This document shows positions 1-64,000 of a DNA stretch of 64,000 bases, piece by piece; position 1 is the stretch's first letter, and each line of letters begins with the position of its first letter. Source of the DNA: Holophagaceae bacterium (lineage in GTDB: Bacteria > Acidobacteriota > Holophagae > Holophagales > Holophagaceae). The notes beneath the pieces were generated by a model. It searched no databases, had not been told where the DNA came from, and saw only the letters and a program-made list of their open reading frames with translations. Made by a program: the position numbers and the translations under genes. Location of the stretch: NCBI GenBank assembly GCA_021286765.1, contig JAJTBS010000002.1:186001-250000 (forward strand), given 5' to 3'.

Positions 1-1038
<1,038 letters not shown>

Positions 1039-1045
1039 GCTGGGC

Positions 1046-1471
1046 CTACTTCCCGCCAGAAAGCACGCGCCACACATCCACCATGACATTCCCGCCGGGC
1101 AGGCTGCTCGGGTAGACCACGGCAAAGGAAAGGCGCAGGCCCGACTCTCCCACCAGATCGAAGCGGAAAGGCCGGTCCTGTTGGGACCAGCGATCAGGGG
1201 CGACCGTCCACTGGAGGGTCGCCCTTGGTTCGTTGGGGAGGATGTCGAAGGCCTGGCCTTCTTCGGTCTCGACCTTCCATCGACCCGCGGGAAGCAGCAG
1301 TTCCACCTGCCAGCGGCCCCCGACTTTGCGAGCCTCCGCGTGAAGCCCCTCCAAGGGCCGCCCACCCAGTCGCGTCTCCAGGCGACGGGGGCCCGAACAG
1401 GCGGGCACGGAAAGAATCAACAGGGCCGAGAGGCCGCAGGCGATGGATGGCCCTGGCCAGGACCGGCTCAT
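1046..1471 (-). CDS. Small putative lipoprotein, unknown function
   Basis: A 141-residue protein with a lipoprotein signal peptide: a hydrophobic stretch ending L-S-V-P-A-C, with Cys25 as the likely lipidation site. The mature part is a short soluble domain, probably beta-rich (alternating W-Q-V-E-L, W-K-V-E-T segments), with no family I recognise. It lies 15 bases downstream of the hydrolase gene on the same strand, so the two are probably co-transcribed. It converges on isocitrate lyase. The reading frame is supported by the clean lipobox; the function is unknown. Confidence 0.7.
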   Translation of the reverse strand: MSRSWPGPSIACGLSALLILSVPACSGPRRLETRLGGRPLEGLHAEARKVGGRWQVELLLPAGRWKVETEEGQAFDILPNEPRATLQWTVAPDRWSQQDRPFRFDLVGESGLRLSFAVVYPSSLPGGNVMVDVWRVLSGGK

Positions 1472-1486
1472 GGGGCCTCTGCAGGT

Positions 1487-2341
1487 CTATTTGGAAGGTT
1501 GCGATTTCTGGCTGGCCACGGTCTGGTCGTTGATGACGTTCCCCGGCGTGGCGGGCTTCTTCGGTGCGGTGGCGGCGTAGGCCTTGCCCGTGTGGTGGTA
1601 GGTGAGATACTCGCCGAAGAAGACGGCCATGAGGTCCGCGCGCGTCTTGAAGTAGGCGAAGCCGTGTTCGTCGCCCTCCTTCAGGTTGACGGCCACGCCC
1701 GGCAGGTCCTTCAAGGCCAGGGCGTTCTCGTAGGCATCCTTGTCGCCCGTGGAGGCCAGCACCAGGGTCGAGGCCTTGCCTCGCAGGGTGGCGCCCTTGA
1801 GCCGCTCCCGGGCGCCGTCACCAAAGGCCCCCGTGCCGGCGGCGCTCAGGCTGAGCACAGCCACGGGCTTCACCTCAGGGGCGGCCAGCAGCACGGAAAA
1901 GGCGCCCACGCTGGAGCCCGCGAGGCCGATGCGGCGGCCGTCCACGCCAGGCTGTTTGCGCAACCAGACGGCAGCCTGAGCCAGGTCGGCGGGGATCTGG
2001 GCGAAGCCGATCGTTTTGGCCGAGGCCATGAAGTCACTGGTCACCGCCACGTCCACACCGTTCTTTTTCGTGCTGGCGCCATGGCCGCGGAGGTCGAGGG
2101 CCAGGGTGCCGATGCCCCGGGCCGCCAGGCGCTCGGCCAGGGGCGCCCAGCCGGTCCGGTCCGCCCCGAACTGGTGGGCGAGGATCACCACGGGGACTTT
2201 GCCTTTGGCGGCCGGGAGGGTGAGGGTGCCCCTCAGGGCGTAGCCATCCGCGCTGGTGAGCGCCATGTCGGCCGGTGCGGCGGCCATTGCCGGAAGGATC
2301 GCCAGGGATGCCAAGGGGGCCAGCAGGCGGAGCGTGCGCAT
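1487..2341 (-). CDS. Secreted alpha/beta hydrolase, dienelactone hydrolase-like
   Basis: A 284-residue protein with an N-terminal signal peptide (M-R-T-L-R-L-L-A-P then A-M-A-A-A), so probably periplasmic. The start at 2341 is chosen over an in-frame ATG at 2395 because it begins directly at the signal peptide and has GAGG five bases upstream. The alpha/beta hydrolase elbow G-S-S-V-G places the nucleophile at about Ser144; an Asp in D-K-D (about 200-202) and His226 in D-E-H-G-F complete a plausible triad. H-Q-F-G-A near residue 57 fits the oxyanion region. Substrate unknown; peptidase or esterase activity is equally possible. It heads a two-gene unit with the downstream lipoprotein. Confidence 0.8.
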   Translation of the reverse strand: MRTLRLLAPLASLAILPAMAAAPADMALTSADGYALRGTLTLPAAKGKVPVVILAHQFGADRTGWAPLAERLAARGIGTLALDLRGHGASTKKNGVDVAVTSDFMASAKTIGFAQIPADLAQAAVWLRKQPGVDGRRIGLAGSSVGAFSVLLAAPEVKPVAVLSLSAAGTGAFGDGARERLKGATLRGKASTLVLASTGDKDAYENALALKDLPGVAVNLKEGDEHGFAYFKTRADLMAVFFGEYLTYHHTGKAYAATAPKKPATPGNVINDQTVASQKSQPSK

Positions 2342-2434
2342 GGGGACCTCGGGGAAGTGGACCCACTCTAGCACGCGTGGAACCGCTGGCTTCATGGGGT
2401 ATAAAGGAGAGATTCACGAGCTTTCGAGGTGACC

Positions 2435-3010
2435 ATGACCGCCCAGACCCCCGATGCCATCCTCCAGGAGGCGAAGCGCCGCATGCACGCGTCCGTGGAG
2501 GCGCTGAAGAAGGAAATGGCCACCATCCGCACGGGCCGAGCCAACGCCAGCCTGCTGGATAACGTCCATGTCGACTACTACGGTTCCATGGTGCCTGTGA
2601 ATCAGATGGCCACGGTGTCGGTGCCCGAGGCCGGGATGCTCGTCATCCAGCCCTTCGACAAGAGCGCCATCAAGGCGATTGAGACGGCCATCCTCAAGTC
2701 CGAGCTTGGCATCAACCCCGGCAACGACGGCAACGTGATCCGTCTGCCCATCCCCATGCTCACCGAAGAACGCCGCCGCGAGCTGGTGAAGGTGCTCCAC
2801 CGCCTGGGCGAGGAGATCAAGACCGGCGTCCGCAACATCCGCCGCGATGCCAACGAGGACGTGAAGAAGCTCGAGAAGGCCAAGGAGAACCACATCTCTG
2901 AGGACATGGCCAAGAAGACCTTGGATGACATCCAGAAGCTGACGGACGCCCACATCAAAGAGATCGACGAGGCCATGAAGCATAAGGAAGTGGAGATTCT
3001 CAAGGTCTGA
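2435..3010 (+). CDS. frr: Ribosome recycling factor
   Basis: Cytoplasmic factor that, with EF-G, splits post-termination ribosomes. The protein of about 191 residues shows the family's long three-helix bundle: an N-terminal A-K-R-R-M-H-A-S-V-E-A-L-K-K-E helix with R-T-G-R-A-N, a small beta domain, and a Lys/Glu-rich C-terminal helix. An in-frame GTG lies 6 bases upstream at 2429; ATG 2435 is preferred because the GAGGTG at 2426-2431 serves as its ribosome binding site. Divergent from the hydrolase gene. A perfect hairpin follows at 3033. pyrH, tsf and rpsB, often neighbours, are not here. Confidence 0.95.
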   Translation: MTAQTPDAILQEAKRRMHASVEALKKEMATIRTGRANASLLDNVHVDYYGSMVPVNQMATVSVPEAGMLVIQPFDKSAIKAIETAILKSELGINPGNDGNVIRLPIPMLTEERRRELVKVLHRLGEEIKTGVRNIRRDANEDVKKLEKAKENHISEDMAKKTLDDIQKLTDAHIKEIDEAMKHKEVEILKV

Positions 3011-3032
3011 CGGAGGCTCAGCCTGGGACCTG

Positions 3033-3064
3033 GAGGCAGGCGCTGGCGCCTGCCTCGCCGTTTC
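3033..3064 (+). terminator. Probable terminator after frr
   Basis: An 11-base perfect inverted repeat (3033-3043 with 3046-3056) of GC-rich sequence, followed by GCCGTTTCG. The T-run is weak, but position just after the frr stop supports transcript termination. Confidence 0.55.
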
Positions 3065-3155
3065 GTGACTGATTGGTCCAAACTGAATGGATCGTCGGCG
3101 GCTGGAAGGCCATTCCAGAACACAGCGCCTCCGCTCACCAACTCTGGACTCATTC

Positions 3156-3929
3156 ATGCCCTCCCTGCCCGCCCTCGTCCTCCTCATGCTCGCCGCCCTC
3201 CTGGCGGGCTTCGTCGATGCCATCGTGGGCGGCGGGGGCCTGATCACCATTCCAGCGCTGATGATCGCGCTGCCTTCCGGCACGCCCCTGCCGACCTTGC
3301 TCGGCACCAACAAGGTGGTGGCGGTCACGGGCACCACCATGGCGGCGGGCAAGTTCCTGCGCTCGGGGACACTTTCCTGGCGGGAGATGATCGGTCCCGT
3401 GGCGGCCTCAGGCCTTGGGGCTTCCGGTGGGGTTTGGCTCACCTACCGGGTGCATGGGGACTTCCTGCGGCCGGTGATGTTCGGCCTGCTGCTGGTGATG
3501 CTGGCCTTCACCCTGCTCAAGCCGGACATGGGGAACCTGCATGCTCCGCGCTTCGGTCTTAGCCATCAGCGTGGCCTGGCGGCGCTGATCGCCCTCTGCC
3601 TGGGTTTCTACGATGGGTTTTTCGGCCCAGGGGTGGGGTCCCTTCTGATTTTCCTCTTTGTGGCGATCCTGGGTTTTGATTTCCTGCGGGCCTCGGCCCT
3701 CGCCAAGAGCGTGAACTGGGCCTCGAATCTGACCGCCATGGGGCTCTTCGTGTGGCAGGGGAGCTGGATCCCCTCCGTGGCTTTGGGGATGGCCGCTGCC
3801 AACGGCGTCGGGGGCTACCTCGGGGCTCATGTGGCGCTCAGCAAGGGCAGCCGCTGGGTACGAAGCGTCTTCATCGGAGTGGTGGGAGCCCTGATCCTTC
3901 GCCTGGGATGGCAGATTCTGCGCGGTTGA
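3156..3929 (+). CDS. TSUP-family (TauE/SafE-like) membrane permease
   Basis: A 257-residue inner-membrane protein with about eight hydrophobic segments. It shows the TSUP pattern: an N-terminal G-F-V-D-A-I-V-G-G-G-G-L-I motif and a repeated equivalent (F-G-P-G-V-G-S) near residue 155, reflecting the family's internal duplication. Family members export or import sulfite, sulfoacetate or other small organosulfur anions; the substrate here cannot be told. The ATG at 3156 is chosen because the longer frame from 3087 would add a charged, non-homologous leader. It stands alone between frr and the histidine kinase gene. Confidence 0.85.
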   Translation: MPSLPALVLLMLAALLAGFVDAIVGGGGLITIPALMIALPSGTPLPTLLGTNKVVAVTGTTMAAGKFLRSGTLSWREMIGPVAASGLGASGGVWLTYRVHGDFLRPVMFGLLLVMLAFTLLKPDMGNLHAPRFGLSHQRGLAALIALCLGFYDGFFGPGVGSLLIFLFVAILGFDFLRASALAKSVNWASNLTAMGLFVWQGSWIPSVALGMAAANGVGGYLGAHVALSKGSRWVRSVFIGVVGALILRLGWQILRG

Positions 3930-4012
3930 AGCCCAGGGTCTGGAATTTTAGGTAGGGAAACCCCTTATTGCTCGATGAGCCCGGCTCGACATACTTGTCC
4001 CACGAGGCATGA

Positions 4013-5248
4013 ATGACAATCATGGGGGGGCCGTCAGGGCAGGGGGGCAGTCTCGCGCCCCTGGGCCGAGCCACGCCGGGAAACCTGAACGATCAGGTCA
4101 ACCTCTGCCTCGATGATGCGTTGGTTCATGCCGTCCTGGAGGCGGTGGACAGCTATGCGGTGATCCTCAATGCCCAGCGCCAGATCCTCGCGGCCAACCC
4201 CGTGCTGCTGAATGCCCTGAATCTGGATGCGCCAGCCCGATGTCTGGGTTTGAGGATCGGCGAGACCCTCGAGTGCATCCATGCCAGCGAGGGACCCGAT
4301 GGCTGCGGCAGCTCCCGGGCCTGCCGGCGCTGTGGGGCCCTGCTGTCCATCCTGGCGACTCAGGCCACTGGGCAGGCCTCCGATGGCGAATGTCTGATCA
4401 GCCTTCGGCGGGGAGGTCAGTGGGAGGCCCGCGAATTCGCAGCGAGGGCCTCATCCCTCACCGTGGCAGGGCACCCACTGACCTTGCTCACCCTGCGGGA
4501 TATCAGCGCCCTGAAGCGGCGCGAGACCTTGGAGCGCATCTTCATCCATGACCTTATGAATTCGCTCCAGGGCCTGAAAGGGTGGGCAGAGATCCTCCAG
4601 GGGGCTGGGGCCGATGCGGCTTCCGTGGCAGGTCACGTGCTCGACATGGCCGGCCACCTGACGGCCGAGGTGGACGCCCAGCGCCGCCTCCTGCTGGCCG
4701 AGTGTGGCGAGCTGGTGCCCGATCTCCGCAGCGTGGGCTGCGCGGAAGTGCTCGATGAGCTGGAAGTGGCCCTCGGCGCGGACGTGGCCTCCCGGCTGAT
4801 CCGGCTGCCCGTTCCCCCGGACGCTGGATCTTTTCGCACAGACCCGGCTGTCCTATGCCGGATTCTCAGCAACATGGTGCTGAACGCCCTGGAGGCCATG
4901 CCGCCAGGCGGATTGGCCAGGATCTGGTTTGAGCGCCGCGCAGGCCGGCCCCGCTTCGTCGTCGAAAATCCGGGATGCATGGCCCCCGAGGTGGCGGACC
5001 GGGTATTCCAACGATCCTTCAGCACCAAGGCGACTCGCGGCCGGGGGCTGGGCACCTACGGGATGAAACTGCTGGGTGAATCGATCCTGGGCGGCGAGGT
5101 TGGATTCACCACCAACTGGACCGAAGGCACCCGCTTTTTCATCGAGCTTCCTCTGGAGGACGGAAGGGCAGAACCGGCTATGCTGGTTCCTCCATGCCTG
5201 TCCCCCGACCCCGTCCCTTCGCCTGGGACGTCCTCTTCCGAGCCCTGA
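4013..5248 (+). CDS. PAS-domain sensor histidine kinase (orphan)
   Basis: A 411-residue, probably cytoplasmic kinase with no membrane segment. Residues ~40-165 form a PAS-like sensor domain with a cysteine cluster (E-C-I-H, then G-C-G-S-S-R-A-C-R-R-C-G, near residues 85-110). The H box F-I-H-D-L-M-N-S-L-Q-G puts the phosphorylated His at about 179. The ATPase domain has an N box (N-M-V-L-N-A-L-E-A, ~287-295) and a G box G-R-G-L-G-T-Y-G-M-K. No response regulator gene is adjacent, so the partner is elsewhere. The 3' end overlaps a small membrane protein gene by 55 bases. The cysteines suggest metal or redox sensing, which is inference. Confidence 0.88.
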   Translation: MTIMGGPSGQGGSLAPLGRATPGNLNDQVNLCLDDALVHAVLEAVDSYAVILNAQRQILAANPVLLNALNLDAPARCLGLRIGETLECIHASEGPDGCGSSRACRRCGALLSILATQATGQASDGECLISLRRGGQWEAREFAARASSLTVAGHPLTLLTLRDISALKRRETLERIFIHDLMNSLQGLKGWAEILQGAGADAASVAGHVLDMAGHLTAEVDAQRRLLLAECGELVPDLRSVGCAEVLDELEVALGADVASRLIRLPVPPDAGSFRTDPAVLCRILSNMVLNALEAMPPGGLARIWFERRAGRPRFVVENPGCMAPEVADRVFQRSFSTKATRGRGLGTYGMKLLGESILGGEVGFTTNWTEGTRFFIELPLEDGRAEPAMLVPPCLSPDPVPSPGTSSSEP

Positions 5249-5484
5249 GGTTCTTCTACCTGCTGTGGGGCGGGATGCTCCTGTCGACCCTGGCCTTCTA
5301 TGGCCGCCTGAGGCTGCCATCCCTGTTCTGGCAGTGGCCGGACCTCTGCCGGGCGGTCATGGGGCCCTGGGGCCGGGCCCTCGCCCTGGGTGCCGGGCTC
5401 GTGATGTGTCTGGCGGCCCTCCTGGAGGTCTGGGAGCTGGTGGACCGCCTGCTGGTGCGCTTCATGGGCGAGTCCGAGCGCTGA
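5194..5484 (+). CDS. Small two-TM membrane protein, unknown function
   Basis: A 96-residue protein starting inside the end of the histidine kinase gene (55-base overlap) in another frame. Two hydrophobic segments are visible (about residues 17-37 and 60-82), with basic and aromatic residues in the N terminus. The close linkage suggests co-expression with the kinase, but no family is recognised. The frame is open, has normal composition and leaves no room for another gene before the porin; still, a chance ORF in GC-rich DNA cannot be excluded. Confidence 0.5.
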   Translation: MPVPRPRPFAWDVLFRALRFFYLLWGGMLLSTLAFYGRLRLPSLFWQWPDLCRAVMGPWGRALALGAGLVMCLAALLEVWELVDRLLVRFMGESER

Positions 5485-5596
5485 GTTGCGCGGAATGCGC
5501 TTGGTGATTCGGTGCCTTTTGGCGATCCTGGAGTCTTCGGTTTGAACCCTTCCCGGGTTCGGGCCATTCAAGAAGCGTGTCTCGGAGGCGTCGGGT

Positions 5597-6976
5597 ATGG
5601 TCCAGCTGGTTCGTGGAAGCGTGGGGATGGGGCTGGTCGTGGGCTTGGCCGCCCTTCCGGTGGCCGCCCAGAGCATGGCCCTGCCGGCCGCAGATCCCGT
5701 GGGCATCGCGCGAAGTGGCGCCCAGGTGGCCTACGGCTACAGCCTGGAGGCTGCCGCCACCAATCCCGCGCTGCTCGCCTCCCTCAAGGAGAAGGGGGGC
5801 TTCTACCTGGCCATGGGCCTGGAGATGTCCTCCACCCAACAGAGCCTGGAATCCGAGCAGACGGCGGTCCGCAAGACGTACTTCAGCTTTGATCGGAACC
5901 GGACCCTCGGGGCTTTCGGCCTGGCCGCGCGCCTGTCGCCAACCCTGACCCTGGGCCTCAAACTGGATGAGCCCTACCTGCGCCACGGAAGGCTTCTGGA
6001 CGATGCCCCAAGCCGCTACATGGGTGATGGAATCGACCTGTCGGCGCGCCGGCTTGAGGGCCAATCCGCGTGGGCCCTCAGCCCAAACCTTTCCGTGGGT
6101 CTCGGTCTGGGCGTGGCCCGCCTCTCCTACGATTCAAGCAGCGTCATGCGCCTGAACGTGCCCAATGATCCGACCTCCCCGGCCTCCGGTACCAACGCTG
6201 TGAACGGCCTGGTGGAACAGCGGGTCGGGCAGAGCGGGGACAAGGTGGTGTCCAGCTACTCGCTGGGGCTCCGGTGGGCGATCAACCCGCGCTGGACCCT
6301 GGCCTTTGCCCACCAATCAGGCCTGAAGGGTGATCTCGCCCTGAAGGCAGAATTCCGGGACGGCGCACGGGGCTACTACGCGAACGATGGATTGAGCACC
6401 GCGCCGCTTGGTGCTGCTTCCCGCGCCGCGGTGCTGCTGGCTGGATCCAGCCCGGTCGCAGGTTCGAACACCCTGGAACTCCCCTCGCAGACCACCTTCG
6501 GCGTGCGCCACCGCATCACGCCCATGATGACCTGGGAGGCCGACCTGAAGTGGACCTCGGCGGGTCTGCGGGTTCCCGGCTTCGCCATGGTGGAGACACC
6601 CTCGGGCACGGTCTCGGCCCCGGCCGAGCTGCCTCGCGGCAGGGGGCACTTGGGCCTGAGCCTGTCGGCTGAAGTGGAGCTCGGGAAGCTCTGGACCCTG
6701 CGCGCCGGGCTGGCCCTGGATCAGCGGAGCGTGGAGGAGGCCAACGCCGAACCCATGCTCGGAGGCTCTCGCACGGCCGCCTTCTCTTTTGGGGCTGGCT
6801 ACAAGGTTTGGGGTGGCGAGCTGAGCCTGGGCTACCAGTACCGGCAGAGCGAAGACCAGGACACCACCCGTCTGAACGGCGTCTGGAGCTGGTCCGGATT
6901 CCGCTCGGTCGGTACCCGCGTCCGCATGGAGGGCATGGGCCACCTCATGGCCCTTGGCTTCAAGAAGACCTTCTAG
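5597..6976 (+). CDS. FadL/OmpP1-like outer membrane porin
   Basis: A 459-residue outer-membrane protein. An N-terminal signal peptide (L-P-V-A-A-Q-S, cleavage near residue 25) is followed by the FadL-type start with D-P-V-G-I-A-R-S-G-A and A-A-A-T-N-P-A-L-L, resembling the hatch segment containing N-P-A. The rest alternates polar and hydrophobic residues as in a beta barrel and ends in aromatic Phe (G-F-K-K-T-F), typical of barrels recognised by the BAM complex. FadL relatives move long-chain fatty acids or hydrophobic compounds; the substrate is not shown. GGAGG about nine bases upstream supports ATG 5597. Confidence 0.8.
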   Translation: MVQLVRGSVGMGLVVGLAALPVAAQSMALPAADPVGIARSGAQVAYGYSLEAAATNPALLASLKEKGGFYLAMGLEMSSTQQSLESEQTAVRKTYFSFDRNRTLGAFGLAARLSPTLTLGLKLDEPYLRHGRLLDDAPSRYMGDGIDLSARRLEGQSAWALSPNLSVGLGLGVARLSYDSSSVMRLNVPNDPTSPASGTNAVNGLVEQRVGQSGDKVVSSYSLGLRWAINPRWTLAFAHQSGLKGDLALKAEFRDGARGYYANDGLSTAPLGAASRAAVLLAGSSPVAGSNTLELPSQTTFGVRHRITPMMTWEADLKWTSAGLRVPGFAMVETPSGTVSAPAELPRGRGHLGLSLSAEVELGKLWTLRAGLALDQRSVEEANAEPMLGGSRTAAFSFGAGYKVWGGELSLGYQYRQSEDQDTTRLNGVWSWSGFRSVGTRVRMEGMGHLMALGFKKTF

Positions 6977-6978
6977 CC

Positions 6979-7758
6979 TTGCGATACCTCGGCCCCCATG
7001 CCTGCGAAGAGGCCCTGGCCCGGGGGGAGCTGCATTCCATCTGGATTGCGCCGGCCGCCTTCGGCCGCGTGGCCAAGCTGGTGGCAGAAGCCCGTGCCGC
7101 CGGCGTAGTGGTGCACCGGGAGCCCATGGAAAGTCTGGACCGCCGGAGCCAGGGCCAGCGGCACCAGGGTGTCCTGGGCGAGGGCACGGCTTTCACCTAC
7201 GCGGAATTCGAGGCCGTGGCGGCTCGCCTGAAGGCCAAGGGCGACGCGGCCCTGGTCCTGGCGCTGGATGGCGTCACCGACCCGCACAACCTGGGGGCCA
7301 TCCTGCGCTCGGCGGCTGCGGTCTCGGTCGATGGCGTGCTGCTGCCAGAGCGCCGGTCGGCCCAGGTGAACGAGACGGTGATCCGCGCCAGCGCCGGCAC
7401 CGCGGGACGGGTGCCGGTCTGCCGCGTGGTGAACCTCGGCCGCGCCCTGGACGATCTGAAGGAAGCCGGTGCCTGGATCTATGGCCTGGCGGCCGGCGAA
7501 GGCAGCCGCGACTACCTGGACGAGCCCTTCGACCGTGCCACGGTGCTGGTTCTGGGGGCCGAGGGGGAGGGGCTGCATCTGAAGATCCGGGAGCGTTGCG
7601 ACGGCCTGCTGCACATCCCCATGCCGGGCGGCATCGAAAGCCTGAATGTGTCCGCGGCTGCCGCGGTCACGCTCTTCCGGGTGGTGGCACGGCGAAGCCA
7701 GGTCCAGAGTTCCGCGCCACTTCAGAAGTTTCCCCTTGAGGCACCTCCGTTGCCGTGA
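6979..7758 (+). CDS. rlmB: SpoU/TrmH-family rRNA 2'-O-methyltransferase (RlmB-like)
   Basis: A 259-residue SPOUT methyltransferase that most likely methylates the ribose of a 23S rRNA guanosine. The N-terminal substrate-binding domain begins L-R-Y-L-G-P-H-A-C-E-E-A-L. The catalytic domain shows the three SpoU motifs: D-P-H-N-L-G-A-I-L-R-S, L-V-L-G-A-E-G-E-G-L, and I-P-M-P-G-G-I-E-S-L-N-V-S. The start is a TTG at 6979, two bases after the porin stop. A longer frame begins at 6808 inside the porin gene, but its extra residues are not family-like. RlmB versus another TrmH paralogue cannot be decided by eye. Confidence 0.85.
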   Translation: MRYLGPHACEEALARGELHSIWIAPAAFGRVAKLVAEARAAGVVVHREPMESLDRRSQGQRHQGVLGEGTAFTYAEFEAVAARLKAKGDAALVLALDGVTDPHNLGAILRSAAAVSVDGVLLPERRSAQVNETVIRASAGTAGRVPVCRVVNLGRALDDLKEAGAWIYGLAAGEGSRDYLDEPFDRATVLVLGAEGEGLHLKIRERCDGLLHIPMPGGIESLNVSAAAAVTLFRVVARRSQVQSSAPLQKFPLEAPPLP

Positions 7759-7897
7759 TACCTTTCGAGTTCCCTGTCAGGAAAGCCCTGCCTCGCAGTG
7801 CCCCTGACACGAAGCCCTGAGGGGCCTTCACAGGGATGCCTGCTGGGGCCAACCCAGCCAGGTTTGACAAGCCCCGGGAGGGGCGCCGGACAAGCAT

Positions 7898-7984
7898 GCC
7901 GAGATGGCCGAGTGGTTAATGGCAGCAGACTGTAAATCTGCCACGCAACGCGTTACGGAGGTTCGAATCCTTCTCTCGGCACCA
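7898..7984 (+). tRNA. tRNA-Tyr (anticodon GTA)
   Basis: The acceptor stem GCCGAGA pairs with TCTCGGC, followed by discriminator A and an encoded CCA. The anticodon loop reads ACTGTAAAT. A long variable arm (class II) and GGTTCGAATCC T-loop are present. First of three tRNAs directly upstream of tuf. Confidence 0.96.
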
Positions 7985-8032
7985 GTCCCCTGGAGTTTTC
8001 AGGAAGACCGGGTCCCGTTTTCGGAGTTCCAC

Positions 8033-8109
<77 letters not shown>

Positions 8110-8176
8110 CCCTCCCCGTCGTCCGGACCGCTCCGGAGGACGGCCAGCCACCCGCCAGCCGGCGGGAACGTTCAAA

Positions 8177-8251
<75 letters not shown>

Positions 8252-8302
8252 CTTTTCGCACAGTTCACCTTCATCTTCTCTCCCACCTTTCAGGAGGCAT
8301 TC

Positions 8303-9496
<1,194 letters not shown>

Positions 9497-9528
9497 AGCC
9501 AATCCGCCCTCCGACTTAGGAGGTCACC

Positions 9529-9678
9529 ATGCGCGACATCGTTCATCTGCAGTGCACTGAGTGCAAGCGCAAGAACTACAGCACCACCAAGAACAAGAAG
9601 ACCACCACGGGCAAGCTTGAATTCAACAAGTTCTGCCGGTTCTGTGGCGGTTACAAGATCCACCGCGAGTCGAAGTAG
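9529..9678 (+). CDS. rpmG: 50S ribosomal protein L33
   Basis: A 49-residue protein beginning M-R-D-I-V-H-L-Q-C and ending H-R-E-S-K. It has the zinc-binding form with Cys9, Cys12, Cys36 and Cys39 in two C-x-x-C pairs, so it is the C+ type that depends on zinc. AGGAGGT lies just upstream of the ATG. It sits between tuf and tRNA-Trp, a placement common in bacteria. Confidence 0.96.
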   Translation: MRDIVHLQCTECKRKNYSTTKNKKTTTGKLEFNKFCRFCGGYKIHRESK

Positions 9679-9733
9679 GGCTCCGGTTCCGAGGGTTTCC
9701 CGCCCGGCGCCACCAGTCGCCGGGCGGTCCCAC

Positions 9734-9809
9734 AGGGGAGTAGCTCAGCTGGTAGAGCAGCGGACTCCAAATCCGCAGGTCGCGGGTTCGAACCCTGTCT
9801 CCCCTGCCA
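9734..9809 (+). tRNA. tRNA-Trp (anticodon CCA)
   Basis: The acceptor AGGGGAG pairs with CTCCCCT, then G and an encoded CCA. The anticodon loop CTCCAAA gives CCA. It lies between rpmG and secE, the usual place for this tRNA. Confidence 0.96.
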
Positions 9810-9815
9810 CTTCCC

Positions 9816-9847
9816 GGCCCCGGCGCTCCCGCTCGGGGCCAGGTTTT
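9816..9847 (+). terminator. Hairpin with T-run between tRNA-Trp and secE
   Basis: GGCCCCG (9816-9822) pairs with CGGGGCC (9834-9840), followed by AGGTTTTT. It looks like an intrinsic terminator or partial attenuator just after tRNA-Trp and 32 bases before the secE start. Read-through must occur, or secE has its own promoter. Confidence 0.5.
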
Positions 9848-9878
9848 TCTGATCGACGTCCATTTCACGGGGTCCATC

Positions 9879-10073
9879 GTGATCGGTGCCATCAAGCAGC
9901 AGGCCAAGGATCTCTTCGCCGAACTCGACCGGGTGGATTGGCCCACCAAAGAGAAGGTGATGACCTCCGCTTGGACGGTGGTCATCGTTTCAGTGTTCGT
10001 GGGGGCCTACCTCTGGTCCGTGGATTGGGTTCTCTCCAAGGGCTTCGCGTACTTCTTCCTGAAGACTCGCTGA
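9879..10073 (+). CDS. secE: Preprotein translocase subunit SecE
   Basis: A 64-residue, single-membrane-segment subunit of the SecYEG channel. It has the conserved cytoplasmic amphipathic part E-L-D-R-V-D-W-P-T-K-E-K followed by one hydrophobic segment (about residues 31-50), as in short bacterial SecE. The start is GTG at 9879. It lies 13 bases ahead of nusG, the universal secE-nusG pairing. Confidence 0.95.
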   Translation: MIGAIKQQAKDLFAELDRVDWPTKEKVMTSAWTVVIVSVFVGAYLWSVDWVLSKGFAYFFLKTR

Positions 10074-10086
10074 AGCGGAGGCAGGC

Positions 10087-10731
10087 ATGACCGATCTCGT
10101 GAGCATCCCCCAGGACACCCCGCAGGACGCCACGGCCCAGCCCCAGGGCCGCGAGTTGAAGTGGTTCATCATCCACACCTATTCCGGCTATGAAGCCAAG
10201 GTGATGGAGCATCTCCGCCAGCGCATCCAGATGGAAGAGCGCCAGGACAACTTCGGGGACATCCAGATCCCCGAGGAAACCTACGAGGAGATGAAGGTCG
10301 ACGCCAAGTCCGGCAAGAAGGAGCGCGTCGTCAAGAAGCGCAAGTCCTTCCCCGGCTACCTGCTCGTGCAGATCCAGGTCGAGCGCAAGCCCGATGGCTC
10401 GGTTGAAATGGCCGACGCCGACTGGCACCTGGTGCGCAACACGCCGAAGGTCACCAGCTTCGTGGGGGCCAACAAGAAGCGGCCCACCCCCCTGACGGAC
10501 GAGGAAGTCCGCCAGATCATGCACCACACCGAAGAAACCCAGGAGAAGCCCAAGCCCAAGTACCACTTCGAGAAGGGGGAAAAGGTCCGCATCATCGATG
10601 GTCCCTTCGCCAACTTCGAGGGCGACGTGGAGGAGATCCACGAGGAGCGCTCCACCATCAAGGTCATGGTCACGGTCTTCGGCCGTTCCACGCCGGTGGA
10701 ACTCGACTTCATCCAGGTCGAGAAAAGGTAG
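10087..10731 (+). CDS. nusG: Transcription elongation/antitermination factor NusG
   Basis: A 214-residue protein that binds RNA polymerase and couples it to ribosomes or Rho. The NGN domain starts at about residue 24 (K-W-F-I-I-H-T-Y-S-G-Y-E) and includes F-P-G-Y-L-L-V-Q. The C-terminal KOW domain begins K-G-E-K-V-R-I-I-D-G-P-F-A. A non-conserved, Pro/Gln-rich leader of about 20 residues precedes the NGN domain. It is downstream of secE and upstream of the ribosomal protein operon. Confidence 0.97.
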   Translation: MTDLVSIPQDTPQDATAQPQGRELKWFIIHTYSGYEAKVMEHLRQRIQMEERQDNFGDIQIPEETYEEMKVDAKSGKKERVVKKRKSFPGYLLVQIQVERKPDGSVEMADADWHLVRNTPKVTSFVGANKKRPTPLTDEEVRQIMHHTEETQEKPKPKYHFEKGEKVRIIDGPFANFEGDVEEIHEERSTIKVMVTVFGRSTPVELDFIQVEKR

Positions 10732-10781
10732 GGATCCCTTTTCTCTGAAGACTTTTTCGAGCCCTTCAGGTAGACTTTCCA

Positions 10782-10811
10782 GTCCCGGTCTCTTTCGGCC
10801 GGGACCTTTTT
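10782..10811 (+). terminator. Hairpin with T-run between nusG and rplK
   Basis: GTCCCGG (10782-10788) pairs with CCGGGAC (10799-10805), then CTTTTT. It lies in the 165-base gap before rplK, so it either ends the secE-nusG transcript or acts as an attenuator for the L11-L1 genes. Confidence 0.55.
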
Positions 10812-10896
10812 CACCCGGTCGGTGGATCCTCAGGTTCCACCACCCTCAAGGCGGCCGTTGCCGGCATGCGCCGGAATCCACCGCGGGAGCAACCAC

Positions 10897-11328
10897 ATGG
10901 CAAAGAAGATCACCGGTTACATCAAGCTGCAGCTGCCCGCGGGCGAAGCCACCCCGGCGCCTCCCGTCGGCCCCGCGCTGGGCCAGCATGGCGTCAACAT
11001 CATGGAGTTCGTGAAGCAGTTCAACGCGAAGTCCGTGGGCGCCGTGGAAAAGGGCACCACCCTCCCCGTGGTCATCACGGTCTACGCCGACCGCAGCTTC
11101 AGCTTCATCCTGAAGACTCCTCCCGCCGCCGTCCTCATCAAGAAGAAGCTCGGCCTGGACAAGGGCAGCCCCACGCCCAACAAGACCAAGGTCGGCAAGA
11201 TCACCAAGGCTCAGCTCGCCGAGATCGCCAAGGTGAAGATGCCCGATCTCACGGCCGGCAGCCTTGAGGCCGCCGTCCGCTCCATCGCCGGCTCCGCCCG
11301 CTCCATGGGCGTCGACGTCATCGATTAG
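10897..11328 (+). CDS. rplK: 50S ribosomal protein L11
   Basis: A 143-residue protein that forms the GTPase-associated centre with 23S rRNA. It starts [12 protein letters not shown] and carries the typical [16 protein letters not shown] and F-I-L-K-T-P-P-A motifs. ATG 10897 is used; an upstream in-frame GTG at 10822 lies in the leader. First gene of rplK-rplA-rplJ-rplL. Confidence 0.97.
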
Positions 11329-11463
11329 GTCATTCCTCCTCGCGCGGGCCTTGGCCCACGCGAACCCTGTTATTGATTCTTGTTTTTTGTTGGAGAGCCG
11401 CGTCGTGCGGCGACCCCGGCCACCGCGACCGACATCGCGGAAGATTGTTCGAATGGAGCCACA

Positions 11464-12153
11464 ATGGCAAAACCTGGAAAGAAGTACCGGGCTGCCGCGG
11501 CCAAGGTCGAAGATCGCCCCTACGAGCTGAAGGACGCTCTCTCCGTCGTGAAGGACCTGGCTTTCGCCAAGTTCGATGAGACGGTGGAAGTCCACATGCG
11601 GCTCGGAGTGGATCCCCGCCACGCGGACCAGATGGTCCGCGGCACCATCGTCCTGCCCCACGGAACGGGCAAGACCATGCGTGTGGCGGTGATCGCTGGC
11701 GGTGAGAAGATCAAGGAAGCGGAAGCTGCGGGCGCCGAGATCGTGGGCGGGGACGAGCTGGTCGAGAAGATCGCCGGCGGATTCCTCGACTTCGATGCCC
11801 TCGTCGCAACCCCCGACATGATGAAGGGCGTCGGTCGACTGGGCAAAGTGCTCGGTCCCCGCGGCCTCATGCCCAATCCCAAGACCGGAACCGTGACCTT
11901 CGATGTGGCCAAGGCCATCAAGGAGATCAAGGCCGGCAAGGTGGAGTACCGCGTTGACAAGACCGGCATCATCCACGCGGGTGTCGGCAAGCTCTCCTTC
12001 GGCGTCGAGAAGCTGGAAGAGAATGCCAAGGCCCTCATCGATGCCGTCCACAAGGCCAAGCCCGCCACGGCAAAGGGGAAATACGTGAAGACGATCTACA
12101 TCGCCTCCACCATGGGCCCCTCGGTCACCCTCAACACCAGTGTTGAGAAGTAG
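11464..12153 (+). CDS. rplA: 50S ribosomal protein L1
   Basis: A 229-residue stalk protein, the usual length. It begins M-A-K-P-G-K-K-Y-R, contains L-P-H-G-T-G-K and the signature [21 protein letters not shown]. In many bacteria L1 represses its own L11-L1 mRNA; the 135-base leader before it contains an imperfect GC hairpin (about 11340-11363), but I cannot show that it binds L1. The ATG at 11464 is chosen over an upstream in-frame start at 11380 that would add an unrelated leader. Confidence 0.97.
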
Positions 12154-12163
12154 GAGGCTGACC

Positions 12164-12652
12164 ATGGAAAAGAACCAGAAGATCGCTGAAGTCGCCGAAC
12201 TCAAGGAAACCTTCGCGTCGGCCACCTCGGCCATCGTGATCGAATTCAAGGGCCTCGTGGTCGAGAAGGACACCGCCTTCCGCAAGAGCGTCCGCGAGAG
12301 CAAGGCCCAGTACCGTGTCAGCAAGAACACCCTGCTCCGCCTGGCCGTGAAGGACACCTCCTTCGAAGTGCTGGGTGGCTCCTTCAAGGGCGCCAGCGCC
12401 GTGGCCACCACCAGCGACGACGTCGTCGCCATGGCCAAAGCCGTCAACGGGTTCCTGAAGGACAATCCTGCCGCGACCTTCAAGGCCGGCGTCATGGATG
12501 GCAAGCTGATCGACGCCAAGCAGCTGCAGGTTCTGGCCGAGCTGCCCAGCCGCGATGTGCTGATCGCCAAGCTGCTCTACCTCATGACCTATCCCATCTC
12601 CGGTCTGGCGGTCGCCCTCGATGGCATCCGCAAGCAGAAGGCCGGCGAGTAG
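12164..12652 (+). CDS. rplJ: 50S ribosomal protein L10
   Basis: A 162-residue protein that anchors L7/L12 dimers to the ribosome. It has the N-terminal RNA-binding domain (I-V-I-E-F-K-G-L, then Y-R-V-S-K-N-T-L-L-R-L-A) and a C-terminal helix for L12. The start ATG 12164 has TAGGAGG upstream, 11 bases after the rplA stop, so the two are translationally close. It precedes rplL as in nearly all bacteria. Confidence 0.96.
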   Translation: MEKNQKIAEVAELKETFASATSAIVIEFKGLVVEKDTAFRKSVRESKAQYRVSKNTLLRLAVKDTSFEVLGGSFKGASAVATTSDDVVAMAKAVNGFLKDNPAATFKAGVMDGKLIDAKQLQVLAELPSRDVLIAKLLYLMTYPISGLAVALDGIRKQKAGE

Positions 12653-12701
12653 CACTCCAACCCCGAATCCAAAAACCCATTTCGAATTTTAGGAGGCCAT
12701 C

Positions 12702-13079
<378 letters not shown>

Positions 13080-13096
13080 TTTTATCGCAGCATTAA

Positions 13097-13140
13097 CGCA
13101 AAGCGTGGGGTGCCTTTCGCACCTTACGCTTTGCGGTTCT
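13097..13140 (+). terminator. Terminator/attenuator hairpin between rplL and rpoB
   Basis: CGCAAAGCGT (13097-13106) pairs perfectly with ACGCTTTGCG (13126-13135), with an inner GGTGC/GCACC extension, followed by GTTCTGT. A partial terminator between rplL and rpoB is a classical feature in E. coli, where it lowers rpoBC relative to ribosomal proteins. Confidence 0.65.
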
Positions 13141-13158
13141 GTCTGGATATGGTACGAT
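13131..13158 (+). promoter_or_regulatory. Candidate sigma-70 promoter for rpoBC
   Basis: TTGCGG at 13131-13136 and TACGAT at 13153-13158 are separated by 16 bases, overlapping the descending arm of the rplL hairpin. About 285 bases upstream of the rpoB start. Pattern match only. Confidence 0.3.
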
Positions 13159-13442
13159 TATTCCTTCCGTCCGGATTCCCGGATGGACCGCCTTCATAAA
13201 GGCCCCTGGTTGCCAAACGCCCGCCGTCGCAGCACCATCCTCGTTCCTGGGCCGCACCTTCCACCGCTGGGTGGCAGGGTGGCCATCGGTTCGTACCGGG
13301 GTACCACGCACCACCGACTGTAATCCCGTACCGGGGCTTCCAGCCCTGGGACAAAGCCGTCTTTGCTCAAGGCCCGCAGCTGTGAAATGCCGTGCCGCGT
13401 GCCGTCCATCGAAGGTTCCGCCAACTTTACCTGGAGCGAACC

Positions 13443-17834
<4,392 letters not shown>

Positions 17835-17878
17835 TCCCGTTTCCGCTTCCGTTTCCGACGAACACCTGAGAGGTCCAC

Positions 17879-22117
<4,239 letters not shown>

Positions 22118-22136
22118 GTAGTAGAACCATGTAGTC

Positions 22137-22166
22137 ACAAACGGCCCGCTTCGGCGGGCCGTTTGT
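22137..22166 (+). terminator. Terminator after rpoC
   Basis: A perfect 13-base stem (22137-22149 with 22154-22166) closed by a TTCG tetraloop. The arms start ACAAA and end TTTGT, so the stem itself supplies the T-run. Ends the ribosomal protein/RNA polymerase operon. Confidence 0.85.
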
Positions 22167-22291
22167 GCATTCGGGGCGACCCCGGGGTTGGAGGATTTGA
22201 GCGGAACCCACGCCACGTGCGTACAATCAGTCCACGGTTCTCGACCGCCGATTTAGAACGTTCATTCAGAGAGCTTCAGGAGGACTCGGAC

Positions 22292-22429
22292 ATGGCTCGA
22301 CCCAGGTGGCTCATGACTGAACGCCCGCCCGAGGCTGCCCAGATTCCCCAGCCGCCTCGGTGCCCTGACGTCCTGCAGGTCCGGTGGACCATCGGGGCTG
22401 GACCGGATCCAATCTCAACTTTCTCCTGA
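22292..22429 (+). CDS. Possible 45-residue peptide, unknown
   Basis: A short open frame preceded by AGGAGG at ideal spacing. The peptide is Pro- and Arg-rich, without signal peptide or membrane segment, and has no recognisable family. It could be a leader peptide for the downstream cytochrome gene or a chance frame in GC-rich DNA. The only support is the ribosome binding site. Confidence 0.2.
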   Translation: MARPRWLMTERPPEAAQIPQPPRCPDVLQVRWTIGAGPDPISTFS

Positions 22430-22601
22430 ACCTGATCCACGCCCATCCCTTCGTCAATGCATACAATGCCTCGACCCCGACCACGATGCTGCCTCACCGC
22501 AGGACTTTCGTCAGTGATTCCCAGGTTGGGTGGGGCAGGTGCCACATTGGCCGGTACACTTCTAACGAAATCCTGGTTGAGTGCATGAGAGTGAGGACGC
22601 T

Positions 22602-24323
22602 GTGATCCCGATGAAACAAGCTTTGCCCTGGTTTCGACTTGTGCTGCTTTTGGGGGTGCTCTCCGGCGGCGCGCCGGCCTCAGGACAGCATCTTGCCGGG
22701 CGGGGAGCCAAGCCAACCACAGTGGCGGGGTACCCAGCCGAGAAGGCACTGGCGCTGGGGGAGCGCATGTACCGGGAGGGGGTGCTCCCAGATGGCACGG
22801 CCATGCGCACGGGGAGTGGCGGTGAGGCCTCGGTTGCCGGAACCACCTACACCTGCGCCAGCTGTCACCTGCGGAGTGGGCTGGGGTCAAACGAGGGCGG
22901 CGTGGTGACGCTGCCAATCAATGGCAATAAATTGGGCCAGACCCGCTACTGGAAGTACCCGAACCTCCTGCCTGAGGAGCGGAAGAACCTGCGCGTTCAG
23001 ACCCCGATCGCACGACCTCCCTATGACGATGGGACGCTCGCAAAGGCCATTCGCACAGGGATTGACCCCAGTGGCCGGGTGTTGAACCAGGCCATGCCCA
23101 GGTATGACCTGAGCGATGAGAACATGGCGATCCTGATTCACTACCTCTGGTCCCTATCGGCGGACTACTCCCCAGGTGCCGACAAAAACAGCATCCGGTT
23201 TGCCACGGTCATCACGGACGAGGTGAGTCCTCAAGACCAGGATGCCATGCTGATACCCATCAACAATTACATCGCAAGGCATAATGCCCACGCCCATGGC
23301 ATGGACACCAGGATGTATGGAAGCATCGGCGGGGAGGAAATGATCGGTTCCTTCCGCACCCTCTCCGTGGATGTGTGGCGATTGAAGGGGGCCCCCGAAA
23401 CCTGGAACGCTCAACTAGAAGCCTACCTCGCCAAGAGTCCGGTCTTTGCTCTGCTGGGGGGCATCTCGTACCGAGAGTGGGAACCCATCCATCTTTTTTG
23501 CGAAAAGCATCGACTTCCCTGCCTCTTCCCGATCACGGATCTGCCGGTCATTTCGGATTCGGCCTGGTACACACAATATTTTTCTAAAGGGTATTTCCAG
23601 GAAGGGGAGGCGGCCGCCCGATTTCTGGGAGACCAGGATTATCAGACGGCAGGCGACCGGGTCTTCCAGATCATCCAGGCTGGGCCTGAAGCACGGGAAC
23701 TCGCGGCAGGGTTCCGGGAGGCTTGGAAGGACCTCGGAAAGGAAGCTCCGAAGGAAATGCAGCTCAAGCCTGGGGAGCTACTCACCAGCGACTCGGTGCG
23801 CAAACTGCTTGAACACGAGAGGCCCACTGCGCTGATTCTTTGGCAGGGCAGCGGTGCTTCGGAAGTCATCAGGAGCCTTGAACAGCTGGAAGAGCGCCCC
23901 GGAGGGGTCATCGTCTCCTCAAGGCTTCTTGGTTCGAAGATGATGGATTTTCCGGAAAAGGCATGGCCCTTCATCTGGATCACCTACCCCTACCGGGAGC
24001 CACTTGAGGAGCCAAAAATCTCTCGCCAGGCAGTGCCGCTCATGAAGGGAATCACCTCTCCGAAGCCTGAATCACGGATCTCCACCCGGACCTATTCCAT
24101 GCTGATGATTCTTCAGGCAGCCATGGTTGAAATGGATAGGAACATTTACCGCGACAACTTGATGGACCGCATTGGACTGCTCCGGGATTATGTGCTCCCG
24201 GACTACCTGCGCCTCAGCTTCGGTCCAGGCCAACGTTATGCTTCCAAGGGCTGCTACATCATGCAGATCCTACCCGGGAAGGAACCACGACTCTGGCGCA
24301 GCAGCGAGTGGGTGATTCAATGA
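22602..24323 (+). CDS. Cytochrome c fused to periplasmic binding protein-like domain
   Basis: A ~573-residue exported protein. After a signal peptide (L-V-L-L-L-G-V-L-S-G-G-A-P-A-S-G), a single-haem cytochrome c domain spans about residues 40-165, with haem motif C-A-S-C-H (Cys85, Cys88, His89) and a likely axial Met in L-N-Q-A-M-P-R-Y-D. Residues ~190-570 resemble a type-1 periplasmic binding protein of the branched-chain amino acid kind (alternating beta/alpha, A-L-L-G-G-I-S-Y and P-C-L-F-P-I-T-D segments). GTG 22602 has GAGGA at close spacing; ATG 22611 is the alternative. A role in periplasmic electron transfer coupled to ligand binding is inference. Confidence 0.75.
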   Translation: MIPMKQALPWFRLVLLLGVLSGGAPASGQHLAGRGAKPTTVAGYPAEKALALGERMYREGVLPDGTAMRTGSGGEASVAGTTYTCASCHLRSGLGSNEGGVVTLPINGNKLGQTRYWKYPNLLPEERKNLRVQTPIARPPYDDGTLAKAIRTGIDPSGRVLNQAMPRYDLSDENMAILIHYLWSLSADYSPGADKNSIRFATVITDEVSPQDQDAMLIPINNYIARHNAHAHGMDTRMYGSIGGEEMIGSFRTLSVDVWRLKGAPETWNAQLEAYLAKSPVFALLGGISYREWEPIHLFCEKHRLPCLFPITDLPVISDSAWYTQYFSKGYFQEGEAAARFLGDQDYQTAGDRVFQIIQAGPEARELAAGFREAWKDLGKEAPKEMQLKPGELLTSDSVRKLLEHERPTALILWQGSGASEVIRSLEQLEERPGGVIVSSRLLGSKMMDFPEKAWPFIWITYPYREPLEEPKISRQAVPLMKGITSPKPESRISTRTYSMLMILQAAMVEMDRNIYRDNLMDRIGLLRDYVLPDYLRLSFGPGQRYASKGCYIMQILPGKEPRLWRSSEWVIQ

Positions 24324-24387
24324 ACCGGTTTAGGGGTCAAAGGCTCTAGATGTCCCCCAGGGATGCACGGATCAGGCTGAGGTACAC

Positions 24388-26277
24388 ATGCGAGCGTTCA
24401 GATCGGTAGGTTGGGTGGTGCTATTCGGCTTGGCGCTGCTCTCGTTGGCTTGCAAAGAGGTCGCGGTGGCCCCCGCGGCCCTCAGCTACAGCAACAATCC
24501 AGCGGTCTACACCGTTGGAACAGCCATCCCGACGAACACTCCCACCCATGGTGGTGGGAATCCCGATTCCTACACGGTCAGTCCGGCTTTGCCAGATGGG
24601 CTCGTCCTCGATTCCAAGTCAGGATCCATCACTGGTACCCCCACGACGGCCTCTGCGGCGGCAAGTCATACGGTGACTGCCACCAACAGTGCGGGCAGCA
24701 CGACAGCCACGCTCACCATTACGGTCAATGCAAAGCCAGCGCCCATCTCCATCACGACGCAACCTGCCAGCCAGACGGTCTTGGTTGGCCAGGCGGCCAC
24801 CTTCACTGTGGTCGCGACTGGGACCGGAACCCTCTCCTATCAGTGGGCCAAAGGGGGAGTGGCCATCCCTGGTGCCACCTCCGCCTCCTACACGACACCT
24901 GCGACCGTACTGGCCGATGACGGCAGCTCCTTCACTGTGGACATCTCCGATACCAACGGGAACATCTTGAGCAGCAACCCGGCAATCCTCACGGTGACCG
25001 CGGTCGTTCCCGTGACCATCACGACTCAGCCGGTGGACCAGTCCGTCATGGTGGGGCAGACCGCCACGTTCAGTGTGGTCGCCAGCGGAAGCGGAACCCT
25101 GACTTATCAGTGGTCGAAGGATGGCGTGACGATTCCGAGCGCCACCGCCGCATCCTATACAACCCCTGCCACCGTGATCGCCGACAACGGCAGCACCTTC
25201 AGTGTGCATATCACGGCAGGGAATGGGCAGAGCGCCACCAGCAACAGTGCGACCTTGACGGTGCTCTCCTCCTCGGGTGGACCGGGAACTTGCATCGCGA
25301 CGGGCAGCCTGGCCGGCATGCGCCACTCCCATACGGCCACTCTGCTTTCCAGCGGGAAGGTCCTTATCGTGGGCGGATACAGCGGTACTGCCCTTGATTC
25401 TGCCGAGCTCTATGATCCCGCAACGGGCACCTTCTCTTCCGCTGGCAGCTTGGCCACCGCGAGGTACTCCCACACGGCCACCTTACTGCCCAACGGCAAG
25501 GTACTCGTTGCAGGGGGCTACGGGTTTGCGGGCGTGAGCAAATCCGCTGAACTTTATGACCCAGCGACCAACAGCTTCTCTGCAGCTGGTTCCATGGTTT
25601 CAGAACGCGCTGAACACACCGCGACTTCGCTTCCGAGCGGAAAGGTGCTGATCGTCTCAGGACGTGGCCTCATCACCTACTTGAAGACTGCCGAGCTCTA
25701 CGATCCCGGCACCAATGCCTTCACCGCTACCGCTGGGGTTCCGATCGTGGCCAGAATCGACCACACCGCCAGTCTCCTGGGAAGCGGCAAGGTCCTCATC
25801 ACTGGTGGTCAGACCACCGGTGCCCTGTCAGCTTCCGAGCTCTACGACCCTGCGACGGATGCCTTCACCTCGACAGGCGGCCTTTCCATGCCGAGGGTCT
25901 ATCACACGGCCACCGTGCTCGCGAACGGCAAGGTGCTGGTGGTGGGGGGCGCCTTGACGGATGTGGCCGAGCTCTACGACCCAGCCGCCGGCACCTTCAC
26001 CGCCACGGCAGGGAACCTGGTCCTGCAGCGGGCCAAGTTGCATGCCGCGGTGCTCCTGCCGACCGGGCAAGTGCTCATCAGCGGTGGCCTTGGCTCAGGG
26101 GGGGTGGTGCTCTCTGCCAATGAGCTCTTTGATCCCGCTACTGGCAGCTTTACCGCCACGGGCTCGATGACGACCGGCAGGCGGATCCACACCGCCACCC
26201 TGCTCGGGACCGGGAAGGTCCTGCTGGCAGCAGGGTTGGGAGGAACCTACCTCTTGAGCGCAGAGCTCTACTATTGA
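24388..26277 (+). CDS. Ig-like and Kelch-repeat lipoprotein
   Basis: A 629-residue surface or periplasmic lipoprotein. The signal ends L-S-L-A-C with Cys22 as lipidation site. Residues ~30-115 are a putative-Ig domain (P-D-G-L-V-L-D-S-K-S-G-S-I-T-G-T-P). Two immunoglobulin-like repeats follow (about 117-205 and 208-292; each starts I-T-T-Q-P and includes Y-Q-W). The C-terminal half has about seven Kelch-type blades with H-T-A-T-L-L, G-K-V-L-I-V-G-G and S-A-E-L-Y-D-P-A-T, predicting a beta propeller. Such proteins bind other proteins or polysaccharides. It lies between the cytochrome and multicopper oxidase genes; partners are not known. Confidence 0.85.
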   Translation: MRAFRSVGWVVLFGLALLSLACKEVAVAPAALSYSNNPAVYTVGTAIPTNTPTHGGGNPDSYTVSPALPDGLVLDSKSGSITGTPTTASAAASHTVTATNSAGSTTATLTITVNAKPAPISITTQPASQTVLVGQAATFTVVATGTGTLSYQWAKGGVAIPGATSASYTTPATVLADDGSSFTVDISDTNGNILSSNPAILTVTAVVPVTITTQPVDQSVMVGQTATFSVVASGSGTLTYQWSKDGVTIPSATAASYTTPATVIADNGSTFSVHITAGNGQSATSNSATLTVLSSSGGPGTCIATGSLAGMRHSHTATLLSSGKVLIVGGYSGTALDSAELYDPATGTFSSAGSLATARYSHTATLLPNGKVLVAGGYGFAGVSKSAELYDPATNSFSAAGSMVSERAEHTATSLPSGKVLIVSGRGLITYLKTAELYDPGTNAFTATAGVPIVARIDHTASLLGSGKVLITGGQTTGALSASELYDPATDAFTSTGGLSMPRVYHTATVLANGKVLVVGGALTDVAELYDPAAGTFTATAGNLVLQRAKLHAAVLLPTGQVLISGGLGSGGVVLSANELFDPATGSFTATGSMTTGRRIHTATLLGTGKVLLAAGLGGTYLLSAELYY

Positions 26278-26412
26278 TGTGTAAGCGGCTTGGTTCGCAC
26301 TGGACAATCGATATTTTCCGAGATTTTCATCACAAGGCAGGCCTGATTACTCCACCACACTAAATGAGACGTGTGTGGGTGACGAATAAGCCATGTCTGA
26401 TCAAATCAAGAC

Positions 26413-26440
26413 GGTGGTGTCTTTTTAACAAGCCACCACC
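26413..26440 (+). promoter_or_regulatory. Hairpin in the multicopper oxidase upstream region
   Basis: GGTGGT (26413-26418) can pair with ACCACC (26435-26440) around a loop containing CTTTTTAAC. Could be a terminator for the Kelch gene or a leader structure; the T-run lies in the loop rather than after the stem, which is atypical. Confidence 0.3.
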
Positions 26441-26493
26441 TCCCATGCCCAATTGGGCAGGGCTCAACTTACATGGTTCATGAGTAGGCCAAT

Positions 26494-26509
26494 AGGGGTA
26501 ATTACCTAT
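26494..26509 (+). promoter_or_regulatory. NarL/FixJ-type 7-2-7 inverted heptamer site
   Basis: AGGGGTA-AT-TACCTAT: two inverted heptamers separated by two bases. Read outward both (TACCCCT and TACCTAT) match the NarL consensus TACYYMT. About 155 bases upstream of the multicopper oxidase start, a plausible activator position. Consensus match only. Confidence 0.4.
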
Positions 26510-26663
26510 AGTCCCAAGCCCCCAGCCATCCGATGCTTACCTTTCATTGAAACCCCAACAGCACCCGGCCCGCAGTCCTGAGGACATGTCGGGCCTCTTT
26601 CCATCGCCTTTCCACCTGCTCTTTCCTTCCCCCACCAGCTCTTCTCACAAAGCGAGGTGCTTC

Positions 26664-29600
26664 ATGCTCCAAAAGTTCAACCGTCTGCTGGCGCTCGCCG
26701 CAGCCCTGTTTGCGGGAGTCGGTCTTTACGCCGAAAAACCCGCAGGCCAGGAGCCGCAGCGTCGCACAGCCGCACCCACGGTAGGTGGCGATCAGAACGC
26801 CATCATCGAGCGTGCCGTCCGTCGTCGCACGATGATGGAGGCCCGCAAGGCCGCCGCTGAGCGCACCCGTCCGGCGCGTGAAGCCGCCATGGCCGCCGCC
26901 AAGGCCGCCGCGAAGACCAAGGGCTCGGTCCAGTTCTACAAGGCCGCCCCGGTCGCCGCAGGCGCCGTGGTCGCCCCGGCTCCGTACGGGCAGATGGATC
27001 CCCTGGGCACTCCTCACTACATGGATGGCCTGATTCCCAACTACGCCAACACCGATCCCCTCCAGAAGTTCATCCACACGCTGCCTGGCCTTGGGGCTGC
27101 CCAGGCCAACGACCTCGGGAACTACATTCCCGTCGGCGTGCCTGATCGGGCCACGTACCCTGGCTCTGATTACTACAACATTGACTTGGTCGACTACACG
27201 CAGAAGCTGCACTCTGATCTGCCGAAGGCGACCCGGCTGCGCGGTTACAAACAGCACGGCACAGATACGGCTAATGCTGTCAGCGGTGGCTCTTCCAATT
27301 ACCTTGGGCCTGTCATCGTCGCCAAGCGCGATCGCCCGGTGCGGGTGAAGTTCAACAACCTGCTCGGCATCGGCGCTGCCGGCAACCTGCCCATCCCGTC
27401 GGATGCCACCCTCATGGGCGCTGGCGCGGGCCCCGGTGGGACCACCTTCACCCAGAACCGCGCCGAGCTTCACCTTCACGGTGGCCTCAACCCATGGATC
27501 AGTGACGGCACCCCCCACCAGTGGTTCACCCCCGCTGGCGATCCCACCGCCAACAAGAAGGGCGTCTCCTTCCGGAACGTGCCCGACATGATCGGCGTGG
27601 ATGGCGTCACCAACCAGCCTGGTGACGGCATCGGCACCTACTTCTACACCAACCAGCAGAGCGGTCGTTTCCTCTTCTACCATGACCACTCCTTCGGCCT
27701 CACCCGCCTGAACGTCTACATGGGTGAAGCGGCTGGCTACCTGATCGTGGACCCCGTTGAGACCAAGCTGATCAACGCGGGCATCCTGCCGAGCCAGGGC
27801 GCCACCCTGCCGATCTCCGAGGACCCCTGGTCGGGCGCCAACTCCCTCGCGACCGGCAATTCCGTCTACACCTACGGCATCCCCCTCGTTTTCCAGGACA
27901 AGACCTTCGTGCCGAACGTGGCTACGAGCCTCGTCTTCCAGGATCCCACCTGGGACATCAACAACTGGGGCCAGGAAGGCGACCTCTGGTATCCGCATGT
28001 ATACATGCCCAACCAGAATCCCGACGATCCCTCCGGCGCGAATGCCATGGGCCGCTGGGACTACGGTCCGTGGTTCTGGCCTCCGGTGCCGGTTGCCGAT
28101 GCCCCCAACAGCATCCCCACGGCCCACGCCCCTATCCCTGGCTCCGGCGATCCTCTTGATGGCAATGGTGGTTTCGGCTACCCCGGCACGCCCAACCCCT
28201 CCCTGACGCCTGAGGCGTTCATGGATACCCCGGTGGTCAACGGCACGCCGTACCCCACCATCACCGTCAAGCCCCAGGCCTACCGCTTCCGCATGCTGAA
28301 CGCGGCCAATGACCGCCCCTTCAGCTTCGCCTTCTATACCGCGGATCCTGCCGCCCTGACCGAAGTGAAGATGGTTGAGGCCTCTCCCTCCGTCGCGACC
28401 GCGGCTGCCGCTTACCTCGCGAACAAGTACGGCACCGTCCCGACGGACCCCACCCTTCCTGTGTGGCCGAAGGATGGCCGCGCCGGCGGCGTGGTGGATT
28501 ACACCACCATCGGCCCCGACATCATCCAGATCGGCAACGAGAGCGGCTTTCTGCCCGCACCCGTGGTCTTCCGGTCGCAGCCGACCACCTACAACTACAA
28601 CCGGCGCGACATCGTCGTGCTGGACGTGGACAAGCACGCCCTCTGGCTGGCTCCTGCCGAGCGCGCGGATGTCATCGTCGACTTCTCCGCCTTCCAGGGC
28701 CAGACCCTGATCCTCTACAACGACATGCTGGCCCCCGTGCCTGCATTCGACGTCCGGTACGACTACTTCACCGGCCCCGACGCGGATCAGTCGGCCACCG
28801 GTGGCGCCCTCGGTGCCACCCCTGGGTTCGGCCCCAATACCCGCACCCTCATGCAGTTCGTGGTAACCAATGACCAGCCTGCTGCGGCGTTTGACATTGC
28901 CGGCCTGCAGAACGCCTTCGTGTCTACCGGGACCTCTGATGGCGCCTTCAAGGCCAGCCAGCACCCCCCGATCGTCCCCCAGACGTTCTACAACGACGCC
29001 ATGAACACAGCTTATCCGGCTGATACCTATGCCCGGATCCAGGACTACCAGAAGACCTACACCCGGACGGAGAATGGCGACGTTGTCACCATGCCCTTCC
29101 AGCCCAAGGCCATCCAGGAACTCTTCGAACTGGACTACGGCCGCATGAACGCCACCCTCGGCGTCGAACTGCCCTTCACCAACTTCAACAACCAGACGAC
29201 CATTCCTCTTGGTTACTCGGAGCTGCCGACTGAGTTCGTCACCGACGGCAGCACCCAACTCTGGAAGATCACCCACAACGGCGTGGACACCCACCCCGTG
29301 CACTTCCACCTGTTCGACGTTCAGATCATGAACCGTGTGGGTTGGGACGGCGCCGTGCGCTTCCCCGAGGACAATGAACTTGGTTGGAAGGAAACGGTCC
29401 GGATGAAGCCGCTGGAAGACATCGTTGTCGCCTTCCGGCCCCGCTCTCCGCACCTGCCTTTCTCGCTTTCCAACAACCTGCGATTGCTTGATCCCACCAA
29501 GGATGCCACTGCATTGGTTCCGACCACGGACCTTGCAGCCGGCCAGCCCAACCAGGGCAACCTCGGCAACATCATCCAGGTTTCCAACAACAATGGCGGC

Positions 29601-31208
29601 GCTTTCTACGACTACGGCTGGGAATACGTGTGGCACTGCCACATTCTCGGTCATGAAGAGAACGACTTCATGCGTCCCATGGTGCTGAGTGTCGCCAGCA
29701 CCGTTCCGGCAGCTCCCACTGGTTTGACGGCAAACTTTGCTGGCGTAACCTCGGTTGCTCTCAATTGGACCGACAACGCCACCAACGAAGTTAGCTACAT
29801 CATTCAGCGCAAGGACGGTGTCAACGGCACCTTCACTACGATTGCCGAGCTTGTCCCTGATGTAAGGAACTATACCGATCTCACGACGGTGGCTGGGGTC
29901 GTTTATTACTATCAGGTGCTTGCCTGGAATCAGGCGGGTTACTCTGCAGCGTCTAACGCTGTAAACAATGGCGTGACCATTGCCGGTACTGTGTTCATCC
30001 CCGGCACTCCCATTACGCCCGTTGCTGGCGTCACAGTTTCTGCCAGTAACGGAGGGAATAGCGTTGTCACAGGGGCGAACGGCCTCTACACCGTGGTTGT
30101 TCCCTCCGGTTGGAGCGGCACCGTTACGCCTTCCTTCGGTAACGTGGTCCTGCAGCCTACCAGCCGCACCTACACGAACCTTACGATTAACCAGGTTGGC
30201 CAGAATTTTACTTACAGCAATGGCGTGACCATTTCTGGACAAGTAACACGAAATGGCGCGGCCCTATCGGGAGTCACGATCACCTTCAGCAATGGTGGTG
30301 GCACGGCGACAACGGATGCTTCGGGTAACTACTCCAAGCTCCAAGTTTCTGGCTGGAGTGGTACGTCCACAGCCTCCTTGGCTGGCGGTTATACGTTCTC
30401 TGCTCCCTATACTTACACCAATCTTGTTGCAGATATCGGCGCGCAGAATTTCACCGTGACCGGCATTAACATCACCGGTCAGACCTACTCAGTGTTCAAT
30501 CCCTACACTCCGATCTCTGGTGTGGTCCTCACGGTTTCAACCGTAGGAACAGTTACTTCCGACGTGAACGGGTTCTACACTGCCGTTGTCCCTGCCAATT
30601 GGTCCGGGACCATCACTCCTGCCAAGTCCGGCTGGACCTTCAGTCCCACCAACCGCACGTTCACTAACGTGCTCACGCCGCAGACCTCTCGCAGCTTTGT
30701 TGGCACCCTTGCTCCGGTTAATGTCACTGGCACGGTCACACGCAATGGGGTTGGCCTCTCTGGCGTTACCATTACCTTTAGCAATGGCGGCGGCACCGCT
30801 ACCACCAACGGCTCTGGCGCCTACACGCGGTCTGTGCCCAATGGTTGGTCTGGCACGGCGACCGCGAGCTTGACCGGGTATAACTTCAGCGCCCCGATCA
30901 CCCTTACCAACGTCACTGCTGCCTCTGCCAACAACAACTTCACCGTTGCCAGTGTCAACATCTCGGGTGCGGTCTACGTGCTGAATTCGAATCCCTTGGT
31001 CCCGGTTCCCGGAGTCACGATTACCCTAACGGGCTCGTTCACGGGAACTACGACCACCGCTGCGAATGGCACCTACAGCATTGCAGTTCCTCTTGGCTTC
31101 ACTGGCACCCTGACCTTCTCACTCCCTGGGTTCACCATTTCGCCGACGTCCAGGAACTACACCAACGTCCTTACCCCGCAGACAGGCCAGAATGCTCGGA
31201 GGAATTAA
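26664..31208 (+). CDS. Giant secreted multicopper oxidase with FN3 and tandem repeats
   Basis: A 1514-residue exported protein. The start at 26664 (GAGGTG upstream) begins the signal peptide M-L-Q-K-F-N-R-L-L-A-L-A-A-A-L-F. An Ala/Arg/Lys-rich linker (about 35-110) precedes the CotA-like oxidase. Copper ligands are visible in H-L-H-G (270-273), Y-H-D-H (339-342), H-P-V-H-F-H (877-882) and W-H-C-H-I-L-G-H-E (990-998), with Cys992 and His997 for type 1 copper. By alignment with CotA the axial ligand position is Phe1002, not Met. An FN3 domain (about 1014-1098) and five beta-sandwich-like repeats (1103-1514) follow. It may oxidise metals, phenolics or outer-surface electron carriers; substrate unknown. 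A terminator follows. Confidence 0.92.
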   Translation: MLQKFNRLLALAAALFAGVGLYAEKPAGQEPQRRTAAPTVGGDQNAIIERAVRRRTMMEARKAAAERTRPAREAAMAAAKAAAKTKGSVQFYKAAPVAAGAVVAPAPYGQMDPLGTPHYMDGLIPNYANTDPLQKFIHTLPGLGAAQANDLGNYIPVGVPDRATYPGSDYYNIDLVDYTQKLHSDLPKATRLRGYKQHGTDTANAVSGGSSNYLGPVIVAKRDRPVRVKFNNLLGIGAAGNLPIPSDATLMGAGAGPGGTTFTQNRAELHLHGGLNPWISDGTPHQWFTPAGDPTANKKGVSFRNVPDMIGVDGVTNQPGDGIGTYFYTNQQSGRFLFYHDHSFGLTRLNVYMGEAAGYLIVDPVETKLINAGILPSQGATLPISEDPWSGANSLATGNSVYTYGIPLVFQDKTFVPNVATSLVFQDPTWDINNWGQEGDLWYPHVYMPNQNPDDPSGANAMGRWDYGPWFWPPVPVADAPNSIPTAHAPIPGSGDPLDGNGGFGYPGTPNPSLTPEAFMDTPVVNGTPYPTITVKPQAYRFRMLNAANDRPFSFAFYTADPAALTEVKMVEASPSVATAAAAYLANKYGTVPTDPTLPVWPKDGRAGGVVDYTTIGPDIIQIGNESGFLPAPVVFRSQPTTYNYNRRDIVVLDVDKHALWLAPAERADVIVDFSAFQGQTLILYNDMLAPVPAFDVRYDYFTGPDADQSATGGALGATPGFGPNTRTLMQFVVTNDQPAAAFDIAGLQNAFVSTGTSDGAFKASQHPPIVPQTFYNDAMNTAYPADTYARIQDYQKTYTRTENGDVVTMPFQPKAIQELFELDYGRMNATLGVELPFTNFNNQTTIPLGYSELPTEFVTDGSTQLWKITHNGVDTHPVHFHLFDVQIMNRVGWDGAVRFPEDNELGWKETVRMKPLEDIVVAFRPRSPHLPFSLSNNLRLLDPTKDATALVPTTDLAAGQPNQGNLGNIIQVSNNNGGAFYDYGWEYVWHCHILGHEENDFMRPMVLSVASTVPAAPTGLTANFAGVTSVALNWTDNATNEVSYIIQRKDGVNGTFTTIAELVPDVRNYTDLTTVAGVVYYYQVLAWNQAGYSAASNAVNNGVTIAGTVFIPGTPITPVAGVTVSASNGGNSVVTGANGLYTVVVPSGWSGTVTPSFGNVVLQPTSRTYTNLTINQVGQNFTYSNGVTISGQVTRNGAALSGVTITFSNGGGTATTDASGNYSKLQVSGWSGTSTASLAGGYTFSAPYTYTNLVADIGAQNFTVTGINITGQTYSVFNPYTPISGVVLTVSTVGTVTSDVNGFYTAVVPANWSGTITPAKSGWTFSPTNRTFTNVLTPQTSRSFVGTLAPVNVTGTVTRNGVGLSGVTITFSNGGGTATTNGSGAYTRSVPNGWSGTATASLTGYNFSAPITLTNVTAASANNNFTVASVNISGAVYVLNSNPLVPVPGVTITLTGSFTGTTTTAANGTYSIAVPLGFTGTLTFSLPGFTISPTSRNYTNVLTPQTGQNARRN
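29971..31205 (+). repeat. Five tandem ~80-residue repeats within the oxidase gene
   Basis: Repeats start near 29971, 30222, 30462, 30717 and 30953. All share V-x-I-x-G-x-V, a middle G-x-Y-x-x-x-V-P-x-x-W-S-G-T and a final T-Y-T-N-(L/V) segment. They alternate: units 2 and 4 contain V-T-R-N-G followed by L-S-G-V-T-I-T-F-S-N-G-G-G, while 1, 3 and 5 have a longer proline-containing loop and P-T-x-R-x-(Y/F)-T-N. The DNA is diverged although the protein is conserved, so the array is old. Resembles carboxypeptidase-regulatory-like or SdrD B-like domains. Confidence 0.8.
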
Positions 31209-31241
31209 TCCGTAGCCTGAAGTAAGGGTAACGCTAGAGCA

Positions 31242-31269
31242 ACCGGGGAGGGATAACCTCCCCGGTTTT
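31242..31269 (+). terminator. Terminator after multicopper oxidase gene
   Basis: ACCGGGGAGG (31242-31251) pairs with CCTCCCCGGT (31257-31266), followed by TTT. It sits 33 bases after the stop. Confidence 0.8.
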
Positions 31270-31422
31270 GCATTGGTGGCCGACCGTTTCAGTAGCAATC
31301 AACTTCTGAGCAAACAATTTTCATCCGATAGAGTGGATGAGCGATCTGGTGCATGGGGAAGTTGAGGCCCGGGTAATTTGCGTTCAAGTTCAAACCACAA
31401 GGTCTTAGTACCCGTGATCGGG

Positions 31423-31438
31423 CTATCCTAGGGGATAG
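31423..31438 (+). promoter_or_regulatory. Inverted repeat ahead of wza, possible operator
   Basis: CTATCC and GGATAG arms separated by TAGG. The position 105 bases upstream of the first export gene suits a transcription factor site; no factor can be named. Confidence 0.3.
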
Positions 31439-31542
31439 TTGGTGAATTTAGAACGCCGTCCGTGAAAGCAATGCTATTGATCTCAGGCGAGCCTACTCGC
31501 CCAAAACCAACATGCGAAATGGATTTATTTTCGAGGAAATCG

Positions 31543-32667
31543 ATGCGAAACAAGTCCTTACCGCGATCCTTTTACCTTCTAGGAATGATCGGATCTTTCC
31601 TTCTCATTGCCTGCCGTGCCCCCGGAATGAAGATGAGCCCAGTTGGGAGCGAGAAAGTCGTAACCGTTCAGGTCAACGGTCAGCAGGTGACCCTTCGCCC
31701 GTTGAATGCGCAGGCCGTTGCTGCTTTTCGTTCCCAAGCTCCTCCGATTGAGTCCATGGAGGAACTACTTTCCACCAAGCCGGAGGCCTACAAGATTGGC
31801 CCTCAAGACACTCTCGTGGTGACCGTTTGGGACCACCCTGAACTGACCCTCCCATTGGGCCAGTTCAGGTCGGACGCAGCTACTGGGATGGTGGTGGACG
31901 AATCTGGGAACCTCTACTTCCCATACGTCGGGAAGTTTAAAGTCGCTGGGCTGAGTGTGACCCAAGTTCGTGAAATGCTCACCGCCAAACTCGATCGTGT
32001 CCTGCAAAAGCCCCAGGTGGATGTCAAAGTCCTTTTCTTCCGGTCCCAGAAGGCGTTCGTCGGTGGAGAAGTTCGGACACCCGGCACATACACCATCACC
32101 GATGTGCCGTTCACGCTTGCGGAAGCGCTGAATAGGGCCGGGGGATTCCTGCCCACGGCCGATTTGAGCCGGTTCGACCTGATCCGCGGCAATCGGAAAT
32201 GGACCTTGGACTTCCTTGATCTCATGACCCAGGGGAACAGGATCGGCCAAATCCTCGTGAAAGACGGGGATACCATCCACGTCCACCACCGTGAAGAGTC
32301 GCCAGTCTACTTGCTGGGGGAAGTCCGTAACCCCGGTTCGGTTTCGCCCATCAACGGTCGGCTCAGCCTGGCACAGGCTCTGGCTCAGGCCGGTGGGATC
32401 AACAACCTGAGCGCAGACCCGCGTTCCATCTATGTGTTCCGCCGAGGCTCGAGCGAGAATGCCGTGGATGTCTTTCACCTGGATGCCTACAACCCGGTCG
32501 GCCTCGTGTTGGCGGACCGCTTTGCCCTTCAGCCAAGGGATGTGGTCTATGTGGATGCCGGCAGCCTCGTTCGGTGGAACCGCGTGGTCAGTCTGATCGT
32601 TCCCACCACCACCCTCGTGACAAGCCTTCCCGGCGCGGTCAATGACGGCAAGACGGCCTTTAAGTAG
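31543..32667 (+). CDS. wza: Wza-like polysaccharide export lipoprotein
   Basis: A 374-residue outer-membrane secretin-like lipoprotein through which capsule or exopolysaccharide leaves the cell. The signal ends L-L-I-A-C with Cys24 as lipidation site. A polysaccharide-export (Poly_export) domain starts Y-K-I-G-P-Q-D-T-L-V-V-T-V-W (about residue 90), followed by two SLBB domains (F-V-G-G-E-V-R-T-P-G and L-L-G-E-V-R-N-P-G). The ATG at 31543 with GAGGA just upstream is preferred over an upstream in-frame ATG at 31462. First gene of a Wza-Wzb-Wzc export set. Confidence 0.92.
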   Translation: MRNKSLPRSFYLLGMIGSFLLIACRAPGMKMSPVGSEKVVTVQVNGQQVTLRPLNAQAVAAFRSQAPPIESMEELLSTKPEAYKIGPQDTLVVTVWDHPELTLPLGQFRSDAATGMVVDESGNLYFPYVGKFKVAGLSVTQVREMLTAKLDRVLQKPQVDVKVLFFRSQKAFVGGEVRTPGTYTITDVPFTLAEALNRAGGFLPTADLSRFDLIRGNRKWTLDFLDLMTQGNRIGQILVKDGDTIHVHHREESPVYLLGEVRNPGSVSPINGRLSLAQALAQAGGINNLSADPRSIYVFRRGSSENAVDVFHLDAYNPVGLVLADRFALQPRDVVYVDAGSLVRWNRVVSLIVPTTTLVTSLPGAVNDGKTAFK

Positions 32668-32684
32668 GACAGGTCTCAGCTTCC

Positions 32685-33146
32685 ATGGCCCCCACAATTC
32701 AGTCCATCCTCCTGCTCTGCGAAGGGAACCACTGTCGAAGTCCATTAGCCGAGGTCCTGTTGACCAGGGCCCTTGGAGCAGGCTTCAGGGTAAGTTCTGC
32801 TGGCCTGAGGGCCATGGTGGGCCACCCGGCCCATGAAGAAGTGCGCAGGATCGCTGAACGACATGGCTTGCAACTGGACTCCCATCGGGGGCGTCAGGTC
32901 GAGCGTGGCATGTTCCTGGACGCAGATCTGGTCCTGGTGATGGAAAAGGAGCAGAAAGCTGCCTGCGAGGACATGCTGCCCACCCTGCGCGGCCGCGTCT
33001 TTCTGCTCGGGCATTGGTCTCCGGGTGGCCCCCGGGAAATCCCTGACCCGATGGGAAGATCACCCGAAGTCCACCAGGCGGTCTTCGAGCAGATCCGAGA
33101 CGCTACACTGGCCTGGGTGCAACGCCTGTCCCCTGGAATGCCATGA
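32685..33146 (+). CDS. wzb: Low-molecular-weight protein tyrosine phosphatase (Wzb-like)
   Basis: A 153-residue cytoplasmic phosphatase that probably dephosphorylates the Wzc kinase encoded next. The P-loop is C-E-G-N-H-C-R-S with nucleophile Cys12 and Arg18. The general-acid loop reads I-P-D-P-M-G with Asp121; many family members have D-P-Y or D-P-F there. It starts 17 bases after wza and ends 19 bases before wzc. Confidence 0.92.
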   Translation: MAPTIQSILLLCEGNHCRSPLAEVLLTRALGAGFRVSSAGLRAMVGHPAHEEVRRIAERHGLQLDSHRGRQVERGMFLDADLVLVMEKEQKAACEDMLPTLRGRVFLLGHWSPGGPREIPDPMGRSPEVHQAVFEQIRDATLAWVQRLSPGMP

Positions 33147-33165
33147 TCATCAGCAGAGAGCACCT

Positions 33166-35334
33166 ATGAATAACCTGGATCAATCCCGAACGGAACGGCC
33201 GGAATCAACTGGCGAGATCTCCATTGGGGAGCTCATCGACATCCTCTGGAACGGTCGGTTTCTGGTCTTGGGTACCTTGGTTGGGGTTCTCCTCCTGGGC
33301 GTCTACTATGTCTGGCGCAAGACCCCGATCTACCAAGTGAACGCCATGATTCAGGTAGAAGATAAGAAGGGGGGCAAGGGCGGACCGGGGATGGAGGCAC
33401 TCTCCTCCCTGCTTGACCAGCCCACCCTGGCGCAAGCTGAAATCGAAATTCTCAAGAGCAACATGGTCATGGGTCGGACCGTTGAGTCCCTGTCCCTTGA
33501 CGTGATTGCCGTACCTGACTTCAACCTGTTCATCGGGGATGCCCTGGTCCGCCAGCGTTCCGATGCGCCAGGGCTCAGGATCGAGCGTTTTGAAATCCCA
33601 GCCCACCTGAAGGGGGCACGCTTTCATGTCATCGCCGAGTCCAACGGACGATTCCGTTGGGAGGCACCTGACGGGTCGCTTCTCGCGGCAGGGCTCGAAG
33701 GGGAAGACCTCAAGGTGGTTTGGCAGGGGCAGCCGCTGGAACTGCAGGTCCGACGCCTGGTGGCTCCGCCCAGACAACGATTCAGCCTGATCCGCCAGCC
33801 CCTTCTCCGTGCCATCGAGGAGCTTCGGCGGGATTTCCAGGTCATGGAGAAGGGGAAGCAGACCAACATCATCGGCCTGACCTATGAGCATCGCAGCCCC
33901 GTGAGGGGCGCCGAGATCCTGAATGAGATCGTCTACCACTATGTTCGCCAGAACATTGAGCGAAAGGCCGAGGAAGCCTCCAAAACCCTTGCCTTCCTCC
34001 AGGAGCAGCTGCCGCAACTCCGCGCCAAGCTTGACGCGGCCGAAAACCAGCTGAATCAATTCCGCATGCAATCGGGCTCCGTGGACCTTTCCGAAGAGGC
34101 GAAGTCCCTGCTCACGCGAAGCGTGGACATCAACGGCCAGATGCTGGTCATGAAGCAGAAGAAGCTGGAACTGCTGCGGACCTACAAGGAGGATGCGGAC
34201 GTTGTCATGACCCTGAACCAGCAGGTGGCCAAGCTCCAGAAGGAGTCTGAAATCCTGGATGTCAAGGTCAAGGGCCTGCCCCGAACCCAGCAGGAAGTGG
34301 TGCGGCTTACGCGGGATGTCCAGGTCAACAACGAGCTCTACACGGCCCTGCTGAACAATGTCCAGCAGCTTCAGGTGGCCAAGGCTGGAGAGATCGGCAA
34401 CGCCAGGATCGTCGACCACGCCATGCCGAGCCTTGGACCCATCAAACCCCAGAAGATCACGGTGATGGGCCTGTCAGCCCTGTTGGGCCTGTTGCTGGGG
34501 GTTGGCCTCACGATGCTGAAACGGGCCCTCAATCAGGGGGTGGAGGACCCACGCATCATCGAGAGCCAACTGGGGCTGCCGGTCGTGGTCACCATTCCGC
34601 ACAGCAGCATGCAGGCTGAACTCTCGAAGAAGGCCCAGCGGCAGGAGGATGGCCTGCATCTCCTCGCGACCAACCACCCCGAGGACATGGCCGTGGAAAG
34701 CCTGCGGAGCCTTAGAACGAGCCTCCACTTCACGATGATGGACGCCACGAACAAGGTCATCATGGTGGCCGGCCCTTCACCCTCCATTGGCAAGAGCTTT
34801 GTCAGCGCCAATTTCGCCATCGTTCTGGCGCAGGCCGGGCAACGGGTCCTCCTGGTCGATTGCGACCTAAGGCGCGGCCGTCTCCATGAGCACTTTGGCA
34901 TCGGAGGGCGTAAAAATGGACTCTCGGATGTGCTTGTGGGGGATCTGCCGTGGCGGGAGGTGGTTCGGGACACGGGTGTCCCCGGACTGGATGCGATCTT
35001 CACTGGAACCCTGCCACCCAACCCATCCGAGCTGCTGATGTCCAGCCGCTTCGCGGATTTCGTCAAGGAGTGCTCCCAAGCCTACGACCTGGTCCTGATG
35101 GATGCCCCCCCCGTCCTGGCGGTCACGGACGCGAGCATCATCGGCGCCCACGTGGGGACCGTGCTGCTGCTCGCGAAATCCAAGGCCCACGCGCTGGATG
35201 AAATCCGCACGACCCTGCAGCGACTTGAGAGCAGTGGCGTCAAGCCTAAAGGCTGCATTTTCAATGATGTGGTGGCCATCAAGGTGGGCTATGGCTACTA
35301 TCGATACGCCTACCACTACGGATACAAGAAATAA
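33166..35334 (+). CDS. wzc: Wzc-like chain-length regulator and tyrosine autokinase
   Basis: A 722-residue inner-membrane protein controlling polysaccharide length and export. A Wzz domain with the first membrane segment (about residues 33-54), a long periplasmic coiled-coil region (about 230-400), and a second membrane segment near 430-450 precede the BY-kinase domain. That domain has Walker A G-P-S-P-S-I-G-K-S (536-544), Walker A' V-L-L-V-D-C-D-L-R-R-G, and Walker B L-V-L-M-D-A-P-P. The C terminus is a tyrosine cluster (Y-G-Y-Y-R-Y-A-Y-H-Y-G-Y), the autophosphorylation tail. The ATG at 33166 is used; an earlier in-frame start at 33025 lies inside wzb. Confidence 0.93.
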   Translation: MNNLDQSRTERPESTGEISIGELIDILWNGRFLVLGTLVGVLLLGVYYVWRKTPIYQVNAMIQVEDKKGGKGGPGMEALSSLLDQPTLAQAEIEILKSNMVMGRTVESLSLDVIAVPDFNLFIGDALVRQRSDAPGLRIERFEIPAHLKGARFHVIAESNGRFRWEAPDGSLLAAGLEGEDLKVVWQGQPLELQVRRLVAPPRQRFSLIRQPLLRAIEELRRDFQVMEKGKQTNIIGLTYEHRSPVRGAEILNEIVYHYVRQNIERKAEEASKTLAFLQEQLPQLRAKLDAAENQLNQFRMQSGSVDLSEEAKSLLTRSVDINGQMLVMKQKKLELLRTYKEDADVVMTLNQQVAKLQKESEILDVKVKGLPRTQQEVVRLTRDVQVNNELYTALLNNVQQLQVAKAGEIGNARIVDHAMPSLGPIKPQKITVMGLSALLGLLLGVGLTMLKRALNQGVEDPRIIESQLGLPVVVTIPHSSMQAELSKKAQRQEDGLHLLATNHPEDMAVESLRSLRTSLHFTMMDATNKVIMVAGPSPSIGKSFVSANFAIVLAQAGQRVLLVDCDLRRGRLHEHFGIGGRKNGLSDVLVGDLPWREVVRDTGVPGLDAIFTGTLPPNPSELLMSSRFADFVKECSQAYDLVLMDAPPVLAVTDASIIGAHVGTVLLLAKSKAHALDEIRTTLQRLESSGVKPKGCIFNDVVAIKVGYGYYRYAYHYGYKK

Positions 35335-35424
35335 CCCCGCCCCAATCGCCCCCGGAGGTATGCCTCCAGGGCCATCCTCTCTTCGGACATTCGGGCTCGA
35401 CCCTACGACCATGTGAGGCCATTC

Positions 35425-36474
35425 ATGACTAGAACCATCGCCTTGGTAGGTTGTGGCCGCATATCAGACCGCCACCTCAAAGTTATCGAGCAGGTCCCGG
35501 GCCTGAAGTTGGTCGGACTCTGTGACATCCAGCTTGAGCGGGCCGAAGCCGCCGCCCGGACTTGGGCTGTCCCGGCCTTCGCGGATGCGGTCGACATGGT
35601 CAAGACCTTGAAGCCGGATATTGTCTCCATCCTCACGGACTCTGGATCACACCCTCGGATCGGGAGTCTCCTGGCCCCTCTGGTCGGGGTGGTCGTGGTC
35701 GAAAAGCCCATGGCTCTCACACTGGAGGACGCGGATCACCTGATTGAGACCTGTGAGACCCATGGCACCCGGCTGTTTGTCGTCAAGCAGAACCGCTTCA
35801 ATGATGCCATCCAGCAGCTGCGGCAGGCCGTCGTCCAGGGGCGGTTCGGCAAGATGGTGCTGGGCACCGTCCGAATCCGGTGGGCCCGGCACCAGGCCTA
35901 CTATGATCAGGATCCCTGGCGGGGAACCTGGAAGCTCGACGGGGGCGTGTTCACCAACCAGGCCAGCCACCACATCGACCTGCTGCAATGGCTGATGGGC
36001 CCCGTCGAGTCGGTCAAGTCCTACATATCCACGCGCCTCGTGGACATCGAGGCCGAAGATACGGGCGTGGCTGTTCTCCGATTCAAGAGCGGGGCCCTGG
36101 GGGTCATCGAAGCCACCACCGCCACCCGGCCCAAGGACCTTGAGGGCAGCATCTCGATTCTCGGGGAGAAGGGCTCTGTCGTGGTGGGTGGATTCAGTGT
36201 CAACCGGATGGTGACCTGGAATTTTCAAGAGCCTGCGTCCGAAGACGAGCAGGCCCAGCGGTCCATCGCCGAACCCCCCAATGTCTACGGATTTGGCCAC
36301 AAACCGTTCTATGAAGACATGTTGGCCTGCCTCGACTCGGGACGGCGGTCCATGCTGGATGGTCTCGAAGGGCGCAAATCGCTTGAGATCATCAACGCTT
36401 TGTATGAATCGGCCTTCACGGGCCACGAGGTTCACCTGCACTACGTGCCCCAGAGCGTTCCGCTGGGCCGCTGA
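35425..36474 (+). CDS. Gfo/Idh/MocA sugar oxidoreductase (WbpB/WlbA-like)
   Basis: A 349-residue NAD-dependent enzyme. The Rossmann start reads I-A-L-V-G-C-G-R-I-S-D-R-H; the catalytic Lys is in V-V-V-E-K-P-M-A. In the neighbouring gene context it most likely oxidises C3 of UDP-GlcNAcA so that the 3-keto sugar can be transaminated, the WbpB/WlbA role. ATG 35425 has GAGG upstream; an in-frame GTG at 35413 is the alternative. Its stop overlaps the region of the next gene's start. Confidence 0.85.
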   Translation: MTRTIALVGCGRISDRHLKVIEQVPGLKLVGLCDIQLERAEAAARTWAVPAFADAVDMVKTLKPDIVSILTDSGSHPRIGSLLAPLVGVVVVEKPMALTLEDADHLIETCETHGTRLFVVKQNRFNDAIQQLRQAVVQGRFGKMVLGTVRIRWARHQAYYDQDPWRGTWKLDGGVFTNQASHHIDLLQWLMGPVESVKSYISTRLVDIEAEDTGVAVLRFKSGALGVIEATTATRPKDLEGSISILGEKGSVVVGGFSVNRMVTWNFQEPASEDEQAQRSIAEPPNVYGFGHKPFYEDMLACLDSGRRSMLDGLEGRKSLEIINALYESAFTGHEVHLHYVPQSVPLGR

Positions 36475-36497
36475 TGGGCGCGCAAGGAGTCATGGTC

Positions 36498-37820
36498 ATG
36501 CAAGAAAATCAGAGGGTCTGCAGCCTCCTCGATGCCATTGAGGCAACCACGGCCAGGGTGGGTGTGGTTGGCTTGGGTTACGTTGGGTTGCCGTTCGCCG
36601 TCGAGAAGGGGAAGGTCGGGTTCAAGGTCCTTGGCTTTGATCGCAACGCCCTCCGGGTGGAAAAGGTAAATCAGGGGCAGAACTTCATTGGGGATGTGAA
36701 GGATGAAGACCTGGCCAGTCTGGTGGGGCAGGGACTCCTGTCCGCGACCACGGACATGAGCCGCCTCGCGGAAATGGACGTCATCGTCATTGCCGTGCCG
36801 ACCCCCCTGACCAAGAATCTCAATCCGGATCTTCAATACATCGAGGCCGTCACCCGGGACATCGCCCACTACCTGCGACCCGGGCAGCTCATCAGCCTGG
36901 AGAGCACCACCTATCCCGGCACCACCGACGAGATCATGAAACCCATCCTGGAGGGCAGTGGCCTGCTGGTCGGCCGGGATGTCTTCCTGGCTCACAGCCC
37001 CGAGCGGGTTGACCCGGGTAACGCCCGCTACACCACCAAGAACACCAACAAGGTCGTCGGTGCTTCCGATCCCGCCAGCCGGGAAGTGGCGGTGGCCTTC
37101 TATCGAAAGACCATCCAGCATGTCGTCGTCGTTTCCAGTGCCGCAGCGGCCGAACTGACCAAGGTCTTCGAGAACACCTTCCGGGCCGTGAACATCGCAC
37201 TGGTAAACGAGCTCACCATGCTCTGTGACCGCATGGGCCTGAGTGTGTGGGAAGTGCTGGATGCGGCCTTTTCCAAGCCCTTCGGAATCATGCCTTTCTA
37301 TCCCGGGCCGGGAGTTGGTGGGCACTGCATTCCGCTGGATCCCCACTACCTTGAGTGGAAGGCCCGGGAATACAACTTCAACACCCGCTTCATTGCCCTG
37401 GCGGGTGAGATCAACCGCCACATGCCCGAGTTTGTCGTCGAGAAGGCCATGCGCCTCCTGAGCCACCGGGGCAAGGGGATGAAGGGAAGCCGGGTGCTGG
37501 CCCTCGGCGTCGCCTACAAGCGCGACATCGACGATCCAAGGGAAAGTCCTGCTGGGGAAGTCATCCGATTGTTCGCCAAGCATCAGGCGGAAGTGGTCTA
37601 TCACGATCCCCATGTGGCCCACTTCACCGAATTGGGGCTGGATCTACACTCCCAGCCCCTCACCGGCGAGGAGATCCGGCGAGCCGACCTGGTGGTCGTG
37701 CTGACGGATCACGTCGCAGTGGATTATGCTCTGGTCGCCAGGGAGGCCACAGAGATCCTCGATACGCGCAATGTCTTCAAGCGTGTGGACGCCCCGAAAT
37801 CCAACATCGTCATGCTTTAG
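36498..37820 (+). CDS. wbpA: UDP-N-acetylglucosamine 6-dehydrogenase (WbpA-like)
   Basis: A 440-residue UDP-glucose/GDP-mannose dehydrogenase family enzyme that oxidises C6 of a UDP-HexNAc to the uronic acid. It has V-G-V-V-G-L-G-Y-V-G-L-P near residue 28 and catalytic Cys277 in G-G-H-C-I-P-L-D-P. Three in-frame ATGs lie at 36474, 36492 and 36498; the last has AAGGAG at ideal spacing (36484-36489). Starting the WbpA-B-D-E set, it sits between the oxidoreductase and acetyltransferase genes. Confidence 0.88.
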   Translation: MQENQRVCSLLDAIEATTARVGVVGLGYVGLPFAVEKGKVGFKVLGFDRNALRVEKVNQGQNFIGDVKDEDLASLVGQGLLSATTDMSRLAEMDVIVIAVPTPLTKNLNPDLQYIEAVTRDIAHYLRPGQLISLESTTYPGTTDEIMKPILEGSGLLVGRDVFLAHSPERVDPGNARYTTKNTNKVVGASDPASREVAVAFYRKTIQHVVVVSSAAAAELTKVFENTFRAVNIALVNELTMLCDRMGLSVWEVLDAAFSKPFGIMPFYPGPGVGGHCIPLDPHYLEWKAREYNFNTRFIALAGEINRHMPEFVVEKAMRLLSHRGKGMKGSRVLALGVAYKRDIDDPRESPAGEVIRLFAKHQAEVVYHDPHVAHFTELGLDLHSQPLTGEEIRRADLVVVLTDHVAVDYALVAREATEILDTRNVFKRVDAPKSNIVML

Positions 37821-37828
37821 GAAACGCC

Positions 37829-38416
37829 ATGGAAAAACCACCCTACATCCATCCTACGGCGGCCGTGGACGATGGCGCCAGGCTCGGTGAAGGCACGAAA
37901 ATCTGGCATTTCTGCCATGTCTATCCGAAGGCCGTGATTGGCCGGAACTGCATTCTCGGCCAGAACGTCATGGTGGCCAACGGCGTCGAAATCGGGGACT
38001 TCTGCAAGATCCAGAACAACGTGAGCTTGTACGAGGGCGTCATTCTTGAAGACTATGTCTTCTGTGGGCCCAGCATGGTGTTCACCAATGTGACCACGCC
38101 CCGCTGCCTGTTCCCCAGGAACACCTCCGAGGACTATCGGATCACCAGGGTGAAACGGGGCGCTTCCATTGGTGCCAATGCCACCATCGTGTGCGGAGTG
38201 ACCCTTCACGAGTGCGCCTTTGTGGCCGCCGGAGCCGTGGTCACCCACGATGTGCCTCCCTACGCCATGGTGGCTGGGGTCCCGGCGCGGTTGATTGGAC
38301 ACATGTGCGAGCGCGGGGAGCGGCTCCAGTTTGACCCCTCCGGCCTTGCCATCACGACTTACGGCCAGCGGTATGCCATGAATGCCGAAGGCTGGGTTAC
38401 AAAGGTGCCAGAATGA
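37829..38416 (+). CDS. wbpD: Hexapeptide-repeat N-acetyltransferase (WbpD/WlbB-like)
   Basis: A 195-residue left-handed beta-helix acyltransferase. It begins Y-I-H-P-T-A-A-V-D-D-G-A-R-L-G and carries imperfect hexapeptide repeats through I-G-A-N-A-T-I-V-C-G-V. By analogy with WbpD it transfers acetyl from acetyl-CoA to the 3-amino group of UDP-GlcNAc(3N)A. It lies 8 bases after the dehydrogenase gene and its stop overlaps the aminotransferase start by four bases. Confidence 0.88.
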   Translation: MEKPPYIHPTAAVDDGARLGEGTKIWHFCHVYPKAVIGRNCILGQNVMVANGVEIGDFCKIQNNVSLYEGVILEDYVFCGPSMVFTNVTTPRCLFPRNTSEDYRITRVKRGASIGANATIVCGVTLHECAFVAAGAVVTHDVPPYAMVAGVPARLIGHMCERGERLQFDPSGLAITTYGQRYAMNAEGWVTKVPE

Positions 38417-39525
38417 CCAAGCCTGCCATTCCGATCCTCGACCTGAAACCCCAAATCCAGGAACTCTGGCCCCAGTTTCAGGCGGCCTTCGAAAGGGTGA
38501 TGGCCTCTGGCCACTTCATCCTGGGGCCGGAGGTCCAGGCCTTTGAGCGAGAGGCCGCAGAGTACCTCGGCGTGGGGCATGCCATTGGCCTGAACAGTGG
38601 CACTGATGCGCTCTACATCGCCCTCCGATCCCTGGGTATCGGCCCCGGAGACGAGGTCATCACCAGCCCTTTCACCTTCTTCGCCACAGCGGAAGCCATC
38701 AGCCATGTGGGGGCCACGCCCGTCTTTGTGGACATCCAGGAGGGCACCTTCAACCTGGATCCGGTGCTCCTTGAAGCGGCCATCACCCGCCGCACCAAAG
38801 CCATCATCCCCGTCCATCTTTTTGGCCGTCCCTGTGACATGGACCGGATCCTGGCACTGGCGGAAGCCCATTCGCTGAAGGTGGTGGAGGATTGCGCGCA
38901 GAGCTTCGGGGCGACCTGGCAAGGCCGTCAGACTGGCTCCATGGGCGATTTCGGGTGCTTCAGCTTCTTTCCCACCAAGAACCTGAGCGCCTTCGGGGAC
39001 GGAGGCATGCTAGTTACCAATGATGCGCGCTTGGCTGACGAAGCCCGCATGCTGAGGGCTCACGGCAGTCGGAAAAAATATCACAATGAAGTGATTGGTT
39101 ATAACTCAAGGCTCGATGAAATGCATGCAGCAATGCTGAGGATTAAACTGCCCTGGATTGATGTCTGGAATGGAAAGCGCCGCGAAATTAGTCAGGAATA
39201 TTTAAACCGCCTTAAATCGATGACCGGGCTCGTTCTGCCGGCCATGGTAGAAGGGCATGTGTTTCACCAATTCACCATCCGTGTCCTGGATGGGCGTCGG
39301 GATGCCGTCCAGAAAAACCTGCAGGCTGCGGGGATCGGAACGATGGTCTACTATCCGGTCCCTGTCCATCGCTTGAGGGTGTACCAGGAAAGCCATGCTG
39401 CTGCATCATGCCCGGTGGCGGAATCCAGTGCGGAAGAAGTCCTGAGTCTCCCCATCTGGCCCGAATTGAAAGATCAGGGGTGCCTTGAGAAGATCATCGA
39501 GGCCTTGCGAGATGCCTTGGCCTAG
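38413..39525 (+). CDS. wbpE: DegT/DnrJ/EryC1 sugar aminotransferase (WbpE/WlbC-like)
   Basis: A 370-residue PLP enzyme that adds the 3-amino group to the keto-sugar. The PLP lysine is about Lys189 in F-P-T-K-N-L-S-A-F-G-D-G-G; E-D-C-A-Q-S-F-G binds the cofactor. It shares a four-base ATGA overlap with the acetyltransferase gene, so the pair is translationally coupled. About 39,060 onward the DNA becomes noticeably AT-richer, which continues into the next gene. Confidence 0.88.
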   Translation: MTKPAIPILDLKPQIQELWPQFQAAFERVMASGHFILGPEVQAFEREAAEYLGVGHAIGLNSGTDALYIALRSLGIGPGDEVITSPFTFFATAEAISHVGATPVFVDIQEGTFNLDPVLLEAAITRRTKAIIPVHLFGRPCDMDRILALAEAHSLKVVEDCAQSFGATWQGRQTGSMGDFGCFSFFPTKNLSAFGDGGMLVTNDARLADEARMLRAHGSRKKYHNEVIGYNSRLDEMHAAMLRIKLPWIDVWNGKRREISQEYLNRLKSMTGLVLPAMVEGHVFHQFTIRVLDGRRDAVQKNLQAAGIGTMVYYPVPVHRLRVYQESHAAASCPVAESSAEEVLSLPIWPELKDQGCLEKIIEALRDALA

Positions 39526-39647
39526 TTTTTCGTTCGTGTCCAACTTCCAGGATTGCAGCGAAAGAATGTGGTAAGCGCGTTGAGATGCACGACGTGGGTT
39601 CACAATTGAAGTGGGCAATGCCGTCCAAGAAATGAGGTTGTTCACAG

Positions 39648-40826
39648 TTGGCTAGTCAATCAAGGTCATCTGATGAGATCGTCAATCCATCGATTGGCCT
39701 GTTGGCAGTGCTGGTAAGTCTTTATTTTGTCATTACGCCAATCGAAGACTATCTGGCAGGAAGGCTCGATAACGTCCTCAGGGTGTTGAGCGTTATCATC
39801 GCATTTGGTTCCTTGATCGAGTATGCGAGGAATAAAAACTCGAACTTCTCGATAAAACCAGCCGAGACCATCATTCCAATTGGATTAATTGTCGTTGCCA
39901 ACCTCAGTTATTTCTGGGCAATCAATCCGGAGTTTGCCGCAGAGAGGAATATTGCCTACACGACGCTGCCACTCCTATTTCTTGTCATGACTATGCGTAA
40001 ATACAATGAAAGAGAAATCATGGTTCTAGATTTTTCTGTCATTTTCAGTCTGCTTATTATTTTTTATCTCCTGCAGTCGAACCGTCTATCCAACACTCAA
40101 ATCATCCAGCGATGGTCCATTTCAGAACGAAATGATCCCAATGCCCTGGCGGCCAATATGACCTTGCCGGCCGTCATTGCTCTTTCCTGGATTTATAAAG
40201 ATAATTTAATCCAAATTTGGATTGGGATCATTGGGATGCTGGCGGCCTTTGTGGTGATCCTCTTGACGGGATCCAGAGGTGGAACCGTATCCTTTTTTAT
40301 CGCGGCAATGGTGGGGATTGGGTATAAATTCATCAAAGGTAGACAGATCAAAATTACACGGCTTATTCCCCTACTCATACTCGCGGGGTTCATAGGCGCC
40401 GCCCTGATTTCAGTTCTACCTGAGCGCATTTTAAGTCTGGACCAGTACACCCGAGATATTTCTCAGTACGAGTCCCGAACGGATATTTGGAGCAATCTGG
40501 TAAATCATGTTATCCCCCGACTGCAAATTTGGGGTGTGGGCAGCGGGTGTGCCCCGATCCTGCTCATCGATTTCTATGGGCGAATGCGCGGTGCACACAA
40601 TACATACTTAAATATTCTGGTCGAGTACGGAGTCTTCGGTTTGCCATTGCTCCTAGGGCTGCTATGGAGGGTCCTTAAACCGGCAATCAAGCAGGTCAAT
40701 TTTCCCGCATTGATTGCTCTATCAGCTTTGGTTATGACGTCCTTCTTTTTGGATGCGTACGCTAAAAAATACTTTTGGAACATCTTGATTTATTGCTATA
40801 TTAGGGTTTATAGCTATAAAGAATAG
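39648..40826 (+). CDS. O-antigen ligase/polymerase (Wzy-like) membrane protein
   Basis: A 392-residue inner-membrane protein with about ten to twelve hydrophobic segments. The Wzy/WaaL-type signature includes G-S-R-G-G-T near residue 208 and a C-terminal periplasmic loop ending R-G-A-H-N-T-Y-L-N-I-L-V-E-Y-G. Given the Wzx, Wza and Wzc genes around it, it probably polymerises the repeat units. TTG 39648 with GAGG ten bases upstream is the start. The gene is clearly AT-richer (A/T-ending codons, Ile/Asn/Lys-rich) than its neighbours, a sign of separate acquisition. Confidence 0.82.
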   Translation: MASQSRSSDEIVNPSIGLLAVLVSLYFVITPIEDYLAGRLDNVLRVLSVIIAFGSLIEYARNKNSNFSIKPAETIIPIGLIVVANLSYFWAINPEFAAERNIAYTTLPLLFLVMTMRKYNEREIMVLDFSVIFSLLIIFYLLQSNRLSNTQIIQRWSISERNDPNALAANMTLPAVIALSWIYKDNLIQIWIGIIGMLAAFVVILLTGSRGGTVSFFIAAMVGIGYKFIKGRQIKITRLIPLLILAGFIGAALISVLPERILSLDQYTRDISQYESRTDIWSNLVNHVIPRLQIWGVGSGCAPILLIDFYGRMRGAHNTYLNILVEYGVFGLPLLLGLLWRVLKPAIKQVNFPALIALSALVMTSFFLDAYAKKYFWNILIYCYIRVYSYKE

Positions 40827-41294
40827 ATCGAATGACAGAGCATTGCCCGGATGAAACCAGCGAATCCCAAGCAAGGTTGTTCTTGCTTGCATTAATACAA
40901 CTTCAGCCTTTAGCCAAACTTGAGTGTGTTAGTAAATGCTTTTATTAAAAAATTTAAGATAAGCATCAAAATCGAAAACCAGTTTAAGAAGATTTCATGA
41001 GGATTGAAAAAAGGAGATAAGTTTCGTCTGTTCCTATGCCAATGGCGGAATCACTCGACCCATGTTTGCTGAGGCTTTCTCTGGATTTTGGAAGGTTCGT
41101 TGAAATGGAGGTGGAGAAAATTGACAACTGTGAAGTAGGGGTTCAATAATTTCACCTGGTATAACCTTAATGTTAAAAATTGCTAAACATATTATCAAGT
41201 CTCCTTCTTGTTTTTTAAAAACGAGGCTGCGCTGGTAACCTACTAAATATCGTTTGACGGATTTTTTTGAGGAAGTCATTCAAGAGGCAATGTT
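40827..41294 (+). other. AT-rich gap between Wzy-like and epimerase genes
   Basis: 468 bases of markedly AT-rich DNA with no supported gene. An 81-codon frame on the minus strand (41034-41279) has no recognisable product or good start. There are runs such as TTATTAAAAAATTTAAG, and no tRNA, IS end or inverted terminal repeat is visible. It may be a remnant of the transfer event that brought the polymerase gene. Confidence 0.5.
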
Positions 41295-42383
41295 GTGAAA
41301 ATCTTGGTTGTCGCTGGAACTAGGCCTAATTTTATGAAAGTTGCTCCGCTCCTTTGGGAAGCGGAGCGCTTGGGCATCCAGGCCCTCCTGATTCACACCG
41401 GCCAGCACCATGACCAAGCGATGAGCCGCATCTTTTTCGACCAGCTTGGTATTCCGATGCCACATCGGAACTTGGGCGTGGGGGGTGGGACTCATGGGGA
41501 GGTGACTGGACGGTGCATTGAGGGGCTGGAAAAGGTCTTCATCGAGGAATCTCCCGCTTGGGTGGTGGTGGTCGGTGATGTGAACAGCACCTTGGCGGGA
41601 GCCATCGCCGCTTCCAAACTGGGTTTGCCGTTGGCACATGTGGAGGCCGGGCTCAGGTCCTTTGACCGGAGCATGCCTGAGGAGTTGAACCGCTTGGTCG
41701 TGGATGCCATCAGCGATATCCACCTGGTCTCCGAACCCTCCGGCGTCAAGAACCTGCTTGCCGAAGGGAAGGCTGGAGCCTCCATCCACCTGGTTGGCAA
41801 CGTGATGATCGACACCCTGGAACGGTTCCGACCGCTGGCACGAGAGAGGAAGTTCTCGGAAAGCCTTGGATTTCGGGAGCGGTCCTTCGGGCTTGTCACC
41901 CTTCATCGCCCGTTCAATGTGGATCATCCGGAGAACTTTGGGAAATTGCTGAACCTCCTGGAACAAGTCGTCGAGCGGATACCGCTTATCTTCCCCGTTC
42001 ATCCGCGTACCCGGAGCCGGCTTGAGCAGGTGATCGGGTTCAAGGATTTTCTGCACTCAGGGCGGTTGCTGTTGCTTGAACCCTTGGGCTACATCGATTT
42101 CATGTCCCTCATGATCGACGCCAGGGTCGTTCTGACTGATTCGGGAGGGATACAGGAGGAAACCACGGTGCTGGGGGTCCCCTGCCTCACCCTGCGGGAC
42201 AACACCGAACGGCCGATCACGATCGAACAGGGAACCAACCGGCTCGTCGGGGCCATGGGGCAGGAACTCCTACCCGAACTGAAGAGAATCCTGGAGGAGC
42301 CTTTCCCTTCTCCAGCTAGGCCCGACCTCTGGGACGGCAAGGCTGCCGAGCGGATCCTGCGCATCTTGGGAGGTCTCCGATGA
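41295..42383 (+). CDS. UDP-N-acetylglucosamine 2-epimerase family protein (WecB/WbpI-like)
   Basis: A 362-residue cytoplasmic epimerase inverting C2 of a UDP-HexNAc. It starts M-K-I-L-V-V-A-G-T-R-P-N-F-M-K and has T-G-Q-H-H-D-Q, H-V-E-A-G-L-R-S-F, L-H-R-P-F-N and D-S-G-G-I-Q-E-E, all family landmarks (the His-Arg segment usually reads H-R-x-E-N). With the WbpA-B-D-E genes upstream, the natural role is WbpI: UDP-GlcNAc(3NAc)A to UDP-ManNAc(3NAc)A. Plain WecB activity is the alternative. The start is GTG with GAGG nearby. Confidence 0.88.
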   Translation: MKILVVAGTRPNFMKVAPLLWEAERLGIQALLIHTGQHHDQAMSRIFFDQLGIPMPHRNLGVGGGTHGEVTGRCIEGLEKVFIEESPAWVVVVGDVNSTLAGAIAASKLGLPLAHVEAGLRSFDRSMPEELNRLVVDAISDIHLVSEPSGVKNLLAEGKAGASIHLVGNVMIDTLERFRPLARERKFSESLGFRERSFGLVTLHRPFNVDHPENFGKLLNLLEQVVERIPLIFPVHPRTRSRLEQVIGFKDFLHSGRLLLLEPLGYIDFMSLMIDARVVLTDSGGIQEETTVLGVPCLTLRDNTERPITIEQGTNRLVGAMGQELLPELKRILEEPFPSPARPDLWDGKAAERILRILGGLR

Positions 42384-43204
42384 CCGACCTGGAGAAGTCC
42401 CACTTCGAAGTGGCGGGCATCTGGGAGCCTGAGAACTGGCATGCAGCGGACCTCGAGCGGATGGACGAAACGATTCGGGTCATCCCTGAAGGCGCGTCGA
42501 GCCTGCTCGATGCCGGGTGCGGCAATGGCCTATTCCTGAAACGGCTCGCCCAGCTGCGCCCCGATATTCCGAGGATCCACGGTGCGGACCGAAGCTCGAC
42601 GGCTCTGCAGCATGTGACCTGCGATCACACTCAAACCGAAATCAACGCCATGCCTTTCGCCGATCAGAGCTTCGAGGTGGTCTCTGCCCTGCAGGTGCTT
42701 GAACATCTGCCGGGCGGCGTCTTCGAGCAGTGCCTTGCCGAACTGGCCCGCATCACGAGGCGGTACATTCTCATCTCGGTGCCATTTCAGGAGGATCTTG
42801 AACGAAACCTCATCGGCTGCCCATCCTGCCGGTCACGCTTCAGTCCCTATCATCATGTGAGGAGTTTCAGCCGCGGGTCCTTGGCTTCGTTATTCGAGAC
42901 GCATGGATTTCAGCCGTGCCTAGTCGATGGGTTAGGAGAGACGGAAACCTTGCGTGGATGGCGAACCCTGCGGGAGTTCTTCTCGGGCAAGGCACTGGGC
43001 GTGAATCCCTATCCCTTCGAGATTCCCTGCCCCATGTGTGCTGCGCGGCTTGAGCCCAGCCACCAGATAATGGATCACGCCGAGCCCAGACCCGCCAGCC
43101 ATGCGCTGCACCGGATCCGGCGCGGAATCAAGCGGGTCTGGCCGAAGGAGCGCACCCCCACCCGCCTGCTCGCCCTATTCGAGTCAACCACTTGCCGCTC
43201 TTGA
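42380..43204 (+). CDS. SAM-dependent methyltransferase with Cys pairs
   Basis: A 274-residue class I methyltransferase-like protein. Motif I is L-L-D-A-G-C-G-N-G-L-F-L; a post-I acidic residue and V-S-A-L-Q-V-L-E-H-L motif are present. Two C-x-x-C pairs (C-P-S-C near residue 152 and C-P-M-C near 216) suggest a structural zinc. It overlaps the epimerase stop by four bases (ATGA). In this locus it probably methylates a sugar; the acceptor is unknown. Confidence 0.75.
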   Translation: MTDLEKSHFEVAGIWEPENWHAADLERMDETIRVIPEGASSLLDAGCGNGLFLKRLAQLRPDIPRIHGADRSSTALQHVTCDHTQTEINAMPFADQSFEVVSALQVLEHLPGGVFEQCLAELARITRRYILISVPFQEDLERNLIGCPSCRSRFSPYHHVRSFSRGSLASLFETHGFQPCLVDGLGETETLRGWRTLREFFSGKALGVNPYPFEIPCPMCAARLEPSHQIMDHAEPRPASHALHRIRRGIKRVWPKERTPTRLLALFESTTCRS

Positions 43205-44685
43205 GCCGCATCATCCCATCCAAGATCGGTCGGCAGATCTCGTTTGTCGTCCTGGGGGACAGCTTCACCACCGCCTCGGTACTGGCATCCGGGATGGTTT
43301 TGGCCCGCCTCCTCAGCAAGCAGGATATGGGCAGCTACCGGCAGGTCCAGTACCTAATCGCCTTCTTCTGTGGCATTGTCGAGCTGGGGTTGAGCAGCAC
43401 CACCTACAGGTTCTGGAATACCTATTCTGAGCGGCAGCGGTCCGTCTATGTGCGGATGATGCTCGCTCTGACCGCAGTCCTTTGCCTGCTGGTCGGCATC
43501 CTCTTGGCCTTGCTCTCACCGGTGATCGCGCATTGGTACCGCAATCCAAGTTTGGTGGGCTTGCTGGTCATTGCCATGCTGGTGCCGGTGGCCTCGGTTC
43601 CGATCATGTTCATCCGGCCCATGCTGATCTGCGAGGGCCATTCCTTGAAGGCAACCGGCCTGGAAGTCGTTTTTGCAGTGCTGCCGATGCTGGGCATGAT
43701 CCTGCCTGCCTTCTTTGGCGCGGGATTTATCACTTGCGTTTGGCTGTGGATGATCTGCTCCTTGGTTCGCCTGCCCATCCTGCCCATCATCTTCCGCAAC
43801 CAGTTGTTCAGCCCTGGGACGCCCTGGTGGGATCGGGAGATCCAGGTGCAGGTATGGCAGTTCATCTGGCCGATTCAAGCCAGCCGATTGCCCGGCCTGT
43901 TGACCGCCTTCATGGATAAATTCATCATGTCCTTCTTTTTGACGCCGAGTGGGTTTGCCACCTATTCCATGGGCGCCAGAGAGCTTCCCTTCATCGGGAA
44001 TCTCGGTCCTTCCGTGTCGAGCGTGCTGGTTCCGAACCTCGTTCTGGATTGGGAGGCCGGAAACATCACCTCGATGTGTCAGCGATGGCGGAAGGCCTGC
44101 GCTCACTCCGCGACCTTGACGTTCCCCATTGCGATCTTTTGCATCTGGGAGGCGCGCCCGCTTATGGGTCTCCTCTTTTCCGGGCAGTACGAAGAGAGCG
44201 CAATCCCCTTCCGGTTTTTTGCCGCCATTGCCCTGATCAGGGTCATCGAGTTTGGTTCGTTGGCCAAGGTGATGAATGAGACTTCCCTGATTCTGAAAGC
44301 ATCGATCGTGGGTGTTTCAGCATTTGGGATCTTGGGCGTTGTCCTCACATGGGGGTTCGGGGTTCCCGGCATGGCCTGTGCGGTGCTATTGGCCCATGCC
44401 CTGACGGCCATCTACTACCTGCAGACATATCGCCTCCGGATCGGGTGCAATTTGGATGCTTTTTTCCCGCTTAAGCAACTGTGCCTGACGGCAGGACTGT
44501 CCATCCTGGCCTCCTGGGTCGCCCACACCGTGTTGAATCGGTGGCTGCCGTTGTCTGCGGCTGCGCCGTTCGGTGCACTTGCATGGAAAATAGGTGTGTA
44601 CTTCGCATCAACCATCCTTGTCTATTCCATGCTTATGACGATTCAGCGATTTTTTGCTCGGAGCTCATCCCATGATCAGCCTTAG
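43192..44685 (+). CDS. Wzx-like polysaccharide flippase
   Basis: A 497-residue inner-membrane protein with about twelve to fourteen hydrophobic segments and the MATE-like layout of oligosaccharide flippases, starting F-V-V-L-G-D-S-F-T-T-A-S-V-L and including L-S-K-Q-D-M-G-S-Y-R-Q-V. It would flip lipid-linked repeat units to the periplasm for the Wzy-like enzyme. TTG 43192 overlaps the methyltransferase end; TTG 43201 is an equally possible start. Confidence 0.82.
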   Translation: MPLLSRIIPSKIGRQISFVVLGDSFTTASVLASGMVLARLLSKQDMGSYRQVQYLIAFFCGIVELGLSSTTYRFWNTYSERQRSVYVRMMLALTAVLCLLVGILLALLSPVIAHWYRNPSLVGLLVIAMLVPVASVPIMFIRPMLICEGHSLKATGLEVVFAVLPMLGMILPAFFGAGFITCVWLWMICSLVRLPILPIIFRNQLFSPGTPWWDREIQVQVWQFIWPIQASRLPGLLTAFMDKFIMSFFLTPSGFATYSMGARELPFIGNLGPSVSSVLVPNLVLDWEAGNITSMCQRWRKACAHSATLTFPIAIFCIWEARPLMGLLFSGQYEESAIPFRFFAAIALIRVIEFGSLAKVMNETSLILKASIVGVSAFGILGVVLTWGFGVPGMACAVLLAHALTAIYYLQTYRLRIGCNLDAFFPLKQLCLTAGLSILASWVAHTVLNRWLPLSAAAPFGALAWKIGVYFASTILVYSMLMTIQRFFARSSSHDQP

Positions 44686-44697
44686 ATCTGAAGCCTG

Positions 44698-45993
44698 ATG
44701 AACCCGCCCATGAACAACCTGCCCGGCCAACGGAAGCCACGTCTTCTTTACTTGGCATGCTATTTCCCCCCCGTGAGCACCAGCGGCGCAGTGCGAGCAA
44801 GAAATACAGCGAAGTACCTTTCTCGATTGGGCTGGGACGTCACGGTTGCGACCTTCCACCCCAGCCTGGTCAGGGTGGATCGGGATCCCTCCAGCGAAAT
44901 GGCCGAGTTGGCGTCCGAGGGAATCGGGTTCATCCATACGGGACACCAATTCAAATTCATGCTGCCTGTCTATCTCAAACAAACCGGATGGCTGAGTCTT
45001 CCCCTGGTCTCCAAGTTGTTGCGAAAGTGTTTCCAAATCCTAGGGATATCTCCAGGGTTTGGATGGATCCTCCCGGCTTTGAAGGCCTGCTGGCGATCAA
45101 AGGGGATGGGATTTGATCTGATCCTGGCCACCGGGACCCCATTTGAATCCTTTGTGGTCGCCGCTGCGGCCTCCAAATGGATGGGTTGTCCCTATGTGCT
45201 GGATTTCCGCGATCCTTGGACAGATGGCCCCCACCATCCGGGACACGGCCAGTACTTGGTGAAGCGGCTCGAGAAAAGGCTGGTTCGAAATGCTGCTGCG
45301 CTGGTTACCGTCTCCCCGTCTTGGGCGGCGGCCATGGACAATAATCTCGATATCCCCAAGAAATTCCAGGTGGTTCCAAATGGCTACGACGAGGATGAAG
45401 GACTCCAGGTGGCCCCCATGGAATTCCCGGAGCCAGCCCTTGTCTATGCGGGCGTACTCTACCCGCCAAAGCGGGTGTTAACGCCAGTGTTTGGAGCGCT
45501 CAAACTTGCCGAGCAGCGGATGGCAGGCGAGGGTCCAGCACCTGTATTGCACTATTTTGGTTTGGACGGTGCTCTCGTGGAGCAGGATGCCATCAGGTCC
45601 GGCTGCTCGCACCTGGTCCGCCTGCATGGACCTGTCCCTAGAGATCGGGTGTTGTCGGCGATCAGGGGAAGCCACCTTGCAGTGGTAGTCACTTCCGTCA
45701 GTGAACAGGCCGATCTCTGGGAAGCCGGCACGATGACTGGGAAGATTTTTGAGCCTCTGAACCTGGGGACCAGGGTCCTGCTGATTGCGCCGCCCGGCAA
45801 CGATGCCCGCCAGATCGGCGAGATCCTGCAAGGAGGCATGTGCTTCCATGGGGGGCAGGTCGACGCGATTGCGGACTACCTGGTAGCGACGTGCTCCGTA
45901 CCGAGGTCGCCCGCACCTCAGGGGGCAAAGGAGCATTCGTGGGAGCGCATTGTCGTTAAACTGAATGAGTTGTTGAAGTCGATCATCGTTTAG
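44698..45993 (+). CDS. GT4-type glycosyltransferase
   Basis: A 431-residue GT-B-fold enzyme. The N-terminal domain starts R-L-L-Y-L-A-C-Y-F-P-P-V-S-T-S-G-A-V-R, common in GT4 enzymes; Y-V-L-D-F-R-D-P-W-T-D and V-S-P-S-W follow, and the nucleotide-sugar region is in the C-terminal half (V-P-N-G-Y-D-E). Transfers one sugar to the growing repeat unit; donor and acceptor unknown. No clear ribosome binding site is seen, so the internal ATG 12 bases downstream could be the start. Confidence 0.8.
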   Translation: MNPPMNNLPGQRKPRLLYLACYFPPVSTSGAVRARNTAKYLSRLGWDVTVATFHPSLVRVDRDPSSEMAELASEGIGFIHTGHQFKFMLPVYLKQTGWLSLPLVSKLLRKCFQILGISPGFGWILPALKACWRSKGMGFDLILATGTPFESFVVAAAASKWMGCPYVLDFRDPWTDGPHHPGHGQYLVKRLEKRLVRNAAALVTVSPSWAAAMDNNLDIPKKFQVVPNGYDEDEGLQVAPMEFPEPALVYAGVLYPPKRVLTPVFGALKLAEQRMAGEGPAPVLHYFGLDGALVEQDAIRSGCSHLVRLHGPVPRDRVLSAIRGSHLAVVVTSVSEQADLWEAGTMTGKIFEPLNLGTRVLLIAPPGNDARQIGEILQGGMCFHGGQVDAIADYLVATCSVPRSPAPQGAKEHSWERIVVKLNELLKSIIV

Positions 45994-46092
45994 AACCGCC
46001 AGGCCGAACGTTAATCAGGTTGATCAAGACTGCATGCTCCAGGCCTTGGGAAGGGGCTCAAGGTTTGGCATCGTGATAAAGCGGAAGGATTC

Positions 46093-47253
46093 GTGAACAT
46101 TCTCTGGATTGCCTCTGCCTACCCACACCCGGGCAATCCCTACGGGGGGATCTTTTTCCAGACCCAGCTTCAGTCCTTATCGAAACTGGGAATCCAGCCG
46201 TCAGTTCTGGTGCCCACCCACCGCATTCCCAGGTTCCTGGTGGCGCTCTCCGATCGGTACGCCCGCCACCGAAAGGTGCCCGCTGAACAATTGGATGGGA
46301 AGATCCCAATCAAGCGGATTTGGTATTTCGGTCATCGCTGGTTGCACCGATTCGGACGGTCGGACCTGGACATCGCCGATCAGATCTTGCGGAACCTGCC
46401 CTTCCAGCCTGATCTGATTCATGGCCATGATGCCTGGCCTGTGGCCATGGCAGGAGTGCATGTGGCTGAGGCGTTGGGGATTCCGTCTGTGGTGACTTTG
46501 CATGGAAGTGACGTGAACCAACACGCCGTTGAGTCCAGGAAAGGGGCCAGAAGGTTCCAGGAGGTCGTCTCCAAGGCTTCGAAGGTCCTTTGCGTCAGCA
46601 GGGCCCTTCAGGTCAGGACCCATGCACTCACCGGAGTGATGCCCACCTGCCTACCCATCGGCATCGACCTCTTCCGATTCTCCATTGGGATGGATCGCGA
46701 TGAAGCCCGGACTCGCCTTGAGCTCCCGACCGGGGCCTTCATCGTCCTTTTCGTGGGGAACCTGCTTGAAAGCAAAGGCGTGGCAGTGGCCCTCGAAGCG
46801 TTCCGGCACGCCACGATGGATGGGGTGCTAGGGGTTTTCGTCGGCGAAGGACCCCTTGGGCCAGATATCGAGAAACACCCCCGCTGCATCTGGCGCCACT
46901 CGATACCCAATGCCGAGGTCGCCACATACATGGCCGCCGCCGATCTGATGATCCTGCCCTCGGAGTCCGAGGGCCTGCCCACTGTACTGGTCGAAGCCGG
47001 CGCCTCCGGTCTTCCGGTCCTTGCCACCAGCGTCGGTGGCATTCCGGAGCTGCTGGCTGACGGCAGGGGAACCCTGGTTGGACCGAATGATGTCGGGTCG
47101 CTCCTCCGGGGCTTGCAGGATCATCTGGCGAATCCCCAGCAGGCAAAAGACAGGGCCGAGAGGTTAAAGGCCTTTGTCTTTCAATTCTACGATGCCGATA
47201 CCAATGCCGGGAAACTAGCATCCATCTATCAGGAACTCATCGAGCATCCCTGA
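46093..47253 (+). CDS. GT4-type glycosyltransferase
   Basis: A 386-residue GT-B enzyme. It starts (M)-N-I-L-W-I-A-S-A-Y-P-H-P-G-N-P-Y-G-G-I-F, with I-H-G-H-D-A-W-P in the first domain and the GT4 donor signature P-S-E-S-E-G-L-P-T-V-L-V-E-A in the second. GTG 46093 follows GGAAGGA. Its product probably adds another sugar of the repeat unit. A 99-base gap separates it from the preceding glycosyltransferase gene. Confidence 0.85.
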   Translation: MNILWIASAYPHPGNPYGGIFFQTQLQSLSKLGIQPSVLVPTHRIPRFLVALSDRYARHRKVPAEQLDGKIPIKRIWYFGHRWLHRFGRSDLDIADQILRNLPFQPDLIHGHDAWPVAMAGVHVAEALGIPSVVTLHGSDVNQHAVESRKGARRFQEVVSKASKVLCVSRALQVRTHALTGVMPTCLPIGIDLFRFSIGMDRDEARTRLELPTGAFIVLFVGNLLESKGVAVALEAFRHATMDGVLGVFVGEGPLGPDIEKHPRCIWRHSIPNAEVATYMAAADLMILPSESEGLPTVLVEAGASGLPVLATSVGGIPELLADGRGTLVGPNDVGSLLRGLQDHLANPQQAKDRAERLKAFVFQFYDADTNAGKLASIYQELIEHP

Positions 47254-47260
47254 GTCTATC

Positions 47261-48436
47261 TTGACCGATATCCTCCAGGTGCATCTGCTCTCACCACTTC
47301 ACTCCGAGGCGTCCTTGGCTTCAATCGTCCATGTCTCATCAGCCCATGGTCGAGCCGATTCCCGGATCTTCCTGAAGGAATGCCGTTCGCTGGCGAAGAA
47401 GAATCAGACCACAACGCTCCTCGTGGCGGATGGCCGGCCTGAAGAGATTCGAGATGGGGTGAGGATTAGGTCGGTGGCCAAACCTGGAAACCGATCGGTG
47501 AGGATGATCCTGACGCCGTTTCGTCTGATGGCGGAATGCCTGAGGCTCGAAGCAGACCTCTACCACCTCCACGATCCCGAATTGATCCCCCTCGGACTCC
47601 TGCTTCACACCTTGGGGGCCAAGGTGGTGTTTGATGCCCACGAAGATCTGCCGAAGCAAATTCTCGCGAAGACCTACCTGCCTCGCCCGCTGCGAGCACC
47701 GCTTTCCTGGTTGATGCGGGGATTCCTGCGGGCTTCCTGGCCCTGGCTGGACGGCCTGGTCGCAGCAACCCCGAGTATTCGTGAAACCATGCAGGGGCTG
47801 AATCCAAACATCATCGAGCTCTGCAATTTTCCGATCGCGGCGGAACTGGACACCACCGAGCGGGAGCCGGTCGCGAGGAGGGATGCCTGCTATATCGGCG
47901 GATTGACGCCCGAGCGCGGCATCACTGAGCTGGTGATGGCCATGGAATGCTTGCCGGAAGGCATGGGACTTCTCCTGGCAGGCCCCTTAGAGAGCGAGGC
48001 GTACCTTGCGGAATTAATGGCGCTCAAAGGGTGGGAGCGCACGCGCTACCTCGGGGTTCTCGACCGGGATGGGGTTCGGAGCACCCTTGCCCGCAGCCTG
48101 GTTGGCATGGTCACCCTGCATCCCACGCCGAACCATCTGGAGGCGTACCCCATCAAGATGTTCGAATACATGAGTGCTGGCTTGCCGGTGATCGCCTCGG
48201 ACTTTCCTCTCTGGCGAAGCATCCTCGGGGAAGGCCCGTGCGGAGTTTGTGTGGATCCACACGATCCCCAGGCCATCGCAGCGGCAATGCTTGACCTCGC
48301 CTCCCGACCTGAGCTGGCGGCGGAGATGGGTCGGCAGGGGAAACAAGCCGTACGACTGCGATACAACTGGGAAACAGAAGCCGTGAACCTGGAACGCCAT
48401 TATCAATCCATCCTGGTGCCGGAGCCGCTGGGCTGA
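47261..48436 (+). CDS. GT4-type glycosyltransferase
   Basis: A 391-residue GT-B enzyme. Recognisable parts are H-V-S-S-A-H-G-R-A-D-S-R-I-F, Y-H-L-H-D-P-E-L-I-P and V-V-F-D-A-H-E-D-L-P, then the C-terminal Y-P-I-K-M-F-E-Y-M-S-A-G-L-P-V-I-A-S-D motif of GT4 enzymes. The start is TTG 47261, eight bases after the previous stop; an ATG at 47330 is not in this frame. Third glycosyltransferase of the plus-strand cluster. Confidence 0.82.
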   Translation: MTDILQVHLLSPLHSEASLASIVHVSSAHGRADSRIFLKECRSLAKKNQTTTLLVADGRPEEIRDGVRIRSVAKPGNRSVRMILTPFRLMAECLRLEADLYHLHDPELIPLGLLLHTLGAKVVFDAHEDLPKQILAKTYLPRPLRAPLSWLMRGFLRASWPWLDGLVAATPSIRETMQGLNPNIIELCNFPIAAELDTTEREPVARRDACYIGGLTPERGITELVMAMECLPEGMGLLLAGPLESEAYLAELMALKGWERTRYLGVLDRDGVRSTLARSLVGMVTLHPTPNHLEAYPIKMFEYMSAGLPVIASDFPLWRSILGEGPCGVCVDPHDPQAIAAAMLDLASRPELAAEMGRQGKQAVRLRYNWETEAVNLERHYQSILVPEPLG

Positions 48437-48503
48437 TGCGTTGCGGTTCGCTTATGCGATCCTGGATGTCATCCACAGTTTCCTATGCGAAGCGGGAGTG
48501 GTC

Positions 48504-49505
48504 ATGGCTCTGGAAGACTGCTCAATTCGAGTGAAGCCTCAGGCGGACACCGTTCAACTTCGGGTAGGCCGCCTCAGGCCTCGGCTCCTCAGCCTGGTCG
48601 GGGTGATGCTGGTGCTTCTCTTGCCTCCCGTTCTGGGGAGGGCGACCGCTCCGAACCGGCCTTCCCAGTCCAATCCCCCACCGCAGGCCCCGACCCGGCC
48701 ACCACAGGGCGGGTTGGATCTCCAGGAAGCCATTCGAGCGGCCAAGCCCGGCACGGTGCTCGACCTGCAGGGCCGCACCTTCGAGGGATCCTTCCGCATT
48801 GATCGGTCGGTCACACTGCGGGGTGGAACCATCCGAGTGTCGGCAGGGGCACATGGGCTGCACGTCCTGGCGGACCAGGTGACGCTCGATGGGCTCACCC
48901 TCCAAGGAGGACAGAACGGAATCTGGGCTGAACATGTGAACCAGTTGGAGGTGCGCAACTGCACCATCCAGGATGCGGCCTATAGCGGCATCATGATCCT
49001 TTCCGGCCATAACTGTCGGGTCACGAACAATACCATCCAGCGGATCGGCCTCGGGAAACCGGCTGGCACCAACGCCTATGGCATTGCCTTGTCGGCGAGG
49101 GAGTCGGGCAACCTGGAAAAGGACCCGATGACCTGTGCTGTGACCGTCACCGGCAACCGGGTGTCCGACATCCCCACCTGGCACGGGATCGACACCCATG
49201 GGGGGCAGCGATTGGCCATCCTGGACAATACGATCGAGCGGGTGAGCCGCCCCATCTTCATCACGAGCCTCGGCAGCCAGCGCCCACGCGAGATCGAGAT
49301 CCGCGGGAACCGGATCCTGAGTCCAGGGCCCGTGACCTACAACCTCGTGCCTCTCACCCTGGTGGAGGCGGACGAGGTGACGATCTCGGGCAACCTCATC
49401 CAAGGCTGGGGCGGGCACTCGCCTCGCCCGGAGGCTCCCTACTTGGACTACGGCGCGGCAAGCCGGCGCGTGGTAGTCGATGGGAGCAACTGGGTGGAGC
49501 GCTGA
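48504..49505 (+). CDS. Right-handed parallel beta-helix protein
   Basis: A 333-residue protein with an N-terminal membrane anchor or signal (L-S-L-V-G-V-M-L-V-L-L-L-P-P-V-L-G) preceded by basic residues, a Pro/Gln-rich linker, then pectate-lyase-like coils (I-D-R-S-V-T-L-R-G-G-T, G-L-T-L-Q-G-G, N-N-T-I-Q-R-I, G-N-R-V-S-D-I). Such folds act on polysaccharides as lyases or epimerases, so a periplasmic role in trimming or modifying the exported polymer is plausible. ATG 48504 with GGGAG upstream is used; a longer frame begins at 48441. Confidence 0.75.
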   Translation: MALEDCSIRVKPQADTVQLRVGRLRPRLLSLVGVMLVLLLPPVLGRATAPNRPSQSNPPPQAPTRPPQGGLDLQEAIRAAKPGTVLDLQGRTFEGSFRIDRSVTLRGGTIRVSAGAHGLHVLADQVTLDGLTLQGGQNGIWAEHVNQLEVRNCTIQDAAYSGIMILSGHNCRVTNNTIQRIGLGKPAGTNAYGIALSARESGNLEKDPMTCAVTVTGNRVSDIPTWHGIDTHGGQRLAILDNTIERVSRPIFITSLGSQRPREIEIRGNRILSPGPVTYNLVPLTLVEADEVTISGNLIQGWGGHSPRPEAPYLDYGAASRRVVVDGSNWVER

Positions 49506-49603
49506 CGGATCCGGGAGAGGGCGTTCCGGTGTGCCCTTTTCATGGCTAGAGTTAGGGAGGGGCCGCCCATGGTTTGGAGCCCCTTCTGCGAGGAGCGCCT
49601 CGA

Positions 49604-50527
49604 ATGCGTGTACTGGTCACTGGAGGCGCAGGATTCATTGGGAGCCATTTCGCAGATGACCTTGTGGCAGAGGGCCACGAGGTGCTGGTTCTGGACAACC
49701 TCGCGCATGGCCGGGAGAACCAGGTTCCTACAGCTGCCCGCTTCGAGCGCCTCGACTTGGGGTCTCCGAAGCTGGAGGCTCTTGTGGCTGCCTATCGCCC
49801 TGATTGGGTCTACCACTTTGCGGCCCAGATTGACGTCCGCCGCTCCTTCGAAGAGGTGCTGGTGGATGCAGACCAGAATATCCTTGGAAGCCTTCGCCTG
49901 CTTGAAGCTTGCCGAGTTCATGGTGTGAAACATTTCTGGTTCGCCTCATCTGGCGGGGCCATCTATGGTGATCCTGGAATCTGCGAAGTACACGAGGCAG
50001 CCTTGCCCAGGCCTGCATCGCCCTACGGTGTGGCCAAGCTCGCGATGGAGGGCTACCTGGCTGCCTTCCAGCAACGCTATGGGTTGAGCAGCACTTCCCT
50101 GAGGTTCTCAAATGTGTATGGCCCCCGCCAGGACAGCGAAGGCGAAGCCGGCGTGGTTGCCCGGTTCATCTCCGTCCTCCGGGCAGGTGGGCCTGCTTGC
50201 ATTTTTGGCACCGGGCGGCAGACCCGAGACTTCATCTTCGTTGGTGATTTGGTAAAAGCGGGAAGGCTGCTACGGTCCCGACCAGTACAGGGGCCCCTCA
50301 ATCTGGGGTCCGGTGAGGAAACCTCGGTCCTGGATCTCCATGGGGCGGTGCAGAATGCCCTGGGATTGACCTGTGCTCCCCGATTCCTGCCCGCCAGGGA
50401 TGGCGAACAACAGCGGTCGCTGCTGGATTGCACGAAGGCCCGCCAATGCCTGGGGTGGCAGGCTTCTACCGGATTGAAGGAAGGCCTCCAGGCCACACTC
50501 GCGTGGTTCCAGGGTAGGCCGGGATGA
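49604..50527 (+). CDS. NAD-dependent sugar epimerase/dehydratase (GalE-like)
   Basis: A 307-residue short-chain dehydrogenase of the extended type. The NAD motif is V-T-G-G-A-G-F-I-G-S-H; F-A-A-Q-I-D-V-R and the catalytic Y-G-V-A-K follow S-P. It most likely epimerises or dehydrates a nucleotide sugar, with UDP-glucose 4-epimerase as the closest broad family. ATG 49604 has GAGGAG upstream. The stop overlaps the next gene's start by four bases. Confidence 0.82.
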   Translation: MRVLVTGGAGFIGSHFADDLVAEGHEVLVLDNLAHGRENQVPTAARFERLDLGSPKLEALVAAYRPDWVYHFAAQIDVRRSFEEVLVDADQNILGSLRLLEACRVHGVKHFWFASSGGAIYGDPGICEVHEAALPRPASPYGVAKLAMEGYLAAFQQRYGLSSTSLRFSNVYGPRQDSEGEAGVVARFISVLRAGGPACIFGTGRQTRDFIFVGDLVKAGRLLRSRPVQGPLNLGSGEETSVLDLHGAVQNALGLTCAPRFLPARDGEQQRSLLDCTKARQCLGWQASTGLKEGLQATLAWFQGRPG

Positions 50528-51282
50528 CCTCTGACTGGAGGACCGGCGAACCAGACCCAACCCTGGGCCGGGAATGCACAGAGGTCGAGCCGACCTACTG
50601 GGAGCGCGTCGCTCTCACCCGATGGGGCTCCTACCTCAGTGGCGTCGAGCGCCGGGCTATTCTGGAGGGTCAGGGCCGGTTCCAGGCACCGACAGCCGCC
50701 TTGGACGTGGGTTGTGAGGGGGGACGCTGGTCGCGCCTTTTGGCAGAACGTGGCTGGTCCATGACGTGCCTCGATGTCGATGCCGGGACCCTGCGTGCTT
50801 GCCACCTTCGGCTCCCCCAGGCCACCTGTCACCTGGTGGGCCGGGAGGACTCTCGCCTGCCCGTTGAAGACTGCTCCCAGGATCTGGTTCTCTGCATGCA
50901 GGTTCCTCCCGTTGTCCAGAGTGATTGGTTCCCGCTCGAGGCCTGGCGGGTGCTGCGGCCAGGCGGGGTGATCGTGGGGGTATTCTTCAATGGTTGGTCC
51001 GTTCGAGGTCTGGCTGGGCGGTTGAAGGCCGCGTTTCTCGGAGGATACCGTTACTATCGGTTGGCCTATCTCCCATGGCGGAGCCGCCTGCGTGCCCAGG
51101 GTTTTGACTTTGGACATGAGGAGGGCTACTGCTGGTTCCCCATTCCCCGAACCTGCGATGGATGGTACGTGCCCTGGGTGGTCCGCCTCGAGCGGCTTCT
51201 GGGGCTGCCGCGGCTGGTTGGCCTCAGCCCCTGGGTGGTCTTCGTAGCTATTAAGCGACTGGAAAAGGCTCAGCCAAACTAG
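50524..51282 (+). CDS. Class I SAM-dependent methyltransferase
   Basis: A 252-residue protein with motif I A-L-D-V-G-C-E-G-G-R-W-S and a later A-W-R-V-L-R-P-G-G-V-I-V-G motif. It overlaps the epimerase gene by four bases, so both are probably co-translated. The acceptor is unknown; a sugar in the repeat unit is the contextual guess. Confidence 0.78.
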   Translation: MTSDWRTGEPDPTLGRECTEVEPTYWERVALTRWGSYLSGVERRAILEGQGRFQAPTAALDVGCEGGRWSRLLAERGWSMTCLDVDAGTLRACHLRLPQATCHLVGREDSRLPVEDCSQDLVLCMQVPPVVQSDWFPLEAWRVLRPGGVIVGVFFNGWSVRGLAGRLKAAFLGGYRYYRLAYLPWRSRLRAQGFDFGHEEGYCWFPIPRTCDGWYVPWVVRLERLLGLPRLVGLSPWVVFVAIKRLEKAQPN

Positions 51283-51458
51283 GCAGGAGGTCCAGCTTGC
51301 CAAAGGGGCGAATTCTTCCAGGGCCTGGGTATGGAGCCAGTGGATCCGATTCGGATAGAATGATTTAACGACGTTGTTTTCACCATAGCTCCTGCGATCT
51401 TGCCGTTGGGCCAGGCTGGTTTCGGCGAGCCGACTACCTCAAAGGGAACCATTCGTTC

Positions 51459-53417
51459 ATGTGTGGGATTCTGGGACTCGTAGAAATGGGCGGTGGGCGG
51501 TTGGACCCCGGCCATGTCCAGGCGTGCAACACGCTTCAACGACATCGAGGGCCCGATGACGAGGGATATCTCCTGGGGCGGATTGGCGGCGGGGAGTTCC
51601 GGCATGCCTCGGGCGAGGATACAGATCGCCGGCTGGATCTGCCGACAATCTGCTCCCTCGAAGGCGGCTTCGACTTGGTGCTGGCTCACCGGCGCCTATC
51701 CATCCTTGATCTATCCACCGCCGGCCACCAGCCCATGCTGGATCCTTCCGGGCAGGTGGCGGTGGTCTTCAATGGCGAGATATACAATTATCAGGAACTG
51801 CGCGAGGAATTGAAGGCGCTGGGCCATGCCTTCGGTACTGCCTGCGACACCGAAGTGCTGCTGGCCGCTTACCGGGAATGGGGGGTGGCCTGTTTCTCGA
51901 GATTTGTCGGGATGTGGTCACTGGCACTGTGGGACCGTTCCCGCCAGGAACTGGTGTGCGCGAGGGATCCATTCGGCATAAAGCCATTCTATTACCACCA
52001 CGCCGGGTCCCGGTTCGCCTTCGCCTCGGAGATCAAAGCATTGCTGGCGCTCTCTGGGGCGCGCCGCACCCTCAACCCACAGCGGACCTTCCTCTACTTG
52101 CGGTGGGGCCAGACCGACTTTGGGGACGAGACGCTCTTTTCGGAGATCGCTCAACTCCCCCCAGGCCATGTGCTGGTGCTACCCCTGGATGGCCGGTCGG
52201 GCGAAAAGGTCACGGCTTACTGGCGCCCGTCCATCAATGAGTCTCCCGCCCTCTCTTTTGAGGATGCCGCCCAGCGGCTGCGGGAACTATTCCTGGAGAG
52301 CGTTGGCTTCCACATGAGGTCGGACGTGCCCATTGGCACAGCTCTATCTGGAGGTGTCGATTCCTCAGCCATCTCTTGCAGTATGCGAGAAATCGGAGGA
52401 CCTGAGCTCAACCTTCACACCTTCAGTTACCTGGCGGATGATCCCCACATCTCCGAGAAGGCCTGGATCGATCTCGTGAACGGACGCACCAAGGCGACAT
52501 CGCACCCTGCACGGGTGGCCGGGGAGGACCTGAGGGAGGATCTCGATAACTTGATCTACCAGCAGGATGAGCCATTCGGAAGCACTCGGATCTATGCCCA
52601 GTACCGTGTGTACCGAGAAGCCCGACGTGCGGGGGTGACCGTACTGTTGAATGGACAAGGCGCGGACGAACTGCTCGGGGGGTACCACTATTATTTCGGG
52701 GCGCGCTGGGCCAGCCTAATGCGCCAAGACCAGTGGTTGAGGGGGCTACGCTTCCTCAACCGGACTGGGCGGCTGAAGGGCTGGTCTTCATGGAGCACCA
52801 TGAAATTCGGGGCCCAGCAGCTTCTACCTGGACCCACCCAACCGATGCTCCGGCTCGCGGCCAACCGCCGCCTGGTTCCTGATTGGCTTAACCGTGAGTG
52901 GTTTGACCGCCAGGGCGTCGAATTCAGCGGCCTCGGGGCCGAGGGGGGCCCCGACTGCCTGAAGCAGGCTCTAGCCCACACCCTTTCTACCGTGAGTCTT
53001 CCGCACCTCCTCCGTTATGAGGACCGGAATTCCATGGCCTTCTCCATCGAGAGCCGGGTTCCCTTCCTCACCACCCGATTGGCGGACTTCGTGCTCAGTC
53101 TTCCCGAGTCCTACATCATCTCCGATGAGGCCCGCACGAAGAGCGTCTTCGTTGCGGCAATGCGAGGCTTGGTTCCAGATCATGTGCTGGATCGAAAAGA
53201 CAAGGTCGGGTTCGAGACCCCCGAGGGCGACTGGATGCCTTGGCTTCGGGAATGGGGCGAAGATGTGTTGGCCCCGGGGTATTTAGCTGACATGCCGATG
53301 TTCCGAGCCGTGACCCTGGGCCAAGCCCTAGGCGGGTCCATGTCTGGTCACAGTGCCTGGCGCTGCCTCTGTTTCCTGAAATGGTGCAAGCGGTTCGAGG
53401 TGACTGGGGCCTCGTGA
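51459..53417 (+). CDS. asnB: Asparagine synthase (glutamine-hydrolysing) family amidotransferase
   Basis: A 652-residue two-domain enzyme. Cys2 in M-C-G-I-L-G-L-V is the glutaminase nucleophile; N-G-E-I-Y-N-Y-Q and the D-T-E-V-L region are typical. The synthetase domain has the PP-loop L-S-G-G-V-D-S-S near residue 297 and R-Y-E-D-R-N-S-M-A-F. In polysaccharide loci AsnB relatives can amidate uronic acids (WbpS-like), and the locus makes an N-acetylated uronic acid, so sugar amidation is as likely as asparagine synthesis. It follows the methyltransferase gene by 176 bases. Confidence 0.85.
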   Translation: MCGILGLVEMGGGRLDPGHVQACNTLQRHRGPDDEGYLLGRIGGGEFRHASGEDTDRRLDLPTICSLEGGFDLVLAHRRLSILDLSTAGHQPMLDPSGQVAVVFNGEIYNYQELREELKALGHAFGTACDTEVLLAAYREWGVACFSRFVGMWSLALWDRSRQELVCARDPFGIKPFYYHHAGSRFAFASEIKALLALSGARRTLNPQRTFLYLRWGQTDFGDETLFSEIAQLPPGHVLVLPLDGRSGEKVTAYWRPSINESPALSFEDAAQRLRELFLESVGFHMRSDVPIGTALSGGVDSSAISCSMREIGGPELNLHTFSYLADDPHISEKAWIDLVNGRTKATSHPARVAGEDLREDLDNLIYQQDEPFGSTRIYAQYRVYREARRAGVTVLLNGQGADELLGGYHYYFGARWASLMRQDQWLRGLRFLNRTGRLKGWSSWSTMKFGAQQLLPGPTQPMLRLAANRRLVPDWLNREWFDRQGVEFSGLGAEGGPDCLKQALAHTLSTVSLPHLLRYEDRNSMAFSIESRVPFLTTRLADFVLSLPESYIISDEARTKSVFVAAMRGLVPDHVLDRKDKVGFETPEGDWMPWLREWGEDVLAPGYLADMPMFRAVTLGQALGGSMSGHSAWRCLCFLKWCKRFEVTGAS

Positions 53418-53422
53418 GTGAA

Positions 53423-53725
53423 CTACTCCGCCTGGATTGGAGGACGTGTGTTCACCACGTGGTCGATCGTAAAGTAGATGCCAAGACCTGTGAGAATGGC
53501 AATCAATAGGTAGAGCAGGGCCCGGCGGAGGATTTTTAGTGCATTTTTTCGCCAGTGTCGACGTTTGCCTGAGGGTGTGAACTGTATGCCTGCTGACCTG
53601 CAGGGCAGGCACACATATTCCCCGTATCGATTCCTGTGGCAATCCGTGCGAGGGAACATTCGCCCGCACCCGATGCATTTTTTGCGGGAACCGTGGGTGG
53701 TTTGGGCTGAGGCGTCGGTGGTCAT
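53423..53725 (-). CDS. Small zinc-ribbon membrane protein
   Basis: A 100-residue protein with two cysteine pairs (C-I-G-C-G-R near residue 17 and C-L-P-C-R near 39), probably one zinc ribbon, followed by a basic stretch and a single membrane segment (about 68-88: A-L-L-Y-L-L-I-A-I-L-T-G-L-G-I). Topology and function are unknown. It converges on asnB with a 5-base gap. Reading frame is supported by the clean domain layout. Confidence 0.65.
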   Translation of the reverse strand: MTTDASAQTTHGSRKKCIGCGRMFPRTDCHRNRYGEYVCLPCRSAGIQFTPSGKRRHWRKNALKILRRALLYLLIAILTGLGIYFTIDHVVNTRPPIQAE

Positions 53726-53914
53726 GGCAGCCGGAGAAGCAAGAAAGGAAAGCCGACCTCAAGGGCCGACGCCGAGATGGGACTAGGTTATTGGATGCTC
53801 CTTGTAGCGTCAAACACCGCCCGATGCATTAGACAAGTCAACTCGCTACTAGCCTCAGATCAAGCGTGCCCTGATTCCGCCAAGGCTGGCGATCTCTGGG
53901 TTCAAGGCACTTGC

Positions 53915-54670
53915 CTAAGCGTCCGGCGGCGGGCTGATCATATCGACGTCCAAGGGGAGATTGCGGCAACAGAAACAGGCTCGGGGCAAAAGGGTGCAGA
54001 AGATGTACTGCAGGTCTCTTTGGATGCTGAGGTTCTTAAGATAAGCCAGGTTGAGGACGCATTTGGCAGGGTAAAGCACGTCCCGATTATAGGCTTCAGG
54101 GTCTGGCTGCGCGGCAAGCAGTTGCTCTTCATCCCGGAACGAGAGGGAGGCAGGACCCGTGATCCCAGGACGCAAGGCGAGAATGGCACGGAACTCTCCT
54201 TCCAATCGATCCGCGAAGCCCGGAACATCAGGCCGAGGGCCCACGAAGCTCATGTGACCCACCAACACGTTGATCAGCTGAGGGAGCTCGTCCAGCTTCA
54301 GGCGCCGGAGGAGGGCGCCCAAGGGCGTGATGCGCGGGTCTCGGGTTGTGGTGACGGTGGTGCGGAGGCCTGGCACATCTCGCATGGTCCTAATCTTGAG
54401 GATTGTGAAGGGGCGTCCCCACCGTCCGATGCGGCGCTGGCGGAAGAGGCCGTTGCCGCGAATGTCCACCGAGGCAGCAACCCAAACGAGCAAAAGAAGC
54501 CACCCTGTGAGCGCAAGGAGAACCATACTCAAGGCGACATCTAATAGCCGCTTGCCACCAAGGACGTGGCGGGATCCAGGGAGCATGGCCCGCAATAGCT
54601 GGTCTTGCTCGCGTACCGAAACCATTCCAGAGGCGGATGGAATCATGAATGTGAGCCATTGGCAGGGCAT
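53915..54670 (-). CDS. Initiating sugar-phosphate transferase (polyprenyl-P glycosylphosphotransferase)
   Basis: A 251-residue membrane enzyme of the bacterial sugar transferase (WbaP-C/PglC-like) family that loads the first sugar phosphate onto undecaprenyl phosphate. It has a membrane helix near residues 42-66, I-R-G-N-G-L-F-R-Q-R-R-I-G, K-I-R-T-M-R, and L-D-E-L-P-Q-L-I-N-V-L with S-F-V-G-P-R-P. The start is uncertain: ATGs at 54670, 54646 and 54625 lie in frame and none has a strong ribosome binding site; the first overlaps the upstream gene by 28 bases. It pairs with the CapD/WbpM-type gene further right, as in other loci. Confidence 0.85.
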   Translation of the reverse strand: MPCQWLTFMIPSASGMVSVREQDQLLRAMLPGSRHVLGGKRLLDVALSMVLLALTGWLLLLVWVAASVDIRGNGLFRQRRIGRWGRPFTILKIRTMRDVPGLRTTVTTTRDPRITPLGALLRRLKLDELPQLINVLVGHMSFVGPRPDVPGFADRLEGEFRAILALRPGITGPASLSFRDEEQLLAAQPDPEAYNRDVLYPAKCVLNLAYLKNLSIQRDLQYIFCTLLPRACFCCRNLPLDVDMISPPPDA

Positions 54671-55509
54671 TCGGTCTGTCTGGAAATGCGCTGCATCTCA
54701 AGCAGGATATGCAGAACTCGTATCAACTTGACCCTTCTGAACTGGCGAATGATCCTGTGGAAAGGGCGGGCCATGGCAGTCACCACCTCTACCAGCGGGG
54801 ATGCCACGAAATGCAGGCGGCAATTGGCCTTCCGGAAGTTGAATTTTCTGAAAAGTAACTCCTGGATGTTTGTGGTGTGCTCAATCGATCGAGTACCGTT
54901 GGAGATATATGAGAAGCCACGTTCGTTCAAGTAGTGATCCAACAGTGTGGGGAAGAGGGCATAGGATGGATAGAGTTCCAGGTAGTCGGGATCGACCTTG
55001 ATTTCCACAATATGCGCGCTCTGGGCATTCACCATGAGTTTGGCGTAGCCAATGAGGTGTCCGTCGCACTTAGACCACAAGCCCCATACTTCGAAATTCG
55101 GATCGTTGTATTGGAGGATCAGGCGATCCTGAAAAGGATCCTTTGGCTCGGGCGTAAGGGGAGTCCGATAGTGGGCGACAGCCTTGCAGTAGACCCGGTA
55201 CCCATGGTCCAACAAGGGCTCAATTTCAAGGGGAGTCACTTGGACATGGTCTAGCCCTCGTCTGCACTGGTTTCGCGTCTTCTTTGTGAACTCCGATAAG
55301 CCCAGGTAGCGGTCCTTGATGATGTAGTACCACTCGCTAGGCTCAGTCTGATCAAATCCTGTGGGCCACCGCATGATGGGAGCACCGAAGGCTCGGCGCA
55401 ATGCATGTGCCTGATGGAGGGGAAGCTCCGAGGTGATGTGCGGGGCCAGGACCCACTCCAGGCACCCACGGTAGATGGCCCAGTTGGTCTTTGCCTCCAT
55501 GTCGGACAT
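54643..55509 (-). CDS. GNAT/FemAB-like protein, unknown acceptor
   Basis: A 288-residue cytoplasmic protein. The central part (about 135-215) resembles an acyltransferase fold: V-W-G-L-W-S-K-C-D-G-H-L-I-G-Y-A and I-V-E-I-K-V-D-P-D-Y-L are strand-like, as in GNAT or FemAB domains; no clear pyrophosphate loop could be pinned down. It lies between a glycosyltransferase gene and the initiating transferase gene, so acylation or aminoacylation of a sugar is the contextual guess. The call is tentative. Confidence 0.55.
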   Translation of the reverse strand: MSDMEAKTNWAIYRGCLEWVLAPHITSELPLHQAHALRRAFGAPIMRWPTGFDQTEPSEWYYIIKDRYLGLSEFTKKTRNQCRRGLDHVQVTPLEIEPLLDHGYRVYCKAVAHYRTPLTPEPKDPFQDRLILQYNDPNFEVWGLWSKCDGHLIGYAKLMVNAQSAHIVEIKVDPDYLELYPSYALFPTLLDHYLNERGFSYISNGTRSIEHTTNIQELLFRKFNFRKANCRLHFVASPLVEVVTAMARPFHRIIRQFRRVKLIRVLHILLEMQRISRQTECPANGSHS

Positions 55510-55512
55510 TCC

Positions 55513-56547
55513 CTACCTCGTCCCAAGTCTAGTCAGGTTGTGGTGGTTGCGCCCCCGTATCCAGGCCGCCGGAGCTTGCACGCCGCCTGCCAGGGTGCCG
55601 GAGCCATAGGCAATGTGGAGCAAGAAGAGGGTTGCCATGGCACGCCATGCAGAGGCCCCCCGCTGCCGCAGCCTGAACCCACGCCAGACCAGTAGGGGCA
55701 TATAGGCCGCCAGGGAGAGCACGGCTGGCACTCCCCATCGTGGGTCGTGCAGTGCTGCGATCCCAGGTATGAACAGACTAATCACGAAGCAACCTGGGAT
55801 TAGGTGGCGAGCACTGATTGATGACCAGGAGCCTGTTAGGGCCACAGTCAGTAGATTCCATCGACCATTCTGGAACTGGTTCGACAGGAAGGCTCCCAGG
55901 CTCGGGCGGGCATAGTAGGTCGCGACTGCAGCAGGGATTAGCCAGATGCTGCCTCCAGCGGCTCGGACGCGCTTGTTCAGTTCAATGTCTTGGTTCCGAT
56001 GCAGGCGTTCGTCATAGCATCCCCACCGTTCAAAGACCCATCGGGGGTAGCAGCCGTAAGCCACGGTATCCACCTGCCTGGGGATCTCGGTGCCGATCCT
56101 GAAGTGGGCGTTACCCACCCCGAAGGGATCGCCCAACACCGCCCGGATGGCGCGTGCCCACGCATTATCTTCTTTTACCTCAGTGCGCAGGCTTCCGCCT
56201 GAACAGGCTGCTCCGAGCCGTTGGGTGGCCTCCAAGAGTGTCTGGAAATAACCTTTCGAGTAGCTGGCGTGGGCAGATACGACGAAGATATAGTCGCCAG
56301 TGGAATTTCGCAGACCGGCATTCATGCCATGCGGAGAATAACCTGCGGGATTTTCTACCAACTTGATTCGGGGGTCCTTTCTGGCCATATTCCGCACCAG
56401 CTCCACGGTGCCATCAGTACTTGCACCATCGCACACCAAAACTTCAGCCTCGAATCCTTGCAGCCCGGAGAGTGTGCTGGCAACGGCCTGTTCGATGCAG
56501 CCGACCTCATTCCGGGTGGGGATGATGATGCTTAAGCGACTGGTCAT
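55513..56547 (-). CDS. GT2-type glycosyltransferase with C-terminal membrane segments
   Basis: A 344-residue GT-A enzyme. It begins R-L-S-I-I-I-P-T-R-N-E and has V-L-V-C-D-G-A-S-T-D-G-T-V-E-L-V for donor binding, then N-Q-D-I-E-L-N near residue 185. Three hydrophobic segments (about 240-330) suggest membrane association, as in ExoA-like enzymes. An ATG two codons upstream (56553) overlaps the neighbouring gene. It is the only GT2 enzyme in the window. Confidence 0.85.
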   Translation of the reverse strand: MTSRLSIIIPTRNEVGCIEQAVASTLSGLQGFEAEVLVCDGASTDGTVELVRNMARKDPRIKLVENPAGYSPHGMNAGLRNSTGDYIFVVSAHASYSKGYFQTLLEATQRLGAACSGGSLRTEVKEDNAWARAIRAVLGDPFGVGNAHFRIGTEIPRQVDTVAYGCYPRWVFERWGCYDERLHRNQDIELNKRVRAAGGSIWLIPAAVATYYARPSLGAFLSNQFQNGRWNLLTVALTGSWSSISARHLIPGCFVISLFIPGIAALHDPRWGVPAVLSLAAYMPLLVWRGFRLRQRGASAWRAMATLFLLHIAYGSGTLAGGVQAPAAWIRGRNHHNLTRLGTR

Positions 56548-56549
56548 GT

Positions 56550-57746
56550 TCAAGTGCAGGAGGCCAAGACGTGGAGGAGGGTCTCAGTCATCATTTCCAT
56601 GGACTCGGTGGAAAGGCTAGGGTGGACTTGGAACATCAGGCTGGTCTCGCCCAGGGATTGCGCGGTCGGGAGTGAAGCGCCTGGGCCGAGGCCGGAGTTC
56701 CTGAATGCTCGCTCCCGGTAGATCTCGCTGCAGCTTCCGCTGAAGCAGGGCACCCCTGAGGCGGCCACTTCGGTCATGATGCGGTCGCGGGTCCAGCCCT
56801 CCTTCAGGTGATCGGGCCGCAGGTAGACGTAGGCCTTGTAGGCGGCGTGACCGAACTCCGGGCCGCTGCGGGGGATGCGCAGGGCCGGGTGGCCTTCCAG
56901 CGAATCGAAGAGGAGGTTCATGTTGCGCCGTCGCAGGCGCGTCCATTCCGGGAGCTTCCGTAGCTGGAGCCTCCCAATGGCGGCCTGCATCTCGGTCATG
57001 CGCCAGTTGGTTCCGAAGGACTCGTGCAGCCAGCGGAAGCCAGGGTTGTGCTCGCGGTGGTAGACGGCGTCGAAGCTTTTGCCGTGGTCCTTGAACTCCC
57101 AGGCGCGGCGCCAGACCTCCTCATCATTGGTGGTGAGCATGCCGCCCTCACCGCCGGTGGTGATGATCTTGTCCTGGCAGAAGGAGAAGCAGCCCACGTG
57201 GCCGATTCCGCCCACGGGGCGGCCCAGATAGGTGGCGCCGTTGGCCTGGGCGCAGTCCTCGATGACCTTCAGCCCATGCCGCTCGGCGAGCGTCATGATG
57301 GGATCCATGTCGCAGGGCCAGCCGGCGAGGTGGACCGCGATGATGGCCCGGGTCTGAGGAGTGATGACCTTGGCGATGGTCTCCGCCGTGAGGTTGCCGC
57401 TCTCCGGATCCACGTCGGCCAGCACGGGGACGCAGCCGCGCATGACCACACAGCTGGCGCTGGCGATGAAGGTGCGTGGGGTGGTAATGACCTCCGAGCC
57501 CGGCGGAATCTGGAGGGCAACGAGAGCCAGCTCCAGGGCATTGGTACCATTCGCCAAGGCCACGGCATGCCGACATGTGGTAGCAGCAGCGTATTCCTCT
57601 TCGAAGTGACGCCCCTCCTGGCCCGTCCAGTAGTTCACCCTCCCGGATTGCAGCACGGCCGTGACCGCAGCCACCTCATCCTCGGCGTAGAAGGGCCAGG
57701 GTGCGAAGGGGGCTGGACTGGTCGGAACCAAGGGTTTGGGGGGCAT
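56550..57746 (-). CDS. DegT/DnrJ/EryC1 sugar aminotransferase, second copy
   Basis: A 398-residue PLP enzyme. Lys193 in C-F-S-F-C-Q-D-K-I-I-T-T-G-G-E-G-G is the PLP lysine; V-I-E-D-C-A-Q-A-N-G binds the cofactor. Only moderately similar to the WbpE-like enzyme at 38.4-39.5 kb, it probably makes a different amino sugar, perhaps a 4-amino-4,6-dideoxy sugar from the 4-keto product of the CapD-type enzyme. First gene of the minus-strand group. Confidence 0.88.
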   Translation of the reverse strand: MPPKPLVPTSPAPFAPWPFYAEDEVAAVTAVLQSGRVNYWTGQEGRHFEEEYAAATTCRHAVALANGTNALELALVALQIPPGSEVITTPRTFIASASCVVMRGCVPVLADVDPESGNLTAETIAKVITPQTRAIIAVHLAGWPCDMDPIMTLAERHGLKVIEDCAQANGATYLGRPVGGIGHVGCFSFCQDKIITTGGEGGMLTTNDEEVWRRAWEFKDHGKSFDAVYHREHNPGFRWLHESFGTNWRMTEMQAAIGRLQLRKLPEWTRLRRRNMNLLFDSLEGHPALRIPRSGPEFGHAAYKAYVYLRPDHLKEGWTRDRIMTEVAASGVPCFSGSCSEIYRERAFRNSGLGPGASLPTAQSLGETSLMFQVHPSLSTESMEMMTETLLHVLASCT

Positions 57747-57830
57747 GCGGCAGAGACTCCGGTGGATGGATTATTCTGACGCAATCGGGGGGTCCGAATT
57801 CGACTTGACCGGGATTGTGACCAGGAGCCC

Positions 57831-57867
57831 AGAAAACCAGGAAGGCCCCAGTTGGGGCCTTCCTGGT
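57831..57867 (-). terminator. Terminator of pnp
   Basis: A near-perfect 15-base stem (57836-57850 with 57853-57867). On the minus strand it is followed by TTTTCT, an intrinsic terminator 20 bases after the pnp stop. Confidence 0.85.
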
Positions 57868-57886
57868 CAAGGAGTCTTGCCTGTGC

Positions 57887-60061
<2,175 letters not shown>

Positions 60062-60255
60062 GAACTCTCCCGGGCCCTCGGGCCCGCGGTGGCTCCCCCA
60101 GATCCCGGGTACCGACCCGGATCTCCTGCGATCGCTCCATGAAACCCGTCCGCCGAGTCCTGGATCAGGAGGGGGAGGTGGGCTTCCTGCAGAGGTCGCT
60201 GCCGAAGGGGAGCAGGTGAAAATCGGCCTGCCCAGTGTAGCACGAGGGGGCAGAA

Positions 60256-62217
60256 TCAGCCTTCCCGGGTGATTCCGAGGTAGACCGGGTGGGAAGCGGA
60301 CTTGCGCCGGTGGAGGAAATCTTCGCCGAACCGCCCCAGGCCGATGGGCGAGGGAGCATAGGAGGGGATGATCTCCTTGAGCAGGCGCAGGACCTCCTTC
60401 TGCCGGCGGCCATCGGGCAGAAGCACGGCCTTCCGGAGAGCCTGGAGGCAGGCGTCGAGGTCGCAGGCCCCGCCCGGGCTGGGGCAGGCCTCGAAGACCT
60501 TGGGGTGCACATCCGTGTGGGCCCTCTCCCCTTCGGTAAAGAGCTCCTCATAGAGCTTTTCGCCCGGGCGGATGCCCGTAAACTGGATCTCGATGTCCTG
60601 GCCGGGAACCAGTCCGGAGAGGCGGGCCATGTCTTCAGCGAGGTCCACGATGCGCACCGGCTCGCCCATGTCCAGGACATAGACCTGGCCGTTGGCGCCC
60701 AGGATCCCGGCCTGCAGCACCAGCTGGCTGGCCTCTGGAATGGTCATGAAGTAGCGGGTCATCTCCCGATCCGTCACGGTGATGGGGCCGCCAAGGCGGA
60801 TCTGGTCCCGGAAGATGGGGATGACGCTGCCCCGGCTGCCCAGCACGTTGCCGAAGCGGACGCTCACGTAGCGGGTGCCCTCAGGCGCCCGGGAGGAGGC
60901 GGCCGTGACCAGATGTTCGGCCACGCGCTTGGAGGCACCCAGCACGTTGGTGGGATTGACGGCCTTGTCGGTGGAGATGTTCACGAAGCTGTGGACGCCT
61001 GAGGCGAGGCTGGCTTCCACCACATTCTGGGTGCCGAAGACGTTGTTTTCGACCGCCTCGCCCGGGTGCACTTCCAGGTAGGGTACGTGCTTGTGGGCGG
61101 CGGCGTGGAACACCACACCGGGCTTCCAGCGGTCGAACACCTGGGCCAGGCGGTGGGGGTTTCGGATGTCGCACAGTTCCAGTGAGAGGGGCTGGGTGGG
61201 GTAGATGGCGCGCAGGGCCCGCTCGGACTCCCAGAGGCTGTTCTCGCCACGTCCCACCAGGACGATCCGTGCGGGCCTGAAGGTGGCCACCTGCCGGGCG
61301 ATCTCGCTGCCGATGGAGCCACCGCCGCCGGTGATGAGGACCACGGCGTCCTCCAGGACCAGGCTGAGGGAGCTCTGATCCAGCTTGACGGGATCCCGGC
61401 GGAGCAGGTCCTCGATGGAGATGTCCCGCAACTCGGGCTTCCAGTTCCGGGGGCCGAGCAGGTCGTAGATGCCAGGGACGGTCTTTATGACGACGTTGGT
61501 GGTGCGCAGGATGTTGTGCAGGGAGCGGATCGCGGACCCAGGGGCGCTGGGTATGGCCAGGATCACCTGGGTGATGCCTTCTTCTTCGAGGAGTCTTGGC
61601 AGTTGCGTGGACGTGCCCAAGACCGGGATGCCCTGGATGCGGATGCCCTGCTTCTCGATGGCGTCATCCACGAAACCCACGATCTGGCTGCCCAGTTCCA
61701 GATGGCGGTGGAGCTCCTGGGAGATGAGCAGCCCGGCCCGCCCGGCGCCCACGATCAGGGTGCGATGGTGGGGCTGGCCTTCTGAAAGGGGCTGTTCGAT
61801 CTGGCCCCGGTCATGCCAGGCCCGGATGCTGCCCCGGAGCAGGATCCAAGTACCACCTGTGGTCAGCGTGGCCGCAGCCACGGCTTCGATCTCGAAATGG
61901 ACATCGAAGGCCGGGGCGAGGAGGGACATGGCGAGTCCCAGCATCCCCAGAGCCAGCGTGGCCCCAGCCAGGCGGATGGCGTCCCTGAAGCCGATGAACC
62001 GGTAGTGCTGCCAGCTGAGCTGGAAGATCAGGTTCACGAGCAGCGCCAGACCGACCCAGCAAATCGCCCAGCCTGGCCGGACCACCTCCGGTGTGAAGAC
62101 TCGGACGCAGCCCAACCAAGCCAGCCCGGCTAGCATGGCGTCCAGCCCCAGCTTCACAAGCCGGCGCACCAGGGGTTTTCTCAGTTGGGCATGGATGGGA
62201 ACGACCAACGGGGGCAT
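60256..62217 (-). CDS. CapD/WbpM-type nucleotide-sugar dehydratase
   Basis: A 653-residue membrane enzyme. Four hydrophobic segments occupy the first ~130 residues; a first Rossmann-like domain follows (V-G-A-G-R-A-G-L-L-I). The catalytic SDR domain has I-T-G-G-G-G-S-I-G-S-E and V-N-I-S-T-D-K-A-V-N-P. Relatives are UDP-GlcNAc 4,6-dehydratases that start QuiNAc, FucNAc or bacillosamine synthesis. It would supply the initiating transferase or the second aminotransferase. AAGGA precedes the ATG. It sits outside the main locus, separated by pnp. Confidence 0.88.
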   Translation of the reverse strand: MPPLVVPIHAQLRKPLVRRLVKLGLDAMLAGLAWLGCVRVFTPEVVRPGWAICWVGLALLVNLIFQLSWQHYRFIGFRDAIRLAGATLALGMLGLAMSLLAPAFDVHFEIEAVAAATLTTGGTWILLRGSIRAWHDRGQIEQPLSEGQPHHRTLIVGAGRAGLLISQELHRHLELGSQIVGFVDDAIEKQGIRIQGIPVLGTSTQLPRLLEEEGITQVILAIPSAPGSAIRSLHNILRTTNVVIKTVPGIYDLLGPRNWKPELRDISIEDLLRRDPVKLDQSSLSLVLEDAVVLITGGGGSIGSEIARQVATFRPARIVLVGRGENSLWESERALRAIYPTQPLSLELCDIRNPHRLAQVFDRWKPGVVFHAAAHKHVPYLEVHPGEAVENNVFGTQNVVEASLASGVHSFVNISTDKAVNPTNVLGASKRVAEHLVTAASSRAPEGTRYVSVRFGNVLGSRGSVIPIFRDQIRLGGPITVTDREMTRYFMTIPEASQLVLQAGILGANGQVYVLDMGEPVRIVDLAEDMARLSGLVPGQDIEIQFTGIRPGEKLYEELFTEGERAHTDVHPKVFEACPSPGGACDLDACLQALRKAVLLPDGRRQKEVLRLLKEIIPSYAPSPIGLGRFGEDFLHRRKSASHPVYLGITREG

Positions 62218-62361
62218 GACAGATCCTTGCGGATTCCTTAGTCGGGATGGACCGGAGCACTGACGCCCAAATCATAGCCCAGGGCCTCCTTTTCCAAGGG
62301 CACAAGTCACCCGTGGAGCCCCGGTGGATCCAGACCCTGAGCTGGATGTTGGGGTCCCGGT

Positions 62362-62367
62362 TACAAT
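62362..62367 (+). promoter_or_regulatory. Candidate -10 box ahead of queD
   Basis: TACAAT, 42 bases upstream of the queD start; no convincing -35 partner was found. Transcription would begin near the hairpin at 62372. Confidence 0.25.
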
Positions 62368-62371
62368 GAAG

Positions 62372-62395
62372 GGCCCCGCCGCTGCGGGGCCTTTT
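62372..62395 (+). terminator. Terminator-like hairpin just before queD
   Basis: GGCCCCGC (62372-62379) pairs with GCGGGGCC (62384-62391), followed by TTTT. The nearest upstream gene is on the opposite strand, so this stem is either a leader attenuator or an unpaired terminator. It ends 13 bases before the queD start. Confidence 0.45.
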
Positions 62396-62408
62396 CATCG
62401 TGAGTGCC

Positions 62409-62756
62409 ATGATCCTGCGCAAAGAGTACTGGTTTGAAGCCGCCCACTTTATCTACAACCACCCGGGCAAGTGCAGGAACCTGCACGGCCACAGTTACAA
62501 GCTCTTCGTGTTGCTGGAGGGGCAGGTGAACGCGGAGACGGGCATGATCATCGATTTCGACGACCTGTCGAAGGTGGTGGTCGAGAAGGTCATCTCCAAG
62601 CTGGACCACCGCTTCCTCAACGACCTGATCCCCCTCTCCACCGCCGAGAACATCTCGGTGTGGATCTGGGAGCAGCTGAAGCCCGAGCTGCCGGCCCTCT
62701 GCCAGATCGAGGTCTACGAGACCACCGACAACTGCGTGATCTACCGGGGGGCCTGA
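62409..62756 (+). CDS. queD: 6-carboxytetrahydropterin synthase (QueD-like)
   Basis: A 115-residue enzyme in the route to queuosine and other 7-deazapurines, converting dihydroneopterin triphosphate to 6-carboxytetrahydropterin. Zinc ligands are His13, His26 and His28 (in N-L-H-G-H-S-Y) and the catalytic Cys22 is in G-K-C-R-N. A Glu in V-Y-E-T-T-D-N binds the pterin. ATG 62409 is chosen; an in-frame GTG three codons upstream is possible. No queC, queE or queF is adjacent. Confidence 0.9.
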   Translation: MILRKEYWFEAAHFIYNHPGKCRNLHGHSYKLFVLLEGQVNAETGMIIDFDDLSKVVVEKVISKLDHRFLNDLIPLSTAENISVWIWEQLKPELPALCQIEVYETTDNCVIYRGA

Positions 62757-62757
62757 C

Positions 62758-63258
62758 ATGCGCCGCCTCCTGGTCCTTCCCGCCCTGCTGGTCCTGGTCG
62801 GCTGCGAGGCCCTCAGCCCGGCCCTGAAGTACGAGGAGGCGGCCCGGCAGCTGCGGTTCACCCTGGACCGCGTGGAACCAAGAATCGAGCTGGCCCTTCC
62901 CCTGGAGCAATCGCACCTGCGGCTTCGCCTGGAGGTGGGTGTGGACAACCCCTCCGACCAGCGCCTGCGGACCCGGCGCGTGGCCGGGGATCTGAAGCTG
63001 AACGCCAAAGGCGCCGACCACGCCCTGGGCTCCGTGAGCTTTCCCGAGGGCGCCGACATAGCCCCCAAGAGCCGCAGCATCCTCAAGGTGGACGTGACGC
63101 TGGGCTACAGCGACCTGAAGGCCGCCTGGGGCCCGCTATCCGGCGCGGTCCTGCGCCACGAGCCCGCCACCTGGAGCCTGGCCGGGGAGGCCCGCTTCGA
63201 GATCCTGGGCATCGAGTTCGGCGTGCCTTTCCGCACCAGCAAGGGCAGCGGGTCATGA
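62758..63258 (+). CDS. LEA14-like lipoprotein
   Basis: A 166-residue lipoprotein. The signal ends L-V-L-V-G-C with Cys16 as the lipidation site. The rest reads like a single LEA14/WHy-type beta-sandwich (L-R-L-R-L-E-V-G-V-D-N-P-S-D, later I-L-K-V-D-V-T-L-G-Y). Such domains are structural and have no known enzyme activity. It begins one base after the queD stop, so co-expression is expected. Confidence 0.75.
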   Translation: MRRLLVLPALLVLVGCEALSPALKYEEAARQLRFTLDRVEPRIELALPLEQSHLRLRLEVGVDNPSDQRLRTRRVAGDLKLNAKGADHALGSVSFPEGADIAPKSRSILKVDVTLGYSDLKAAWGPLSGAVLRHEPATWSLAGEARFEILGIEFGVPFRTSKGSGS

Positions 63259-63268
63259 CGGACCTCCA

Positions 63269-63949
63269 TTGATCCGCGCCGTCGTCTTCGACCTCTGGAA
63301 CACGCTGGTCTTCAGCCCGGCGGGGAGTCCCTTCCAGCGGATGAAGGAGCTGCTGCGGCCGGAGCAGGCCCACGTGTTCACGGCCCTCATGCGTGACGGC
63401 ATGGTGCAACCCTACCCGTCTGTTCGGACCTTCCTGGAGGCCTGGCAGTCCCGGGTGGATCTGGATGAAGCCCAGATGGATGCCATGGCCGAGGCCTTCC
63501 TGGCGGCGGGCCAGCAGGCCGAGTGCTTTGCGGGCTCCCCGGAGGCCGTGGGAGCCGTGAGGGACCTGGCCCGGGTGGCCCTGCTCTCCAACACCCAGAC
63601 CTTCGGGCTGGAGCTGCTGGACCGCCTCGGCATCGCCGGACGCATCCGCACGCGGATTCTCAGCGCCGAGATCGGGGCCCTCAAGCCGGAACCGGCGGCC
63701 TTTGAGGCGGTGCAGCGGAAGCTGGGGGTGTTCCCCGGCAACCTCGTCATGGTGGGCGACAGCTGGATCGACGATGTGAAGGGTGCCGTGGCCGCGGGCT
63801 GGACGGCCATTTGGGTGAACCGCGAGGCCAAGCCGCGGCCCGACCATGACCAGGACCACCCCATCTACGAGGTGCGCAGCCTGGACCGGGTGCCGGAGCT
63901 CATTCAGGGCCTGCAGGACGGCCTGCGCTGTCCCACCTGCCTGGGGTGA
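63269..63949 (+). CDS. HAD-superfamily hydrolase
   Basis: A 226-residue cytoplasmic phosphatase-like protein. Motif I is V-V-F-D-L-W-N-T-L with the nucleophilic Asp near residue 8; motif II is L-L-S-N-T-Q; the later K-P-E-P-A-A-F and V-G-D-S-W-I-D-D motifs complete the HAD fold. Residue 10 is Trp rather than the usual Asp of D-x-D, as in haloacid dehalogenase-type members. A C-terminal C-P-T-C tail is present. The start TTG 63269 follows the lipoprotein gene by ten bases. Substrate unknown. Confidence 0.82.
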   Translation: MIRAVVFDLWNTLVFSPAGSPFQRMKELLRPEQAHVFTALMRDGMVQPYPSVRTFLEAWQSRVDLDEAQMDAMAEAFLAAGQQAECFAGSPEAVGAVRDLARVALLSNTQTFGLELLDRLGIAGRIRTRILSAEIGALKPEPAAFEAVQRKLGVFPGNLVMVGDSWIDDVKGAVAAGWTAIWVNREAKPRPDHDQDHPIYEVRSLDRVPELIQGLQDGLRCPTCLG

Positions 63950-63958
63950 GGGACGACT

Positions 63959-64000
63959 TCAGGCGCTGGCGCTGTCCTGGCCGGGGAACTGTAGGTCCAT
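63959..64000 (-). CDS. Possible 3' end of a minus-strand gene at window edge
   Basis: An open minus-strand frame enters from the window edge and ends at a TGA (63959-63961). It would encode a C-terminal M-D-L-Q-F-P-G-Q-D-S-A-S-A. Convergent orientation with the HAD gene makes this plausible, but only 13 codons are visible, so nothing can be said about function. Confidence 0.25.
   Translation of the reverse strand: MDLQFPGQDSASA

Follow-up and report, generated by a model that had tools for sequence, protein, structure and literature searches.

A protein encoded in a 64,000-nucleotide stretch of Geothrix DNA (hereafter, the window) combines in one chain an exported class I cytochrome c domain, with a CASCH motif and a distal Met, and a type I periplasmic-binding domain. 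Judged by its architecture and its neighbors, it is a further member of the MofC-like proteins, and its gene is clustered with genes for a Kelch-repeat lipoprotein and a large secreted multicopper oxidase (MCO). Comparison of acidobacterial loci with such a fusion revealed that its most constant partner is SCO1/SenC, a copper chaperone of which the window keeps a remnant. We tentatively propose, with a confidence that comes near to an even chance and stays short of it, that the fusion serves the secreted copper oxidase as an accessory in the periplasm, acting together with SCO in copper loading or redox chemistry. The following features of the window carry the argument.

22453..22605 (+): decayed SCO1/SenC copper-chaperone remnant, C-terminal ~51 residues, CxxxC gone; stop codon TGA at 22603-22605
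22602..24323 (+): cytochrome c/periplasmic-binding-protein fusion (MofC-like), 573 aa from GTG, with signal peptide
22854..22868 (+): heme c attachment motif CASCH
23094..23096 (+): predicted distal heme ligand, Met of the MPRY motif; Met-Pro column conserved in 33 of 33 aligned sequences
23181..24320 (+): type I periplasmic-binding-protein (Leu/Ile/Val-binding-like) domain; lower border approximate
24388..26277 (+): exported Kelch/Ig-like protein with lipobox-like site LSLAC, predicted lipoprotein; Kelch_4 E 5e-39
26664..31208 (+): large secreted MCO with CotA-like core and weak fn3 and CarbopepD-type repeats; CotA laccase 1e-36, Pfam Cu-oxidase_2
27471..27482 (+): copper motif HLHG
27681..27689 (+): copper motif HDH
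29292..29309 (+): copper motif HPVHFH
29634..29672 (+): copper motif HCHILGHEENDFM, with Phe (29667-29669) at the predicted type-1 copper axial position

Domain composition and fold of the fusion protein

The reading frame at 22602-24323 is open on the forward strand and encodes a signal peptide (recognized by eye), a single CASCH motif, and a C-terminal domain of ~380 residues. The first-pass annotation had described a single-heme C-A-S-C-H domain joined to a binding-protein-like domain, and this description is borne out by Pfam, by homologs, and by a profile search. The window protein matches Peripla_BP_6 (E 9.8e-5, residues 260-519) and Cytochrom_C (E 0.0017), both under the Pfam cut-offs, and the homolog at locus L052 matches Peripla_BP_6 at 1.4e-45 over positions 1-342 of 343 and Cytochrom_C at 6.5e-8. 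Among 17 fusion sequences scanned, the window included, 15 match Peripla_BP_6 and 13 match Cytochrom_C at E<=0.01. A profile of the same 17 sequences retrieved Leu/Ile/Val-binding proteins from PDB (best 2.1e-9); a phmmer search of PDB with the window protein gave nothing significant. The NCBIfam search found no family for the window protein, and among four relatives L052 alone matched branched-chain and urea binding proteins, far under the cut-off.

The AlphaFold2 model of the fusion is modest (mean pLDDT 55.7): residues ~161-430 lie mostly at 62-89, with dips to 32-44, and the weak regions, mostly below 55, are the middle of the heme domain and the last ~110 residues. Foldseek matched the model to type I binding folds in general, with the sugar repressor RbsR on top. 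VIA-align placed 2liv first (Z 14.3, 235 aligned residues, rmsd 13.3), with close rows tied, and some of its matches covered one lobe (126-134 residues, rmsd 2.6-3.9). By the model, the structure matches, and the profile search, a type I binding-protein fold is present in the C-terminal domain, in agreement with the clear Peripla_BP_6 matches of the homologs.

The CxxCH motif is found in 32 of 33 aligned fusions, the window included, the exception being L029, which is cut by a contig end and begins inside the fusion gene. A Met-Pro pair follows 64-82 residues after CxxCH in the 32 fusions, and its column is conserved in all 33 sequences, as expected for a His/Met cytochrome c. One of the homologous genes (L053) was found by a six-frame profile search. 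The GTG start at 22602 chosen in the first-pass annotation fits the overlap with the stop codon of the SCO remnant (GTGA), as in relatives. Scans for promoters and terminators gave nothing beyond the chance level.

The fusion is not new, since the same architecture beside MCO and SCO genes is in print (PMC5566968). Section 13 of that paper describes MofC-like proteins that combine a cytochrome c and a periplasmic-binding domain and are encoded beside SCO1 and OmpB/MofA oxidases. In 2000, MofC was proposed to act in the bacterial oxidation of Mn as a partner in electron transfer, a role still not elucidated in 2017 (PMC5566968), and the mof operon of Rubrivivax A210 is described as also including a putative copper metallochaperone. 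MofC-like proteins, such as Leptothrix MofC and Geobacter GSU1397, share with the window type the cytochrome c and binding domains, the cluster with a secreted MCO, and, in several cases, SCO1/SenC. In contrast to these clusters, the window has a decayed SCO gene and an intervening Kelch lipoprotein gene, and the Pfam search of window genes revealed no MofB-type isomerase among those it covered. Section 13 of PMC5566968 makes no mention of the Kelch gene, of the axial Phe, or of SCO decay, and literature searches for Geothrix with such oxidases and for the gene set found little. Within the scope of these searches, the new elements here are the RTGA-coupled SCO, the SCO remnant together with a fast-evolving fusion, and the axial Phe in the large MCO.

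Distribution and gene neighborhood of the fusion

The fusion was found in 22 of 396 sampled Acidobacteriota genomes (E<=1e-10). Among the 32 Holophagaceae genomes in the sample, 12 carry both the fusion and the large MCO, and 20 carry neither; within the genus of the window, both are present in 11 of 26 genomes. In the plasmid collection, 12 records match the fusion, 8 of them over most of the query. These 8 come from Cupriavidus metallidurans and Paraburkholderia and are 30-32% identical to the fusion; in the Paraburkholderia cluster examined, a giant cadherin-like gene accompanies two MCO genes.

The gene order in Holophagaceae is SCO1/SenC, fusion, Kelch lipoprotein, and MCO, often directly behind rpoC (assigned by eye). 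The Kelch (24388-26277) and MCO (26664-31208) genes that the first-pass annotation placed after the fusion are real, and its suggestion of an exported redox gene set is supported. It had named two outcomes that would count against it, a second domain of another fold and an unconserved gene order; as the fold is confirmed and the order is conserved in other genomes, within Holophagaceae, neither of them occurred. The upstream SCO1/SenC, the most constant partner of the fusion and a remnant in the window, was absent from that annotation.

Among the 31 acidobacterial stretches with the fusion, SCO is present in 26 (in L056, ~8.5 kb away), MCO in 20 (four more are cut by a contig end), and Kelch in 18; SCO was also found in three of the four plasmid-record stretches. 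In five stretches (L052-L056), SCO accompanies the fusion without a convincing MCO. Apart from the truncated L029, the stretches in which no SCO was found adjoining the fusion are L045, L048, L050, and L051; two of them, L045 and L048, have an MCO gene beside it. The SCO stop codon and the fusion start codon overlap as RTGA in every one of the 18 Holophagaceae loci that have SCO; overall, 20 of the 28 SCO-fusion pairs tested (three loci counted twice) show this overlap, which suggests coupled translation.

Other components appeared in subsets of the clusters. The sole permease family that clustered, FtsX/MacB-like (scanned with Pfam in L046), lies near the fusion only in L039, L044, and L046, with not all other neighbors annotated. 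Three genes of a second MCO-like family (one of them scanned with Pfam) are found near the fusion in L046, L047, and L049, and resemble the three tandem MCO genes described with a mofC-like gene in S. lithotrophicus ES-1. Another type of cluster, in L052, L053, L055, and L056, consists of a giant protein (1740-2260 aa), a propeller protein, one or two SCO, and the fusion; the giant protein of L055, the one scanned, has no Pfam match, the propeller protein of L052, the one scanned, is cytochrome-D1-like, and a DsbA-like protein follows the cluster in L052. The clusters without SCO in L045 (12478-16853) and L048 (13631-18043) comprise a short MCO, a small exported protein (136-150 aa, with no Pfam match in L048), and the fusion. 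No multiheme gene was called adjoining the window cluster; an 8-heme reading frame adjoins the SCO gene of L041. Behind the window cluster, at 31462-32667, lies a Wza-like polysaccharide export gene with a low GC3 (0.68).

The Kelch protein of the window belongs to a family in which 17 of the 19 called members, the doubtful L029 among them, carry a lipobox pattern. The possibility that it is a radical-copper oxidase was rejected, as the GlxA model scored 69 bits against a cut-off of 800.

The secreted oxidase and the SCO remnant

The longest reading frame of the MCO gene begins at 26547, and the ATG at 26664 is its likely start. CotA laccase is the closest solved structure (1e-36), and all four copper-binding motifs are present. 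The fn3 repeat was detected by Pfam at E 0.025, under the cut-off, and by an Fn3-like PDB chain at 8.3e-4 (residues 1052-1128); the two EXXE motifs could easily occur by chance. A fibronectin type III domain and EXXE motifs are reported for OmpB. Like the window MCO, OmpB/MofA are large secreted four-copper oxidases with trailing repeats and a MofC-like gene in the cluster, a likeness by architecture, whereas the large MCO of Holophagaceae has Phe at the predicted type-1 axial site.

This axial position, predicted by the CotA numbering, is occupied by Phe in all 13 readable Holophagaceae copies of the large MCO (12 genomes). It is occupied by Met in the readable relatives from 12 genomes outside Holophagaceae and also, within the family, in three short MCOs that are paired with a fusion; these counts omit the MCO fragments L087, L089, L091, and L092, in which the motif is unreadable, and L107. 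The split between Phe and Met tracks one clade and thus may represent a single event. According to passages of PMC4220974, laccases with axial Met have the lowest potential and those with Phe or Leu an equal or higher one, and the second coordination sphere also affects the potential. On the basis of the axial Phe and these reported potentials, the large Holophagaceae MCO is predicted to be a high-potential oxidase.

Members of the large-MCO family are also found where the fusion is missing: outside Holophagaceae, 13 genomes match the MCO, none of them among the 22 genomes with a fusion match at E<=1e-10, and no fusion was seen in the 11 neighborhoods read gene by gene (G146 and G330 are outside the 11). 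With 10 fusion genomes and 13 MCO genomes outside the family and zero overlap between them, the large MCO was rejected as a strict partner of the fusion. In L096, L098, and L101, from other Acidobacteriota without the fusion, the large MCO adjoins apparent RND-type efflux genes (by eye), and a 544-aa neighbor in L096 has a weak SCO match (1e-5).

Of the SCO gene that 26 of the 31 related stretches have, the window keeps only a remnant, upstream of its fusion. Searches by tblastn with SCO proteins of relatives gave 24-31 bits (best E 3e-6), and among the matches listed many queries pointed to one place and one stop. For three queries (28.1-31.2 bits), none of 500 dinucleotide shuffles reached the real score; the shuffle maxima were 24.6-27.3 bits, so the weakest SCO queries alone would not stand out. 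The remnant keeps the GTGA junction and the expected stop codon. Only one other SCO was found in the genome; it shares the contig at a distance of ~60 kb and, by eye, belongs to a cytochrome-oxidase operon.

The fusion of this lineage has diverged quickly: in a tree built without L056, its branch is 0.43, compared with 0.14 for the sister L026. Tajima tests revealed excess change in the window fusion in 15 of 15 non-independent comparisons (p from 0.0035 to 3e-10); in comparisons that likewise share sequences, the window MCO was significant in 0 of 10 and, at p<0.05, the Kelch protein was in 4 of 15. Columns that do not vary among the other ten sequences are altered in the window at 26 places for the fusion (0-11 for each other sequence), at 9 for the Kelch protein (0-10), and, in an alignment of ten sequences in all, at 21 for the MCO (0-30).

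The window fusion protein is still constrained, because its dN/dS is near 0.16, compared with 0.38 between L026 and L027. Its synonymous divergence is raised as well (dS 1.6, compared with 0.47 between L026 and L027), as is that of the Kelch gene, so the speed-up is no clean sign of lost constraint, and relaxed selection was rejected as a sure cause of the fast branch. The GC3 values in the window are 0.70 for the fusion, 0.74 for Kelch, 0.76 for MCO, and 0.91 for rpoB and rpoC. Part of the speed-up may be mutational or reflect lower expression.

Possible roles of the fusion protein

Since SCO exceeds the MCO both in constancy as a partner and in tightness of coupling, and since the large MCO occurs elsewhere without the fusion, we favor a function in the loading of copper or the redox chemistry of SCO over one in catalysis. 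In the proposed pathway, the heme of the fusion would pass electrons to or from SCO-bound copper or SCO thiols, and the binding-protein domain would serve as a docking part that, in copper loading and export, recognizes SCO, the apo-oxidase, or a copper ligand. Once mature, the MCO, with its predicted high-potential type-1 copper, would use O2 to act extracellularly on Mn(II), Fe(II), or phenolics. In the window lineage, where the dedicated SCO has decayed, its place may be taken by the sole other SCO that was found in the genome. We count for this role that in the one SCO-decayed lineage the fusion is faster than its sisters and the MCO is not, and against it that the fusion adjoins an MCO without SCO in L045 and L048 and that the speed-up is confined to a single lineage. 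Other accessories that serve one periplasmic metalloenzyme are the SCO-cytochrome c fusions and the XoxG/XoxJ pair of cytochrome and binding protein of methanol dehydrogenases; these have other folds or separate chains and provide an analogy only. A literature search for SCO-cytochrome fusions found nothing.

A less probable, though serious, candidate role is that of an electron carrier in catalysis, with electrons coming from the oxidase or from metals during Mn(II)/Fe(II) oxidation or going outwards for Fe(III)/Mn(IV) reduction. Such a hypothesis has been published for both MofC and the OmpB cluster, the literature lists Geothrix among known Mn reducers and cites it for Fe(III) reduction, and the heme motifs are intact in all aligned fusions but the one on a cut contig. 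However, members of the large-MCO family do without the fusion in other genomes, no multiheme gene was called beside the window cluster, and the axial Phe suggests an oxidizing high-potential enzyme rather than a reductase. Moreover, four-copper oxidases need no cytochrome to deliver electrons to O2.

The first-pass annotation had suggested a ligand-gated electron carrier or redox sensor, in which the domain would close on an amino acid, an aromatic acid, a quinone, or a metal chelate and thereby gate electron flow through the heme. The fold is indeed that of soluble ligand-binding proteins, and aromatic-acid binders are among the matches listed, but no positive evidence for gating was found and we regard it as unlikely. 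The position aligned by hand to the pocket threonine of LivJ varies between homologs: of 17 rows, only L055 has Thr, and the other 16 have Asp, Glu, Leu, Pro, or Val. Beyond SCO, Kelch, MCO, and rpoB/rpoC, no neighbor family is shared by more than 4 of the 32 stretches, most neighbors being unannotated; thus, no constant signaling partner was seen. It is far more improbable still that the fusion is an ordinary substrate-binding protein of an ABC importer that gained a heme domain. Its C-terminal ~380 residues share the fold and a weak sequence similarity with the branched-chain amino-acid (Leu/Ile/Val) binding proteins (Peripla_BP_6, HAAT), but, unlike them, it bears heme c and lacks conservation of the classical pocket threonine, and it is paired with SCO in most stretches. 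Its window neighbors are rpoB/rpoC (by eye), Kelch, MCO, and the polysaccharide-export gene, and no ABC importer permease or ATPase genes were found among the immediate ones (rpoC by eye, Kelch, MCO, and the Wza-like gene).

The role in copper maturation can be drawn more specifically, at a correspondingly lower probability that leaves it a possibility worth stating. The fusion would be a dedicated SCO redox partner that helps to load high-potential secreted oxidases, its binding domain would have turned from uptake to docking, and the loss of SCO in Geothrix would have changed the fusion and not its client. The axial Phe provides a concrete high-potential prediction for a group better known for metal reduction. 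Through the Holophagaceae clusters, one genus offers the gene set in its presence, its absence, and its partial decay, which makes it possible to compare what each part does.
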